56,766 nt of DNA from Acidobacteriota bacterium. GTDB taxonomy: Bacteria > Acidobacteriota > Terriglobia > UBA7540. Shown one piece after another: positions 1 through 56,766 of the stretch. The translations under genes were made by a program, and so were the position numbers. Under the pieces are notes generated by a model. It was not told where the DNA came from. It worked only from the letters and a program-made list of their open reading frames with translations, and made no database searches. The stretch spans positions 1 to 56,766 of the forward strand of contig CADDZE010000023.1 in NCBI GenBank assembly GCA_902812465.1. The letters run 5' to 3'. Numbering within the stretch: position 1 is the first letter of the stretch; every line of letters begins with the position of its first letter.

Positions 1-55
1 CCAGCGCCACCTTGGCCTTGAACTTCGGGCTGTACTGCTTGCGCGTTGTCGTCAT
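1..55 (-). CDS. IS3-family transposase OrfA, N-terminal fragment
   Basis: Minus-strand ATG at 55-53 opens a frame reading MTTTRKQYSPKFKAKVAL that runs off the left edge. The pattern Y-S-P-[KE]-F-K-x-[KR]-[VA] followed by A-L is the hallmark start of the helix-turn-helix OrfA of IS3-family elements, which binds the terminal inverted repeats and, after a programmed frameshift into OrfB, forms the DDE transposase. Only 18 residues are visible, so the subgroup and integrity of the element cannot be judged. Confidence 0.75.
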   Translation of the reverse strand, partial: MTTTRKQYSPKFKAKVAL

Positions 56-121
56 CGCCGCTCCTGCGTTTACGACTGCGCCAGATTCTAACTTATTGGG
101 TGGTCTGAAATCCTGGGACCA
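1..121 (-). mobile_element. IS3-family insertion sequence, terminal fragment
   Basis: The left edge carries the first codons of an IS3-type OrfA read leftwards off the window, preceded by about 65 bp of noncoding DNA. The outer boundary is inferred: read on the minus strand, the segment starting near 121 begins TGGTCCCAGG, which has the TG start usual for IS3-family ends. The other end lies outside the window, so neither the second inverted repeat nor the target duplication can be checked. A repeat at a contig edge is a common assembly break point. Confidence 0.5.
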
Positions 122-1271
122 CTATACTTTATCTCGTTGTCGGGTTGCAACTCTGCCCCGTCCAAAACGGCGGGGCCCAGATCTGAATCGTCGCAAAAGA
201 CCGTTGGGACAGCACAAAACAGCGCCAGCCTGGACATCGATCTAAATTGTGTCGCCAACCACATCCGACATCCGCCAGACTCATTCCACTACTCCTTCAA
301 AACAGTGTCCGACAACCCTCGGGAAGAAGAAGCTGACGTTACACCTCAATGGATCGACGGCAGTTTCTCGAACAGGTCACAGCCTACGCCACAACAGTTC
401 CACGGCACGCCCCGGGAAGCCTCGCCCAATCTCATGGCCATTGGGCGAATGGCCACTGACTGCCCTCCTTCGCGTGCAGCTCCTCGTCCAGACCGACGCG
501 CACCGGACATCCCTGCGATGTCACCTACACGATCCCTTTCTCAGAGCCCCCGGGACCCGGAATGCTCTTAATAGAGCGACTGCTTGGTCGGGGTGCCGTG
601 CGCCGTGTCGATCGAATATTTAACGGTGTCGCAACCGTTTACACCTTTTTCCGGACCCTCGTTGACCACGGCGGAAGTCTTGCGCACCCTGGCCAACAGG
701 GATTGTTCAACAGGGGACGGAAGCGATAAACGGGTACAGCGCCCCCGGTACGCCATCGACACCAAAAGTGCAAACGCCTCTGACAAGAACAACTTCGAAA
801 CCCTCTTCGGCAAGGGCAGTTTTGAGAAAGGCACAGTCTGCATGGAGCTTGTCCTGGATAAAGGAATCTCGCAGGCGAGCGGCGGCGTCAATCAGGTCCA
901 TTACCAGATGGCTATGATCAAGAAATAGGTTTGCTGCCGATGGGATTATTTCGACGAATTAAGCTACGGCACCCGCAACACATTTCTGGAGGCCCTCGAA
1001 ATCCAGAAGAACAGGCGGGGAAAATTGACCTGGGGAAATTGCTCAAGAATTGAAGGAAAACAACCCGTTCGTTGATCCTTCGCCGATCTCCGTGCGAGCC
1101 GCTGGTCGCTATCCGAATCCGACTTGCCGACTGAGCACTTGGCAACTGCCACGCAGCGAAAGGATTGACAGCATGGATTCGCAGTTGGAGTGCGAACACT
1201 CTACCGAAGACGCGCGTCGCTATTTTCAGGAGGCGGACACGGGGTACTTCTCGTCGCGCTCGCCCGCTCGC
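122..1271. other. Gene-poor region, no recognisable gene
   Basis: This 1.15 kb stretch between the IS end and the tat promoter has several open frames of 60-145 codons on both strands, but none has a recognisable motif, a convincing ribosome binding site, or the strong GC3 codon bias of the neighbouring genes. The base composition looks less GC-rich than the rest. One perfect 8-bp stem with a 5-nt loop occurs at 435-455 (TGGCCATT / AATGGCCA). It may be decayed coding sequence next to the IS; the minus-strand frame 901-707 (64 codons) is the least implausible remnant. Confidence 0.5.
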
Positions 1272-1300
1272 TTGACATTGGGTTCATCCTTCCCTATGAT
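1272..1300 (+). promoter_or_regulatory. Sigma-70-type promoter for tatAC
   Basis: A perfect -35 hexamer TTGACA (1272-1277) is followed after 17 bp by TATGAT (1295-1300). Predicted transcription start is near 1307, only about 9 nt before the GTG chosen for tatA at 1316, so the leader would be very short. Its position rules out the longer upstream in-frame starts for tatA. Confidence 0.6.
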
Positions 1301-1315
1301 CGTAAAGGGCGTAAT

Positions 1316-1588
1316 GTGGGTGGCGGATTCTTCGAGTTCGGCTTCATTCTGTTCATCGCCTTCCTGATTTTTGGACCCAAGAAGCTTCCCGAAATCGCGC
1401 GCGTGCTCGGCAAGGGCCTCGCGGAATTGAGGCGCGCTTCCTACGAGCTGCGGAGTTCACTGGAAGAAGAAATCCGCAACCTGGAACGTCCTCAGGACGA
1501 CTACCGGCCCGCACTGCCCGAGTTGCGGCCCACGTATGGGTACAACCATTCCGAGTCCGCCAGCCGAGAGTCCGAGTCGGGATCCTGA
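1316..1588 (+). CDS. tatA: Sec-independent translocase TatA/TatB-type subunit
   Basis: A 90-aa protein with the TatA/TatB plan: one N-terminal membrane helix (about residues 4-20), the hinge F-G-P-K-K-L-P-E, an amphipathic helix (E-I-A-R-V-L-G-K-G-L-A-E-L-R-R), then a charged tail. It would multimerise in the cytoplasmic membrane to form the pore for folded twin-arginine substrates. I chose GTG 1316 because it lies just after a good promoter and an AAAGGG element, and gives the helix its usual position right at the N-terminus. The longer frame from 1190 would add an odd basic leader. The gene overlaps tatC by 53 nt. TatA and TatB cannot be separated with confidence; many bacteria use one bifunctional subunit. 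Confidence 0.85.
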   Translation: MGGGFFEFGFILFIAFLIFGPKKLPEIARVLGKGLAELRRASYELRSSLEEEIRNLERPQDDYRPALPELRPTYGYNHSESASRESESGS

Positions 1589-2390
1589 AGCGAAGCCCCT
1601 TCCGGAGCCCGAAGAAGAGGAGCTCAACGGCAAGCAGATGTCGTTCCTCGAGCACCTCGAGGAACTGCGCATGCGCCTGCTGCGCAGCATCTATGCGCTG
1701 TTGGTAGGGGCGGCCGTCTGCTTCTATTTTCACGAGCAGATCTATCATTATCTCGCCAAGCCGCTGACCGACACGCTGCAAGCGGCAGGGATGCCCCCGA
1801 AGCTGGCCTATACCAATCCGGTCGATCCCTTTAACCTGTATATCAAGCTTTCCATTGTCTGCGGTATCTTCCTGGCTTCGCCCTACATCCTGCTCCAGCT
1901 TTGGCTGTTTGTCTCGCCCGGCCTTTACCGCCATGAAAAGAAATACGTCTGGCCGTTCGTGCTCCTGACGAGCGGCCTGTTCATCTGCGGCGGCTTCTTT
2001 GCTTATAAGCTCGCCTTCCCCAAGGCCCTGGCCTTTCTCATCAGTTTCGGGCACGACTTCCAACCGGTCGTCACCATCCACGAATATTGGGACCTGGCAA
2101 CCGACATCATGCTGGCCGTCGGGCTGGCATTTGAGCTGCCCGTCGTGATTCTGCTCCTGTCGCTCTTCGGGCTCATCACCCCGAAGTTTCTGTTGAAGCA
2201 TTTCCGCTACGCGATTCTGATCACCGCCATCCTCGCGGCCGCGATTGTGCCGACGAACGACCTGGCTTCGGTTTTTGTGGTGTGGATCCCTTTGGTAGGT
2301 CTTTACCTGCTCAGCATCGGGCTCTCATGGCTCGTGACGTTCAAGAAAAAACGAGCGGCGCAACGGGCAGCCCTGGCCTCGCGGAGCTGA
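1536..2390 (+). CDS. tatC: Twin-arginine translocase subunit TatC
   Basis: A 284-aa polytopic membrane protein, the receptor for RR signal peptides in the Tat system. After an acidic, Pro-rich N-terminal extension of about 34 residues comes the signature M-S-F-L-E-H-L-E-E-L-R-M-R-L, then six predicted membrane helices. The conserved F-x-P-F-x-L-Y-x-K region is present as D-P-F-N-L-Y-I-K, and the C-terminal half holds the usual P-G-L-Y and I-x-P-T-N-D segments. It overlaps the end of tatA in another frame, so the two are almost surely cotranscribed and translationally coupled. Length is slightly above the typical 240-260 aa because of the N-terminal extension. Confidence 0.95.
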   Translation: MGTTIPSPPAESPSRDPEAKPLPEPEEEELNGKQMSFLEHLEELRMRLLRSIYALLVGAAVCFYFHEQIYHYLAKPLTDTLQAAGMPPKLAYTNPVDPFNLYIKLSIVCGIFLASPYILLQLWLFVSPGLYRHEKKYVWPFVLLTSGLFICGGFFAYKLAFPKALAFLISFGHDFQPVVTIHEYWDLATDIMLAVGLAFELPVVILLLSLFGLITPKFLLKHFRYAILITAILAAAIVPTNDLASVFVVWIPLVGLYLLSIGLSWLVTFKKKRAAQRAALASRS

Positions 2391-2444
2391 TGGCGATTGG
2401 TCGATTTCCAGTCTCAAATTGAAATCAAAAACTCAGGATGGCGG

Positions 2445-3410
2445 ATGCCAAACTCAAGGGCAGCGATCAACTATGGAAGACCGAAACCCAGGGTGCCAGG
2501 GCTAGTGCGCGGCTATGTGCCCTGGACCGTGGGGCTCATTCTCGCTCAGGCGGCCAGCCTCCAGGCGGCCTCAAGCTTTCCCGCCTTCCAGGGTGACCGC
2601 GCGTTCGCGGACCTGAAGCGGCTGGTGGCCTTTGGGCCACGCCCACCGGGCTCGAGGGCACTGGCAGATAGCCGCCAGTGGATCGTTGGGCAGCTCAAGT
2701 CCGCTGGGTGCGGAGTGGATGAGGATGCATTTGTGGCCTCGACACCCGAGGGCGACATCCCGATGACGAACCTCATCGCCCGAGCCCGTGGCGACCGGCC
2801 TGCGGTGATCCTGATCGCCGGCCACTACGAGACGAAACTCATGAAGGACGTCCGGTTTGTGGGAGCCAACGACGGTGGCTCGAGTGCCGCCTTTTTGCTA
2901 GAAATGGCTCGCTTGCTCTGCCGGCGGAAGAATCCCCTCACTTACTGGCTGGTCTTCTTCGACGGTGAAGAGGCGCTGCGTGAATGGTCCGCCACCGACA
3001 GCCTTTACGGCAGCCGGCACCTGGTCCAAAAGCTGACCGCTTCGGGAGAACTGGCGCAGATCCAAGCAATGATCTTGGTCGACATGATTGCGGACGCCAA
3101 ACTTGACATCACCAAGGAATCGCGCTCGACGCTCTGGCTCAGCGACCTGGTCTTCAGTACGGCGCGCCGCCTCGGCTACGCGCGCTACTTCGTGGACCGC
3201 CCAACTCCCATCGATGATGATCACATTCCCTGGCTGAACGCCGGCGTCCCGGCCGTGGATATCATCGACCTTGATTACGGCCCGGCGAACCGCTATCACC
3301 ACACACCCGAAGATACGGTAGATAAGTGCAGCCCGGCCAGCATGACTATCGTTGGGCGCGTGATCACGGCCACCCTGGAACAGCTCGAGCATTCGCCCCG
3401 CCTCTATTGA
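2445..3410 (+). CDS. Secreted M28-type glutaminyl cyclase-like zinc protein
   Basis: The C-terminal 280 residues match the glutaminyl-peptide cyclotransferase branch of the M28 fold. The putative zinc ligands are Asp in G-A-N-D-G-G-S-S, Glu in F-D-G-E-E, and His in Y-H-H-T-P-E-D-T. The stretch after G-E-E (W-S-x-x-D-S-L-Y-G-S-R-H-L) is strikingly like animal and bacterial glutaminyl cyclases, and D-D-D-H-I-P-W-L holds the conserved D-H-I-P. QCs convert N-terminal Gln to pyroglutamate in exported proteins; an aminopeptidase role is the alternative. ATG 2445 is preceded by AGGATGG and leads into a hydrophobic export signal (about residues 19-45) without a twin-arginine motif. It follows tatC by 54 bp and may share its transcript. 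Confidence 0.85.
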   Translation: MPNSRAAINYGRPKPRVPGLVRGYVPWTVGLILAQAASLQAASSFPAFQGDRAFADLKRLVAFGPRPPGSRALADSRQWIVGQLKSAGCGVDEDAFVASTPEGDIPMTNLIARARGDRPAVILIAGHYETKLMKDVRFVGANDGGSSAAFLLEMARLLCRRKNPLTYWLVFFDGEEALREWSATDSLYGSRHLVQKLTASGELAQIQAMILVDMIADAKLDITKESRSTLWLSDLVFSTARRLGYARYFVDRPTPIDDDHIPWLNAGVPAVDIIDLDYGPANRYHHTPEDTVDKCSPASMTIVGRVITATLEQLEHSPRLY

Positions 3411-3497
3411 CACTCCTCTCTGCCTCCGAACGCAAGCGGTCCGATGTCTCGTGCCCCTCCCAGGCAGACGGAAGGTGGCGTGAATCAGACAGCAGCC

Positions 3498-5117
3498 TTA
3501 AGCGGCGAGATAGACCGGACTAGGGACTGAAACGTAGGAGTGTCGCGGGGGCAGCGAATCGTCTCGCAGGGGAAAATCCTCACGGTAGTGCGCGCCGCGG
3601 CTCTCCGCACGCTTCGCCGCGCACCGGGCGAGGAGGCGCGCCACCGCGAGAATGTGCCTGGCCTCATAGTATGACCGGGATGGTACCGCGGTTTCCGCCA
3701 GCACAAGCGAGTCAAGACACCGGCTGGCCTCGGCGAGTTCGGAGCCCCGGCGTATGATGCCCACCTTGTGCCACATCAGACAGCGAACCTCCCGCACCAG
3801 GCTTTCCGCGTCGAGTGCCACGCAGCTAGTAGGCACCTCACCTGTCGAGGAGGGCGAATCCGAAGTGCGCGCAGGTGGTGTGGGCCAGACTGAAGGACGC
3901 TCACCCGCGATCATGGCCTTCGCGGCGCGCGCACCGAAGACCAGCCCTTCCAGCAGTGCGTTGGCCCCCCAAGCATTGGCACCGTGAACCCCTGACGCGG
4001 CCACCTCGCCTGCCGCATAAAGTCGCGGAACGCTGGTGGCGCCATTCAGCCCGACGGCGACGCCGCCCACCGTGAAGTGTGCCGCTGGAAGGACCGGCAC
4101 GAGATCCGCCGCAATATCCAGGTTGTGCCTGACGCAGGCTAGGTGCAGGGCGGGGAACCGCTTTCGCAGCCGGTCGGGTCCCACGGCGGTGAGATCCAGG
4201 TAGACACACTCGCTTCGGCTGTTGCGCATCTCTTGTACAATGGCGCGCGCGATGGCGTCAGCCGGCGCCCGATCGCCTGCTTCGTGATAGCGCGGCATAA
4301 ATCGCTCGAGGTCTACGTTGAGCAGTTTGGCGCCGTGCTCGAGGAGCGCGGCGGGTAAGGGCAGGTGTGGAGCGCCTCGCGCGTGCAGGCAGGTGGGATA
4401 AAACTGGACGAACTCCAGGTCTTCCAGTACGGCCCCCGCGGCGAAAGCCAACGCTATCCCGTCGCCGCAGGCCGAAGGAGGACTCGTCGTTTCCCGGTAG
4501 AGTTGTCCGAGTCCCCCCGTAGCCAGCAGCACCGCCTTGGCGCGCGTCCGCCGGTAACGCGGCACGCGGTCTTCCGTCAAGTAGAGCGCCCCGGTTACGC
4601 GCGGCCCCTCCCGCAGAAGCTCGACCACGGTAGTCCGTGGCACGATCTCGATAGCTGGCATCGACTGGGCCTTAGCCCTCAGCACGTGCATGATTGCGCC
4701 ACCCAGCGATGCCTGCTGGCTTTCCTGAAGGCGGAGAACGCGCGGGCGGTTGAGCGAAGTGGAGCGGGCTAGGGCGAGGCCAGCGCCACTAGGATGAAGT
4801 TCAGCACCCCACTCTATTACCTCTTGAATCCGCGCTGGGGCTTCTTCCAACAGCGCATGGACGGCCGCCGGGCGGCAGAGGCCATCTCCCGCCTGCAACG
4901 TATCGTGCTCCGATAGCACTACCTCGTCGTCGCTGGCTGAACACGCCAGGCAGGGTTTGGCATGGGGCAAGCTGGGGTCCGCGGCGTGGCCCTTGGCCAG
5001 GACCAAGACGTGTCCGGCACGGGCAAGCTCCAGGGCGGCACGCAGGCCCGCTATGCCTGCCCCCACCACGAGGAAGTCCGCTTGCGCGTCGCATGCAGCT
5101 GCCATCAATGGGGCCAT
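3498..5117 (-). CDS. NadB-like flavoprotein with substituted active site
   Basis: About 539 aa with the L-aspartate oxidase / fumarate reductase flavoprotein architecture: an FAD Rossmann motif (V-V-G-A-G-I-A-G, about residue 18), A-T-G-G-L-G-Q-L-Y, the capping domain, P-A-A-H-F-T-V-G-G-V, G-E-V-A-A-S-G-V-H-G-A-N, and a C-terminal helical domain. NadB oxidises L-aspartate to iminoaspartate for NAD synthesis. Here the residues equivalent to E. coli His244, Arg290 and Arg386 are Tyr240, Ala286 and Ala382; only His351 is kept (His347). The offset of 4 is constant, so the alignment is secure. The usual S-x-x-A-Q-G-G-I-A loop is also absent. No nadA or nadC lies nearby. Probably not a working aspartate oxidase. 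ATG 5117 or 5105 both fit; the frame extends to 5306 without family similarity. Confidence 0.8.
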   Translation of the reverse strand: MAPLMAAACDAQADFLVVGAGIAGLRAALELARAGHVLVLAKGHAADPSLPHAKPCLACSASDDEVVLSEHDTLQAGDGLCRPAAVHALLEEAPARIQEVIEWGAELHPSGAGLALARSTSLNRPRVLRLQESQQASLGGAIMHVLRAKAQSMPAIEIVPRTTVVELLREGPRVTGALYLTEDRVPRYRRTRAKAVLLATGGLGQLYRETTSPPSACGDGIALAFAAGAVLEDLEFVQFYPTCLHARGAPHLPLPAALLEHGAKLLNVDLERFMPRYHEAGDRAPADAIARAIVQEMRNSRSECVYLDLTAVGPDRLRKRFPALHLACVRHNLDIAADLVPVLPAAHFTVGGVAVGLNGATSVPRLYAAGEVAASGVHGANAWGANALLEGLVFGARAAKAMIAGERPSVWPTPPARTSDSPSSTGEVPTSCVALDAESLVREVRCLMWHKVGIIRRGSELAEASRCLDSLVLAETAVPSRSYYEARHILAVARLLARCAAKRAESRGAHYREDFPLRDDSLPPRHSYVSVPSPVYLAA

Positions 5118-5328
5118 GATACGCTTTGGCTCCCAGGTGCCGCAACTCGCTGATCCTCCGGGGGGACGGGAAGTTCCCCCAATCCTGGCGATCGCGCTGC
5201 GGGCTAGCCGCAGACGCCGCAACTGCGGCCAACTCTTTGCGGCGCCTCGCATCCAAATTACCTGTCGGGATTGGGTCCATCGGCGGCCGCGGGGGTACTT
5301 TTGCATTCCTCAGGTCAGCGTCCGCAGC

Positions 5329-5357
5329 TTGACTTGGCTACCTTCGGAAAATAGAAT
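5329..5357 (+). promoter_or_regulatory. Sigma-70-type promoter for the GWxTD gene
   Basis: TTGACT (5329-5334), a 17-bp spacer, then TAGAAT (5352-5357), 21 bp before the ATG at 5379. Predicted start of transcription is near 5364. It lies in the intergenic region divergent from the NadB-like gene. Confidence 0.6.
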
Positions 5358-5378
5358 TCTTTCGGGGAATTACGAACC

Positions 5379-7055
5379 ATGGGGTACTCCGAGGCGCGGT
5401 CTCGTCGGCTTCCCGAGCCAGACCGGCGGTGCTTAGGAAGCGTCGTGTGGGTTCTTACCTTGTCGCTCGGGCTGGGGGGGCTTCTTCCCCCACCCGGCTG
5501 CGCCAAAGATAAGAAGGACAAGGAGGAGAAGAAACGCGAAAAGGCCATCCAGAAGGAGATGGAGAGCCCGTACAAGAAATGGCTCGATGAAGAGGTTCCC
5601 TATATCATCACGCCCCAGGAGCGCGCTGCCTTCAAGAAGCTGACCACCGACGAAGAGCGCGAGCAGTTTATCGAAGCGTTTTGGGAGCGGCGCAATCCGA
5701 ACCCGGGCAGCCCCGAAAACGAGTTCAAAGAAGAGTACTACCGGCGCATCGCTTACGCCAACGAGCACTTTACCTCGGGCATCCCGGGCTGGAAGACGGA
5801 CCGCGGCCGGATCTACATCATGTACGGCCCTCCGGATGAGATTGACTCCCACCCAAGCGGCGGCACCTACGAACGTCCGCCCGAGGAAGGCGGTGGAGAG
5901 ACGGCCACCTTCCCCTTTGAGCAGTGGCGTTATCGCTACATTGATGGAATCGGCACTAACATCGTACTCGAGTTCGTCGATCCCTCGATGACTGGCGAGT
6001 ACCACCTGACGATGGATCCGGGTGAGAAGGATGCTCTGCTCCACGTGCCGGGAGTCGGCCTGACCACCCTCGAGGCACTGGGCATGGCCTCGAAGAGAGA
6101 TCGCTTTACCCGTACCGACGGCATGACCATCGGGCAGGCGCTGGGCGGCACGCCGGAGAGCATGGAGGAATTCACCCGGCTGGATTTGTACGCCAAGATC
6201 TGGCAGCCGCCGGCAGTGAAGTTTAACGACCTGAAGACCGCGGTCACGCATAAGATTTCCTCCCAGCTCTTGCCCTTTGATGTACGCACCGATTTCATCC
6301 GCGTTACCGATGAGACGGTGCTCACGCCGGTCACGGTGCAAGTGCCTTACCAGGAGCTGCAGTTTCAGAACAAGGACGGGGTAATGCACGCGGTGCTGGA
6401 CATCTACGGCGAGCTGCACACGATCAGTGGCCGGATTGTCCACACGTTCGAGAAGAGCCTGGTCATTGATGTGCCGCAAAACGAGTTCCAGCAGCAGATG
6501 AATCGCAAGGGTGTTTACCAGGAAGTAGTGCCGTTGCGGCCCGGACGCTATAAGCTGACTCTGGTGCTGAAGGACGACGCGAGCGGCCACATGGGTTCGA
6601 CGGATATCAGCTTTATCGTGCCGCAATACGACGACGAGAAGTTGTCCAACAGCTCGCTCATTTTGGCGGATTTGATCCAGCAGTTACCGACCACCCAGGT
6701 GGGCACTGGCCCGTTCGTGATCGGCGGCTCCAAGGTGCGTCCTAGCGTGAACGACGTTTTCACCCGTGACCAGAACCTGGGAATCTATATGCAGGTTTAC
6801 AACCTTGCGCTCGACCCGAAGACGCACCATCCCGCTGCCCAGATTCGGTACGAGATCTCAAAGGACGGTAAATCCGTCTTCACAACCACCGAAGACGTGT
6901 CCAAGATGAAGAACGCCGGCTCGCAGATCACGATCGCTAAAACTATGCCGCTGCAGCCGCTCGAGCCGGGTAAGTACACCGTGGCGATCAAGGTGACGGA
7001 TAACATCAAGAACCAGTCGGTCTCGCCTACGGCGAATTTCGTGGTAGTGCGCTGA
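5379..7055 (+). CDS. GWxTD domain-containing protein
   Basis: A 558-aa exported protein. A hydrophobic segment (about 20-37) ends in P-P-P-G-C41, which may be a lipobox although Pro at -3 to -1 is unusual. A Lys/Glu-rich linker follows (43-65). Residues 66-200 contain the GWxTD domain: F-W-E-R-R-N-P-x-P-G-S-x-x-N-E-F-K-E-E-Y, then G-W-K-T-D-R-G (137-143) and I-Y-I-M-Y-G-P-P-D-E-I. The remainder resembles beta-rich domains, ending in an Ig-like module with L-E-P-G-K-Y-T-V. GWxTD proteins are frequent in Acidobacteriota and Bacteroidota; no biochemical role is established. It has its own promoter and looks monocistronic. Confidence 0.88.
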   Translation: MGYSEARSRRLPEPDRRCLGSVVWVLTLSLGLGGLLPPPGCAKDKKDKEEKKREKAIQKEMESPYKKWLDEEVPYIITPQERAAFKKLTTDEEREQFIEAFWERRNPNPGSPENEFKEEYYRRIAYANEHFTSGIPGWKTDRGRIYIMYGPPDEIDSHPSGGTYERPPEEGGGETATFPFEQWRYRYIDGIGTNIVLEFVDPSMTGEYHLTMDPGEKDALLHVPGVGLTTLEALGMASKRDRFTRTDGMTIGQALGGTPESMEEFTRLDLYAKIWQPPAVKFNDLKTAVTHKISSQLLPFDVRTDFIRVTDETVLTPVTVQVPYQELQFQNKDGVMHAVLDIYGELHTISGRIVHTFEKSLVIDVPQNEFQQQMNRKGVYQEVVPLRPGRYKLTLVLKDDASGHMGSTDISFIVPQYDDEKLSNSSLILADLIQQLPTTQVGTGPFVIGGSKVRPSVNDVFTRDQNLGIYMQVYNLALDPKTHHPAAQIRYEISKDGKSVFTTTEDVSKMKNAGSQITIAKTMPLQPLEPGKYTVAIKVTDNIKNQSVSPTANFVVVR

Positions 7056-7291
7056 GCTTCTGGGCAAGGTTGTTGGTCCCGACGCGACCGTTGGTAACAG
7101 GTGGCGAGGTCCTGACGGCAAAAGGGTTGACCGACAGGCAGGTGAGGCGTTAAGGTGGCAGCAGTTGGGATTTTCGAGGCAGCCGCCCTGTCCAGCGGAC
7201 TTCGGGTGCAGGTACCGGATGCGGCGAGGCGTGGGGGGAGGGGGTGCGTGTCTCAGTCACCCAATGACTGGGTCAATGAAGCCAGCCCTCA

Positions 7292-9109
7292 ATGAGTTCC
7301 GACGAGCTCCCAAATCGGCCTAGAAGGATCCCCAGGGTGGGCGCGATGCTGGCTGTTTGGCTCGCGTGGAGCTGGCCGGCCGTCTACGGTTACGCGGCCC
7401 AGTATGGTCGGCTCACGGGCACGGTAACAGACACAGAGGGTTCGCCGCTCATTGGGGCGACGGTGCTCGTGACCGGTCCGGCTGGACTGGGTGTAGGGAG
7501 TGAAGGTTTTGCGGCGAGTGTCGAGCGTGTTCTCACCGACACCCAGGGCCGTTTCACCATCGATCGCCTGCTTCCGGGCCGCTATACGTTGCGAGTGAGC
7601 TTCCCAGCACGACTGCCGATGGTGCGCACCAGTGTGCGCGTCGCGGCCGGTGAGACGTCACATCAAAATTTTGTCCTCGCCGACGTCTTTCTTCCATTCC
7701 GCTTTAAACAGCCCGGGGCAAACGTCTCCAACTTGGGCGACGATTGGAAGTGGGTGCTGCGCAGTTCACCGGCTACTCGTCCGGTACTCCGTTACACAGA
7801 TTCGGGCAGCAGAACCCGAATGGCACGCTTTAACACCCACGGGGACAAGCTTCCCCTGCCCCCGAGCCAGCGGCTCATCGGGATTACACCAGGCGGCAGT
7901 AGTGCGGCAGCACTATCTAGCAGCCTGGGGATGGGCAGCGTGCTGGCCTACCTGCGGCCACTGTCAGTCGATTCAGACGTGCTGGTGGCGGGCTCGATGA
8001 GCACTGGTGGAGTGGACGGCTCCTCGCTGGCCACGGTGTTCCGCCGCAACGTCATCCGCGGCGACCCGCAGGAACTGGTGCTGGTGGTCCACCAACTGAG
8101 CCTCAACGCTGGGCCCAGCCCCATGACTGGGTTGGCCTCCCGTTCGTTAGAGGCCAGCGCTCAAGCCATCACCGCCAGCTACCGGCGTACGCAGCACCTT
8201 TCGGGCTCACTCACCCTGACATCAGGTTTGGAGCTGGATTATCTCAAGGCCGCGCGTGCCACGGCAGCCGCGCGGCCCGAGGCAAGGCTTGATTACCAGG
8301 CGAGTCCCTCCAACGTTGTCAGCGTCAAATATGGCTTTGCTCCGGCGGACGCCGACGGGTCACTGATGGACCGGGTTGATGCCCTCAACGCCTTTCCCCG
8401 CATGACCGTCCAAAGGGGCCGGCCTTGGCTTGAGGAGGCCAGCCACGCCGAGATCAGCCTCGTTCACCGACTCAACAAATCGTCGCAGGTTCAAGTAGCG
8501 GCGTACCACGACAGTCTGCAGAATGCTGTGGTGGAAGCCTCCGAGGGAGCCGGCAGGGTCAGGTGGCTCGCGGCGGAGGTTTTGCCTAACCCCTCGGCAA
8601 ACGGCGTCACCTTCAACGCTGGCAACTACCGGTCCTCGGGAGTGCGGGCCGCCCTGATTGAGCAAATGGGCAATCGCGTGGAAGCGAGCGTGGTGTTCTC
8701 CCAAGGAACGGCGCTCGCTTTGGAAAACGCGCAGACCGTCAGGGATGCGGAGGGTCTGCGCGCCGCGCTGAAGGCCGAACCGAGCCGGATTATAGTGGCC
8801 CGAGTGTCGGCCAACCTCCCTATCAGCAACACTCGCGTGACCACCTCGTACGGCTGGGCGCAACGGGGTCGCGTAACCGATGTTGATCCCTTCGGTCTGA
8901 GTGCTTTCCAGGGCCAACCTTATCTGGCGCTGGAAATCCGCCAGCCTTTGCCTACACCGGCCTTCTTTCCGGGCCACGTTGAGGCGCTGGCTGATTTCCG
9001 CAATCTTCTGGCTCAAGGCTACATCCCTGTGCCGCAGTCTGGCGATGAACCCCTCTTCCTCACTTCAGCGTGCCGCAGCTTTCGCGGGGGCTTCTCGGTT
9101 CAGTTCTAA
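7292..9109 (+). CDS. Carboxypeptidase-regulatory-like domain outer-membrane protein
   Basis: A 605-aa protein with a signal peptide (hydrophobic 18-33 ending in A-A-Q) and a CarboxypepD_reg-like beta-sandwich at about 38-115 (L-T-G-T-V-T-D-T-E-G-S-P-L-x-G-A-T-V, then D-T-Q-G-R-F-T-I-x-x-L-x-P-G-R-Y-T-L). The rest alternates polar and nonpolar residues like a beta-barrel and ends in R-G-G-F-S-V-Q-F; a terminal Phe is the outer-membrane barrel insertion signal. Acidobacteriota encode many larger TonB-receptor-like proteins of this plan; this one is short and shows no clear plug domain, so active transport is doubtful. An imperfect palindrome (TCACCCA / TGGGTCA, 7257-7275) lies just before the start. 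Confidence 0.7.
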   Translation: MSSDELPNRPRRIPRVGAMLAVWLAWSWPAVYGYAAQYGRLTGTVTDTEGSPLIGATVLVTGPAGLGVGSEGFAASVERVLTDTQGRFTIDRLLPGRYTLRVSFPARLPMVRTSVRVAAGETSHQNFVLADVFLPFRFKQPGANVSNLGDDWKWVLRSSPATRPVLRYTDSGSRTRMARFNTHGDKLPLPPSQRLIGITPGGSSAAALSSSLGMGSVLAYLRPLSVDSDVLVAGSMSTGGVDGSSLATVFRRNVIRGDPQELVLVVHQLSLNAGPSPMTGLASRSLEASAQAITASYRRTQHLSGSLTLTSGLELDYLKAARATAAARPEARLDYQASPSNVVSVKYGFAPADADGSLMDRVDALNAFPRMTVQRGRPWLEEASHAEISLVHRLNKSSQVQVAAYHDSLQNAVVEASEGAGRVRWLAAEVLPNPSANGVTFNAGNYRSSGVRAALIEQMGNRVEASVVFSQGTALALENAQTVRDAEGLRAALKAEPSRIIVARVSANLPISNTRVTTSYGWAQRGRVTDVDPFGLSAFQGQPYLALEIRQPLPTPAFFPGHVEALADFRNLLAQGYIPVPQSGDEPLFLTSACRSFRGGFSVQF

Positions 9110-9132
9110 AGCACCGTGGCAACTCAAAGTAC

Positions 9133-9162
9133 TTGCGGATGTACCACCCCTCTGCATATAAT
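9133..9162 (+). promoter_or_regulatory. Promoter of the initiator tRNA gene
   Basis: TTGCGG (9133-9138), an 18-bp spacer, and a perfect TATAAT (9157-9162). The predicted start is at 9168-9170, which coincides with the mature 5' end of the tRNA at 9168. Confidence 0.6.
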
Positions 9163-9167
9163 GTGTA

Positions 9168-9244
<77 letters not shown>

Positions 9245-9617
9245 CTTCAATCAACCGTCGCGTGTACCCCAGACCAGGGAAGGTTCGGAAAGCCAGAGGA
9301 CAGCTGCATCGGCCCTTTTAATTGTGTGGGGCCCGCCAGAAACCACGTGGGCAGCTTGCTATCGGCTGCTCATTCCCGCACTGCATCCAGCGTGGTACCG
9401 ATGGGAAGCGCTGCCGAGACGTCCGCTTGCTACGAGCGTGAAGCCTCCAGAAGGGTTGAATAGATCTGTTTGAGGTGCGCCAACATGCTTCTTTATGCTT
9501 CGTGCTACGGGCACGATTTCCCCCCGCAAATTGCCGGAGAATCCCTGCCAGCAGATCAGCAGGCGAGGAAATTCAGCGAGTACAATCAAGCTGAAGTTCA
9601 GAGCGAGTATTTGGTGG
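9245..9617 (+). other. Intergenic region, nothing recognised
   Basis: The 373 bp after the tRNA show no clear gene. A frame on the plus strand is open from 9495 into the next gene but its first 41 codons lack family resemblance or a signal peptide. No T-run terminator is visible after the tRNA. Confidence 0.5.
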
Positions 9618-10562
9618 ATGAAGCCTTTTACATGCGGTTTCCGGCGCCAGGCCCTACGCGCACTGGCATTCTTGCTGGTCTGCCAGAGGCCGGCGCGGAT
9701 GGCTCCCCCTGAGGTTTCGGATGGTTTCGCCAGCAACCTCGTGCGGGCCGTGAAGGGCCTGGAAGCGAAGGTCGGCCTTGGCGGCACTCGAAGCTTCGAA
9801 CGGGAGTCAGAGCAGACGGCTGACTATCGCTGCTACTACATCGGCAAGCTGGAGCTGCCTGATGATTACGAGGGCTTGCGCCTGAAGCTTGCCAGCGCCC
9901 AGGGCTGCGAAGTGAACCCTGCCAAATACGACGTCTTCTTCTATCCCCTGCAGGCCATGGCCAGCCCTAAGGCACGGGTGACCACCTCGTTGGCTCATTC
10001 TTCGCCGGAACGGCTCTTGACAGTGATCCCCCACGAGGACTTCCACCAGGACTCGGCGCTGATGGGATTACCTGCTCCCCTGACTGAGGCGGCTGCCACC
10101 TTGGTGGGTTTCCTTACCGCTCGCGACGCCGCTCGCCAGCAATTCGGCGTCACCTCCGAGGTCTACCTCAACCTGTCACGGGAAGCTCAGCTGTTTCTTG
10201 CCAAAGCCAACCTGACGAACCATTACTTCGATGAGCTCCGGCAACTGTATGCGAATTACCGCGCGAAGAGAATCTCGAAGGGGGAAGCCCTGGCCGCGAA
10301 GGCGAGGATTTTCCAGGCGGCCCAGCGCGCGTGCGAGAGCATCCAGCCCCAGCCCCGATCCTTCAATCGCTGTCTAGCAGCCAACAACAACGCCGGGCTG
10401 GCGTTCGACCACACTTACACGCTTTACTATCCCTTGGTCTACAGCGTCGCCGAAGCACATGGCGGCGATCTGAAGCTTACGATCGACGCGCTGAGGAAGG
10501 CGATGGCGGGCAAGACGGCGGGGGCAGCGATCGAGGGACTGCGATTGGCTGGTAGCCGGTAG
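9618..10562 (+). CDS. Putative HEXXH zinc aminopeptidase, exported
   Basis: A 314-aa protein from ATG 9618. The N-terminus (K-P-F, R-R-Q, then L-R-A-L-A-F-L-L-V-C) is a short export signal. The centre has V-I-P-H-E-D-F-H-Q, a HEXXH zinc site, followed about 12 residues later by T-E-A-A-A-T-L-V-G, where Glu is positioned like a third ligand of gluzincins. This spacing and the H-Q after the motif resemble the predicted aminopeptidase family (Pfam Aminopep), but overall similarity by eye is weak. The C-terminal half is helical with an N-N-x-x-L-A-F-D-H-T-Y segment. Substrate unknown. The start is chosen for the signal peptide; the ribosome site is weak. Confidence 0.6.
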   Translation: MKPFTCGFRRQALRALAFLLVCQRPARMAPPEVSDGFASNLVRAVKGLEAKVGLGGTRSFERESEQTADYRCYYIGKLELPDDYEGLRLKLASAQGCEVNPAKYDVFFYPLQAMASPKARVTTSLAHSSPERLLTVIPHEDFHQDSALMGLPAPLTEAAATLVGFLTARDAARQQFGVTSEVYLNLSREAQLFLAKANLTNHYFDELRQLYANYRAKRISKGEALAAKARIFQAAQRACESIQPQPRSFNRCLAANNNAGLAFDHTYTLYYPLVYSVAEAHGGDLKLTIDALRKAMAGKTAGAAIEGLRLAGSR

Positions 10563-10607
10563 ATGGCAGGAGTCGGCGAGGGCCACGGGTCCGCTTCATC
10601 GGCCCTC

Positions 10608-10634
10608 TTGACAGAACCCCATCAGTGTTATACA
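10608..10634 (+). promoter_or_regulatory. Candidate sigma-70 promoter
   Basis: A perfect TTGACA (10608-10613) lies between the protease stop and the next gene. The -10 is less certain: TATACA (10629-10634) at 15-bp spacing or TACATC at 17 bp. It would drive the acidic/Lys-Ala-rich protein at 10708. Confidence 0.45.
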
Positions 10635-10707
10635 TCTGCCCGCTGGGTTGTATTAGTAGAAGTCAGGGCGAGACGCGGAAGGAAGTGAGATACCCCAGGA
10701 GGCATTC

Positions 10708-11127
10708 ATGGTTTTCGAGCGAGACGATGAGCCCGGCGACGAGTTGGACGACTTCGGCGAGGAACTTCCCTCCGACTATCGCGAGGAAGAAGAGGGCAGC
10801 GACGAAGGGGAGCTGGAGGAAGAGGAAGTTTCCTACGAGGTAGAGGAGACCGAGGGCCGCACCCAGCCACCAGCCGCCCCGGCAGCAGAAGTCTCTAAAC
10901 CGGCTCCTGAACCCGCACCGGGACCGCCGGCCACCAAAGCTGCTAAGCCGGCCAAGAAGGCGGCGAAAAAGGCCAAGGCTGCTTCCAAGACGGCAGCCAA
11001 GAAGGCGGCTCCCAAGGCGCGCCGAGCCGTCAAGGCGGCCCGGCCGGCAGCCAAGAGGGTTAAGGTGAAGAAGAAGTCTGCGCCTGCCAGAGCGGCCAAG
11101 AAGCCGAAAAAGGGGGCGCGCCGTTAG
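10708..11127 (+). CDS. Bipolar acidic / Lys-Ala-Pro-rich (histone H1-like tail) protein
   Basis: 139 aa with strongly split charge. Residues 1-50 are nearly all Asp/Glu (D-E-P-G-D-E-L-D-D-F, E-E-E-G-S-D-E-G-E-L-E-E-E); residues 70-139 are repeats of A-K-K-A and P-A-K-K typical of eukaryotic H1 tails and bacterial H1-like proteins such as AlgP. It should be intrinsically disordered. The basic half could bind DNA or RNA; the acidic half could mask it or bind a basic partner. A strong AGGAGG sits 8 nt before the ATG. Such composition also arises in ribosome-associated or polyphosphate-linked proteins, so the role is open. Confidence 0.7.
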   Translation: MVFERDDEPGDELDDFGEELPSDYREEEEGSDEGELEEEEVSYEVEETEGRTQPPAAPAAEVSKPAPEPAPGPPATKAAKPAKKAAKKAKAASKTAAKKAAPKARRAVKAARPAAKRVKVKKKSAPARAAKKPKKGARR

Positions 11128-11228
11128 CCGGTGCCCGCCGCAGCACGAGGCAGTGGACGAAGAAACAGCCGGCACGGAGCGCGGGCAATCCGAACTTCAG
11201 GCAGGCCGGACTGCGGGTTGCAGGCTTG

Positions 11229-12107
11229 ATGCCGTCCCAAGGGGCTGCACACGCTTCCGCAAAGTCCCGGACTTTGACCGAGGCCGGGGAACCGACGGCG
11301 GATTTGACCGTCACCCCGACGGTACGCGCCTTGGAGTTTGTCCGCAGGCTGCGTGGATCGTCACAGCCCGTTCTTGCCCGGTGCGACGACGAGCACTATT
11401 ACGTTGTCAAATTTCAGAATAACCCGCAGCATGTGCGGGTGCTCGCCAATGAGCTGTTGGCGGCAAGGCTGGCGCGGCTGATTGGTCTGCCTGTCCCTCC
11501 CGTTGCTATCGTCAACGTCTCTGAACAGCTCGCGGCGCTTCCATTTGAAGACTCCTATCGCCAAGCCGGCATGGCTGGCCTCCAGTTCGGCTCGCGCCTT
11601 CCGGGTCTCCCTGGCGACACTTTGGTGGTGGATTTCCTCCCCGACCGCTTGCTGCGCCGGGTACGGAACCTGCGCGAAGCCTTCCTCGGCGGCTTCGTGT
11701 TCGACAAGTGGACCTGCAACTGCGACGGACGGCAGGTGGTATTCTTCCGGTCCGCCAACAGCCGCCAGCTGAGTTATTCAGCGTGGCTGATCGACCAGGG
11801 CTTCTGCTTCAATGACGGCGCCTGGTCCTTCCCTGATGCGCCGCAGCGCAGCCTCTATCCCCGCGCCTTGGTCTACGAGAGCGTTTCGGGTCTTTCTTCC
11901 TTCGAGCCGTTCCTATCGCGGATCGAGAACCTGGAAATGGGGCAGCTTGAAGCGGCGATTGAGGGCATCCCAGGGCAATGGTGCGGGGGCGAGCCACAGC
12001 GGCTGCTGGGCCTGGCTCGCGAGCTTTATGACCGCCGGAAGGGCTTGCGCCAAGCCATCATTGAGGCGAAGAATAGCTGTGTCCGGCCATTTCCCGGCTG
12101 GAAGTAG
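11229..12107 (+). CDS. HipA-like kinase (HipA_2 type)
   Basis: 292 aa with a minimal PI3/HipA-type kinase core. V-V-K61 fits the ATP-binding Lys, N-E-L-L-A-A-R-L the following helix, F-D159-K-W-T-C-N164 the catalytic D-x4-N loop, and I-D189-Q-G the metal-binding Asp. Catalytic residues look intact, so it should be active. Unlike HipA toxins it lacks the N-terminal HipA domain and has no HipB-like partner; it is followed after 29 bp by a DUF3037 gene, the usual companion of this family. Function of the family is unknown; protein or small-molecule phosphorylation are both possible. TTG 11226 directly precedes the ATG chosen. Confidence 0.78.
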   Translation: MPSQGAAHASAKSRTLTEAGEPTADLTVTPTVRALEFVRRLRGSSQPVLARCDDEHYYVVKFQNNPQHVRVLANELLAARLARLIGLPVPPVAIVNVSEQLAALPFEDSYRQAGMAGLQFGSRLPGLPGDTLVVDFLPDRLLRRVRNLREAFLGGFVFDKWTCNCDGRQVVFFRSANSRQLSYSAWLIDQGFCFNDGAWSFPDAPQRSLYPRALVYESVSGLSSFEPFLSRIENLEMGQLEAAIEGIPGQWCGGEPQRLLGLARELYDRRKGLRQAIIEAKNSCVRPFPGWK

Positions 12108-12136
12108 CCGCCGCGGCAAGCAGCGCCGGACAAGCT

Positions 12137-12979
12137 ATGCCAAGCGCTATGTCCGCTGAAGAACAGCCCGCTGGTAAGGCGAAGGCTTGCTCCTACCTGT
12201 TCGTCCGCTACGTGCCCGACCTTCGGCGCGACGAAGCGCTCAACCTTGGCGTCCTGCTGCATAGCCCGGAAGAAAAATATCTGGGATGCCTTTTCACGCA
12301 GGATTTCCGGGCCATCCGGCGCCTGCACCCTGGGGCCGATGTCCGCCTGCTGCGTGAACTCCCAGAATACTTCGAGCAGCAAATCGACGAGCACGAAGAC
12401 GATCTGGCCGGATACCTGCGGTCACTGCAAGAGTCACTGTCGAACCTGATCCAGGTTACCGATCCACGCCCCTGCCTGCTGGCTGACCCGCAGTCCCAGA
12501 TCCAGGAGCTGTTTGCTCGCTATGTCGGATCGCCCGGCCGCGCCACCGGCACTTCCCGAGACACGCGCCTATGGATCAAGCAGCAGCTTCGGACGGCTTT
12601 TGTGCGCGCCGGAGTCTGGGATCATCTAGAACGGCGCATTGCCGCCTCGGCGTGGACCCACCCGGGCGATCGCTTCGCATTTGACTATGGCTACCGGCCG
12701 CTGGTCATGGATGGCCGCCCCAACGGCCACATTCATTTCATCCACGCGCTTTCCCTGCGCTACGGTACGGACCTTGCCAAGGTGCTCGTTTACACTCTGG
12801 AGCGCGTCCGCCGCCGCGAGCCGGCGGACTTGACCGCAGTCACCGAGGACGCACCGGCACAGTCTGGCTCCTCTTTGGCGCAAACGCGCAGTGTGCTGGA
12901 AGAGGCCGGCGTCGCGCTGCTGCCTGTGTCGGCTGCTGAGGCCTACGCGGAGCGCGTGCGGCACGAGCTAGGAATATGA
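12137..12979 (+). CDS. DUF3037 family protein
   Basis: 280 aa. The N-terminal part shows the DUF3037 signature: S-Y-L-F-V-R-Y-V-P-D followed by R-R-D-E-A-L-N-L-G-V-L-L-H and a basic segment R-A-I-R-R-L. The rest is helical and includes a region rich in Arg and Trp. No catalytic motif is evident. It lies 29 bp after the HipA-like kinase and overlaps the next gene by 4 nt (ATGA), so the three are likely coordinated. Co-occurrence of DUF3037 with HipA-like kinases is known; the biochemical link is not. Start could also be the internal ATG at codon 5. Confidence 0.8.
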   Translation: MPSAMSAEEQPAGKAKACSYLFVRYVPDLRRDEALNLGVLLHSPEEKYLGCLFTQDFRAIRRLHPGADVRLLRELPEYFEQQIDEHEDDLAGYLRSLQESLSNLIQVTDPRPCLLADPQSQIQELFARYVGSPGRATGTSRDTRLWIKQQLRTAFVRAGVWDHLERRIAASAWTHPGDRFAFDYGYRPLVMDGRPNGHIHFIHALSLRYGTDLAKVLVYTLERVRRREPADLTAVTEDAPAQSGSSLAQTRSVLEEAGVALLPVSAAEAYAERVRHELGI

Positions 12980-13224
12980 AGGATCTACCCCTCCACGTGG
13001 AGTGTTACGCCGGCTATCAAGCGGACGAGCGCCCTCGGCGCTTCGCGTCGCCCAAGCCCGGGGCACGCACTTTCGAAGTGCTCGAAGTCCTCCACCAGTG
13101 GTACGGTATTGACGACCAATGCTTCAAAGTCCGCGCCGATGATGGGGGCATTTACATTCTTCGTCACATCCTGACCGCCGATCGCTGGTCGCTTGATTCC
13201 TTCCGTAATCCCCGTACTCCCTGA
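12976..13224 (+). CDS. Small uncharacterised protein coupled to DUF3037
   Basis: 82 aa, starting with the ATGA overlap of the DUF3037 stop codon. The sequence is soluble and beta-rich: V-E-C-Y-A-G-Y near the N-terminus, F-E-V-L-E-V-L-H-Q-W-Y-G-I in the centre, F-K-V-R-A-D-D-G-G-I-Y-I-L-R-H after it, and a W-x-L-D-S-F end. The pattern suggests a small barrel. I recognise no named family. Coupled translation points to a role together with the kinase/DUF3037 pair. Confidence 0.75.
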   Translation: MKDLPLHVECYAGYQADERPRRFASPKPGARTFEVLEVLHQWYGIDDQCFKVRADDGGIYILRHILTADRWSLDSFRNPRTP

Positions 13225-13268
13225 ATTCAGGATTGGGCCGCGCGCCTGCCTCTTTCACCGCTCGCACT

Positions 13269-14264
13269 CTACAGCTTGCGCCGGATGTCGTCGATAATCA
13301 GCTTGCCGTGAAAGCGGCCGTTCTCGATGAAGATTTCATTGGTGTGCCGCCCGGAGATCACCACACCCGCTAGGTAGAGGCCAGGGACATTGCTTTCGAG
13401 CGTCGTGAGGTCGCACGCCGGACGGTAGCTTTGGGGGTCGACCTCCACACCGGCTTGGCGCAGCAAGTCCACGTCCGGGTGATAGCCCGTCAGCGCGAAG
13501 ACAAAATCGTTCTCCAGACGCAGGCGCTCTCCCGCTCCTGTTTGGACCGTAATCCAGTCCCAGGCGATTTCCGTCACCTGCGACTCAAACAGGGCGCGAA
13601 TGGAGTTCTCCTTGATGCGGTTCTCCAGGTCTGGCCGGATCCAATATTTGATGTGCCGGCTCAGTTCCTTGCCGCGATAGATCAGCGTGACCTCTGCGCC
13701 GTGGCGATAGAGATCGAGGGAGGTGACGGCAGCCGAGTTGGCTCCGCCGATCACCGCGACCTTGCGTCCGTAGAAGGCGTGCCCCTCGAGTGCGTAGTGC
13801 GATACCTTGGGCAAGTCTTCGCCGGGAATATTCAGCATGTTGGCGCGGTCGTAGTAGCCCGTCGCGACGATCACGCGGCGGCTCGTGTACGTTTCCTGCC
13901 GGCCGCCGCTGCGCTCGGCGGTTACCGAGAACACTCCATCCGAGGCGCGGATGGCGAGCACCCGCTCCTGGTAGCGGATCGGCAGCCGGTAGTGGTCGGC
14001 GACGCGGCGGTAATACTCGAGCGCCTCGGCGCGCGTTGGCTTCACGTTAACGCTGGCAAAGGGCACGTCGCCAATCTCCAGCCGCTCACGGGTGGTGAAG
14101 AAGGTCATGTTGGCCGGATAGTGGAATAGCGAGTTGACCAGGCAGCCCTTCTCCAACAGCAGCAGCTTCAGACCGGCACGCTGCGCCTCGATGCCACAGG
14201 CGAGGCCCGTGGGCCCGGCGCCCACGATCAACACGTCCACGGTTTCCGCCGTAACCTCAGCCAT
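13269..14264 (-). CDS. ypdA: YpdA-type bacillithiol-disulfide reductase
   Basis: A 331-aa flavoprotein of the YpdA (Bdr) family. The N-terminal FAD site is V-L-I-V-G-A-G-P-T-G-L-A, followed by the family-specific Y-P-A-N-M-T-F-F-T-T and G-D-V-P-F. A second Rossmann motif, V-A-V-I-G-G-A-N-S-A-A, binds NADPH. The C-terminus has T-N-E-I-F-I-E-N-G-R-F-H-G. There is no C-x-x-C redox pair, as expected for YpdA. It reduces bacillithiol disulfide using NADPH, implying that the host makes bacillithiol; the bshABC genes are not in this window. Confidence 0.9.
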   Translation of the reverse strand: MAEVTAETVDVLIVGAGPTGLACGIEAQRAGLKLLLLEKGCLVNSLFHYPANMTFFTTRERLEIGDVPFASVNVKPTRAEALEYYRRVADHYRLPIRYQERVLAIRASDGVFSVTAERSGGRQETYTSRRVIVATGYYDRANMLNIPGEDLPKVSHYALEGHAFYGRKVAVIGGANSAAVTSLDLYRHGAEVTLIYRGKELSRHIKYWIRPDLENRIKENSIRALFESQVTEIAWDWITVQTGAGERLRLENDFVFALTGYHPDVDLLRQAGVEVDPQSYRPACDLTTLESNVPGLYLAGVVISGRHTNEIFIENGRFHGKLIIDDIRRKL

Positions 14265-14341
14265 CGATTGTCAGCCAACGGGAGGGTGCGAATACTATGG
14301 GACTCACTTACCTAGAGCGCCTCTCCGCCGCAAGCGCTCTT

Positions 14342-14800
14342 TCACGCCTCGGATTCTATCTTTTCCCCCTGCGCCTCCCGCTCGTCGGAGCCCACCGCCA
14401 GGAGATGGGCCAGCTCGTCCTTGAAGCTGGCATAGGCGGCCAGTAACTCCGGGGTTGCTGGCAGCGATTCCTGCTTCCACACGAACGCCTTACCTTGCTT
14501 CCGCTCCACAAGCATGCCAATGCCTCCGGCCATACGGTATCCGACCTGTCCAAAGAGAGCGAGCCTTCCTCCGCTCGGATCGAGCAGGGCCACGAAGCCG
14601 TGCTTCTCCACCGCCAGGTAACGTTCCACCCGCTCGATGGTCACAAAGCGAAAGCCGGCTCGCAGAAGCGCTTTCAGTACCGCTACCTGCCGAGCATGCA
14701 GGCTACCGGGCGCTTCCTTGGCCTTGCCGCTGGTCCTTTTACTGCCTTGCATAAAACCTTCGCCCACGGCCTTCTCGACCATGCTCTCACCGCCGGCCAT
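14342..14800 (-). CDS. Hypothetical protein
   Basis: 152 aa, soluble. After a Lys/Ser-rich start (about 30 residues) comes a compact domain: R-Q-V-A-V-L-K-A-L-L-R-A-G-F-R-F-V, then strand-rich V-A-L-L-D-P-S-G-G-R-L-A-L-F-G-Q-V-G-Y-R-M-A-G-G-I-G, and a charged helical tail ending in acidic residues. The G-Y-R-M-A-G-G-I motif looks conserved-domain-like but I cannot name it. Codon usage matches the neighbours. An alternative ATG lies 6 codons in. Confidence 0.6.
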   Translation of the reverse strand: MAGGESMVEKAVGEGFMQGSKRTSGKAKEAPGSLHARQVAVLKALLRAGFRFVTIERVERYLAVEKHGFVALLDPSGGRLALFGQVGYRMAGGIGMLVERKQGKAFVWKQESLPATPELLAAYASFKDELAHLLAVGSDEREAQGEKIESEA

Positions 14801-14875
14801 CCTGCGTTAGGCTCAGGCGCACGCCGCCTGCACCCAACCAAGTTAAGATGCACCGCCAGAACCAGGGGATGAAGC

Positions 14876-15328
14876 TCACCCGCCTTGAAGCAGCTTCCAG
14901 GACGGGATCCGAATGGCGCCGGGCGGGACGCGCTCCAGCCAGTAGACCCAGGCTTGGACGCGTCCGCCGCCTTCTAGAAGAACGGGACTAAGCTCGCGGC
15001 GGTAGGGGCTTCGGTGCCCGGGACGGATTCCTTCGTAGGCATCGAGTACGGCGAGCGCTTGGCTGCCCGGCAGGCGGTAGAGTTCACCCGGAATGGTGGT
15101 GCTGCCGCCGGCCTGGCCGGCGCAGCCCGAGCGCGGGAAGGCGCCTGGAAAGTCGCCGAGGCTGTAAAGTTCGCCCTCGATGGTGCCCGATGCGAGGTAG
15201 CGCGCGCCGATGCGGCGAAGGAGATCGTGGCGCTCGCAGCCTCGCTTCAAGGTCCCATAGACAAAGAGCCGGGGGAAGCGATCGTCTGTAGCGCGTTGAT
15301 CAGCATCGTCCAGCTGTGGTTCCACCAT
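14876..15328 (-). CDS. Gamma-glutamylcyclotransferase-like (AIG2/GGCT) protein
   Basis: 150 aa with the GGCT/AIG2 fold signature: L-F-V-Y-G-T-L-K-R-G at residues 22-31 (substrate loop Y-G-T-L), then I-E-G-E-L-Y-S-L-G-D-F-P-G, P-G-E-L-Y-R-L, and L-D-A-Y-E-G, where the Glu is the usual catalytic acid/base. Relatives release 5-oxoproline from gamma-glutamyl amines or peptides; the substrate cannot be set from sequence. It lies 74 bp downstream of parB, transcribed in the same direction. Confidence 0.85.
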   Translation of the reverse strand: MVEPQLDDADQRATDDRFPRLFVYGTLKRGCERHDLLRRIGARYLASGTIEGELYSLGDFPGAFPRSGCAGQAGGSTTIPGELYRLPGSQALAVLDAYEGIRPGHRSPYRRELSPVLLEGGGRVQAWVYWLERVPPGAIRIPSWKLLQGG

Positions 15329-15402
15329 CGGGGTTCGTTCACTCCCACAGCCGCTGTGCAGCAGAACTCCGCCCCTCCCCCGCGGGACAGGTTCGGCCGG
15401 TG

Positions 15403-16236
15403 CTACAGCGCGCCCTCCTCGCCCTGCAGGGTCTGGATGGTCTGCTCGAGCGCCGCAATCACCTCTTGCCGCTGGACGCTCTTCTTGCGGAACTTCACGG
15501 TGAGGCGGAAATCCTTCTGGGGTGAGGTAAAGCGGAAGACAGCGGCCCGCGGGCGCTTCACCGCCTGCCGTTCGGCGCGCGCTTGCTCGCGGTTGACCAT
15601 ACCTAGGGCAAACCGCCGCGCCAGATCGCGCATCTTCGCTTCGGTTTCCTGCCGCGCCACCTGCAAAAGCTGAGACTTAGAGAGGACGCCCGATTCAATA
15701 CACAGTGCCTTGATCTCGTCGGGGATGCTGCGCAGGCTCAGAACCTCCGTCACCGAAGAGCGGGACTTGCCGAGCTTCTTGGCGATCTCCTCATGCACCA
15801 GGCCGAAACGATCGGCCAGCGCCTGCATGCCGTCCGCCTCCTCGAAAGGTGTCAGATCCTTCCGCTGCAGGTTTTCGATCAACGCCAGCTCGAGCGTTTC
15901 CGCATCGCTCACGTCCTTCTCGATGCAGGGGACCTCCCGCAAGCCGGCGGCCCGCGCCGCATGGTAGCGCCGCTCACCGGAAATGATCAGGTAACGGCCT
16001 GACTCGCGCAACGGGCGGACGAGAAGCGGCTCGAGCACGCCCTTCTCTCGCACCGACTCAATGAGCTCACGCAGGTCACCCCGGTCTTTCCGCGGCTGCT
16101 CGGCATTGGGCTGGAGCTGCTCAATAGGAATCATCCGCCCGATAGCCGCGCCGCTACGCGAAATGATCTCCTCAACGTAGTGGGCGTCATGCCGCATCTT
16201 CACTACCGCTGGTAAGCCGAAGCGCCGATTAGACAC
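15403..16236 (-). CDS. parB: Chromosome partitioning protein ParB
   Basis: 277 aa from a GTG that overlaps the parA stop by 8 nt and sits 7 nt after a strong GGAGGTG. Domains: a CTPase/ParB N-domain (I-P-I-E-Q-L-Q-P-N-x-x-Q-P-R-K, then L-I-I-S-G-E-R-R-Y-H-A-A), the family's L-I-E-N-L-Q-R-K-D-L-T-P-F-E-E-A, a central HTH (E-E-I-A-K-K-L-G-K-S-R-S-S-V-T), and a short basic C-terminal dimerisation part. ParB spreads as a CTP-dependent clamp from parS. No parS-like TGTTTCACGTGAAACA was found in the window. Confidence 0.93.
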   Translation of the reverse strand: MSNRRFGLPAVVKMRHDAHYVEEIISRSGAAIGRMIPIEQLQPNAEQPRKDRGDLRELIESVREKGVLEPLLVRPLRESGRYLIISGERRYHAARAAGLREVPCIEKDVSDAETLELALIENLQRKDLTPFEEADGMQALADRFGLVHEEIAKKLGKSRSSVTEVLSLRSIPDEIKALCIESGVLSKSQLLQVARQETEAKMRDLARRFALGMVNREQARAERQAVKRPRAAVFRFTSPQKDFRLTVKFRKKSVQRQEVIAALEQTIQTLQGEEGAL

Positions 16237-16990
16237 GTTGCAGCACCTCCCGCGCCAAGTGCTCATAATCCTCGGCCCCGGAGGAATCGGGGGCGTAAGT
16301 AAACACCGTCTCCTTGTAGGCCGGGCTTTCTTCCAGGCGCACGTTCTTGCCGATAACCGTCTTAAAGACCTTGGCGCCAAAGACCTGGCACACCTGCTTG
16401 TGGATATCCCGCGCCAGATTGGTGCGCTTGTCGAACAGGGTGATGACTACGCCGAGCAACTGCAGCTCCGGATTGGGGCGGGCGCGGATACGCTCCAGAG
16501 TCTCCAGCAGATCGTCACAACCCTCCATGGCGTAGTAGGCAGCCTGGATGGGCACCAGGAGATGCGTGGCGGCCACGAGCGAGTTCACCGTGATCAGGCC
16601 AAGCGCTGGGGGATTGTCCATCAGGATGATGTCGAAATGGTCGCGTACTGGAGCCAAGGCGTCCTTCAGGCGGTAGGGAGCATCGAACTGGCCCACCAGC
16701 GTCGCTTCCAGCTTGGCTAGAGCAATCTTAGAGGGCACGACGCACAGGTTGGGGCACTTGGTGGGCTTGACGATGTCGGCCATCTTTACCTGATGGTCCG
16801 CCAAAACGTCGTAGATGGACTGGCTGACCTCCTCCAGGGAAAAGAAGGTGAGGGTCGTATTGGCCTGGGGATCGAGATCGATCAGCAGCGTCCGTTTCTT
16901 CTTGCGGGCGAAGGCGGCGGCCAGATTCACTGCGGTGGTGGTCTTACCCACGCCGCCCTTCTGGTTGGCAATCGCGATGACCGTCGCCAT
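16229..16990 (-). CDS. parA: Chromosome partitioning ATPase ParA (Soj)
   Basis: 253 aa, a deviant Walker A ATPase: N-Q-K-G-G-V-G-K-T-T-T at residues 9-19, with the signature Lys and the P-loop Lys; Walker A' L-L-I-D-L-D-P-Q-A-N; Walker B I-L-M-D-N-P-P. It binds DNA nonspecifically as an ATP dimer and, with ParB, moves origin regions apart. The length and absence of an N-terminal HTH mark it as the chromosomal (type Ia, Soj) rather than plasmid form. It is translationally coupled to parB. Confidence 0.95.
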   Translation of the reverse strand: MATVIAIANQKGGVGKTTTAVNLAAAFARKKKRTLLIDLDPQANTTLTFFSLEEVSQSIYDVLADHQVKMADIVKPTKCPNLCVVPSKIALAKLEATLVGQFDAPYRLKDALAPVRDHFDIILMDNPPALGLITVNSLVAATHLLVPIQAAYYAMEGCDDLLETLERIRARPNPELQLLGVVITLFDKRTNLARDIHKQVCQVFGAKVFKTVIGKNVRLEESPAYKETVFTYAPDSSGAEDYEHLAREVLQRV

Positions 16991-17095
16991 AAAAGGGTCA
17001 GTGGTCAGTTGCCAGTGGGCCGGTCGTCAGCTGCGCGCGGCGCCGCTGCGGCTCGGGGTCCATCCGGCTTGCCGCAACCGACACCCGGCAACGGA

Positions 17096-17581
17096 CTACA
17101 TCTTGTATCGCCCCATGTCCTCGTCACCGAGATTCTCGAGCCACTTGCGCAGCTCTTCGCTGTTGATCTTGTCCGAGGCCACAGAGGACACCTTCGAGTT
17201 TTTTAGCACCTCGTCTTCGACGTAGATCGGGCAGTCGACACGCAGAGCCAGCGCCAGGGCATCGCTGGGCCGCGAGTCGATGGAGAACACCTGGCCATCG
17301 CGCTCTAGCCAGATGAGGGCGTAAAAGGTGTCGTCGCGCAGGTCGTTGACCACCACCTTGTGGACGCGCGTCTCCAGTCCAAAGAGCAAGTTCTTGATCA
17401 GGTCGTGGGTCATCGGGCGCGGCGTCGCCACCTTCTCGATCTCTAGGGCGATCGCGTTGGCCTCGTATATCCCCACCCAGATCGGCAGCACGGCGCTGCC
17501 ATTTACGTCCTTCAGGATGACGATAGGCATCTGGGTTACTGGGTCCATCATGAGACCTCGAATTCTCATTTCGATTTCCAT
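17096..17581 (-). CDS. Bifunctional nuclease domain protein (DUF151/BFN)
   Basis: 161 aa with the BFN domain across residues 8-130: I-V-I-L-K-D, then L-P-I-W-V-G-I-Y-E-A-N-A-I, T-H-D-L-I-K-N-L-L, T-F-Y-A-L-I-W-L, and the signature S-I-D-S-R-P-S-D-A-L-A-L-A-L-R. The name comes from plant BFN relatives reported to have nuclease activity; in bacteria the role is unclear. ATG 17581 is preferred because GAGGG lies 7 nt upstream; ATG 17602 is an in-frame alternative. It lies between miaB and parA in one direction with gaps of about 105-120 bp. Confidence 0.88.
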   Translation of the reverse strand: MEIEMRIRGLMMDPVTQMPIVILKDVNGSAVLPIWVGIYEANAIALEIEKVATPRPMTHDLIKNLLFGLETRVHKVVVNDLRDDTFYALIWLERDGQVFSIDSRPSDALALALRVDCPIYVEDEVLKNSKVSSVASDKINSEELRKWLENLGDEDMGRYKM

Positions 17582-17701
17582 CGTTGCACCCTCACTCTGC
17601 ATCGGGTGATCGAGCCGCAGGATGATTGAGCCAGGGTTTTTGTCCGGATGTCACCCTCGGCGATTGCTCTTCTCCTTGGCGCGAAGGGCACCGGCCGCCG
17701 C

Positions 17702-19117
17702 TCAACCCCCCGATACTCTGACTCCCACCAAGCTGTTCGGCCCCGCCGCCGTGACACGCACCGTCATGTACTGCCCCACCCAGCCGGGCTCGCCAGGAAA
17801 GTTCACCAGGCGATTGCTCGTTGTGCGGCCCACCGCCTGTCCCAACCGGGGCTGGTAGCCTTCCACCAGTACCTCGAATTCCAGTCCGACGGCCGCCTGG
17901 TTGCGCCGCAGCTGGATCTCCCTCTGCCGCTCCTGCAGGATGGCCAGCCGCCTCCCCTTTTCCTCCTCGGGTACCGAGTCGGCCCATGCTCCAGCTGCCG
18001 TCTTGGGCCGCGGCGAGTATTTGAAAGAGAAGACCTGGTCGTACTGCACCTCATCCAGCAGGGAAAGGGTTTCTTCGAAGTCCTCTTCGGTTTCACCGCA
18101 GAAGCCGACGATCATGTCCGTTGAGATGCTCATAGCACGCTTTGACCGGCGGATGCAACCGATTCTTTCCAGGTACTCCTCGCGAGAGTAACCGCGCCGC
18201 ATCCGCTCCAGCACCCGCGTCGAGCCCGACTGCACCGGCAGGTGCACGTGGTCACAGAGCACGGGGTGGCTCTCAATGGCCTGGACAATGTCAGGAGAGA
18301 AGTCGCGCGGATGCGAGGTGGTGAAGCGCAGGCGCTTCAGGCCCGGGATTTCCGCAGTCCGCGCTAGCAGCTCGGCGAAACTCCAGCGCGCCGGCGAAGG
18401 ATCGCGGTAGGAGTTGACGTTCTGGCCGAGAAACTGAATCTCCGTGTATCCTGCGTCCACCAGGCGGCGGCACTCCTCGATCACCTTAGGGCTGGGCCGG
18501 CTCCGTTCCCCGCCGCGGGTCATGGGCACCACGCAGTAGGCGCAATCCTTGTCGCAGCCCTCGATGATCGTCAAATAGGCACGAAACGGGTTGTCGCGGC
18601 GAGTGATCTCGGTCTCAAAACACTCGTCCGTATCCAGGCTGAGCCCGGTGACACGGCGTTCGCCCGCTTCGAGCCGGTCCAGGAGCTCTGGCAGTTTCGC
18701 GTAGCTGGCCGACCCGCACACTAAGCTCACCTGCGGCGCGCGCTCGAAAAAGCGCTCGCCCTCCTGTTGCGCCACGCAGCCCAGTACGCCGATCAGCGGG
18801 CGGCGGCCGCTGCGGCGGAAGGCCCCCAGACGTGAGAAGACCTTTTGCGCCGCCTTTTCCCGGATGCTGCAGGTGTTGTAGAGCACCAGATCAGCGTCCT
18901 CATAGTTCTCCACCGGCCGGTAGCCCCTTGCTATAAGGACGCCCGCTACCTTCTCCGAGTCGTGGACGTTCATCTGGCAGCCGAACGTCTCCAAATAGAA
19001 GGTCCTACCATTCGCTGGCGCGGGCGCAGGTGCCAGACTCGGCCTCGCGGTCTCGCCTTCCTGGCGCTGGCCCACGCTAAACGGCTGAATCTGAACCAGG
19101 GTTGGATGCGTACCCAT
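17702..19117 (-). CDS. miaB: tRNA 2-methylthio-N6-isopentenyladenosine synthase MiaB
   Basis: 471 aa with the three-domain MiaB plan. The N-terminal UPF0004 domain carries the auxiliary [4Fe-4S] cysteines in F-G-C-Q-M-N, Y-N-T-C-S-I-R and L-G-C-V-A-Q. The radical-SAM domain has E-G-C-D-K-D-C-A-Y-C-V-V-P (C-x3-C-x2-C). The C-terminal TRAM segment ends near L-V-G-V-R-V. Y-N-T-C-S-I-R-E-K-A and the GCQMN form favour MiaB over RimO or MtaB. It methylthiolates A37 of tRNAs reading UNN codons. ATG 19117 is chosen; the open frame extends to 19243 without similarity. Confidence 0.95.
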   Translation of the reverse strand: MGTHPTLVQIQPFSVGQRQEGETARPSLAPAPAPANGRTFYLETFGCQMNVHDSEKVAGVLIARGYRPVENYEDADLVLYNTCSIREKAAQKVFSRLGAFRRSGRRPLIGVLGCVAQQEGERFFERAPQVSLVCGSASYAKLPELLDRLEAGERRVTGLSLDTDECFETEITRRDNPFRAYLTIIEGCDKDCAYCVVPMTRGGERSRPSPKVIEECRRLVDAGYTEIQFLGQNVNSYRDPSPARWSFAELLARTAEIPGLKRLRFTTSHPRDFSPDIVQAIESHPVLCDHVHLPVQSGSTRVLERMRRGYSREEYLERIGCIRRSKRAMSISTDMIVGFCGETEEDFEETLSLLDEVQYDQVFSFKYSPRPKTAAGAWADSVPEEEKGRRLAILQERQREIQLRRNQAAVGLEFEVLVEGYQPRLGQAVGRTTSNRLVNFPGEPGWVGQYMTVRVTAAGPNSLVGVRVSGG

Positions 19118-19329
19118 CCGTAGTGAACTGACCTCAAAACACAGTATAGACCTTTTTGAGGATGAGGGAGCGGCTAATCCCGATCGGCCGCTTCCATCCG
19201 CCCTGCCCTTCGGCTCCACGAAGCCAGGCTTTCGGATAATCAACCCGACTCGGGCGCATGGATGGAGAGCAGCACCCCGAAGGGATCTTCAGGTTTATGG
19301 TATAGTCACTGTAACTGAGCGAGTCGGAG

Positions 19330-19779
19330 ATGACGATTGTCGAACAGGTCGAAAAGGACCTTGTGTCCGCGATGAAGGCCAAGCAGGAACTGCGATTGAG
19401 CGTCCTTCGCCTGGCTAAGTCCGCCCTGCACCACCGCCGGATTGAGCTAAACCGCCAGCTGGGCGACACCGATGCCGTAGCCGTGCTTCGGACCCTCGTC
19501 AAGCAGCGTCACGATTCGGTAGAGCAGTTCCGCAAGGGCGGGCGCGAGGAGATGGCAGCGAAAGAGGAAGCCGAGATTCGAATCCTCGAAAGCTATCTGC
19601 CCCCGGCGGCGACGGAGCAGGACATGGACGCTGCCATCGCTGCGGCCATCGCGGAGACCGGCGCCAGCGGGCCTAAGGACATTGGTAAGGTGATGAAGGC
19701 AGCGATGGCCCGTCTGACCGGCAAAAACGTCGAGGGTCGGCGCGTGAACGAGAAGGTGCGAGCCAGGCTCGGGGGGTGA
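19330..19779 (+). CDS. yqeY: GatB/YqeY domain protein
   Basis: 149 aa, all helical, with the YqeY signature: a start of I-V-E-Q-V-E-K-D-L-V-S-A-M-K-A-K, then R-L-S-V-L-R-L, the central Y-L-P-P-A-A-T-E, and the end G-K-V-M-K-A-A-M-A-R-L-T-G-K-N-V-E-G-R-R-V. This is the tail domain shared with the GatB subunit of tRNA-dependent amidotransferase; YqeY alone is thought to act in tRNA-linked amidation but its role is unproven. A TATAGT (19301-19306) lies 23 bp upstream with no clear -35. Confidence 0.93.
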   Translation: MTIVEQVEKDLVSAMKAKQELRLSVLRLAKSALHHRRIELNRQLGDTDAVAVLRTLVKQRHDSVEQFRKGGREEMAAKEEAEIRILESYLPPAATEQDMDAAIAAAIAETGASGPKDIGKVMKAAMARLTGKNVEGRRVNEKVRARLGG

Positions 19780-19826
19780 TGGTCCGCGGAGGCAGCGAGC
19801 GGGGAAGGGGTATATCATTTTTTACA

Positions 19827-19879
19827 AACAAAGCCGTAATGTTGTGTAGAATCAATAAGATCCATTTTTTAGAAGACCG
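19827..19879 (+). repeat. 53-nt direct repeat, copy 1
   Basis: Ungapped match to copy 2 at 20042-20094 with 42 of 53 positions identical, including an identical first block of 18 nt (AACAAAGCCGTAATGTTG) and an identical end GAAGACCG. The copies are AT-rich islands 215 bp apart in otherwise GC-rich DNA before the OPT transporter. Confidence 0.85.
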
Positions 19880-20041
19880 GGGAGCCACCTGCACCCCACG
19901 GTTAGGGCGATCCATGAAGATCATCTTTCGCCGGGGGGCTAGACGAGTTTCTGAAGGGCCTTTAACTCAAGTAGCAACGATCAGGCGTAGCGGGTGACGG
20001 GCTGAGAAGGGACAAGGCAGCCCTTCGCAAGCGACTTTTTG

Positions 20042-20094
20042 AACAAAGCCGTAATGTTGCTGTTTTTCAATAGGATACATTTTATGGAAGACCG
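20042..20094 (+). repeat. 53-nt direct repeat, copy 2
   Basis: Second copy of the repeat at 19827. Here the 3' part contains an ATG at 20084 that begins a 25-codon frame; copy 1 has a TAG at the corresponding position. The conserved blocks at both ends and a diverged middle (7 consecutive mismatches) suggest a binding site pair, a small structured RNA, or the ends of a short mobile sequence. Confidence 0.85.
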
Positions 20095-20161
20095 CCAACG
20101 ATTCATCAACCGCGATGGCCAAGCCATTCCGGGGGAAGAGTTGCCGCAGCCCGAGGGGTAA
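20084..20161 (+). CDS. Possible 25-aa leader peptide before OPT transporter
   Basis: ATG 20084 to TAA 20159-20161, only 6 nt before the OPT start codon. The product is hydrophilic (starts M-E-D-R-Q-R-F-I-N-R-D, ends P-Q-P-E-G). Its codons fit the GC-rich usage of the host, and its closeness to the OPT ATG would suit coupled translation. No clear ribosome site precedes it, so it may be chance. Confidence 0.3.
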   Translation: MEDRQRFINRDGQAIPGEELPQPEG

Positions 20162-20167
20162 CACCGC

Positions 20168-22300
20168 ATGGCCACTACCTCTCCGCCAAAAGTAACCCAG
20201 CAGGAGCTGGTCTTCAAACCCTACATTCCAGACGAATTGGTCATTCCCGAATTCACCCTCCGCGCCGTGGTTCTGGGTGCGATCCTCGGGGTGGTATTCG
20301 GCGCCGTCTCCGTGTATCTCGCCCTGCGCGCCGGGCTCACCGTGAGCGCTTCCATCCCTATCGCCGTGCTCTCGATCAGCATCTTCAAGTGGCTGGGCAA
20401 GTCCACCATCCTGGAGAACAACATTGTCCAAACCACGGGTTCGGCGGGCGAATCGATTGCCGCTGGCTGCGTCTTCACCTTGCCGGCACTGATTTTCCTC
20501 GGCTTCCCGCTCGAATACTCGCGCGTTTTTCTGCTAGCGCTGGCCGGCGGGCTGCTAGGGGTGCTGTTTGTGATTCCCCTACGTCAGGCGCTGGTGGTGA
20601 AGGAGCACGGCAACCTGGTGTACCCCGAGGGCAAGGCCTGCGCTGACGTTCTGATCAGTGGCGAAGAAGGAGGCATTCAGGCGGGCAAAGTGTTTGCCGG
20701 GGCTGGCGTGGGCATGCTCTACAAGTTCATGATGGGCGAGGCGGGCGGGCTGGCACTGTGGAAAGCGCAGCCCGCCTGGCACCCGGCTTGGTATCCCGGG
20801 GCAACCATTGCCGGCGAGATTACGCCCGAGTACCTCGGCGTCGGCTATATCATCGGTACGCGGGTGGCAGGGCTGATGTTCGCCGGCGGCGTGATCTCCT
20901 GGCTCGTCTTGATCCCTATCTTTAAATTCTTTGGCAGTCACCTGAGCGAGGTTCTCTATCCCGGGACGCTGCGCATTGCCGAGATGACACCCCAGCAAAT
21001 CTGGGGCAGCTACATCCGCTACATTGGTGCCGGTGCGGTCACCATGGCCGGTCTCATCACGCTGGGCCGCACCCTTCCTACCATCGCCAGCGCTTTCGGC
21101 GGCGCGTTCCAGCAGATTCGTGCCGGGGTGGGCGCCGCATCCACCAAGCGAACGGCACGCGACCTGCCCCTCAGCCTCGTTCTGGCGGGCACAGCGATCA
21201 TGGTGCTGGGCATTTGGGCGCTGCTGAGCTTCCGGGTAAATCCTGGGGCGAGGGGTAATTTTGTGTCCTCGCTGCTGATTGTGGTGTTTGGATTCTTCTT
21301 CGCCACGGTTTCAGCGCGAATTGTGGGGCTATTGGGGAATTCGTCCAACCCGATTTCTGGCATGACTATTGCCACTTTAGTGGCCACCTGCCTCATCTTC
21401 GTGTTGATCGGCTGGACGGGCAGCACCTATGCCGCCGTGGCCCTGAGCATTGCGGCGGTGGTGTGCATCAGCGCGGCGAGCGGTGGCGCTACGACGCAGG
21501 ATCTGAAAACGGGCTTCCTCGTGGGCGCCACACCGTGTTACCAGGAACTCGGTTTAGCGGTGGGTGTTCTGACGTCGGTGTTTGCTGTCGGGCTCACGCT
21601 GAACCTGCTCAATAAAAGCGCCACCCGCGTCAATCCAGTCACCATCGCCAACGTCGAAATCACCTCGGACATGAAGCTGCAGGGCACTATCCACTACCAC
21701 GGGCGCGACTACCAGGTGCTCAGCGTGATCGGCTCCCGCACCGTACCTGATGGCCGCTATTATTACGACGCCGCTGGGCACCGGATTGACTACCAGGAGG
21801 TGCCGGGCATCGGCTCGGCCGCCTATCCTGCGCCTCAAGCGACATTGATGAGCGTAGTGATCAACGGCATTCTGACGCGCCGTCTGCCCTGGACGCTGCT
21901 CCTCTTCGGCGCCTTCATCGTCGTGGCCATGGAGCTCTGCGGGGTGCGCTCGCTGGCCTTCGCTGTCGGTTCCTACCTGCCCATTTCCACCACCGCCACC
22001 ATCTTCGCGGGCGGTGTCGTCAAATGGCTGGTTCAAAAGGTCGCAGGCCGCGGCGCCGAGGAATCCGAGGCGGGCAGTGGCGCGCTGTTCAGTTCCGGAT
22101 TGATCGCCGGCGGCTCGCTGGGCGGGCTGGCTCTCGCGGTCGTGGTGGGACTCCGGAAGGAGGAATGGATGGCCGTCGGTACGCGATGGTTCCCCCGCTT
22201 CGCCAACAGCGACCTGGCAGCGCTGATCATCTTTTGTGCACTGGCCGCCCTGCTGTTCTGGGTTGCCAGATCGAGAAAACCCGCAAGGAGCAGCGACTGA
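20168..22300 (+). CDS. OPT-family oligopeptide/metal-complex transporter
   Basis: A 710-aa membrane protein with roughly 15 hydrophobic segments. Features of the bacterial OPT family: F-T-L-R-A-V-V-L-G-A-I-L-G near the start, N-N-I-V-Q-T-T-G-S-A-G-E-S-I-A-A-G (residues 80-96), Y-P-E-G-K-A-C-A-D-V-L, and near the end a D-L-K-T-G-F-L-V-G-A-T-P motif. Members import small peptides or metal chelates by proton symport; the substrate is unknown here. It is preceded by the repeat pair and followed 70 bp later by the rhomboid gene. Confidence 0.93.
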   Translation: MATTSPPKVTQQELVFKPYIPDELVIPEFTLRAVVLGAILGVVFGAVSVYLALRAGLTVSASIPIAVLSISIFKWLGKSTILENNIVQTTGSAGESIAAGCVFTLPALIFLGFPLEYSRVFLLALAGGLLGVLFVIPLRQALVVKEHGNLVYPEGKACADVLISGEEGGIQAGKVFAGAGVGMLYKFMMGEAGGLALWKAQPAWHPAWYPGATIAGEITPEYLGVGYIIGTRVAGLMFAGGVISWLVLIPIFKFFGSHLSEVLYPGTLRIAEMTPQQIWGSYIRYIGAGAVTMAGLITLGRTLPTIASAFGGAFQQIRAGVGAASTKRTARDLPLSLVLAGTAIMVLGIWALLSFRVNPGARGNFVSSLLIVVFGFFFATVSARIVGLLGNSSNPISGMTIATLVATCLIFVLIGWTGSTYAAVALSIAAVVCISAASGGATTQDLKTGFLVGATPCYQELGLAVGVLTSVFAVGLTLNLLNKSATRVNPVTIANVEITSDMKLQGTIHYHGRDYQVLSVIGSRTVPDGRYYYDAAGHRIDYQEVPGIGSAAYPAPQATLMSVVINGILTRRLPWTLLLFGAFIVVAMELCGVRSLAFAVGSYLPISTTATIFAGGVVKWLVQKVAGRGAEESEAGSGALFSSGLIAGGSLGGLALAVVVGLRKEEWMAVGTRWFPRFANSDLAALIIFCALAALLFWVARSRKPARSSD

Positions 22301-22370
22301 CAGGTGCGCAACACGCTGATTGCAGTTCGACCCTTCGCCGCGCCTCGCTCCCTCGTGCTAGGCTAAAGTG

Positions 22371-23084
22371 ATGTCCTATTACCGCATTTCCTTTGGTCCG
22401 CCCCTTACCCGCATGGTGAAGTACCTCCTGATGGTGACCGGTGGCGTCTTCCTCCTGACCTTCATCCCCGCTCAATTGTTCGGCTTCGGACTTCCTTACG
22501 CCTATCTGTCCCTGGTGCCCTATGATGTCACGCACCGGCTCTTTCTCTGGCAGCTCTTCACCTACCTCTTTCTGCATGCCGGCTGGTTTCATGTGGGGTT
22601 CAATCTCTTCGCCCTGTGGATGTTCGGTTCGGACCTGGAGCGCCTTTGGGGACCCCAACAATTCCTCTTCTTCTACTTCCTCACCGGCGTGGGCGCGGGC
22701 CTGTTCAACGTCATCATTCAACCCAACAGTCCCATACCCACCATCGGCTGTTCGGGCGCTATCTTCGGCCTGCTTCTGGCTTACGGTATGATCTTCCCGG
22801 AGCGGCCCATCTTTCTCTGGATGATCATTCCCATCAAGGCAAAGTGGTTTGTGGCCCTCATGGGCCTGATCGAGTTTGTGAGCTCATTCAGCACGCCCGG
22901 CACGGGAGTCAGCCATGTGGCTCATCTCGGCGGGATGCTGTTCGCGTTCCTTTACCTGCGGGGCAATCAGCTGCGATTGCGGTCGCACTACCAAGAGTGG
23001 CGCCGCGCGCGCTTGCGCCGCAAATTTGAAGTCTACATGCGCAAGCACGAAGGGCGGGATGACGCTGGGCGATGGATTAACTGA
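22371..23084 (+). CDS. Rhomboid-family intramembrane serine protease
   Basis: 237 aa, six membrane helices. The catalytic dyad is visible as Ser128 in I-G-C-S-G-A-I-F-G (the GxSG motif of helix 4) and His185 in S-H-V-A-H-L-G-G-M (helix 6). The loop after helix 1 has the family's H-x-G-x-x-H-x-x-F-N as L-H-A-G-W-F-H-V-G-F-N. The C-terminal tail is short and strongly basic. Rhomboids cut transmembrane substrates within the bilayer. ATG 22371 is preferred to the adjacent GTG 22368. Confidence 0.93.
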   Translation: MSYYRISFGPPLTRMVKYLLMVTGGVFLLTFIPAQLFGFGLPYAYLSLVPYDVTHRLFLWQLFTYLFLHAGWFHVGFNLFALWMFGSDLERLWGPQQFLFFYFLTGVGAGLFNVIIQPNSPIPTIGCSGAIFGLLLAYGMIFPERPIFLWMIIPIKAKWFVALMGLIEFVSSFSTPGTGVSHVAHLGGMLFAFLYLRGNQLRLRSHYQEWRRARLRRKFEVYMRKHEGRDDAGRWIN

Positions 23085-23116
23085 CGGGGTGACGCACGAT
23101 CGAAGACCGACAGCAG

Positions 23117-23494
23117 GTGCTGCTATGCCATCCGCAACGCGCCGAAAGGGCCATGGTGCGGGAGTTCAACCGCGGGGATATAAACCGCTCGCTGGCGCTT
23201 TTCGATCCCCGCATCGTCGGGTTCTCCTCCACGCGCCAGGAACGCGTCCAAGGGCTCGCCGCCCTCAAGAAGACCTTTGACTACTACCGCCAGGCGTCGA
23301 GCCACATGAAGTACCGCATCGCGGATCCCCAGGTGCAAGTTTTCGGGGAAACGGCGGTGGCCACGTTTTACTGGACAGTGGAGCTAGGCCTTGGCCGGCG
23401 GCGGCACGCCATCCGCGGGCGCGGCACGCACGTCTTCGTGCGCGACGCCGGCAATAGGCGCGTTGTCCATGAACATTTCTTCCGCGTCCACTGA
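23117..23494 (+). CDS. NTF2-like / SnoaL-like small protein
   Basis: 125 aa with the cone-shaped NTF2-like pattern: an N-terminal helix with M-V-R-E-F-N-R-G-D-I-N-R-S-L-A-L-F-D-P-R-I-V-G-F (written here as helix plus first strand), a middle helix with F-D-Y-Y-R, then strands V-Q-V-F-G-E-T-A-V-A-T-F-Y-W and a final H-E-H-F-F. This fold serves enzymes and binding proteins alike; no catalytic set is clear. GTG 23117 is the first possible start after an in-frame stop at 23090; ATG 23153 is the alternative. It follows the rhomboid gene by 32 bp. Confidence 0.75.
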   Translation: MLLCHPQRAERAMVREFNRGDINRSLALFDPRIVGFSSTRQERVQGLAALKKTFDYYRQASSHMKYRIADPQVQVFGETAVATFYWTVELGLGRRRHAIRGRGTHVFVRDAGNRRVVHEHFFRVH

Positions 23495-23534
23495 GGCGGC
23501 CGTGCGGGATCGCCCCAGGCTGACTTGGTCAGGT

Positions 23535-24272
23535 TCAGTGGCCGCCCAGTGAATCCCGCACCACGCCGTAGCGCGCGCCCCAGGCATCGGTCATCCGGTT
23601 CCGGATCTCCCACAGTTCGGGGAAGAAGGTGGTGCGCAAGCCTTCGTTCAGCAGCTCCACGGAGCGTCCCTTCAGCGACTTGGCACCCAAGCCGATCGTG
23701 CGGTGAATGAGCTGGACGTGGTGAAAGCGGAATTTCTGGAACAGCTCGTCAAATTCCGCCAGGGCCTCGGCCACGACATAGGCGTCGGAGTGGGAATATT
23801 CGGAGTCGTAGATTTTCTCCACCGTGAGGTTGTGCCGGTCGAGGTAACAAGTCTTGAAGGAATGCCAGAGCGGCTGATGCATCTTAAGCAGCGTGCGAAA
23901 GCTCGGTGACTCCTGACCGCTTCCGTTGCCCAGTTGCCGGCGAATCTCCTGGTATTCCTTGGGGGACATGGTCTCCAGCAAAGCGAGCTGGTCAATCATC
24001 AGTCGCTGGGCAAGGTGAACGCGGCGGAAAAGGGTGATGAGGCGCGGGGTGTTCTCCTGCTGGATGTAGTCGTCGATATCCAGCAGGGTGTAGCCGATCA
24101 GCTTCATCCACAGCTCTTCGACTTGGTGGACTACCTGAAACTGCAGCTCGTCGCCGTTACAGAAGGCCGCGAAGTCCTTCTGGCAGGAGAGCAGCTGCTG
24201 GGTGTTGAGGTAGAGCTCATAGTCGAGCGTCCCCTCGCCATTCATCACCGAATAGAAGTACTGGCGGTCCAA
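23535..24272 (-). CDS. Tryptophan 2,3-dioxygenase-family protein
   Basis: 245 aa, all helical, of the haem TDO family. The N-terminal part has L-D-Y-E-L-Y-L, then H-Q-V-E-E-L-W-M-K with the distal His. The T-M-S-P-K-E-Y-Q-E-I-R-R-Q-L-G segment holds the substrate-binding Tyr and Arg. R-F-H-H-V-Q-L-I-H-R-T-I-G supplies the proximal haem His. The usual T-G-G-[ST] loop after I-G is missing (A-K-S-L-K-G-R-S instead), and S-G-F-Q-S is changed to S-G-Q-E-S, so substrate preference may differ. TDO opens the tryptophan indole ring to N-formylkynurenine. TTG 24272 is the first start after an in-frame stop; ATG 24245 is possible. It lies 79 bp downstream of the sigma-54 activator. Confidence 0.82.
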   Translation of the reverse strand: MDRQYFYSVMNGEGTLDYELYLNTQQLLSCQKDFAAFCNGDELQFQVVHQVEELWMKLIGYTLLDIDDYIQQENTPRLITLFRRVHLAQRLMIDQLALLETMSPKEYQEIRRQLGNGSGQESPSFRTLLKMHQPLWHSFKTCYLDRHNLTVEKIYDSEYSHSDAYVVAEALAEFDELFQKFRFHHVQLIHRTIGLGAKSLKGRSVELLNEGLRTTFFPELWEIRNRMTDAWGARYGVVRDSLGGH

Positions 24273-24351
24273 GGGCTACCCCCGGGCGGCAATGGCCGCG
24301 CCCAGCTCCAGTTTACACCTCGTCTGGACCCATGAAGCACCTCTAGCGGAC

Positions 24352-26022
24352 CTACGGTCGCTCTGTCGAGGGCGCTGTCTTGCGGTACTGAAACTTGTCG
24401 ATGCCCAGGCGCTTGATGCGGAATTCGAGGGTGGAAGGAGCCAGGCCCAGGCGCCGGGCAGCACCATTCGGCCCGGCGACGCGGCCGCGTGTGGCGCGCA
24501 GCGCGGCTTCGATGGCCTCGCGCTCCTGGCGCTCGAGCTGTCCGTCAAGGCTGCCGGCTGGGCCGCCGGCCTCAGCTCCTGGCAGGAGGCCCGCCAGCGA
24601 CCGGCCATCGAGGCGCAGCGTTCCACCCTTCGAAAGGATCACGGCCCGCTCCACCATGTTTTCTAGCTCGCGAATGTTGCCCGGCCACGCATAGGCTTCC
24701 AAGGCGCTCAGAAGCCGGCGGTCGATACGCGTGATGTTGCGTCCAAAGCGCGTCCCGTGCTTGGCCGCGAAATGCGATACCAGCGCAGGAATATCCTCCA
24801 GACGCTCGCGCAGGGGCGGAAGGTGAATGGGGAAGACGTTCAGCCGGTAATAAAGGTCACTGCGGAATTGTCCGGCGCGTACCGCTTCCGCCAGATCGCG
24901 GTTGGTAGCGGCTATCAGGCGCACATCCACGCGGAGCGTCTGGCTGCTTCCCAGCCGCTCGAACTCGCGCTCCTGGAGGACGCGCAACAGCATCACCTGC
25001 ACGTCCGCCGGCAGCTCACCAATCTCGTCCAGGAACAGAGTCCCGCCATGAGCCTGCTCGAAGCGCCCCTTGCGGCGCTCCACCGCACCGGTGAAGGCTC
25101 CGCGCTCGTGCCCAAAGAGCTCCGAGGCTAGCAGCGTTTCCGGAATGGCGGAGCAGTTCACCTTGATGAGAGGACCATGCGCCCGCGGCGACCGCCGGTG
25201 CAAGGCGCGTGCGATCAGCTCCTTCCCCGTGCCGGTCTCTCCGGTGATCAGGACTGTGGCGTCCGTCGGCGCTACCTGTTCGACTGCTTCGAGCACGCGG
25301 CGCAGCGCGGGCGAACTTCCCACGATCTCCTCAAACCAGGGCGCCTGGCCTAATTGGGATCTCAGCTCAAGGTTCTCCGCCTCCAGCTGCTCCCGCAGCT
25401 TTCGAATCTCCTCGTTGGCCAGCGCATTCGCCACCGCCACGGCAATCGCGCGCGAAACGGCGCTGAGAATATCGAGCTGCCACTGGGTGAAGGCTAGGGG
25501 CTCGGGGCGGCTGAAGACGGCGACGCCGATTAGTCGGCGCCGGACCAGGAGTGGAATCGCCGCGTAGGAACGGACGCCGCCGGCGGCCAGATGGAACTCG
25601 TGTTCGTACCAACCTCGCTTGGCCATCAGGTCAGGACACGTAAACGCCTGACCGGCCTCCATGGCCTGCCGGGTGACTTCAGCCCCTTCGTACGGAATCA
25701 GCTCATGGCCCGGCCACGACAATGGAATATCGGCGCTGCCAGGTTGCGTTCGCTGCAGGAACTCGCCCAGCGTCTCGTCCTCGCGTCGCGGCACGCCGAC
25801 TACGTGAAGGTCATACAGGTCGTGCCGGCCGCCCTCAAAGGACACTATGCCAACGCTGGTGAAAGGCACGGCGGGCAGTAGGACGTCGGCAACAGCCGCT
25901 AGTACACCATGCAGGTCCCGCTCGATGCTTACCGCTTCCCAGGCGCGGAGAGCCAGGGCGTGAAGTTCCTCGGCGGGGAAGGGCGCTTCCGCATTCGTCC
26001 CGGCGGGCAGAGACGCAGCCAT
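24352..26022 (-). CDS. Sigma-54-dependent activator with GAF sensor
   Basis: 556 aa in three parts. Residues 20-200 form a GAF-like sensor, followed by a coiled coil (E-E-I-R-K-L-R-E-Q-L-E-A-E-N). Residues 230-460 are the AAA+ domain with Walker A G-E-T-G-T-G-K-E, the sigma-54 contact loop E-R-G-A-F-T-G-A, and Walker B G-G-T-L-F-L-D-E-I-G. The last 50 residues are a Fis-type HTH (G-A-A-R-R-L-G-L-A-P-S-T-L-E-F-R-I-K-R-L). The plan is that of FhlA/NorR-like regulators, with ligand sensing by GAF rather than phosphorylation. The target is unknown; the downstream dioxygenase-like gene is a candidate. Confidence 0.93.
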   Translation of the reverse strand: MAASLPAGTNAEAPFPAEELHALALRAWEAVSIERDLHGVLAAVADVLLPAVPFTSVGIVSFEGGRHDLYDLHVVGVPRREDETLGEFLQRTQPGSADIPLSWPGHELIPYEGAEVTRQAMEAGQAFTCPDLMAKRGWYEHEFHLAAGGVRSYAAIPLLVRRRLIGVAVFSRPEPLAFTQWQLDILSAVSRAIAVAVANALANEEIRKLREQLEAENLELRSQLGQAPWFEEIVGSSPALRRVLEAVEQVAPTDATVLITGETGTGKELIARALHRRSPRAHGPLIKVNCSAIPETLLASELFGHERGAFTGAVERRKGRFEQAHGGTLFLDEIGELPADVQVMLLRVLQEREFERLGSSQTLRVDVRLIAATNRDLAEAVRAGQFRSDLYYRLNVFPIHLPPLRERLEDIPALVSHFAAKHGTRFGRNITRIDRRLLSALEAYAWPGNIRELENMVERAVILSKGGTLRLDGRSLAGLLPGAEAGGPAGSLDGQLERQEREAIEAALRATRGRVAGPNGAARRLGLAPSTLEFRIKRLGIDKFQYRKTAPSTERP

Positions 26023-26222
26023 GGAGTGATTCTAACCGAGAATGATTGCGAATTCGCGAGAAGTTGTGAGCTAACGCCCTTGACGTAGAACGAGTAACTT
26101 GAGCATCCCTCTATGTTTCCAGTCGATTAGACAAAGGCGGCGGTTTTGGAAGCTTCGGTGCTTCTTCCCCTTCCGGACGTCGCCGGTTCAACGGTGCCAT
26201 TGCCACATTCGAGGTACTTCTC

Positions 26223-26780
26223 ATGTCTGGGAGCGCTGTCTTCAACCTAAGGCTCGATGACGCTGAACAGTACGCTTGCCTCTACCGAGAGTTCCATCCG
26301 CGCGTACTTCGGCTCTGTCACTACCTGCTGGGTTCGCGCGAGGAGGCGGAGGATGCCGCCAGCGAGGTCTTTGCCCGTCTGCCCCGGGCCCTCCGAACCT
26401 ACAACCGTTCCCAACCCTTTTGGGGTTGGCTCTCGATGGTTGTCCGCCACTACTGTATCGATCTGCTGCGTCGCCGGAAGGCGGCGCAACGCCTGTTTGA
26501 GCCGGAAGGCTCGAGGCAACACCGGAGCTGGGAGCCGGCAACGCCCGGCTGGTCACCCCTCGAACAGCTCGTTGCCAAAGAGACGCGGGAGGCCGTGCGT
26601 AACGCCGTAGTCCGCCTGCCGGAGCGGTACCGCACGCCCCTGGTGTTGCAGTACTACAGCGATCTGAGCTACAGCGAAATTGCCGAGCGGCTTGGGCTGA
26701 CGCGCGGCAGGGTGGCGGTGCTCGTCTTTCGCGCCAAGAAGCAGTTGCGCCGCAACCTAGCCCATGGCGCCGCGGCGTAG
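26223..26780 (+). CDS. ECF-type RNA polymerase sigma factor
   Basis: 185 aa with sigma region 2 at about 15-85 (Y-R-E-F-H-P-R-V-L-R-L, E-E-A-E-D-A-A-S-E-V-F, W-L-S-M-V-V-R-H-Y-C-I-D-L-L-R-R) and region 4 at about 125-180 (L-P-E-R-Y-R-T-P-L-V-L, Y-S-E-I-A-E-R-L-G-L-T-R-G-R-V). There is no region 3 and no adjacent anti-sigma gene: the next gene is convergent degP. Region 4 ends in basic residues with no added domain. The regulon cannot be read from the sequence. Confidence 0.92.
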   Translation: MSGSAVFNLRLDDAEQYACLYREFHPRVLRLCHYLLGSREEAEDAASEVFARLPRALRTYNRSQPFWGWLSMVVRHYCIDLLRRRKAAQRLFEPEGSRQHRSWEPATPGWSPLEQLVAKETREAVRNAVVRLPERYRTPLVLQYYSDLSYSEIAERLGLTRGRVAVLVFRAKKQLRRNLAHGAAA

Positions 26781-26794
26781 GGCGGAGTGAGCCG

Positions 26795-26836
26795 CTGAAA
26801 GTCCAGCCGGCGGGGAACAAAGACTGGAACTTTCAG
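26795..26836. terminator. Stem-loop between convergent genes
   Basis: CTGAAAGTCCAG (26795-26806) pairs with CTGGAACTTTCAG (26824-26836) with one bulge, about 12 bp of stem and a 17-nt loop. It lies 15 bp past the sigma factor stop. There is no T-run, so it may be a transcript-end structure rather than a classic terminator. Confidence 0.4.
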
Positions 26837-26846
26837 GATCCGAGGC

Positions 26847-26883
26847 AGGGGCGGAAAACGTGCCGGTGCCTCTCTCCGCCCCT
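26847..26883 (-). terminator. GC-rich stem-loop just after degP
   Basis: A perfect 9-bp stem, AGGGGCGGA (26847-26855) and TCCGCCCCT (26875-26883), with a 19-nt loop, 11 bp past the degP stop on the minus strand. No T-run follows. Likely a 3'-end or bidirectional termination structure. Confidence 0.45.
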
Positions 26884-26893
26884 ATAGGCTCAA

Positions 26894-28420
26894 TTATTCC
26901 GTGTCGTCTTCGCCCTCGGTGTTGGGTGAGACCACCACGAAGATACCCTCACCGTTGCGGTTGATCCGCAGCAGGGTTTGTCCCTTGGCTTGGGCGGCCA
27001 GGCGGTTGAACTCGGCCACGGAGGTTACGGGCCGCCGATTGATGCTCTCGATCACATCGCCCTCCTGCAAGCCGGCCGCAGCCGCGGGAGAGTTCGGATC
27101 CACCCTTGTAATCACAACCCCCCGCACGCGGGGCGAGAGCCCCAGCTGATCCCGTATATCGGGCGTTAGGGCCGAAACCGAAATGCCGCGGAGCGCTCCT
27201 TGAGAAGGACCCTCGTTGGCGTAGAGGGGCAGATTGCTGGGACGCTCGCCGAGCTTCACCTTGAGGGTCATGGGCTTGCCGTCACGCAGGATCTCGAACG
27301 TCACCTCCGTCCCAGGATTCATGCTGGCCACCATCGCGGTGAGCTGGCCGCTATCCTGTATAGTTTCGCCGTCCATCTTGCGAATAATGTCGCCCGTTTT
27401 CAGCCCGGCCTTGTCCGCGGGGCCGCCCGGGGTAACATCCTGGATCAAGGCGCCGGCCGTATCGGGACTCTTGAACTGCTTGGCCAAATCTTGGTCCAGA
27501 GGGCTCACCGTGGCTCCCAGGTATCCGCGGCTTACCTTCCCCGTCTTGATCAAATCTTCCATGACGTGCTTGGCCATGTTGATGGGTATGGCGAACCCGA
27601 TACCGATGAAGCCGCCTTCGCCATTGGGGCCGGACCCGCTACTGAGAATCGCCGTGTTCACGCCCACTACCTGGCCACGCACGTTCACCAGCGCTCCGCC
27701 TGAGTTACCTGGGTTAATGGCAGCGTCCGTCTGGATGAAGTTCTGATACTGCTCAATGCCGCCTTGGGAGCGGCCCAAAGCGCTCACCGTTCCGCGCGTA
27801 ACGGTGAAGTCCAGACCGAAGGGATTGCCGAACGCCATCACGATGTCGCCCACGCGAAGGCTTCTGGAATCGCCCAGCGGCGCGGTGGGGAGGTCCTTGC
27901 CGTTAATTTTGATCACCGCCACGTCGGTCTGCTTGTCGGCCCCGACCACCTTACCCGGAAGCTGACGATGGTCCGCCAGCGTGATGCTGATCGATGTGGC
28001 GTTGGCGATCACGTGGTTGTTGGTCAGAATGTAGCCGTCAGGCGAGACCAGGATGCCGCTGCCCAATGCCTTTTGCCTCAGCTCTCGCGGTATGCTGAAG
28101 CCTGGAATGTCGCCAAAAAACTGGCGGAAAAACGGGTCCATGAAGAAAGGCGACTCTTGAATCCGCCGAACCTGGGTAGACTGAATCGAAACGATGGCGG
28201 GCGTCACCGCCTGGGCGATGCGCTCGTAAGCCTTGTTCTGCCGCTCCAGCAGGTCAATGTCCGGGCCATCTAGGCCGTTGCTGCTGGCAAGGGCGAACTT
28301 CGGGTAACTGCGGTGCCCCAGATAGGTCACGCCGGCTAAAGCCAGGCAGAGCAAGCCAATGAAGGTGAGGCTGAGACCCAGGAAATTCTCCCGCAAAAAT
28401 TGCTTGGTGCTGCCTTGCAT
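26894..28420 (-). CDS. degP: HtrA/DegP-family periplasmic serine protease
   Basis: 508 aa. An N-terminal membrane segment (about 14-34) anchors or exports it. The trypsin-like domain carries the triad His136 (T-N-N-H-V-I-A), Asp166 (T-D-V-A-V-I-K) and Ser240 (N-P-G-N-S-G-G-A). Two PDZ domains follow (about 290-385, with S-R-G-Y-L-G-A, and 405-495). Two PDZ domains match DegP/DegQ rather than DegS. It degrades or refolds misfolded envelope proteins. An AGGAAG lies 8 nt before the ATG. It is convergent with the ECF sigma gene, separated by two stem-loops. Confidence 0.94.
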   Translation of the reverse strand: MQGSTKQFLRENFLGLSLTFIGLLCLALAGVTYLGHRSYPKFALASSNGLDGPDIDLLERQNKAYERIAQAVTPAIVSIQSTQVRRIQESPFFMDPFFRQFFGDIPGFSIPRELRQKALGSGILVSPDGYILTNNHVIANATSISITLADHRQLPGKVVGADKQTDVAVIKINGKDLPTAPLGDSRSLRVGDIVMAFGNPFGLDFTVTRGTVSALGRSQGGIEQYQNFIQTDAAINPGNSGGALVNVRGQVVGVNTAILSSGSGPNGEGGFIGIGFAIPINMAKHVMEDLIKTGKVSRGYLGATVSPLDQDLAKQFKSPDTAGALIQDVTPGGPADKAGLKTGDIIRKMDGETIQDSGQLTAMVASMNPGTEVTFEILRDGKPMTLKVKLGERPSNLPLYANEGPSQGALRGISVSALTPDIRDQLGLSPRVRGVVITRVDPNSPAAAAGLQEGDVIESINRRPVTSVAEFNRLAAQAKGQTLLRINRNGEGIFVVVSPNTEGEDDTE

Positions 28421-28843
28421 GTCAAACTTCCTCCATTCTTCTTTTCATTCATTTTCATTCATTCCACACACCGCGGCCGGACCTTAGAGCAGCGCTACTT
28501 GAGGGTGCAGTTTCAGGCTCTCGCAATCGGGGCAACCCGCGCGCCGTGGTGGGAATGCCACCGTAAACGTCTGTCTGCATTCCTAATCATAGGACGAAAA
28601 GAGCACCATTTGAACCGGTTGTAGGTCCCCGGGCGCCCATCCTGGCTGGTTAAAAATACAGCCTTCTTCCATTAAACTTAGATGCCCTCGCCTGACCGCT
28701 TGGTTAGCCCGCCGGTAGGGCTTGGGCCGAGGGCTCTGCCGGGTATCACCTTGGATCGATTGCGCGGCGAGGCCGCGAAAGGTATAGTGCTGGCGCTGAC
28801 CTCGTCAGCCAGCGCGATTTTACCGCGAGGAGATTCTGACCTT
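28421..28843. other. Divergent intergenic region
   Basis: The 423 bp between degP and the serine hydrolase gene. The open frame of the hydrolase extends back to 28682, but its extra 54 codons show no signal peptide or similarity, so I treat it as noncoding. A short direct repeat of CATTCATTTT/CATTCATTCC lies in the degP leader at 28445-28463. No consensus promoter is clear. Confidence 0.45.
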
Positions 28844-30658
28844 ATGCGTTTTGTGCGAATTGCCCCCCTGGTTGCTAGAGCCCTTTTCGTTTCGGCCGCC
28901 ATCATCGCCGCAGGTGCCGCTCTCCGCGCCCAGCACCTGGACGTAACCGCGAAGCTGCAAGGGTTTGATTCCTACATGGAGCAGCTTCTGAGGGACTGGA
29001 ACGCACCCGGAATAGGCGTGGGTATCGTAGTCAAAGACCAACTGGTGTTTGCCAAGGGCTATGGCTACCGAGACTACGAACAGAAGTTGCCCTTCACACC
29101 TGACACCTTGTTCCAGATCGCTTCGAACACCAAGCTCTTCACCGCGGTTGCGGCTGGCATGCTGGTGGAGGAAGGTCAGCTCACCTGGGACAAGCCGGTG
29201 CGCGAGGCTGTGCCCAGCATTCAGTTCTACAACGACCAGCTGAATAGCAGCGTCACCCTTCGCGATATGCTGTCGCACCGCACTGGCGTGACCCGCCATG
29301 ACCTCATCTGGTTCAAATCACCCTTTACCCGGAAAGAGCTCTTTGAAAAGCTTCGGTACCTCGAGCCCCAGGAACCGATGCGGACGACCTTTCTCTACAA
29401 CAACCTGATGTTTGCCGCCGTGGGAGAAATCATTGAACTGAAGTCGGGCAAGCGCTGGGAGGATTTCGTCCGACAGCGTGTCTTGACGCCCCTAGACATG
29501 AATGCGACCACCTACACCGTCGCCGAGATGCTGAAACACCCTGACCACGGCGTGCCCTACCGGGAAAAGCGCGACTCCTTCGAGCTTTACAAGATTCCTT
29601 ACTACGAGGATACCGAAGGCGTGGCGCCCGCCGGCGCGATCATCTCCAACATGAACGAGCTTTCCCACTGGCTGATCGCGCTGATGAACGACGGAAAATA
29701 CCGCGGCCGTCAGGTCCTGCCGTCGAATGTCCTCAAAGCAACGATGCAGCCAGCCATCAGCTTACCTAACACGCTGGGGGAAGGGCTGGGCTACTGGGAG
29801 CTGCTTAATCCTGACTACGGCATGGGACGCGAGATCGCCTCGTATCGCGGGCGGCTTATGACCTATCACGGCGGCGACCTTCCCGGTTTCCATTCCCAAG
29901 TCTCCTTCATGCCCAACGACCGGATAGGCGTCCTTGTCGCGGTGATCGGGGATCACGCTGCACCCCTCTACAACGTGGTGAGCTACAACGTTTACGAGCG
30001 GCTGCTCGGCATGGACCAGACACCCTGGAGCCAGCGCCTGCTGCAAGTGCGGCTTGCCAACAAGAAGGCGGGAACCCAAGCCCGCTCTAAGGCGGGCCAG
30101 GATCGCGTCCCCAACACCCGGCCCTCGCACCCCCTGGCGAGCTACGCCGGCGAATATGAGAATCCGGCATACGGAATCCTGAAGATCGGCCTGAAGGGCG
30201 ATCAACTCCAATTTGGATTTCACGAGTTTAAGTTCCCTCTGAGCCATTTCCACTACGACCGCTTCGATACGCCGGACGATGAGCAGTACGGACGATTCTC
30301 GGTGAACTTCGGCACCAACCCGCAGGGCGACATCGCTACCGCCACGATCTCGCTGGATGAGGCAGACGTTGTCTTCACCCGTAAGCCGGAAGCCGTGGAC
30401 CCAAAGTTGATGGAAAAACTCGCCGGCGTCTACTTAACTCCTGCCAAAGTGAAGTTTCCGGTGCTCTATCAGCCTGGCACCGGGCTCTCCCTGGTGTTTC
30501 CCGGCGCACCGCCGCGCAGGCTTATCCAGGTCAAAGGCTTGCAATTCCGTACTCCCCAGTTCGCCGACACGATCTACGAATTCGTCGTTGAGAACGGGGA
30601 GGTAAAGGCACTGAAGGAACGGGATCCGTCCGGGGAATTAACGTACATCCGGCAGTGA
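28844..30658 (+). CDS. Exported beta-lactamase-fold serine hydrolase
   Basis: 604 aa with an N-terminal signal peptide (hydrophobic 7-26, cleavage near A-L-R-A-Q). The class C beta-lactamase/PBP fold spans about 30-390: S-N-T-K-L-F (SxxK nucleophile Ser), Y-N-N (Y-x-N motif), and Y-H-G-G-D-L-P-G in place of the third K-T-G-like motif. The C-terminal 130 residues (from A-S-Y-A-G-E-Y-E-N-P-A-Y-G) form a DUF3471-like lipocalin-type domain. Relatives are esterases or peptidases rather than true beta-lactamases. ATG 28844 is preferred because GAGGAG lies 11 nt upstream and it starts the signal peptide. Confidence 0.9.
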   Translation: MRFVRIAPLVARALFVSAAIIAAGAALRAQHLDVTAKLQGFDSYMEQLLRDWNAPGIGVGIVVKDQLVFAKGYGYRDYEQKLPFTPDTLFQIASNTKLFTAVAAGMLVEEGQLTWDKPVREAVPSIQFYNDQLNSSVTLRDMLSHRTGVTRHDLIWFKSPFTRKELFEKLRYLEPQEPMRTTFLYNNLMFAAVGEIIELKSGKRWEDFVRQRVLTPLDMNATTYTVAEMLKHPDHGVPYREKRDSFELYKIPYYEDTEGVAPAGAIISNMNELSHWLIALMNDGKYRGRQVLPSNVLKATMQPAISLPNTLGEGLGYWELLNPDYGMGREIASYRGRLMTYHGGDLPGFHSQVSFMPNDRIGVLVAVIGDHAAPLYNVVSYNVYERLLGMDQTPWSQRLLQVRLANKKAGTQARSKAGQDRVPNTRPSHPLASYAGEYENPAYGILKIGLKGDQLQFGFHEFKFPLSHFHYDRFDTPDDEQYGRFSVNFGTNPQGDIATATISLDEADVVFTRKPEAVDPKLMEKLAGVYLTPAKVKFPVLYQPGTGLSLVFPGAPPRRLIQVKGLQFRTPQFADTIYEFVVENGEVKALKERDPSGELTYIRQ

Positions 30659-31059
30659 GCCAGGCGGTGCGGCCACGAGGCATGGCACACTGCCCTGCGC
30701 GCTGCGGCTGCCTTGGGTCACCATAACCCGTCTGGGCCGTAGGCCAGCAGACAAAATCTGTAGCTCAGGTAAACGGCGTGCACCTTGTATGCATTCTGTA
30801 CTCTGCATACTTTGTAGACGATGGCAGCCCAGTGGCGGGCCAGGTGGCCCTGCAGCTCATATAGCGTTTTGATCAAACGAACCGGAAATGTTATTGAAAA
30901 TAAAAGACCGGTGCTGGTGGACACAGCGACGATTTGATGCGACCGCCGCGCCGTTTCCCAAGTAGCCTAAAGGGTTGACCTACCCCTTAAGCGGCGGCTC
31001 GGCCTGAAGGCGCTGTCCCCAACATGCTCTAGATTTGAACGCCAGTCTGGGAGATTCCG
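30659..31059. other. Intergenic region with palindrome
   Basis: The 401 bp before the oxidoreductase gene contain no convincing frame. At 30787-30810, GTATGCA and TGCATAC form a 7-bp inverted repeat around a 10-nt centre in an AT-rich island, a possible dimeric-repressor operator or hairpin. A TTGACC occurs at 30975-30980 without a matching -10. Confidence 0.45.
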
Positions 31060-32154
31060 ATGTTCAGACTTCTGTCCGTTTCGGGCTGCCTAGTCCTCTT
31101 ACCAGGGCTTGCTGCCGCGCAACCCGAGGCGGCTAAGACCCGCCTGGCCGTGGTGGGCCTGGACCACGACCACGTGTGGGGCCTGCTGAAAGATATCGCC
31201 CGAGAGCCCCTGGCGGAGCTGGTGGCGATTGCGGACCCGCATCCGGAGCTGGTAGCCAAAGCCAAGGCCCACGTCCCCCCTTCGGTAAAGTTCTACGATG
31301 ACTACCGGGCGATGCTCGATGCCGCAAAGCCCGAGGCGGTGATCGTGACGACGGAGAATGACCGCCATCTCGAGATCCTCCGTGAGTGTGCGAGGCGGCA
31401 CATTCACTACTCCACCGAAAAGCCCATGGCGTCTACCGCCGCCGAGGCGCGGGAAATGGAGCGGTTGGCCAACGAAGCTCACATCAAGCTGATGGTTAAC
31501 TACTGGAACGCCTGGGTGGCGCCCTCGCGCCAACTGTTCCAGCGAGTCCAGGGCGGGGAGCTCGGGCCGGTTCAGAAGATCATGGTCGAGTACGGGCATC
31601 CAGGGCCGCGCGAAATCGGCGTTTCCAAGTACTTTGCCGACTGGCTGTACGATCCAGTCAAGAACGGTGGCGGGGCGCTTGTCGACTTCGGCTGCTACGG
31701 CGCGGAGTGGGCACTCTGGCTCAGGGGCCGTCCCATGCGCGTTTATGCTTCGGCGCGCAAGCTCAAAACCAGCCAGCACAACGCCGTCGACGATGATGCC
31801 ACTATCGTGCTGGAGTATCCGGACGCGGTGGCGATCATTCAGGCCTCCTGGGACTGGCCCTATGACCGCGGCCAGGTCCAGGTCTTTGGGCCCAAGGGCA
31901 GCCTGTTGGCGGATCACGACGAACTGCTCTACCGCGCCGCCGGTGAAAGCGACCGGCTGGCTCCGGAGGGCCGGCCCCTAAGGCTCCAGCCACTCCCGCA
32001 CGAAGCCAGCAATCCCATCTCTTACTTCGTAGATTGCATCCGCAATAACAAGGAGATTGCCGACCCTTTGTCAGCCAGGATGAACGTCCAGGTGGTGGAG
32101 ATACTGGACGCGGCGAAGGAGTCGATCCGAAGCGGGAGAGCTGTGAAGTTGTAA
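31060..32154 (+). CDS. Exported Gfo/Idh/MocA-family oxidoreductase
   Basis: 364 aa. An N-terminal signal peptide (about 1-20, ending in A-A-A-Q) is followed by an NAD(P)-binding Rossmann domain whose nucleotide loop reads V-V-G-L-D-H-D-H-V rather than G-x-G-x-x-G. E-K-P-M-A-S-T holds the conserved E-K-P catalytic Lys. The C-terminal domain has G-G-G-A-L-V-D-F-G-C-Y-G. Members act on sugars, inositols or glycan parts; export with a bound cofactor is typical of secreted relatives that ride the Tat or Sec route. It starts a plus-strand run of five genes with gaps of 5-45 bp. Confidence 0.88.
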   Translation: MFRLLSVSGCLVLLPGLAAAQPEAAKTRLAVVGLDHDHVWGLLKDIAREPLAELVAIADPHPELVAKAKAHVPPSVKFYDDYRAMLDAAKPEAVIVTTENDRHLEILRECARRHIHYSTEKPMASTAAEAREMERLANEAHIKLMVNYWNAWVAPSRQLFQRVQGGELGPVQKIMVEYGHPGPREIGVSKYFADWLYDPVKNGGGALVDFGCYGAEWALWLRGRPMRVYASARKLKTSQHNAVDDDATIVLEYPDAVAIIQASWDWPYDRGQVQVFGPKGSLLADHDELLYRAAGESDRLAPEGRPLRLQPLPHEASNPISYFVDCIRNNKEIADPLSARMNVQVVEILDAAKESIRSGRAVKL

Positions 32155-32197
32155 CGGGCGGCGGGGACGCCCCGAGCTACGGGATGCATGGAGCGGT

Positions 32198-33100
32198 ATG
32201 AAATTTGTCTACTCGGATAACTACGACCTCAATTTGGGAGATCATGTCTTCCCGTCGATCAAGTACAAGCTCACGGCGGAAAAGCTGCTCCGCGACGGCG
32301 TGGCGCGGCCTGAGGACTTTGTGGAACCAGCGCCGGCATCCGACGACGATGTTGCCCTGGTCCACCACCGCGAATACATCCGCAAGCTGAAGACGGGCAC
32401 GCTTTCCTACCTCGAGATTCTCCGTCTCGAGATTCCGTACTCGCCAGAGCTCATCCGTGCCGTGTGGGTGGCGGCCGGTGGCTCCATCCTAACAGGTCAG
32501 CTCGCGTTGAGGGATGGAGTGGCTGCGAACGTCGGGGGAGGATTTCACCATGCTTTCCCGGATCACGGCGAAGGTTTCTGCGTTCTGCATGACGTGGCTA
32601 TCGCCATACGCCGCCTGCAGAAGGACCAGACTATCGAGCGCGCCATGACGGTAGACTGCGACGTGCACCAAGGCAATGGCACTGCGGACATCTTTGCCGC
32701 TGACCCCACCGTTTTCACCTTCTCCATTCACCAGGAGCGGAATTACCCTTATCCCAAGCCTCCCAGCGATCTAGATATCAACCTAGAGGACGGCACGGGT
32801 GACGCGGACTACCTAGCAGCGCTTGAACGTGGCCTGAAGCAAGCCCTAGGGAAGTTCCAACCCGATCTGCTGTTCTACATTGCAGGCGCCGATCCTTATC
32901 GCGAGGATCAGCTTGGCGGGCTCAGCCTCAGCCTGGGGGGGTTGGCGGAGCGCGACCGCCTGGTGCTCGGTGAGGCCCGCGCCCGTGGGATCCCGGTGGC
33001 GGTAACCCTGGCAGGCGGCTACGCCCGGCGCCTGGAGGATACAGTGCTCATCCATGCGACCACACTGCGAATTGCCAAAGAAGGAGCCGGAGGCCACTAG
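32198..33100 (+). CDS. Histone deacetylase-like amidohydrolase
   Basis: 300 aa with the arginase/HDAC fold. Active-site features: the tandem His in G-G-G-F-H-H-A (residues 113-119), the zinc ligands in V-D-C-D-V-H-Q-G-N-G-T, and the third ligand Asp in G-A-D-P-Y-R-E-D-Q-L-G-G, followed by L-A-G-G-Y. Bacterial members remove acetyl groups from polyamines, acetoin-related metabolites or proteins; the true substrate is unclear. It follows the oxidoreductase by 43 bp and precedes the senB-like gene by 42 bp. Confidence 0.9.
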   Translation: MKFVYSDNYDLNLGDHVFPSIKYKLTAEKLLRDGVARPEDFVEPAPASDDDVALVHHREYIRKLKTGTLSYLEILRLEIPYSPELIRAVWVAAGGSILTGQLALRDGVAANVGGGFHHAFPDHGEGFCVLHDVAIAIRRLQKDQTIERAMTVDCDVHQGNGTADIFAADPTVFTFSIHQERNYPYPKPPSDLDINLEDGTGDADYLAALERGLKQALGKFQPDLLFYIAGADPYREDQLGGLSLSLGGLAERDRLVLGEARARGIPVAVTLAGGYARRLEDTVLIHATTLRIAKEGAGGH

Positions 33101-33142
33101 GATGGCTGCTGCCGAGCTGTCCAATGCATGACAGGAGCGGCG

Positions 33143-34150
33143 ATGAGGATCGGCATCATCACGCCCGCACCGCCCCGATCGCTATCCGGAAACCGGGTGA
33201 CGGCGCTGCGCTGGGCTCGGATCCTGCGTGGCCTAGGGCACCGCGTTCGCGTCGCACCGGTGTATCAAGGCGAGCCCTACGACCTGCTGGTGACACTTCA
33301 CGCTCGGCGCAGCTATCTCTCGGCCGCACGGTTCCACCGTGACCATCCCGAGCGACCGCTCATCGTCGCGCTGACGGGAACGGATCTTTATCGCGATTTG
33401 CCGCGAAGCCGAAGGGCGCAGCAATCACTTGAGTGGGCCACCCGCCTCATTGCACTTCAGCCGAAGGCCCGCCATGCGCTGAGGCAGCATGTTCGTAGCA
33501 AGATGCGCACCATCTACCAGTCCTTCTCGTGCGCCCGCAGAAGAAGCGCAGGTTCGAAGGCCAATAGGACTCCGCCACGCCCAGGGAGTTTCGACGTTTG
33601 TGTGATTGCGCATCTTCGCCCGGTAAAAGACCCTTTTCGGGCGGCGCGGGCCGCGCGCCAGCTCCCGTCCGCTTCTCGGATTCGCATCCTCCATCTGGGA
33701 AGGGCGATGACCGCCGGCATGGCCCGTCAAGCGCAGTTGGAGATGAAAGTCAACCCTCGATACCGCTGGCTGGGCGAGCGGCCGCGCTGGCGAGTGCCGC
33801 AAATCCTAGCACGGTCAGCCCTCTGCGTGCTGCCCTCGAAGTTAGAGGGTGGCGCCAACGTCTTGTCAGAAGCGATTGCCACCGGCACGCCCGTCCTGGC
33901 GTCGCGCATACCCGGCTCCGTGGGTATCCTCGGCGAAGACTATCCTGGCTACTTCACCGTCGGCAACACGCGGCAGCTCGCAAACCTGCTCTATCGCGCC
34001 GAGACGGAGCCCAGCTTCCTGGCAAGGCTGCGGACTCATTGCCGTAAGTTGCGCCCACTGTTTGACCCTCGCCGCGAGAGGATGGCCTGGAAGCGGCTAC
34101 TCGCCGAGCTTACGGATGACCGCCATGGAAGCCGGAGGGGATTCTGCTAG
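33143..34150 (+). CDS. senB: SenB-like selenosugar synthase (TIGR04348 glycosyltransferase)
   Basis: 335 aa with GT-B-like halves. The N-terminus has the signature of the TIGR04348 family: I-G-I-I-T-P-A-P-P-R-S, then G-N-R-V-T-A-L-R-W-A-R-I-L-R, L-L-V-T-L-H-A-R-R-S, V-A-L-T-G-T-D-L-Y-R-D-L, and L-I-A-L-Q-P. The C-terminal half has S-K-L-E-G-G-A-N-V-L-S-E-A-I-A-T-G-T-P-V-L-A-S for sugar-nucleotide binding. The studied member, SenB, makes a selenosugar from UDP-GlcNAc and selenophosphate in selenoneine synthesis. SenA and SenC are not in the window, so the product is uncertain. ATG 33143 is chosen because AGGAG lies just upstream. Confidence 0.82.
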   Translation: MRIGIITPAPPRSLSGNRVTALRWARILRGLGHRVRVAPVYQGEPYDLLVTLHARRSYLSAARFHRDHPERPLIVALTGTDLYRDLPRSRRAQQSLEWATRLIALQPKARHALRQHVRSKMRTIYQSFSCARRRSAGSKANRTPPRPGSFDVCVIAHLRPVKDPFRAARAARQLPSASRIRILHLGRAMTAGMARQAQLEMKVNPRYRWLGERPRWRVPQILARSALCVLPSKLEGGANVLSEAIATGTPVLASRIPGSVGILGEDYPGYFTVGNTRQLANLLYRAETEPSFLARLRTHCRKLRPLFDPRRERMAWKRLLAELTDDRHGSRRGFC

Positions 34151-34159
34151 GATGAAGTC

Positions 34160-35014
34160 ATGTACGATGAGATGGCGCAGGTGGTGGAGAATCGCCCCCT
34201 TGCCGGCCGCCACTTTCTATTGAGCCTGTATTCTCCTAAGCAGGCACGGGCAGTGCGTCCGGGGCAGTTTGCCATGATCCGACTGCCAGGCCGGTCGGAT
34301 GTGATTCTGCGGCGACCCATGAGCATCTACGACGTGCGCAGCCGCGACCTAAAGGGTGGCTACGGGTTGGAACGCCATGGGCAGCGCCCAGCGGTGTTGC
34401 AGGTGCTCTACAAAGTGGTCGGACGCGGCACGCGGCTTATGGCGGAGCTGACGCCCGGCGATCGCCTGGCGGTACTGGCTCCACTAGGTCACGGATTTTT
34501 TCCGGAGGAGTATCTGGCCCAGGCGCGCGACGCGAGCGAGGTCTTACTCGTGGCTGGCGGCATCGGGATTGCCGCTCTGTTGATGCCAGCCCGCGACCTA
34601 GCACGCCAGAAAATCCCGCAACGCCTGTTCTTCGGCGGGCGCTCGCGTCACGATTTGGTGGGTCTCAGCGACTTCAAGCCTTTGGTGGAGGCTATCACAC
34701 TGGCTACGGAGGATGGCTCCCGTGGCTACCGCGGTTATGTAACCGCTCCTCTGGCGCAGTATCTCGAACAACGCTGCGAGCGGCGCTTTCTGATTCTGGC
34801 CTGCGGACCCATGGCCATGCTCCAAGTTACCGCTGGGCTCGCCGAACGATACAACCATCCCTGTCTGGTCTCCATGGAGAACCGGATGGGTTGCGCGCTG
34901 GGCGTGTGCCTGGGCTGCTCGATCCGGGTGCAAGGGGAGGGGCATGCCGCCTACGAGCGAGTCTGTACGGAGGGGCCGGTATTCTGGTCCAACCACATAG
35001 TGTGGGATCCTTGA
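34160..35014 (+). CDS. pyrK: Dihydroorotate dehydrogenase electron transfer subunit PyrK
   Basis: 284 aa. A ferredoxin-reductase-like FAD domain (R-P-G-Q-F-A-M-I-R-L, then R-R-P-M-S-I-Y-D) precedes an NAD domain (L-V-A-G-G-I-G-I-A, later A-C-G-P-M-A-M-L). The C-terminal [2Fe-2S] site is M-G-C-A-L-G-V-C-L-G-C with a fourth Cys in R-V-C-T-E-G-P-V-F. PyrK passes electrons from the PyrD subunit to NAD+. It starts 9 bp after senB and ends 6 bp before pyrD. Length is slightly above the usual 250-265 aa because of a mid-domain insert. Confidence 0.94.
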   Translation: MYDEMAQVVENRPLAGRHFLLSLYSPKQARAVRPGQFAMIRLPGRSDVILRRPMSIYDVRSRDLKGGYGLERHGQRPAVLQVLYKVVGRGTRLMAELTPGDRLAVLAPLGHGFFPEEYLAQARDASEVLLVAGGIGIAALLMPARDLARQKIPQRLFFGGRSRHDLVGLSDFKPLVEAITLATEDGSRGYRGYVTAPLAQYLEQRCERRFLILACGPMAMLQVTAGLAERYNHPCLVSMENRMGCALGVCLGCSIRVQGEGHAAYERVCTEGPVFWSNHIVWDP

Positions 35015-35020
35015 TTGGGT

Positions 35021-36013
35021 ATGGCGAAAGCCAAGGCTCGAAAGCTGAAACTCGAAGCTCAGGATGGCGAAGGCGAATTCACGCCGCGGATCGATGTTGA
35101 AATCGCCGGAATCCACTTTCAGAATCCGGTGATGACGGCGAGCGGAACCTTCGGATATGGGCAGGAATTTGCTCACCTGATCGACCTCAACCGGCTCGGG
35201 GCCATTATAGTAAAGGGCATTTCCGCCGATCCCCTGCCTGGCAATCCTGCTCCGCGCATCTACGAGACGGAAGCCGGGATGCTGAATGCGATTGGGCTCC
35301 AGAACGTCGGCGCGTGCACGTTCCTTGAAGAGAAGCTTCCCTTTCTGCGGACGCTGAAGGCACGCTGCATCGTGAACGTCTTCGGCTACTCGACCGAGGA
35401 CTACGTCCGCTGCATCGAGATCCTAAACGCCGGGGAGGGTATCGACGCCTACGAGCTGAACATCTCCTGCCCCAACACCCGCTGCGGCGGTATCGTTTAC
35501 GGCAGCGACCCGAAGCTCACCGAGGAGGTCGTTGCCGCATCGAAGCGTGCGGCGCGCTTTCCGCTGATCGTTAAGCTCTCGCCCAATGTGACGGACATAG
35601 GTGTGTTCGCCCGGGCCGCCGAGGCGGCGGGAGCCGATGCACTTTCGCTCGTCAACACCTTCGTGGGTATGGCCATCGATATCGAGACGCGCAGGCCACG
35701 CATTTCGAACCTCACCGCGGGACTGTCGGGACCAGCCATCAAGCCCGTAGCGCTGCGCCTGGTTTACCAGGCCACGCAGGCCGTGCGCATTCCCGTCATC
35801 GGCATCGGAGGCATTACTAGCGCCGAAGACGCTCTCGAGTATCTGATTGCCGGAGCTCAGGCCATTCAGGTAGGAACCGCTAACTTCTACTCGCCGGACA
35901 CCTCGCTCAGGGTAATCGATGGAATTCGCGACTATTGCCTCCGCCACCGCCTCCACCTCGCCCAGTTGATCGGCAGCCTCAAGCACGGCGTGAATGGGGC
36001 CGGCGAGCACTAA
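35021..36013 (+). CDS. pyrD: Dihydroorotate dehydrogenase B, catalytic subunit
   Basis: 330 aa, a TIM-barrel FMN enzyme of class 1B, the type that pairs with PyrK. Motifs: [11 protein letters not shown] near the start, I-V-K-G-I-S, N-A-I-G-L-Q-N, the active-site loop N-I-S-C-P-N-T with the catalytic Cys, [17 protein letters not shown], and I-G-I-G-G-I phosphate loop. It oxidises dihydroorotate to orotate in pyrimidine synthesis. A 20-residue basic N-terminal extension precedes the domain. ATG 35021 is preferred over the TTG at 35015. Confidence 0.95.
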
Positions 36014-36143
36014 CTAGCTCGCCAGGGGCTACCCGTCCGGTTTTGTGATAATCTCTCTGCCCGCAACGTTTCGCGTTAGACCATTTCTGAACCGCTGGTG
36101 AGAACGCCGGCTCTAACTCCGGCCGGCCATCGGGAGGTGCCTC

Positions 36144-37142
36144 ATGAAAGTAGGCGCATACGCAGGCGTCGGTGCGGTTGCGGCGGCTATCGCTTGGGTC
36201 CTGACCGCCTGCCAGCCAGCCGCGCATGAAGAGAACGAAACGTATGTGTTCCTCGCTTCCAACATTTCTTTGCCGTACTGGCAGGAAGCCGTCGCCGGAT
36301 TTCGTGATGCCGGGCAGGACTTAAGGGTGAAGGTCGACATTCAAGGACCACAGTCTTATTCTCCCGACGAAGAAGTGGATGACTTCCAGCAAGCGGTGAA
36401 GAAGCACCCCGCCGGCATCCTGGTTTCTCCCGCCTCTGCCGACAAATTCACCGCGCCGATCGACGCGGCGATTGCCGCCGGCATCCCGGTCATCTGCATC
36501 GATAGCGATGCGCCGAATTCCCGCCGCTTGATGTTCATCGGCACGGACAATGTGCGCGCCGGCCAGGAGAGCGGAAGGCGCATTGCCCAGCTGATGCACG
36601 ACCAGGGGGACCTGGTGGTGATTACGATTCCCGGCCAGCTCAACCTCGAACAACGCATGCAGGGTTTGAAGGCCATCGTGTCCGGTTACCCCCGCATTAA
36701 GATCGCGCAGGTGCTGGACGACAAGGGCGATCCGCGCCTGGCGAACGATGAGATCTCTGCCCTACTGGAAAAGAAAGCAAAGCTGGACGGTATTGTTTGC
36801 CTGGAAGCGTCAGGAGGCGCCGGTGCTGCCGAAGCCCTCCATCGCTTGAATCTGGATGGAAAGATTCCAATTGTGGCCATGGACAAGGATGCGGAGACAC
36901 TGGACTGGATCAGCCGCGGCGGCATTGCCGCTACCGTAAGCCAAAAGCCCTATACCATGGCGTTCTACGGCCTCAAATTTCTCGACGACCTCCATCACAA
37001 TGTCGTGCACGAGTTCAAAGACTGGCGCACGGCGCCCGTTTCGCCCCTACCCACCCTCGTGGATACCGGAACAGCGGTGATTGACTCAACCAACCTGAAG
37101 GAGTTTCAAGCTGCGGTCGCCGAGCATCCGAAGCCGCTGTGA
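36144..37142 (+). CDS. Periplasmic sugar-binding lipoprotein (type 1 PBP)
   Basis: 332 aa. The signal peptide ends in W-V-L-T-A-C, a good lipobox, so the mature protein is a lipoprotein. The rest is a class I periplasmic binding domain as in ribose- and galactose-type ABC binding proteins: I-S-L-P-Y-W-Q-E-A-V-A-G-F, G-I-L-V-S-P-A-S, I-P-V-I-C-I-D-S-D-A-P, F-I-G-T-D-N, and P-I-V-A-M-D-K-D. A strong GGAGGTG lies 5 nt before the ATG. No ABC permease or ATPase gene is adjacent. An extended -10 (TGTGATAAT, 36044-36052) lies upstream with no -35. Confidence 0.9.
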   Translation: MKVGAYAGVGAVAAAIAWVLTACQPAAHEENETYVFLASNISLPYWQEAVAGFRDAGQDLRVKVDIQGPQSYSPDEEVDDFQQAVKKHPAGILVSPASADKFTAPIDAAIAAGIPVICIDSDAPNSRRLMFIGTDNVRAGQESGRRIAQLMHDQGDLVVITIPGQLNLEQRMQGLKAIVSGYPRIKIAQVLDDKGDPRLANDEISALLEKKAKLDGIVCLEASGGAGAAEALHRLNLDGKIPIVAMDKDAETLDWISRGGIAATVSQKPYTMAFYGLKFLDDLHHNVVHEFKDWRTAPVSPLPTLVDTGTAVIDSTNLKEFQAAVAEHPKPL

Positions 37143-37157
37143 GGGACAGGCACCATC

Positions 37158-38080
37158 CAGGCTACGAGCAGCATCACCGTGATCCGGGCGCGACCCATGC
37201 CAACCAGCCCATCCTCGCACCCATGGCCAGTCTGCAACCATTCACTGAAAGTACGAAGCTTCGAATGCCTGGGTAACGCTTGTCGCTGGATTCACAACCG
37301 TGCAGAGCGTTGGATCGCCCGAAGACCGGGACCTGCGCGACGCCATCGCGCGGTGACCTTCCAGGCCCCGAATCCTCACGGCCCTCCGCCCTCTGGTGGG
37401 GCGACGGTGAGCAGACCGGAACCCCGGCCGAAATTCGCGACTATATTCGCAGGCTGAAAGCGGCCTGCGGTGAGGCGAAGGCACTCGGGATGCGAACCCT
37501 TGTGCACGCTTATCGTGAGGCGGTGCGCATGGCCACCCTGGCGGAATGTACCGAGATTGAGCACGGCACCTTTGCCACGGACGAGGATCTGAGGCTAATG
37601 GCGGAGCACGGAACCTATGTCGATCCCCAGGCTGGCTTGGTGATCGAGAACTACCTGGCCAACAAGGCCAAGTTCCTGGACATTGGTAACTACACCGAAG
37701 CAGGCTTCCCGGCAACGGAAGGTGCTCTTCCTTTGGACCACGAGCTGATTCGACGTGCCCTGCAAATTCCGGGCCTAAAGGTGGTGTTTGGCACGGACGC
37801 CATGGCCGGCGCCCATGGCCGTAACGCCGAAAAGCTCATCGATCAGGTGCGCGACGGCGGCCAGAATCCTATGGCGGCTCTGGTATCTGCCAACTCACTC
37901 GCTGCCGAATCGATGGGACTGGAGCACGAGATTGGCTCGATAGCACCAGGCATGGAAGCCGATATCATCGCCCTGGATGGCGACCCGCTGCGGGATATCA
38001 CGGCCGTGCGGCGCGTCGTGTTCGTAATGAAGGGCGGCCAAGTCTACAAGAACCGGGCTGCGTGGAACGGGCGCCAGTGA
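37158..38080 (+). pseudogene. Decayed metal-dependent amidohydrolase
   Basis: The open part (about 37410-38080) encodes the C-terminal half of an imidazolonepropionase-like amidohydrolase: E-I-E-H-G-T-F-A-T-D, V-F-G-T-D-A-M-A-G-A-H-G, S-I-A-P-G-M-E-A-D-I-I-A-L-D-G-D-P-L. Upstream, the N-terminal part survives in other frames: T-L-V-A-G-F-T-T-V-Q-S-V-G-S-P-E-D at about 37277-37325, then D-L-P-G-P and I-L-T-A-L-R-P-L each in a different frame, so at least two frameshifts are needed. The metal H-x-H segment is missing, and a stretch is missing after E-I-R-D-Y-I-R-R-L-K. The gene cannot make an active enzyme. Confidence 0.8.
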
Positions 38081-38273
38081 TTGGGCGCGGGAGAGGGGAG
38101 CGGCCTGTAGCTAACCCAAACGCCGATGTCATCATGGACTATAGCTCAGTAGAGCCTGGCAGTGGCTGGCAGGTTCCGGTACAATCTCGCCAGATCGGGC
38201 AGCGGCTCCGGTCGCGATTTCCGAGCGCAGGTGTTTCCGCGGTGACGGCCGAGAACCGCCGAGGAGGCTTCAC

Positions 38274-38945
38274 ATGGCCCAGAACACGTCGGTTTCCACG
38301 GGACGGCTGATCGCAGTTCCGGCCGTAATCACGCTCGGCATCACCGTTCTTCGGCTGGTAGGTGAACTCCGGCACTGGCCTGCGCCCTGGTTCAGTTCTG
38401 CAGCAGGCGGTGGCGGCGCGGTGGTTGGCATCTCCTGGTTGCCCCTCCTTTTCGGACCCTACTTTGCAATCAAGCTTGCGCGCGCGGGGCTGGGGCCGCC
38501 CAGCTTCGGCAAGGCAATCGGCTTCAGTCTTCTCGGTTTGGCCATCCTAATAGCGGCCGGAGTCACGGTGGGAGCGGCCTTCCGGCGCCCCTCGGTTCTC
38601 GTGTTGCTAGTCATGTTGGTTATGCTCGTTGCTGCGTTTGTGCCGGGCATGGGATGGCGGCAACTAGGCAAGACGTTGCTGGCATATGCCTTTGCTGCTC
38701 GCATTCCGGTGTTGATCGTAATGTGTATCGCCATGCAGGCAAACAGTGGTCGAGGGTGGGGCACGCATTACGATGCAGTGACGCCCCAGCTAGCAAACGC
38801 TTCGTTTCTGCGTAAGTTCACGTATGAGGCGCTCTTCCCGCAAATGACCCTCTGGATCGGTTATACAGTCGTTGTGGGCGCGCTTCTCGGATCAGTCGTG
38901 GCTGCGCTGATGCGGGCCAGGAAGCCGGCGCAGGCCTCTGCCTAG
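38274..38945 (+). CDS. Uncharacterised multi-pass membrane protein
   Basis: 223 aa with five to six hydrophobic segments (about 12-28, 48-66, 83-100, 107-125, 135-152, 195-214) and short polar loops; a small basic tail ends the protein. GAGGAGG sits 6 nt before the ATG, so expression is credible. The segment S-R-G-W-G-T-H-Y-D near 158-166 is the longest soluble loop. I do not recognise a family. Confidence 0.7.
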   Translation: MAQNTSVSTGRLIAVPAVITLGITVLRLVGELRHWPAPWFSSAAGGGGAVVGISWLPLLFGPYFAIKLARAGLGPPSFGKAIGFSLLGLAILIAAGVTVGAAFRRPSVLVLLVMLVMLVAAFVPGMGWRQLGKTLLAYAFAARIPVLIVMCIAMQANSGRGWGTHYDAVTPQLANASFLRKFTYEALFPQMTLWIGYTVVVGALLGSVVAALMRARKPAQASA

Positions 38946-38963
38946 GCAGCGGTGTCCCAGCTG

Positions 38964-39239
38964 TTAAATGAAGGCCACCGACTGCAGACCTGAGATCGTG
39001 AAGCGCTTGCGGCAGCGGGGATTCTTGCACTGCAGGTAGGTATCGACCCGCGTCATGTAGGACTGAGCTCTGGCGAAGCGTACCCGATCGCTGTCGTCCA
39101 CTGGCCCCTGGAGCGCTTTTTTCTTCGTGCGAACCACCCAGCGCACCTCGTAAGTATCAACATGGTGGCAAAACTCGCAGTTCAGGGTGGCTGGCTTCTT
39201 CGTTTCTACCTCATCGTAGAAGTCGCGTTCCTGAAGCAT
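38964..39239 (-). CDS. Small zinc-ribbon protein
   Basis: 91 aa with two Cys pairs: C-E-F-C at residues 21-24 and C-K-N-P-R-C at about 71-76, as in a zinc ribbon split by a 46-residue basic insert. The spacing and K-R-F after the second pair suggest nucleic-acid or protein binding. No family name can be given. It is convergent with the membrane-protein gene. Confidence 0.7.
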   Translation of the reverse strand: MLQERDFYDEVETKKPATLNCEFCHHVDTYEVRWVVRTKKKALQGPVDDSDRVRFARAQSYMTRVDTYLQCKNPRCRKRFTISGLQSVAFI

Positions 39240-39340
39240 CCCTTTCGATTCTAGCCCAGCAGCTCAGTACCGCCAAGGGCTGGGTGGTTGAGCATTAGCG
39301 GCCCCGGACTGGCGCGGAAGAAAACGGTGGGGACGCTCTC

Positions 39341-39979
39341 TCACCTGCGGAAGTTTCGCTCGAGCTCCTGGACCAACTTCTGCAGCGAGTCACAAGTCTG
39401 AAATAACGAAATACCTGCGATGCCCGAAGCTCCGGCCTCGAGACAGGACTTAACGCGCTCCACCGTTATGCCTCCCAGCGCGAAGACCGGGATGCGAAGC
39501 TGAACGGCAACTTCCCGAAGTTTGTCAAGCCCTAACGGAGGCCCATACGCTAGCTTACTAAGCGTCTCGAAGATGGGGCCGAGTAAGATGTAATCGGCGC
39601 CGGATGCCTCGGCCTCCATCGCCTCTTCCCTTGAGTGGCACGAAACGCCCACCAGCAAGCCGCTCGGGATAATCCGGCGGACTGCGGACGCGGGGAGCGA
39701 ACTCGCCGGAAGATGTACCCCCGCGGTGTGAAGGGCCAGAGCGATATCGAGCCGGTCATTAACCAGGATGCGCGCGCGTGTGCCACGCGTACCCTCCACC
39801 GCGCGCTTTACTAGTTCGACCAACGCACGCGCCGCCAAGTCCTTCTCCCGGATTTGGATCAGGTCCACACCTGCGCGCGCTGCTTCGAGAATTCGCGGTA
39901 GCAGAGGTGCCGGTTCAATCGCATGGCGGTCTGTGATGTAGCAGAGCTTCAACGGAACTCGCTCGCGCCTGGTTTCCAC
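39341..39979 (-). CDS. thiE: Thiamine phosphate synthase
   Basis: 212 aa, a TIM barrel. It opens with L-C-Y-I-T-D-R-H, then I-Q-I-R-E-K-D-L, I-L-V-N-D-R-L-D-I-A, G-V-H-L-P, D-Y-I-L-L-G-P-I-F, and F-A-L-G-G-I for the phosphate site. ThiE couples HMP-PP and thiazole phosphate to thiamine phosphate. The S-C-H-S segment (normally S-x-H) and the G-P-I-F-E-T loop are present, but the usual T-x-T-K of the pyrophosphate loop is less clear, so the non-catalytic TenI relative is a possible alternative. The start codon is GTG. No TPP riboswitch was seen upstream. Confidence 0.82.
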   Translation of the reverse strand: METRRERVPLKLCYITDRHAIEPAPLLPRILEAARAGVDLIQIREKDLAARALVELVKRAVEGTRGTRARILVNDRLDIALALHTAGVHLPASSLPASAVRRIIPSGLLVGVSCHSREEAMEAEASGADYILLGPIFETLSKLAYGPPLGLDKLREVAVQLRIPVFALGGITVERVKSCLEAGASGIAGISLFQTCDSLQKLVQELERNFRR

Positions 39980-40045
39980 CTCTGACCCACTCGAGCCTTC
40001 ACCCTTAGGGATGCAAGGCTCATCTCGGCTCTCTGAAAAGTCTTA

Positions 40046-40291
40046 TTACCGGCTCTTAACCCCGGAGCGCTGGCGTAGGCGCCAAAGTTCCGCAAATGCC
40101 AGTCCAATGTCGGCCAGCCCGATCCCCGAGATTCCCCCGCGAACGAAATAGTTCCGAGCCAGAGCAGAAACCCAAGCGTAGCGATTAAAGAAGTAGTTCT
40201 TCGTCCAAAGGGGATGCCAGGGGAAGATAAACAGCAGGATGCCCACTTCCAGGACGATCAGAATGAGGATGATAGACAGCAAGCGTCTCAT
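40046..40291 (-). CDS. Small single-pass membrane protein
   Basis: 81 aa from ATG 40291. One N-terminal transmembrane helix (about 4-23), then an aromatic patch F-P-W-H-P-L-W-T-K-N-Y-F-F-N-R-Y, then a second weakly hydrophobic segment and a basic tail. The frame continues upstream to 40420 but without coding character. No known family. Confidence 0.55.
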   Translation of the reverse strand: MRRLLSIILILIVLEVGILLFIFPWHPLWTKNYFFNRYAWVSALARNYFVRGGISGIGLADIGLAFAELWRLRQRSGVKSR

Positions 40292-40433
40292 AGCTGGGGA
40301 ACAGGAATGGCAAACGCGAACCCGAGGAAATATAAGGGAAAGCGTTGAAGCCCTGATGAGTTTACACCATGCTCGCTGCCGCGTCGAGGAGCACGGCTGT
40401 ACGGCTCCGCCCCAGCTCACCCCCGGCGAACGG

Positions 40434-42191
40434 CTACCAAGTTCTAGCGCCGGAACCTGGTTTCAAAACCTGGTCGGTCCGCGAGCTTCCGGATTTCCGA
40501 GGCGGCGTGCGCTGAACGATGCCACGCCCTTGGACGATGGTCAAAAATTGGTCAGAAGCCACGCTGCGAATCGATTCAATCTGGCCGTCCGGCCAGTGAA
40601 TTTCGATAAGGTCCACGCGATCCCTTGCGGCAAGTCCGAAGTGCAACCGCAGGTCATTGGAAGAAAGATAGCTGCCACCTGCCCGAACCTCATCCCATTG
40701 CACTAGGCTATCTGCCACAACTCTGACCCGTGCCCCGATGGCATCCCGGTTTAGTCCTCGCCCTATGAGCTTGAGGGTGATCCAGCGATTTCGGTTCCCA
40801 CCGTCGTTCCTCAGAAGAGTGGGCTTGCCGTCCAAATTTTCGACCACCACATCGACATCGCCGTCGTTGTCGATATCGCCGAAAGCAGCGCCGCGGCTCA
40901 CCCGGGGAATCATCAGCGCCTCACCCGACTCCGCCGCCACTTCGGAGAACGTACCGTCATGCTGGTTATGGAAGAGCAAAATTCGTTGCGCATAGTTAGC
41001 CAGCTGGGGATAGACATGGCCGCTGACAGCCATCAGGTCCACCCAACCATCGTTGTCGTAGTCAAAGAAGGCGGTGCCCCAGCCTACCCAGACGCCCGGC
41101 ACGCGCGCTGTGCCCGCCTGAAAGGAAGCGTCGGTGAAGATGAGAGGAGCGTCGTGCCGATAAAGGATGTGGTATTCCTGCGAAAAGTTAGTGACGAAGA
41201 AGGCGAAGAGTCCGGTGTGGAGATAGTCGCCTACGGCAATGCCCATCGAGCCCTGTGGCTGGCCGTCCTCGTTCACGGCCACGCCGGTGGGATAGCCCAG
41301 TTCGCTAAAGGTCCCGTTGCGGTTGTTGTGATAGAAGTAGTTTGGTCCGGTGTCGTTCGCCACATAAAGGTCCGGCCAACCGTCGCCATCTACGTCGGTC
41401 CATACCGCCCCCAGGCCGTAGCGGTGTTCGGGATCGGAAACCCCTGCCTTCTGGCTTACGTCCGTGAACGTACCGTCGGCCTTGTTATGAAAGAGGGAAT
41501 CACCAGCTCCTGGCAGGCCGCGGGGTCCGCATTGCACGGGGACTCCCTGGTAGATACAGAACTTACCCTTTCCGAAGGCCGGCAGATCTGAGAGCCGGAA
41601 GTCGACGTAGTTCGCAACGAAGAGGTCTAAAGCGCCGTCGCGGTCGTAATCGCCGAAGGCGGCGCCAGTTGACCATCGCGGGTCGTCGACGCCAGCACGT
41701 TCGGTGACGTCGGTGAAGGTCCCGTTGCCGTTGTTGTGGTAGAGGTGGTTGTGCCCGAAGCATGTGACGTAAAGGTCCTCGTAACCGTCACCATCGAAGT
41801 CTGCCGCCACCACGCCCATGGCCCACCCAGGATACTCAAGCCCGGAACCGCGCGTTACGTCGGTAAACGTTCCATCGCAGTGGCCTCGGTATAACGCGCT
41901 CGGTGAACTCTTGGGATCGCCTGCGGTCTGGACCGTCAGGGAGTTCGTCAAGTAGATATCCAGGCAACCGTCATTGTCGTAGTCAAAGAGAGCGACACCG
42001 CCACTCATCGACTCGACGATGTACTTTTTCTCCGGAGCTGAGGTGTGCCTGAAGTGAATGCCGGAGGAGTCCGTGATGTCAGTAAAGCGAACGCCATCCG
42101 CTGAACGCGGCTCGTCAACGCTATGCGCTGCCACCAGAAGGCCGAGCGCAGGCATCAGCAAGGCAGGGACCAAGGGTGCACGTCTGCCCAT
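40434..42191 (-). CDS. CRTAC1-family exported VCBS-repeat protein
   Basis: 585 aa with a signal peptide (about 1-22). The body is a beta-propeller of FG-GAP/VCBS repeats, each with a calcium-like loop D-x-D-x-D-G: [53 protein letters not shown] and I-D-N-D-G-D-V-D-V. The last 80 residues form an ASPIC/UnbV domain ([22 protein letters not shown]). The family is abundant in Acidobacteriota; its role is undetermined, perhaps binding or cell-surface interaction. Confidence 0.93.
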
Positions 42192-42282
42192 CGTGTGCGG
42201 AAGGGGGTGAGCGCTCGTGAACTAAGACGTCAACCAACTCGGCACGGCTATGCGCTTGCTTTACCTCCAGCCGGGGCGGAGC

Positions 42283-44382
42283 TCAGAACTCCGGAGCGAA
42301 TGTTGTGGCGCCACCCGCCGCCAGCGCGCTGCGCCGCCGGACAGACCCGGCCGCACTGGGATGCGTTGGGTGTGCCTGCGCGGCCACATTGACCGTGCCC
42401 AAAGTGTTCGCGTAGCGGGCGATCCCGTTGTAGAGGGCTTCGGCAATCTTCTGCCGGTAGGCAGGGCGCTTCAGGAGGCGCTCATCGCGCGGATTGGTGA
42501 GGAAAGAAATCTCGGTCAGAATGCTCGGCATGTTCGCGCCGATCAGAACCACAAAAGGTGCCTTCTTCACTCCCCGATCCTGCTCATTCCCGGCCAACCG
42601 CTCAGCCTGAGCGTAAAGTGAATGCTGCACTTGCAGTGCGAAGTGGCGGGACTCCTGGACTTTTTCGGACAGAGCAATCCGCTCGATCAGCTTCTGGAGC
42701 TTGTGTACCGATTCCTGTGACGTCGCGTTCTCGCGGGCCGCCACTTCTAGTGCGCTGGGGTCCGAAGTGAAGTTGAGGTAGTAGGTCTCGATCCCTCGCG
42801 CGCTCTCGTCACGACTCGCGTTAGCGTGGATGGAAATAAAAAGGTCGGCAGCCTTCTGATTGGCAATGGCCGTACGCTCTTCCAGCGGGACAAAGGTATC
42901 GTCGCTGCGGGTCATCACGACCTCACTGCCCAACTTGTGCTCAATCAGCTTGCGCAGGCGGAGGCCCACGTCCAGCACCAGGTCCTTCTCACACAGTCCC
43001 GTTGGACCGATAGTGCCTGTATCGTGGCCGCCATGTCCCGGATCAATCACCACGCGCCCAACCTTGAGTCCTAAGGCGCGAGTCAACGTGGGCGCGGCCG
43101 AAGCTGCCCCGCCTGGCGGGCGCACTGTCGATTCGCTGCCAAAGTCGGCAAGCGAGTCGGTTGCTCCTTCTCCTGCGGTCTCGTCGTTGCTACGCGCTCG
43201 ATCCGACCGCGGGGCGTTCTCCGAAGCCCGGCTCTCCCCGGATTCTGATCCCGCATGATGACCGGCGCCCACATCGGTTGACTCCGGAGCGGATTCAGAC
43301 TTCGCCGCCTCGCCCGCAGGCTGCCCGGCCGTTACAACGCCGGCGGGCGCTCTGCGCTCACTAGGGACAGCCGCAAACTCGGCAGAGGCCAAGCGCGACT
43401 TCGTTGGTCCACTGGGGCGACCACGAATGTCAATCACTAACCGGAAGGGATTGGGAAGGGAGAAGACAGAATAGTCCTCGATGTGTGCCACGTCGAGCAC
43501 GACGCGCGTGACACGGGGCCTGAATTGGCCGACCCGGATGCCTTGCAGAAATCCGTCGTCCACCGGAAATGTCTTGCCGGCCAGCGCGGCGCTGAGCCTG
43601 GCACCTTTGAGGTCAAACACCAACCGATCGGGATTTTTCACTCGGGTGACATGGAACTTCACCTCATCGTCCACCCCGATCACGATGCGTGTGTAATCGG
43701 GACCCACCCAGCGGTGAATGGAGGTGACTTCCGGGATCCGCTCTCCGTTTGGGCCGCGCTCTTCTGTTGCCGCGGCCGCTTGCTCCTGACGAAGCGTGTT
43801 GTCCGAAGAAGCAGCTTGAGCGGACGAGACTTTGGCCTTGCTCAGCACCCGATCAATCTGAGCGACACGTTGCTCAGCCAGGCTCGCCTTGGACGAACCT
43901 GAATACCGCTCAAGGTACTTGGCATAAACTTCGCGGGCGGCCGCCAGGTCCCGCAGGTCGGTTCGGTAAATTTCGGCAATCGTGAACAGGGCATCGCGCG
44001 CCACGCCGCTTTGTGGGTACTGGGCAATCAGGAACCGGTAGGCCCGGATGGATGCCTTGAAATAGCGCGGCTGGGAGAATTCTCGCGCCATTTCCTCGTA
44101 CACCTCGCCAACCGAAGCGAGCGCGGCCGGAGCTTTGCGGTAGGCCGGATCGTAGCGGTAGACAGCCTGAAACGCGCGCACCAGCTTTTCATACTCGGCA
44201 AGCGGGCGCGTGCCCTCCGGCCGCGCTTCGAGCGCCGTCCGCAGGGTCACTGCCCGGTCGTAGGCCCGCTCCGCCTTGGCCCGGTCGGAGGTCAAAGCGG
44301 GCTTGGCCGCCAAGAGAAACAGCGTGAACAATCCACTCGCTCGCGCTGGCGCGTGCCGAAATGAACGGCTTCGTTCGATCAA
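42283..44382 (-). CDS. amiC: N-acetylmuramoyl-L-alanine amidase (AmiC type)
   Basis: 699 aa, exported. Residues 30-190 are helical TPR-like repeats (Y-F-K-A-S-I-R-A-Y-R-F-L-I-A-Q-Y-P, then A-R-E-V-Y-A-K-Y-L-E-R-Y). An AMIN domain (about 215-325) for septal or peptidoglycan targeting follows (I-V-I-G-V-D-D-E-V-K, L-V-F-D-L-K-G-A). A disordered Ser/Glu/Ala linker (330-450) leads to the Amidase_3 domain: V-V-I-D-P-G-H-G-G, E-K-D-L-V-L-D-V and S-I-H-A-N give the zinc His/Glu/His. It cuts the stem peptide off peptidoglycan at division. The start is TTG. It follows the transglycosylase gene by 27 bp. Confidence 0.93.
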   Translation of the reverse strand: MIERSRSFRHAPARASGLFTLFLLAAKPALTSDRAKAERAYDRAVTLRTALEARPEGTRPLAEYEKLVRAFQAVYRYDPAYRKAPAALASVGEVYEEMAREFSQPRYFKASIRAYRFLIAQYPQSGVARDALFTIAEIYRTDLRDLAAAREVYAKYLERYSGSSKASLAEQRVAQIDRVLSKAKVSSAQAASSDNTLRQEQAAAATEERGPNGERIPEVTSIHRWVGPDYTRIVIGVDDEVKFHVTRVKNPDRLVFDLKGARLSAALAGKTFPVDDGFLQGIRVGQFRPRVTRVVLDVAHIEDYSVFSLPNPFRLVIDIRGRPSGPTKSRLASAEFAAVPSERRAPAGVVTAGQPAGEAAKSESAPESTDVGAGHHAGSESGESRASENAPRSDRARSNDETAGEGATDSLADFGSESTVRPPGGAASAAPTLTRALGLKVGRVVIDPGHGGHDTGTIGPTGLCEKDLVLDVGLRLRKLIEHKLGSEVVMTRSDDTFVPLEERTAIANQKAADLFISIHANASRDESARGIETYYLNFTSDPSALEVAARENATSQESVHKLQKLIERIALSEKVQESRHFALQVQHSLYAQAERLAGNEQDRGVKKAPFVVLIGANMPSILTEISFLTNPRDERLLKRPAYRQKIAEALYNGIARYANTLGTVNVAAQAHPTHPSAAGSVRRRSALAAGGATTFAPEF

Positions 44383-44409
44383 GCGTCTTTTCCCTGCAGT
44401 CGAAGTCCT

Positions 44410-45156
44410 CTACTGCTCAAAGTGCACCACTCCCTTGGCGTCAACGTAGCTATAAATGGGGGCGGCTAGCGACCGGCCTGCGGTATGGCTCGCAGCCGTG
44501 GGATCGGCCACGTGATAGAGTGTAGTGACTTTCCTCACATAACGCTGCGTTTCGCCATACGGAGGAACACCACCTCGACGCAGCACCGAGTTCTCGCCGG
44601 CATTGTAGGCGGCTAGCGACAGTCGGACATCGTTGCCAAATAAATTGAGGAGATAGCGAAGGTAGCCGACCCCGCCTTTAAGGTTTTGCTCCGGATCAAA
44701 AGGGTTCGCAACACCGAACCGGTGCGCCGTGGCGGGAACGAGCTGCATGAGGCCCATGGCACCTTTCGGCGAGACGGCCTTGGGGTTGTAGTCCGACTCG
44801 GCTCGGACTACAGCATGAACCAACCGGGGGTCCACTCTGAAGCGGCTCGCGGTTTGATCAATCAACGCCTGAAGGCCAGGTGGTCGCCCACGAAGAGTGC
44901 CGGATAACGGGAGATCGATGACGTCAACGTAGACCCGGTGACCCTGCTCGTCTGTCAATGAGACGATGCGAGTGTGAGCCGAAGGCACCTCAACAGATGC
45001 TGTCGCGGCCTCACTCCGCGAGGCGGAGGCCGCCGACCCTGGGCCCAAGCCGGGACTGCTTTGCCATGCCGAACCGGGGAAGGGAAGGAGTGGCCCCAGA
45101 CTGAGTATCAGCCATGCCCTAACGTTCTTGGCCCGGTCGCGCTGTTGCCGTTGCAT
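44410..45156 (-). CDS. Lytic transglycosylase (SLT family 1)
   Basis: 248 aa from ATG 45156, which gives a good signal peptide (R-A-W-L-I-L-S-L-G-P-L-L-P-F). The SLT domain covers about 110-225: V-V-R-A-E-S-D-Y-N has the catalytic Glu, followed by A-V-S-P-K-G-A-M-G-L-M-Q-L-V-P-A-T-A and L-S-L-A-A-Y-N-A-G-E. It cleaves the MurNAc-GlcNAc bond with formation of 1,6-anhydroMurNAc. A final Y-S-Y-V-D-A-K-G-V-V-H-F motif resembles a DUF4124-like tail. The frame is open back to 45408. With amiC it forms a two-gene cell-wall hydrolase unit. Confidence 0.9.
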   Translation of the reverse strand: MQRQQRDRAKNVRAWLILSLGPLLPFPGSAWQSSPGLGPGSAASASRSEAATASVEVPSAHTRIVSLTDEQGHRVYVDVIDLPLSGTLRGRPPGLQALIDQTASRFRVDPRLVHAVVRAESDYNPKAVSPKGAMGLMQLVPATAHRFGVANPFDPEQNLKGGVGYLRYLLNLFGNDVRLSLAAYNAGENSVLRRGGVPPYGETQRYVRKVTTLYHVADPTAASHTAGRSLAAPIYSYVDAKGVVHFEQ

Positions 45157-45718
45157 CGGATTCCGCCACTCCGCCGATTGGTTCTCCTTCGGCAGAAAAA
45201 CCCGTGCGCCGCCACCAGACGGTGGAGATTCGTCACTTGCTTCGCCGGTCCCCCTCAGACGGGCGAGCTTGGTCTGCCTCGCGGCACGTGACCTGGCGCA
45301 ATCCGCGACTGCCGCGTACCTTGGGTCCGCGGCTGCGGGCATTGTAGCATAGAATGAACCTAAGATGTCTCGCCTTGTAGTGACGGGGGAACGCTGTAAG
45401 TCCCACATGCTCCGAGCTCGGCCGCGCGGTGATACTACGATGATCTACCTGGATTTCTCCCGGCACAAGACAGGGTGAGGCGGCGAATGGCTCAGGACGG
45501 CGTGGGCGCGTCGGCTTAGATCACCCTATGGTTTGTCGCGACCAATTCTCGGCTTTTCCCCGCCTCCCCTGGGACCACGGCCGAGCCGGCACCCAGGCCG
45601 CAGAGACCAGGCAGATCAGACTGACCGTCGAGACCGAGACCACACCTCCCAAGCCACTCTGGTAGAGGTGCCGACGTTCCGCTTGCGATGCCCAGCTAAG
45701 GAAGACCGTCCTTTCCAA
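45157..45718. other. Intergenic region, no clear gene
   Basis: 560 bp between the aminotransferase stop and the transglycosylase start. The transglycosylase frame stays open to 45408 (84 extra codons) without a signal peptide or motif. On the minus strand a TACAAT box at 45346-45351 lacks a fitting -35. A minus-strand frame at 45718-45521 overlaps no feature but has no similarity. Confidence 0.45.
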
Positions 45719-47026
45719 TTACGAGTGCCCCTTCGCGACCTGCTTCAGCACATGCTCGTAGGCCTCGAGCGTCCGGTCGATGTCTGCCTCGCTGTGCGCG
45801 TAGCTGATGTGATTGCGCTTGAGGTTGACGGGAAGCATGAAGACGCCGCAATCGATCAGCCGCCGGCGGCAGTCAACGAATCGCGCTCCGTCGTTACGCA
45901 GGAGATCCGTGTAGGTGATGGCTGGGCCTTCCATGAAGTAGGTCAGGAAGATGGACCCGAATCCCGCAACCATCGCCCGCACGCCCAGACGCTGGTGGAT
46001 CTCACTCAGCCCGCGCCGCATTCGCTCGCCCAAGGCGAACACGCGGGCGTGGACCGGCTCGCGCTCGAGCATTTCGATGGTGGCCAGCGCGGCCGCGCAG
46101 CCCACCAAGTTTCCGTTATAGGTACCGGCGAAGTATGTGTCGCCTCCCGGCCGTGTATTGAAGTGATTCATAATCTCCGCCCGTCCGCACACAGCAGCTA
46201 TTGGAAATCCGTTGGCCATGGCCTTGCCCAACGTTGTCAGGTCGGGTGTGAGGCCGCAGAGGGTCTGATAGCCCCCGAGGTGGTGGCGGAATCCGGTCAC
46301 AACTTCATCGAAGATGAGCAAGGCGCCATGGCGTCGCGTCAGTTCGCGCAAGCCCTCGAGAAAGCCCGGCTGCGGTGACAGGCAACCCACGTTGTGCGCG
46401 ATGGGTTCGACGATGACGGCGGCGATTTCGCTCCCATGCCACTCGAAGGCTTGCTCGACGTTGTCAAGGTCATTGAACGCACAGACGAGCGTTTGCTCGA
46501 GTACCTCGGGCAAGATTCCTGCCGAGCCCGGATCGCAATGCCCAACCTTGTCCGCCGGGCTTGCGACGTTGAGCAACAAACTATCCGCGATACCGTGATA
46601 GCAGCCCTGGAACTTGACGATCTTCTTGCGACGGGTAACGGCGCGGGAGACACGCACTGCATGGAAGGTTGCCTGCGAGCCGCTGGTACACAGCAGGACT
46701 CTTTCCGCACACGGAACGTGCTGTTGAATCTTGCGCGCCACCTCGATCTCGAGCTGTGTAGACCCCACCCCTGCCGCGCTGTAGGCGTCCCACAGATCTC
46801 GCACGCGCCTATTCACCTCTGGATGGTTGTGACCCAGGAGTGCGGGGCCGAAAGCGGCGTGATAGTCGATGTAGCGATGGCCGTCGGCGTCCGTGAGGGT
46901 AGCCCCCGACGCCGACGTGAACATCAGGTGGGGCAGAATACTGCGCGGGGCACTGTTAACTCCGCCCGGTATGACCTGGCAGGCCTCGGCGTAGAGACGT
47001 TCGCTGTGGGTATGGTCGAGGATCAT
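45719..47026 (-). CDS. HemL-like class III aminotransferase
   Basis: 435 aa, PLP fold type I, closest by eye to glutamate-1-semialdehyde 2,1-aminomutase: P-G-G-V-N-S near residue 22, D-G-H-R-Y-I-D-Y, F-G-P-A-L-L-G-H, K-F-Q-G-C-Y-H-G, F-D-E-V-V-T-G-F-R (PLP Asp) and T-T-L-G-K-A-M-A-N-G-F-P (PLP Lys). Several HemL-specific residues differ: S-G-S-Q-A replaces S-G-T-E-A, E-P-I-A-H-N replaces E-P-[IV]-A-G-N, and A-N-G-F replaces G-G-G. It is therefore likely a related aminotransferase of other specificity rather than the tetrapyrrole enzyme. ATG 47026 is chosen. It lies 94 bp after the transglutaminase gene. Confidence 0.85.
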   Translation of the reverse strand: MILDHTHSERLYAEACQVIPGGVNSAPRSILPHLMFTSASGATLTDADGHRYIDYHAAFGPALLGHNHPEVNRRVRDLWDAYSAAGVGSTQLEIEVARKIQQHVPCAERVLLCTSGSQATFHAVRVSRAVTRRKKIVKFQGCYHGIADSLLLNVASPADKVGHCDPGSAGILPEVLEQTLVCAFNDLDNVEQAFEWHGSEIAAVIVEPIAHNVGCLSPQPGFLEGLRELTRRHGALLIFDEVVTGFRHHLGGYQTLCGLTPDLTTLGKAMANGFPIAAVCGRAEIMNHFNTRPGGDTYFAGTYNGNLVGCAAALATIEMLEREPVHARVFALGERMRRGLSEIHQRLGVRAMVAGFGSIFLTYFMEGPAITYTDLLRNDGARFVDCRRRLIDCGVFMLPVNLKRNHISYAHSEADIDRTLEAYEHVLKQVAKGHS

Positions 47027-47120
47027 GGTCCAGCTTTTTCGTCGATACGAGCGGCGCCCCGCTACACCACTACGCTCGTAGGAAAAGCCGCGAGGCTGAT
47101 ACGCTGGTAACAGACCGGCG

Positions 47121-49343
47121 CTACACGCTGGTCGAGCCGCGCCGGATCGTCTGCAGCAGCTGCCGCAGGCGCTTGAGGGACACCGGTTCTTTCCCGAAGC
47201 GGAGCCCGTAATAAGCGCGCGTGAATTCTTCGAGCGCCGGCTGCCACACCTGGCCGGCTGCTGCCGTGACAAGCTCCCGCGGGGTCTGCGACGGAAGCTT
47301 GATCATGCCCCGTTTTCGGAGGACGCGCAGCAGACCATAGTAGACCAGCGTTGAGTCCTTTGGACGTACCACCCCCTCCGGCCGGCTCAGTTTCCACAGC
47401 CAAAGCGCTCGGAACCAGCACAACAGCGAATCGCCTCCAAGCGAGTAATCAGCCGTGGCCAACGCCGCGAGGAGTATCAACAGGAGCGCCGCCCCCTTCC
47501 CCCAGTGAAGGAAGACCCAGCCCTTGGCAACCGTTACCCACCCTGCGCCGCGGCGGCTGACGTGGTCCAGCTTCTCCTGAAGGCTCAGCCGAAACGGCCG
47601 CGACACGGATTCAAGCTGCCGCGCTAGGCGAAGCTGGTGGCCGAAATCGTAGTTGATGACCCATTCGTTCCAGAAAAGGTTCACGGCATCGAGGCACCCA
47701 TCGAGGGTGCCCTCTGCTTGCTCTTGGCCAGAGGGCGGCGTTGGATCGAAAGGGATCCACCCGAACGAGGGAAAGTAGACCTCCACCCAGCTATGGGCAT
47801 CGTGGGCACGCACCACGAAGTCTCCAGCCACCCGGTTGTAAGCGCCAGATTGAAAACCGTTCACCACCCGCGCCGGAATGCCCAGGTGCCGGAGCATCAC
47901 TGCCATGGCAGCCGCAAAATACTCACAAGAGCCTTGGCGGGCGGTGAAAAGAAAGCTGCCCACCGGATCGCTGTGCGAGAGGCCCTGCGGATCTAGAGTG
48001 TAAGTGTAGTGGCTGCGCAGGTAGCTCTCGAGTGCTCGCGCCCTGTCATAGTTGTTGGTAGCAGAGGCGCTGATCTGCCGCGCCAGAGCGGCGACAGCCG
48101 GGGCAGGCCGTGGCAATTGCAGGTAGACAAGGCGAACGTCATCAGGGTAGGAGCTGGTGTCAGCCCGTAGCTGGGCAGGGGACGGCAGGCCCGCGTCGGA
48201 TACCACGTCGTAGGCTAATGCTGATACTCCCTCCTGGGGACGGTGAAGCGACATGGTTTGGTCGAGGGTCAGAACCAGCAAGCGGACATCCACCTCACGC
48301 GGCACGGCCGCGGTGAACAACACATCGGTTGACACATTCGAGAGGATCACGCGATAGCGCAGCGGGCGGTGGGGCCAGCTACTCCAGCCCGCGGGTTCGG
48401 GCACCACGAAGCGGCCGGGCGCAGCCGGATACACGGCGACCTGCTCGGTGTTGTCGTCGTACCAGCGCCGCCCGTCAAAGCTCGTTAGCGCGACGCCTCG
48501 CCACTTAACTTGCCGAAACATCTCCGGACTACCCTGAGGAATCACCCGCAGCACCACTAAGGTCGATCGCTTGATCCTTCCGATATCTCCCAGGTTCACA
48601 GCGTTGGAAAAGCCGGTAATGCTGGCCGGTTCAGAAGCAAGCGCTGAGAGGTAACCGCTGCGATATCGCGGGATAGCGAAAAACAGGAGTGAAGCGATCG
48701 CTGCGACGCCTGCCGTTAGCACGAGCGTGAAGACGGTGAGTGACTTCTCGAGTGCGGCCCGATTCCGCCTGCTTTGCCGGCGAGGATCGGGCGGGACACG
48801 CCGCGCCGACTCCATAGCGCGCTTCATCTCATAGCTTATGCAGGTAGAGATGGCAAAGAGCACATAAAAGGCAAAGCCGGCGAGATAAGCCGTTTCCACC
48901 GTCAGGATAGCGGCGGCTAGGATCATCAGAAAAGCGAGGACGGCCAAGTAGGCATAGTCGCGATTGGTGTAAGCGGAGAAGATCTTGATGACGGTCACGA
49001 GCAAGACCAAGTGAACCGTGGCGGAAAGCACCCGCTCGGACAATCCCGGCCCGCTCGAGAGCGCGACGAGATCCAGCAGATAAAAGAGCAAGCACCCGAT
49101 GGCCAGCCGGTTGACGACAGCGGGGCGCAGCCGCCAGCCCTTCTCGCCAAGATCACTCCAAATCTTAATTATCAAGGCGGCGGATACCAACACGACGGAA
49201 AGCGGGTCTAGCGGCCGGGTGGCCGCCAGCGTGAAGAAGCCGGCCGTCAGCATCAGCAGCAGCGAAACCTCGAAATAGCGCTGCACGCTGGGCAAAATCA
49301 CGTCCTGCGAGGACGGCAGATGGGCCGAAACCGCGTTCTGCAT
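47121..49343 (-). CDS. TgpA-like membrane transglutaminase
   Basis: 740 aa. Six to seven N-terminal membrane helices (about 22-225) form a DUF3488/TgpA region, then a periplasmic domain with a transglutaminase core: G-S-C473-E-Y-F-A-A-A, A-H-S-W as H517, and P-F-D533-P-T-P-P give the Cys-His-Asp triad. Another membrane helix near 620-640 and a DUF4129-like cytosolic tail follow. TgpA proteins are essential in some bacteria but their substrates are unknown. Many relatives sit next to MoxR ATPase and DUF58 genes; those are absent here, and instead it follows an ATP-grasp-like gene by 65 bp. Confidence 0.9.
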   Translation of the reverse strand: MQNAVSAHLPSSQDVILPSVQRYFEVSLLLMLTAGFFTLAATRPLDPLSVVLVSAALIIKIWSDLGEKGWRLRPAVVNRLAIGCLLFYLLDLVALSSGPGLSERVLSATVHLVLLVTVIKIFSAYTNRDYAYLAVLAFLMILAAAILTVETAYLAGFAFYVLFAISTCISYEMKRAMESARRVPPDPRRQSRRNRAALEKSLTVFTLVLTAGVAAIASLLFFAIPRYRSGYLSALASEPASITGFSNAVNLGDIGRIKRSTLVVLRVIPQGSPEMFRQVKWRGVALTSFDGRRWYDDNTEQVAVYPAAPGRFVVPEPAGWSSWPHRPLRYRVILSNVSTDVLFTAAVPREVDVRLLVLTLDQTMSLHRPQEGVSALAYDVVSDAGLPSPAQLRADTSSYPDDVRLVYLQLPRPAPAVAALARQISASATNNYDRARALESYLRSHYTYTLDPQGLSHSDPVGSFLFTARQGSCEYFAAAMAVMLRHLGIPARVVNGFQSGAYNRVAGDFVVRAHDAHSWVEVYFPSFGWIPFDPTPPSGQEQAEGTLDGCLDAVNLFWNEWVINYDFGHQLRLARQLESVSRPFRLSLQEKLDHVSRRGAGWVTVAKGWVFLHWGKGAALLLILLAALATADYSLGGDSLLCWFRALWLWKLSRPEGVVRPKDSTLVYYGLLRVLRKRGMIKLPSQTPRELVTAAAGQVWQPALEEFTRAYYGLRFGKEPVSLKRLRQLLQTIRRGSTSV

Positions 49344-49408
49344 ATGCCAGCTATTTTAACGGTAAGTCAGTGCCATCAGAGCACGGCTTGTCACCCGGGG
49401 GAAAGCAT

Positions 49409-50599
49409 TCATGCCGGAAAGTAAAAGCCAGCAGAAGATCCCACCCAGTCCATGTCACGGTTATAGTCCACGCCCATCATGGCGCCGCGCCCCATCCGCA
49501 CCAGAATGGGCCCGGCCCTCAGCTCCTCGCTCCACAGGTACATAATGCGGGTTTCCGCCTTGGTGGGACCGCACGGCGTTTCGATGACCGGCGCAAACTC
49601 GAGCCGCTCCTGCAGGATGTACTCCTGCCGGTGCAAGAGGGGAATGGCAGCGAGTTCGCGCTCGGTGGGGCCGATGATGACGCCACAACCCGCAAAGGAG
49701 AATAGAGGCTTTAGCACGTAGTCACGGAGGTTGCCCGGAAGAGGATGGAAGTCGTCCAGGAAGCGCGTAGCGGGCACGCTGGGGTGGCGTAGGTAAGGGA
49801 TCGAGAATTTCGAGATCAGGAAAAACCAGTTCGGGTGGCCCGCCCATTCTACATCTAACTCGCTGTTCCAGGCAAACGGCGGCTTCTGTTGCTTCCGGAC
49901 GAGCTCATCGGGGATCACGCGGTTGTAAATGCGGTGAATCGGAACGCGCCTGCCATCGCGCTCGTAGAAGAGCTGCCGCCCTTCCTTCTTCACCTCCCGA
50001 ACGTTGACGATAGGGGTCGCGCACAGGCGCGCGGTCAGAAGAAAGTCGGGCAGGGTTTTCTGCTCGAACGGGTCGATTTCCATCAGCACTACGTTTTCCG
50101 GCCGGTGATCGCCGAGGATGGCGCGCTTGAGCAGCTCCCGGTAGGAATCCGGATCCAGTCCTCCGAGCAGATACCGCAACTCAGCGTCGAGGGCGTAGGC
50201 CTTGCGGTATTCCTCGGCCAGCACGGCTTGATAAGCATAGAGGCTGGGGAATCCTTGGATCTCCACCAACTTGGGCTCGAGCGCCCCCGAAGCATTGCGT
50301 ACCAGTCCGAAGTCCACCTGGATGAATTCCGGATGTGAACTCTCCTTCGGAACATTGAACTGGGGAGGAATGGCGCGCCGCGCCGCCGCCAGATAATCCG
50401 GATTGTTGACCAACTGCAGAATCAGCTCTCGGCCATAGGCCGCCATCTTTTCGATCAGATTCTGCGGGTAGAAGCAAGGCGTTTCGCAGTTGCGGAACCG
50501 GATCCGCACCCCGCACGCTTCCTTGAGGGAGCGGAGGAAAGAGTCGTACTTCTCAGGGTTAAACCTGGCGTTAAAGTCGTCGCGGAGGCTGGGAACCAT
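49409..50599 (-). CDS. ATP-grasp-like ligase, unknown substrate
   Basis: 396 aa, soluble. The C-terminal third looks like an ATP-grasp: D-Y-V-L-K297-P-L-F-S-F-A-G-C-G (ATP Lys plus glycine-rich loop), I-L-Q-E-R (330-332) as the adenine-hinge strand, A-E349-T-R, and M-M-G-V-D-Y-N380 for the metal site. The N-terminal part has V-D-F-G-L-V-R, and I-D-P-F-E-Q-K-T-L then H-R-I-Y-N-R, like the pre-ATP-grasp segments of glutathionylspermidine-synthase-like enzymes. Such enzymes make amide bonds via acyl-phosphates. The family is unnamed as far as I can tell. It starts 45 bp after the M29 gene stop. Confidence 0.6.
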   Translation of the reverse strand: MVPSLRDDFNARFNPEKYDSFLRSLKEACGVRIRFRNCETPCFYPQNLIEKMAAYGRELILQLVNNPDYLAAARRAIPPQFNVPKESSHPEFIQVDFGLVRNASGALEPKLVEIQGFPSLYAYQAVLAEEYRKAYALDAELRYLLGGLDPDSYRELLKRAILGDHRPENVVLMEIDPFEQKTLPDFLLTARLCATPIVNVREVKKEGRQLFYERDGRRVPIHRIYNRVIPDELVRKQQKPPFAWNSELDVEWAGHPNWFFLISKFSIPYLRHPSVPATRFLDDFHPLPGNLRDYVLKPLFSFAGCGVIIGPTERELAAIPLLHRQEYILQERLEFAPVIETPCGPTKAETRIMYLWSEELRAGPILVRMGRGAMMGVDYNRDMDWVGSSAGFYFPA

Positions 50600-50644
50600 A
50601 AAGGAAGCGCCTGATCAGCCAGGTGCGGCAAGGCGCTGGTCCGC

Positions 50645-51661
50645 TCAAACTAGGAACTCGCCGTCACGCATCAGCGGCCGGTCATCCGCCCAGATGCTGA
50701 ACCGTGTCCCCACGACGTCGATGTGAGTGGACGAGTACCAGGTCGCGCCGGTATGTTCGGCGTAAGGATTGCCAAAAGCGAGGTGCACGCCTGGAATCTT
50801 CTCGTCCTGCAGGATGTGACCGATGACGCGGCGTACGGCGATGTTGGTGCCGACGGCCAACTCGCCCACCCGATCGCTGTTTTCATCGGTGTGCGTATAG
50901 CGCCAGAACTCGGCCTCGAGCTGCCGGTTCTCGCTGTGCGCCTCCACCAGGCGGCTGGCACGAATGCGGATCGAAAGCGGCTCATTCCGCAGGTCGCCAA
51001 ACTTGGCGCACAAGTAATCTCCTACCACACCGTCAATCACGAAAGTGCCGTCCACACGCTCGGGCGTGGTAAAGACCTCGCCACCAGGAAGGTTGCCCCA
51101 CTTTTCCGGGCTGATGATGCCGCTGGTTTTCAGCCAGCGATAGGCGGGATTCAACTCGGCTGTCAGCTCTGTACCAGCGGGGGCGGTGGCGCGGATGAAG
51201 CGGGCAGATCGCACCACCTGCCACACACGCGTGCTGATCTCATCCACCTGCTCAAAGTCAGCACGCATTCCTTCCATCATGATCTGCCGATTGATATTCA
51301 CCATGTGGGCGTGGCGGATCCGGTGGTCAGTGACAACGCGGGTCAACTGCATGCGGGAGCGCAATTCGTTGGGCTGAGCCTGGGCAGCCAAGATACTTAC
51401 CTGGCTAGTCTCCAGGTCCTCGAGCACGGCCCCAGGCATATTGGCGAGAGGGCGCCTCGCCAGCTCCTCCAGCACCCAAACCCTGTAAGGTGCACCGACA
51501 TCCGCGAGTTCGCGCGCCAGGCTGGCGGCGATATCCCACGTGGCCACATCCGTAATTAAGGTCACCTTCTCTTCTGGCCGGACCCGCAGGCAGGCGCGAA
51601 CCGCATTGCGCGCGCCCGGGGCCAGCTCCGCATCGAGAGGCCATTCATTTGGCAGCGTCAT
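50645..51661 (-). CDS. M29-family metalloaminopeptidase
   Basis: 338 aa. The six metal ligands known from the thermophilic M29 enzymes are all placed with matching spacing: Glu195 (P-G-G-E-V-F), Glu267 (G-E-L-A-V-G-T-N), His293 (G-V-H-L-A-F-G), Tyr300, His313 and Asp315 (S-T-H-I-D-V-V). The N-terminal domain is alpha/beta (V-T-L-I-T-D, then V-W-V-L-E-E). Members are dimeric two-metal aminopeptidases with a closed active site that favours small peptides. It overlaps the stop of the upstream ligase gene by 4 nt (ATGA), implying coupled translation. It is shorter than the usual 400-410 aa. Confidence 0.88.
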   Translation of the reverse strand: MTLPNEWPLDAELAPGARNAVRACLRVRPEEKVTLITDVATWDIAASLARELADVGAPYRVWVLEELARRPLANMPGAVLEDLETSQVSILAAQAQPNELRSRMQLTRVVTDHRIRHAHMVNINRQIMMEGMRADFEQVDEISTRVWQVVRSARFIRATAPAGTELTAELNPAYRWLKTSGIISPEKWGNLPGGEVFTTPERVDGTFVIDGVVGDYLCAKFGDLRNEPLSIRIRASRLVEAHSENRQLEAEFWRYTHTDENSDRVGELAVGTNIAVRRVIGHILQDEKIPGVHLAFGNPYAEHTGATWYSSTHIDVVGTRFSIWADDRPLMRDGEFLV

Positions 51662-52797
51662 GGGTGCGTACGCGCTCCCTGGGGAGCCGGTTGAACCAAG
51701 CTCACTTGCGTCTCCTCAATAATGTAATCGACCACCCGCTTAAGGTCTTGCGTTTGCTCAAAGACGCGCAACTGGCGGTCCGCCCCTGTGCCCATCGCCA
51801 GGATCTCACGGATGTAATTCACTTCCTGGCGGCAGCCAAGGTCGTCCACGACGTCGTCCACGAAGGCCAGGTATTCCTGCATGAGGTCGCGGAGAGGTAC
51901 CTCGATCTGCTTGCCAAAGTCAATCAGCTTGCCGTCGATGCCGTAGCGCGCCGCACGCCACTTGTTCTCCATGATAAGGGCGCGACGGTAAAGGCGGAAT
52001 CCTTGGTTGGCGGCGTAGAGCTTGTAAAGCTTGGCGACGGTGGCCTGGATGAGCGCCGCCAAGGCTAGGGTTTCGTCGACACGCATTGGAAGATCGCAAA
52101 CACGAAACTCCAGCGTGTTGAAGAAGGGATGAGGGCGGATGTCCCACCAAATCTTCTTGGCGTTGTCAATGCAATGCGTCTTGATGAGCAGGTTGACGAA
52201 GCTTTCGTACTCGCCCCAGCTGGGGAAGTAGTCAGGGATATTGGTGCGGGGAAACTTGTCGAACACTTTGCAGCGGTAAGACTTCAGACCCGTCTTCATG
52301 CCCACCCAGAAAGGAGAATTGGTGGAAACGGCGAGGATGTGAGGGAGAAAATAGCGAGCGGCATTCATTAGGTGGATGGCTGCCTCGCGGTCCTCGACGC
52401 CGATGTGGACGTGGAGGCCGAAGATCAGGTTGGCCCGAGCCACCTGCTGCATGTCCTCCACAATCGTGTGGTAACGGGCGTCGGGATAAATTTCCTGCTG
52501 GCGCCAATCGGCAAAAGGATGTGTGGCAGCGGCAGCCAGCTCCAGACCGCTCTGACGTGCCAGGGCGATCATCTCCCGGCGCAGCTTCACCAGTTCCTCG
52601 CGAGCCTCTTTGATGTTGCGGCAGACGCAGGTGCCCACTTCCACCACGGACTGGTGCATTTCCGGCTTCACGTGCTCCCGCATCAAGAGCTTGCCTTTCT
52701 CGATGATCTCGGCCTGGATATGGGAGCGGAGGTCGCGCGTAAGGGGGTCAACGGTCATATACTCTTCTTCGATGCCGATGGTCAGGGAGGGCGTCAT
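51658..52797 (-). CDS. ybdK: YbdK-type carboxylate-amine ligase
   Basis: 379 aa of the glutamate-cysteine ligase 2 (GCS2) family, with glutamine-synthetase-like fold. The start T-I-G-I-E-E-E-Y holds the acidic metal ligands. Later motifs are E-M-H-Q-S-V-V-E-V-G-T, H-P-F-A-D-W-R-Q-Q-E, G-L-H-V-H-I-G-V and T-L-E-F-R-V-C-D. E. coli YbdK has weak gamma-glutamate-cysteine ligase activity; the native substrate of most members is unknown. ATG 52797 puts the E-E-E motif at residue 10, as usual; the open frame runs back to 52905. It heads a likely operon with the M29 and ATP-grasp-like genes. Confidence 0.9.
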   Translation of the reverse strand: MTPSLTIGIEEEYMTVDPLTRDLRSHIQAEIIEKGKLLMREHVKPEMHQSVVEVGTCVCRNIKEAREELVKLRREMIALARQSGLELAAAATHPFADWRQQEIYPDARYHTIVEDMQQVARANLIFGLHVHIGVEDREAAIHLMNAARYFLPHILAVSTNSPFWVGMKTGLKSYRCKVFDKFPRTNIPDYFPSWGEYESFVNLLIKTHCIDNAKKIWWDIRPHPFFNTLEFRVCDLPMRVDETLALAALIQATVAKLYKLYAANQGFRLYRRALIMENKWRAARYGIDGKLIDFGKQIEVPLRDLMQEYLAFVDDVVDDLGCRQEVNYIREILAMGTGADRQLRVFEQTQDLKRVVDYIIEETQVSLVQPAPQGARTHP

Positions 52798-52929
52798 AGG
52801 GGCCTCCGGGTAGCGGACTCCTGCTGCACTACGATAACACGTTCCGCCGACGCCTCCGACCATCGCGGCCGCCGGGGCCAGAGCGCGGATCAGCCGGGGC
52901 CGCATCGCCAGACGGCGATCGGACAGAAC

Positions 52930-53595
52930 TTAGGAGGGGCCAGGCTTCTCGAAGACAAGGAAGTAGAAGTGCTTCCCCATGTCGGGCTCGATAAAGCCCG
53001 GGGCCCGGCGCAGGAAGTGGAAACCATTGCGCTCAGCGTCCTCGCGCTCGATCGCTTCCGGCATTCGATGCCGCTCGTAGTACTCGCTGCGCGGACGGCC
53101 GGTGGGTGCTTCCGTGTCGATGAGGCCGAGCAGTCCTCCTGGCTTCAGAGCACGGAACAGTCCCTGAAGCATCGCGTTGTAGTCGCGCCACTCGTGGTAG
53201 GAGTTGACCACCAGCACGACGTCAACGCTTCCAGGGGGTAGGTGAGGATCATCCGGCGATCCGGCGACGGTCTCAACCTGGTTGAGTTTGTTCTTTCGCG
53301 CTTCGCGTTGGACTGACGCCAGCACGTCCGAGTCGATGTCCTCAGCGTAGACCTTGCCTTGGGGCCCCACGCGCCGGGCGAGATGGAAGGTAAAGTACCC
53401 CTTGCCGCACCCCACGTCGGCCACGCGGCTGCCGGCATGGATCCCAAGCTGGTCCATGACTTCTTCGGGACGCTGCCAGGCGTCGCGGGCTAGCCCGTCG
53501 TTCTGGACCTGCAGGTGGCTCAGACCTGCTGCCAAAGCGCCCGCTATAAGGGCGATGCCAGCCAGAGTTCGTGAAGTAACCTTGCGCAGGTTCAT
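52930..53595 (-). CDS. Exported or membrane-anchored SAM methyltransferase
   Basis: 221 aa. A hydrophobic N-terminal segment (about 11-27, G-I-A-L-I-A-G-A-L-A-A-G-L) may be a signal anchor, then a class I Rossmann methyltransferase: V-A-D-V-G-C-G-K-G-Y-F-T-F (motif I), Y-A-E-D-I-D (motif II), and V-V-L-V-V-N-S-Y-H-E-W (motif IV). L-K-P-G-G is motif V-like. Predicted secretion of a SAM enzyme is odd because SAM is cytosolic; many related Acidobacteriota proteins carry such leaders, so an inner-face anchor is more likely. Substrate unknown. Confidence 0.85.
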   Translation of the reverse strand: MNLRKVTSRTLAGIALIAGALAAGLSHLQVQNDGLARDAWQRPEEVMDQLGIHAGSRVADVGCGKGYFTFHLARRVGPQGKVYAEDIDSDVLASVQREARKNKLNQVETVAGSPDDPHLPPGSVDVVLVVNSYHEWRDYNAMLQGLFRALKPGGLLGLIDTEAPTGRPRSEYYERHRMPEAIEREDAERNGFHFLRRAPGFIEPDMGKHFYFLVFEKPGPS

Positions 53596-53673
53596 CGTCG
53601 TGCCAACTCAGCGGCCGAGCTCCCCGTCTGAACTTTAGGTTTCGCCGCGGCAGGGCTAAGCAACAATTCCAGT

Positions 53674-54882
53674 TCAGGGAACCGTATGCGAAGATCGCAA
53701 GGTGCTGATCCAAGCCACTCGGTTAATGACCCTTTCGATTCCAGATAGGAAGGCTGCCGGTTCAGGTAGCAAACTTGCCACCAGACAATCCCCCGACGCG
53801 AAATTATAGAAGTGCCCCGGATGCAGCAGGACGCCGTCTTCGCGCAGCAGGGTAAGGGCCCACTCCTCATCTTCCACCATCTCCGGCAGGCGCAGGACCA
53901 CATACCATCCGCCCTCGACCCTCAGACGAGTCACAAGCGGTTGCCCGACCAACTGCTTATCGAGGGCTTGCAAGTTGGCTGTCAGTCTCTGGCGAATCTG
54001 GGATTGGATGGGGTGCCGCGAGTCCAGGAACGCAGGCAGGGCGAGCGACTGGGGCGTGCCAACAGACAGATAGCTATCGGCGATCATTTCAAGTCGCGCC
54101 AGCGCCTCCCTCTGCGCTTCATCGGGCCCGCTGACTACGATCCAGGCCACCTTCATCTGCGGCAAGGCACAAATCTTCGAAAGCCCGCTCAGCGTGAAGG
54201 TAAGTACTTCAGAGGTGCCCGCGTGCGTGCCGGCGTGGCCACGCGAAGCCTCGACCGGATAATCCAGAAAGACCTCGTCGGCTATGAGGGCAAGCTGGTG
54301 CCGCCGGCAGCACTCGATCAGAAAGCGGAGGTCGCCGTGGCCCACGTAGGAGCCGGTGGGATTGTTGGGATGGACCACGATGATGGCGCGGGTCCGTGAA
54401 CCCAGGCGCGCGGAGAGCGCTTCCTGGTCGGGCTGCCAGCTGCCACCGTCGTCGTAGAGGAGCGGATACGGGACAAGCTCCGCGTCATTCAACTGCGCCA
54501 GGACATCCAGCAGCGGATAGCTTGGCTGCGGTACCAGCACGGAGTCACCCGGGTCGGCCAACAGACGCAGCAGGTAAGAATACGCCTCGCTGGTGCTGGA
54601 TGTCAGGATGATCTGTTCCGGATCCACGGTGGCGCCGAGCGCGGCGTAGTACGCCGCCACCGCGCGCCGCCCAGCGACGTGTCCCCGGGGGTCGGGCTCA
54701 TAGAGGAGGCACCCGCGGTCGGCTAGCGCCTGCCGTATCGCGTCTTCACTGTATTCGAATCCGCAGCGAGTAGGATTGGACTCGGTGAGATCGGTCACCG
54801 GAAGCTTATGACGCCTCCGGGCGTCTAGCTCCTGGGCCAGGCGATTGGGCCGGAGCGACCAATCAGTGCGGCGTGCAAACAT
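53674..54882 (-). CDS. PLP-dependent class I/II aminotransferase
   Basis: 402 aa, fold type I. The frame starts R-R-T-D-W near the N-terminus and D-L-T-E-S-N-P-T-R-C-G-F, a subgroup signature. PLP site residues: S-T-S-E-A-Y for the phosphate, P-N-N-P-T-G-S-Y, I-A-D-E-V-F for the pyridine Asp, and S-G-L-S-K for the Schiff-base Lys. The C-terminal domain has the R-x-E-G-G-W-Y motif with the carboxylate Arg. The amino donor is undetermined. ATG 54882 is preferred over GTG 54897 because the conserved start begins there. Confidence 0.9.
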   Translation of the reverse strand: MFARRTDWSLRPNRLAQELDARRRHKLPVTDLTESNPTRCGFEYSEDAIRQALADRGCLLYEPDPRGHVAGRRAVAAYYAALGATVDPEQIILTSSTSEAYSYLLRLLADPGDSVLVPQPSYPLLDVLAQLNDAELVPYPLLYDDGGSWQPDQEALSARLGSRTRAIIVVHPNNPTGSYVGHGDLRFLIECCRRHQLALIADEVFLDYPVEASRGHAGTHAGTSEVLTFTLSGLSKICALPQMKVAWIVVSGPDEAQREALARLEMIADSYLSVGTPQSLALPAFLDSRHPIQSQIRQRLTANLQALDKQLVGQPLVTRLRVEGGWYVVLRLPEMVEDEEWALTLLREDGVLLHPGHFYNFASGDCLVASLLPEPAAFLSGIERVINRVAWISTLRSSHTVP

Positions 54883-54931
54883 GGGCAAACGGGCCACTTA
54901 AGCGGACGGCACGAGCACAACACCCCCTAAG

Positions 54932-56482
54932 CTACAAGGGAATATTTCCGTGCTTCTTGGGGGGATTCATGTCGCTCTTGTTCTCGAGCATGCGCAGGGC
55001 TCGAATGAGCCGGAGGCGCGTCTCGCGCGGCAGGATGACGTCGTCCACCCAGCCGCGCTCCGCCGCCACATACGGGTTAGCGAAGCGCTGGCGAAACTCT
55101 TCTACCTTTTCGCGGCGCAGCTTCTCAGGATCCTCCGCCTTCTGTAGCTCGCGCCGGTAGACGATGTTCACGGCCCCTTCCGGCCCCATCACGGCGATCT
55201 CCGCCGTCGGATAAGCCAAATTGATGTCCGTGCGGATATGCTTCGAGGACATCACGCAGTAGGCGCCGCCGTAGGCTTTCCGGGTAATGACGGTAAGCTT
55301 CGGAACCGTGGCCTCGGCAAAGGCAAAGAGCAGCTTGGCACCGTGGCGGATAATGCCGCCGAATTCCTGCTGCGTCCCGGGCAGGAAGCCGGGCACATCC
55401 TCGAAGGTGACGAGCGGGATGTTGAAGGCGTCGCAGAAGCGGACAAAGCGCGCCCCTTTCACCGCGGCATTGATGTCCAGGCATCCCGCCAGCACCGCTG
55501 GCTGGTTGGCCACGATCCCCACGCTTTGGCCTCCCAGGCGCGCGAAGCCCACCACGAGGTTTTGGGCAAAGTGTTCATGGACTTCAAGAAAGTAGCCGTC
55601 ATCCACCACGCGGTGGATGATCTCCTTGATGTCATAGGGGCGGTCGGACTCGATGGGAACCACCGTGTCCAGCTCGGGGTCGCAACGGTCCGGCGGGTCT
55701 GACGTCTCAGCGCGCGGCGGATCCTCGTGGTTGTTCTGGGGCATAAATGAGAGGAGTTCACGTATCAGGGCCAGGGCGTCCGGATCATCGCGGGCGACAA
55801 AGTGGGCTACGCCGCTCTTGGCGTTGTGGGTCATAGGACCGCCGAGCTCTTCCTTGGTGACGTCCTCGTGCATCACCGTCTTGATGACGTCTGGACCCGT
55901 CACGAACATGTAGCTGGACTTTTCCACCATCAGCGTGAAGTCCGTAATGGCAGGCGAATAGACAGCTCCGCCGGCGCAGGGTCCCAGGATGGCGGAGATC
56001 TGGGGTACAACGCCCGAGGCCAGGGTATTGCGCAGGAAGATTTGGGCGTAGCCCGCCAGGGATGCTACACCCTCCTGGATGCGCGCCCCGCCCGAATCAT
56101 TCAAGCCGACAATCGGCGCGCCGACCTTCATGGCCAAGTCCATGATCTTACAGATCTTGGCGGCATTGGCTTCGCTCAGCGAACCGCCGAAGACGGTGAA
56201 GTCCTGGGCGAAGGCGAAGGTCAGACGACCGTTCACCTGTCCGTACGCCGTCACCACACCGTCGCCGGGGATGCGCTGGTCGGCCATGCCAAAGTCCTGG
56301 CAGCGGTGCTCCACCAGCTTGTCCAGCTCCTCCAATGTGCCTTCATCGAACAAAAGCTCGAGGCGTTCGCGGGCCGAGAGCTTGCCCTCGGCATGCTGCC
56401 GTGCCCGGCGTTCTTCGCCGCCGCCCAGTTCTGCCAGGGCGTGGCGGCGCCGCAACTCGTCGAGCTTTTCCTGAAGCGTCAT
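54932..56482 (-). CDS. Acyl-CoA carboxylase beta (carboxyltransferase) subunit
   Basis: 516 aa, typical length for propionyl- or acetyl-CoA carboxylase beta chains and the methylmalonyl-CoA decarboxylase alpha chain. N-half: [32 protein letters not shown] with the oxyanion glycines, and [12 protein letters not shown]-half: [28 protein letters not shown] and a second oxyanion site. It moves CO2 from biotin to acyl-CoA. The biotin carboxylase partner would lie beyond the right edge or elsewhere. An internal 107-bp part is duplicated inverted at the window end. Confidence 0.93.
55987..56093 (-). repeat. 107-bp inverted duplicate, internal arm
   Basis: This segment of the carboxyltransferase gene is exactly the reverse complement of 56660-56766, with no mismatch over 107 bp. 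Confidence 0.95.
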
Positions 56483-56659
56483 GACAGGCGGCCTTCAGGA
56501 TTTGAGATTCTGCATCTGAGAATTGGGAACCGCAGAACAAGCCCACGCCCGCGGCAAGGCGGTGGCAGCCGCCTCCCCGTGTCGCCGCGACCAGCAATCA
56601 CCGCTTGGACCGTGGCGCTGACGTTCAAGCAGACTCCTCGGGGGAAAGCATTGAATTCT
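56483..56659. other. Spacer between carboxylase start and terminal duplicate
   Basis: 177 bp upstream of the carboxyltransferase gene with no gene, no clear promoter and no recognisable motif. It ends in GAATTC (56653-56658), one base before the duplicate begins. Confidence 0.4.
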
Positions 56660-56766
56660 GGGCGGGGCGCGCATCCAGGAGGGTGTAGCATCCCTGGCGG
56701 GCTACGCCCAAATCTTCCTGCGCAATACCCTGGCCTCGGGCGTTGTACCCCAGATCTCCGCCATCC
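56660..56766 (+). repeat. 107-bp inverted duplicate, terminal arm
   Basis: Identical in inverted orientation to 55987-56093. It would read S-G-G-A-R-I-Q-E-G-type carboxyltransferase codons on the plus strand, but without the preceding N-terminal part. It reaches exactly to the window edge, so an assembly fold-back is the likeliest cause. Confidence 0.95.

Follow-up and report, generated by a model that had tools for sequence, protein, structure and literature searches.

The locus and its reading frame

The window, by which we mean the whole stretch of 56,766 nucleotides analysed here, is part of contig C23 in a metagenome-assembled genome (MAG) of 3.9 Mb and 190 contigs that is 98.6% complete and 4.2% contaminated. 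Close to its start are three plus-strand genes, a tatA/B-like gene (1190-1588, PF02416), tatC (1536-2390, PF00902) and a gene for an M28 peptidase (2397-3410, PF04389); convergent with the last of these is a minus-strand open reading frame (3498-5117) encoding a NadB-like flavoprotein of 539 amino acids. The frame runs for 539 codons with zero internal stops, and is thus intact as first described. Its start is placed at the ATG at 5117, with ATGs at 5105 or 5306 as alternatives; the latter, which is in frame, would extend the protein to 602 amino acids, and the relatives of the gene begin near the ATGs at 5117/5105.

Three other features of the window may be recorded. A short plus-strand ORF (10708-11127) encodes a protein whose N-terminal half is acidic and whose C-terminal tail is rich in Lys and Ala; it resembles histone H1-like bacterial proteins. 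At 11064-12976 (plus strand) is a gene pair for a HipA_2-like kinase and a DUF3037 protein, and the same pair occurs in the relative G026 (L134:17148-19056), near queG and the nad cluster described below. An amidohydrolase ORF (37280-38080, plus strand) matches only the C-terminal part of its Pfam profile (137-344 of 345); an ORF for the N-terminal part was not seen upstream, and this is probably a truncated gene or remnant.

Replacement of active-site residues

The closest solved structures to the NadB-like protein are L-aspartate oxidases (5kxj, E = 1.2e-78; 1knp and 1chu, E = 3e-77). In alignment with E. coli NadB, the three replacements listed in the preliminary description are all seen: His244 is Tyr240 (codon 4398-4400, minus strand, as are all positions that follow in this section), Arg290, the acid/base arginine, is Ala286 (4260-4262) and Arg386 is Ala382 (3972-3974). 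The aligned structure 1knp is itself an R386L mutant; relatives have arginine at this position. His351 is kept as His347 (4077-4079), and all four sites share an offset of 4. Misalignment was ruled out, since several independent alignments agree on the replaced sites.

The original observation is correct but understated, as more active-site residues are gone than were listed. E121 is replaced by S119, T259 by P255, E260 by A256, R263 by L259 and S389 by A385; P-A-A-L-L-E-H (residues 255-261, 4335-4355) stands in place of T/S-E-A-L-R-G-E, and the segment matching LAFTREGAHSRSR of the E. coli E121 region (residues 114-126, 4740-4778) is also replaced. The A-Q-G-G-I-A loop is gone, as had been reported: NadB AQGGIAA reads AKPCLAC in the window protein (residues 53-59, 4941-4961). 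The FAD dinucleotide-binding motif G-A-G-I-A-G (residues 19-24, 5046-5063) is kept, its glycines being invariant in canonical and divergent members of the family alike. Among columns that are invariant in the family, 36 of the 71 in active-site elements are altered in the window protein, against 13 of the 106 elsewhere (Fisher p = 4e-8); the active-site replacements are therefore not due to chance.

A separate feature of the flavin loop is a C-x-x-C motif (CLAC, residues 56-59, 4941-4952), which falls exactly at the NadB loop and is absent from the other four divergent members described below.

Family membership and predicted structure

The window protein contains the FAD_binding_2 (PF00890, 232.7 bits) and Succ_DH_flav_C (PF02910, 53 bits) domains. 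Its best-scoring named families are those of L-aspartate oxidase, all below cut-off: it scores 384.7 bits against the 452.75 required by TIGR00551 (L-aspartate oxidase NadB), and the cut-offs of the other NCBIfam NadB models listed are likewise missed. The cut-offs for SdhA/FrdA are also missed (TIGR01812, 266 bits against 567), and the catalytic arginine pair of those enzymes was not found, both positions being alanine.

In comparison with NadB (E. coli 1chu/1knp and S. Typhimurium 5kxj) the fold matches from end to end (Z about 46, with 36-37% identity), and the two have in common the FAD_binding_2 domain, the GxGxxG, ATGG and GE motifs and the C-terminal helical domain. Unlike NadB, the window protein is without R290, R386, H244, T259, E260, R263, E121 and the AQGG flavin loop. 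Within the superfamily, NadB R290, H244, H351, R386 and T259 occupy the same positions as the catalytic set of fumarate reductase. In that enzyme the proton donor is Arg287 and the substrate is held by His232, His355 and Arg390, aided by Thr244 (PMC10238741, PMC9557727). The window protein shares the superfamily fold with SdhA/FrdA (Z about 45 to FrdA), but equivalents of R287, R390, H232 and T244 are missing. A covalent flavin of the SdhA type was considered and rejected, because the column of the SdhA flavin-His holds serine and the nearby histidine of the window protein is three columns off. It is very unlikely that the window protein acts as an aspartate oxidase or a fumarate reductase.

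The AlphaFold model of the window protein has the full NadB fold (pLDDT 84.9, pTM 0.89) and is closest to 5kxj (Z 46.6) and 1chu (Z about 46). Its segments of low confidence are the N-terminus, a linker at 420-427 and three loops, namely the flavin loop (45-62, pLDDT <50), the E121 loop (110-125, pLDDT <50) and the R386 loop (381-384). A canonical relative, predicted as a control from the same sequences, has pLDDT <50 at the N-terminus and linker only and at none of the three loops. The motifs for the ADP half of FAD are kept in the window protein, and the isoalloxazine loops are altered.

A divergent clade at the ancestral nadB locus

Most family genomes with a match have a fully canonical NadB that is roughly 50% identical to the window protein; the relatives with names are MAGs of Terriglobia or Acidobacteria. 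These native canonical proteins (L004, L005 and others; about 50-53% identity) are direct orthologues at the same locus that retain every catalytic residue, and most of their genomes have NadA and NadC. Nested among them in the tree is a divergent clade of five sequences from three genera, the window protein and L122-L125, with support of 100/99, or 93/89 after the active-site columns are removed. The four members besides the window protein are roughly 50% identical copies without R290 from G013, G021, G026 and G030, with P, F, A and P at this position respectively.

The window gene occupies the ancestral locus of its family's nadB. For the window, L122, L123 and L124 the position is that of the canonical nadB genes, convergent with the M28 peptidase, tatC and tatA genes, which here serve as synteny markers. 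Since tree position and locus agree, the clade genes are the old NadB gene altered in place and not a remote paralogue; the window gene descends from nadB by orthology. A clue to function was sought in an operon, but the gene has no operon partner and, as in the canonical relatives, faces M28/TatC convergently.

It had been proposed that a conserved clade carrying Y/A/A at the three sites would support a new subfamily. There is indeed a well-supported clade whose active site is disrupted, but the Y/A/A set is found in the window alone: loss of R290 is the only one of the three common to the clade, and a Y/A/A subfamily was found neither in the tree set nor in the loci inspected from 399 genomes of the class, and the divergent clade consists of five sequences only. 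The search model was made from these five, so that their high scores against it are by construction. The R290 position reads A/P/P/F/A across the members; H244 is Tyr in two of the five and kept in three; H351 and R386 are each kept in four of five, R386 being replaced in the window protein alone. The losses common to the clade are R290, the glutamine of AQGG, the E121 region, where the loops are dissimilar and variably shortened, and the RGEG loop. The shared derived residues are Y348F, A243V/C, S255P and G260E, and among the five members there is no new shared polar residue of catalytic type.

Selection on the gene

The suggestion that the gene is selected and not decayed stands, with ω far below 1 and the frame intact in five lineages. 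In a branch codon model, ω is 0.06 on the window branch and 0.11 on the remaining branches of the clade, and fixing ω=1 costs 46 and 348 lnL units respectively; saturation at synonymous sites along the long branches makes the ω values rough, but the rejection of neutrality is large. In simulations of neutral drift with at least 1 substitution per codon, a stop-free frame was never left. The stem of the clade has an excess of amino-acid change, since letting ω vary there improves the fit by 6.5 lnL units, although the stem is tiny in neutral substitutions and its ω value is poorly defined.

This selection is not uniform along the protein. In active-site and cap codons ω is 0.02 in canonical NadB and rises to 0.14 in the other clade members and 0.11 in the window protein, whereas in the rest of the protein it is 0.09 in canonical NadB, 0.11 in the other members and 0.06 in the window protein. 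The active-site elements have been released five- to seven-fold and the remainder is as constrained as true NadB. Furthermore, 19 columns that are invariant in 22 canonical relatives are changed in all five members, and 18 of these 19 are in active-site elements (p = 2e-7). Therefore, constraint has been lifted mainly from the catalytic side.

NAD genes in the host and its relatives

The absence of quinolinate genes near the NadB-like gene, as claimed, extends to the whole host genome, in which NadA and NadC were likewise not detected. A search for NadA gave no match, and the match to NadC, a weak one (19.8 bits), falls in the PncB portion of a PncB-PncA fusion that belongs to niacin salvage. 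This fusion, a nicotinate phosphoribosyltransferase-nicotinamidase, is a single 708-amino-acid ORF on contig C48 (L138:6528-8654, plus strand) with an NAPRTase (PncB) and an isochorismatase/nicotinamidase (PncA) domain. Because NadA and a true NadC are lacking and the fusion is present, the host appears to make its NAD by niacin salvage. The missing nad operon could alternatively sit in an assembly gap, as the host is a MAG of 190 contigs. Similarly long NAPRTase frames, of 677-726 amino acids, occur in the relatives G014, G015 and G024, and in G015 and G024 a match to NadA or NadC is likewise absent.

In the host only two flavoproteins of the NadB/SdhA type were found, the other being SdhA on contig C55. 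A second NadB with the canonical residues, the presence of which had been raised as a check, is not detected in the host, but is present in four sister genomes: G013, G021, G026 and G030 each encode, next to nadC and nadA, a further NadB that is canonical and of another type. This separate NadB would have freed the native one to change. In two further genomes, G004 and G014, the nadA-nadC-nadB cluster is present and a native NadB was not found. In G013, G026 and G030 queG adjoins the nad cluster; in the host it lies in the middle of contig C44, without nad genes, but the other flanks are not conserved.

One relative, G011, has no NadA or NadC match and yet a native-type NadB (L126) whose catalytic residues are kept. 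This protein has drifted at 11 of the 177 invariant columns (loop FLLPEVLRSEG) and may represent the process seen in the window clade at an early stage.

Discussion

The gene in the window is the descendant of a normal enzyme of the vitamin B3 pathway, L-aspartate oxidase (NadB), in soil Acidobacteriota. The account that we favour, and hold to be reasonably likely, is that the native nadB orthologue was made redundant and has been kept as a NadB-derived, probably FAD-binding pseudoenzyme that is not an aspartate oxidase. According to this account, the native nadB would have been inherited vertically in the Terriglobia (Acidobacteriota) lineage until its function became redundant, when a different gene cluster took over the pathway or the pathway gave way to salvage. 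The nadA-nadC-nadB cluster was presumably gained by horizontal transfer, and the window lineage would once have held it and later lost it. In five lineages the old NadB has stayed intact under purifying selection while losing the proton-transfer arginine and most of the substrate-cap residues. The protein would still fold and probably bind FAD through the kept Rossmann and C-terminal parts, but oxidation of aspartate and reduction of fumarate would no longer be possible. Most likely it serves as a flavin-binding protein with very weak catalysis or none, perhaps as a regulator that responds to a ligand or to flavin, or as a protein partner. Going by the residues that remain, a carboxylate may still bind at the R386/H244/H351 sites kept by most clade members, and some residual chemistry is possible.

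Selection for a different reaction, as originally suggested, is borne out for the selection but not for the new reaction, for which a new conserved polar residue is lacking and the active-site codons have lost constraint. It could nevertheless be that the old substrate pocket has been rebuilt for a different substrate, an alternative that we regard as unlikely though worth weighing. Purifying selection acts throughout the protein and does not spare the active-site codons (ω 0.11-0.14, with ω=1 rejected), and the shared derived changes, together with a stem in which excess amino-acid change was followed by renewed constraint, would fit such a rebuilding; most of the shared derived residues, however, have a hydrophobic or structural character, the members differ at the key position 290 (A, P, P, F, A), the E121 loops are unalike and variably shortened, and an operon partner that would hint at a substrate is missing. 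The lack of a new polar residue, the mixed position 290, the variable E121 loop and the loss of constraint favour a pseudoenzyme over a new enzyme. A related and still more doubtful proposal is that an orphaned NadB gave rise to a new flavoprotein subfamily whose members have a new activity or take part in signalling, and in which the C-x-x-C of the window protein might form a redox-active disulfide beside the flavin.

Alternatively, the gene might be drifting towards loss after displacement of NadB and be intact by chance only. Loss does seem to be tolerated in G004 and G014, which have the displacing NadB without a detected native one, and the branches in the tree are long; set against the strong rejection of neutrality on both the window and the other branches, the five intact frames and an ω outside the active site about the same as that of true NadB, simple decay is improbable. 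It is less probable again that the window protein works as an L-aspartate oxidase with a rearranged active site. Its top named families are those of this enzyme and both H351 and Q242 are kept, but with all NCBIfam NadB cut-offs missed, R290, R386, H244, T259, E260 and E121 gone, a host without NadA/NadC to use the product and a canonical NadB in the sister genomes, little speaks for it. An artefact of sequencing, assembly or binning is scarcely credible despite the estimated contamination of the MAG, as the changes are substitutions and not frameshifts, are partly common to independent relatives, and are in a contig bound to the family by synteny.

In the literature on NadB pseudoenzymes or Acidobacteriota NadB, nothing directly relevant was found. 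If the favoured account is right, the gene would show cleanly, in nature, how a housekeeping enzyme can lose its role in a pathway and still be kept by selection without its catalytic residues, and the matched orthologues at one locus, canonical and catalytically erased, would provide a test set for the origin of pseudoenzymes. For the bacteria themselves, automatic annotation of such genes as NadB would wrongly credit them with de novo synthesis of NAD.
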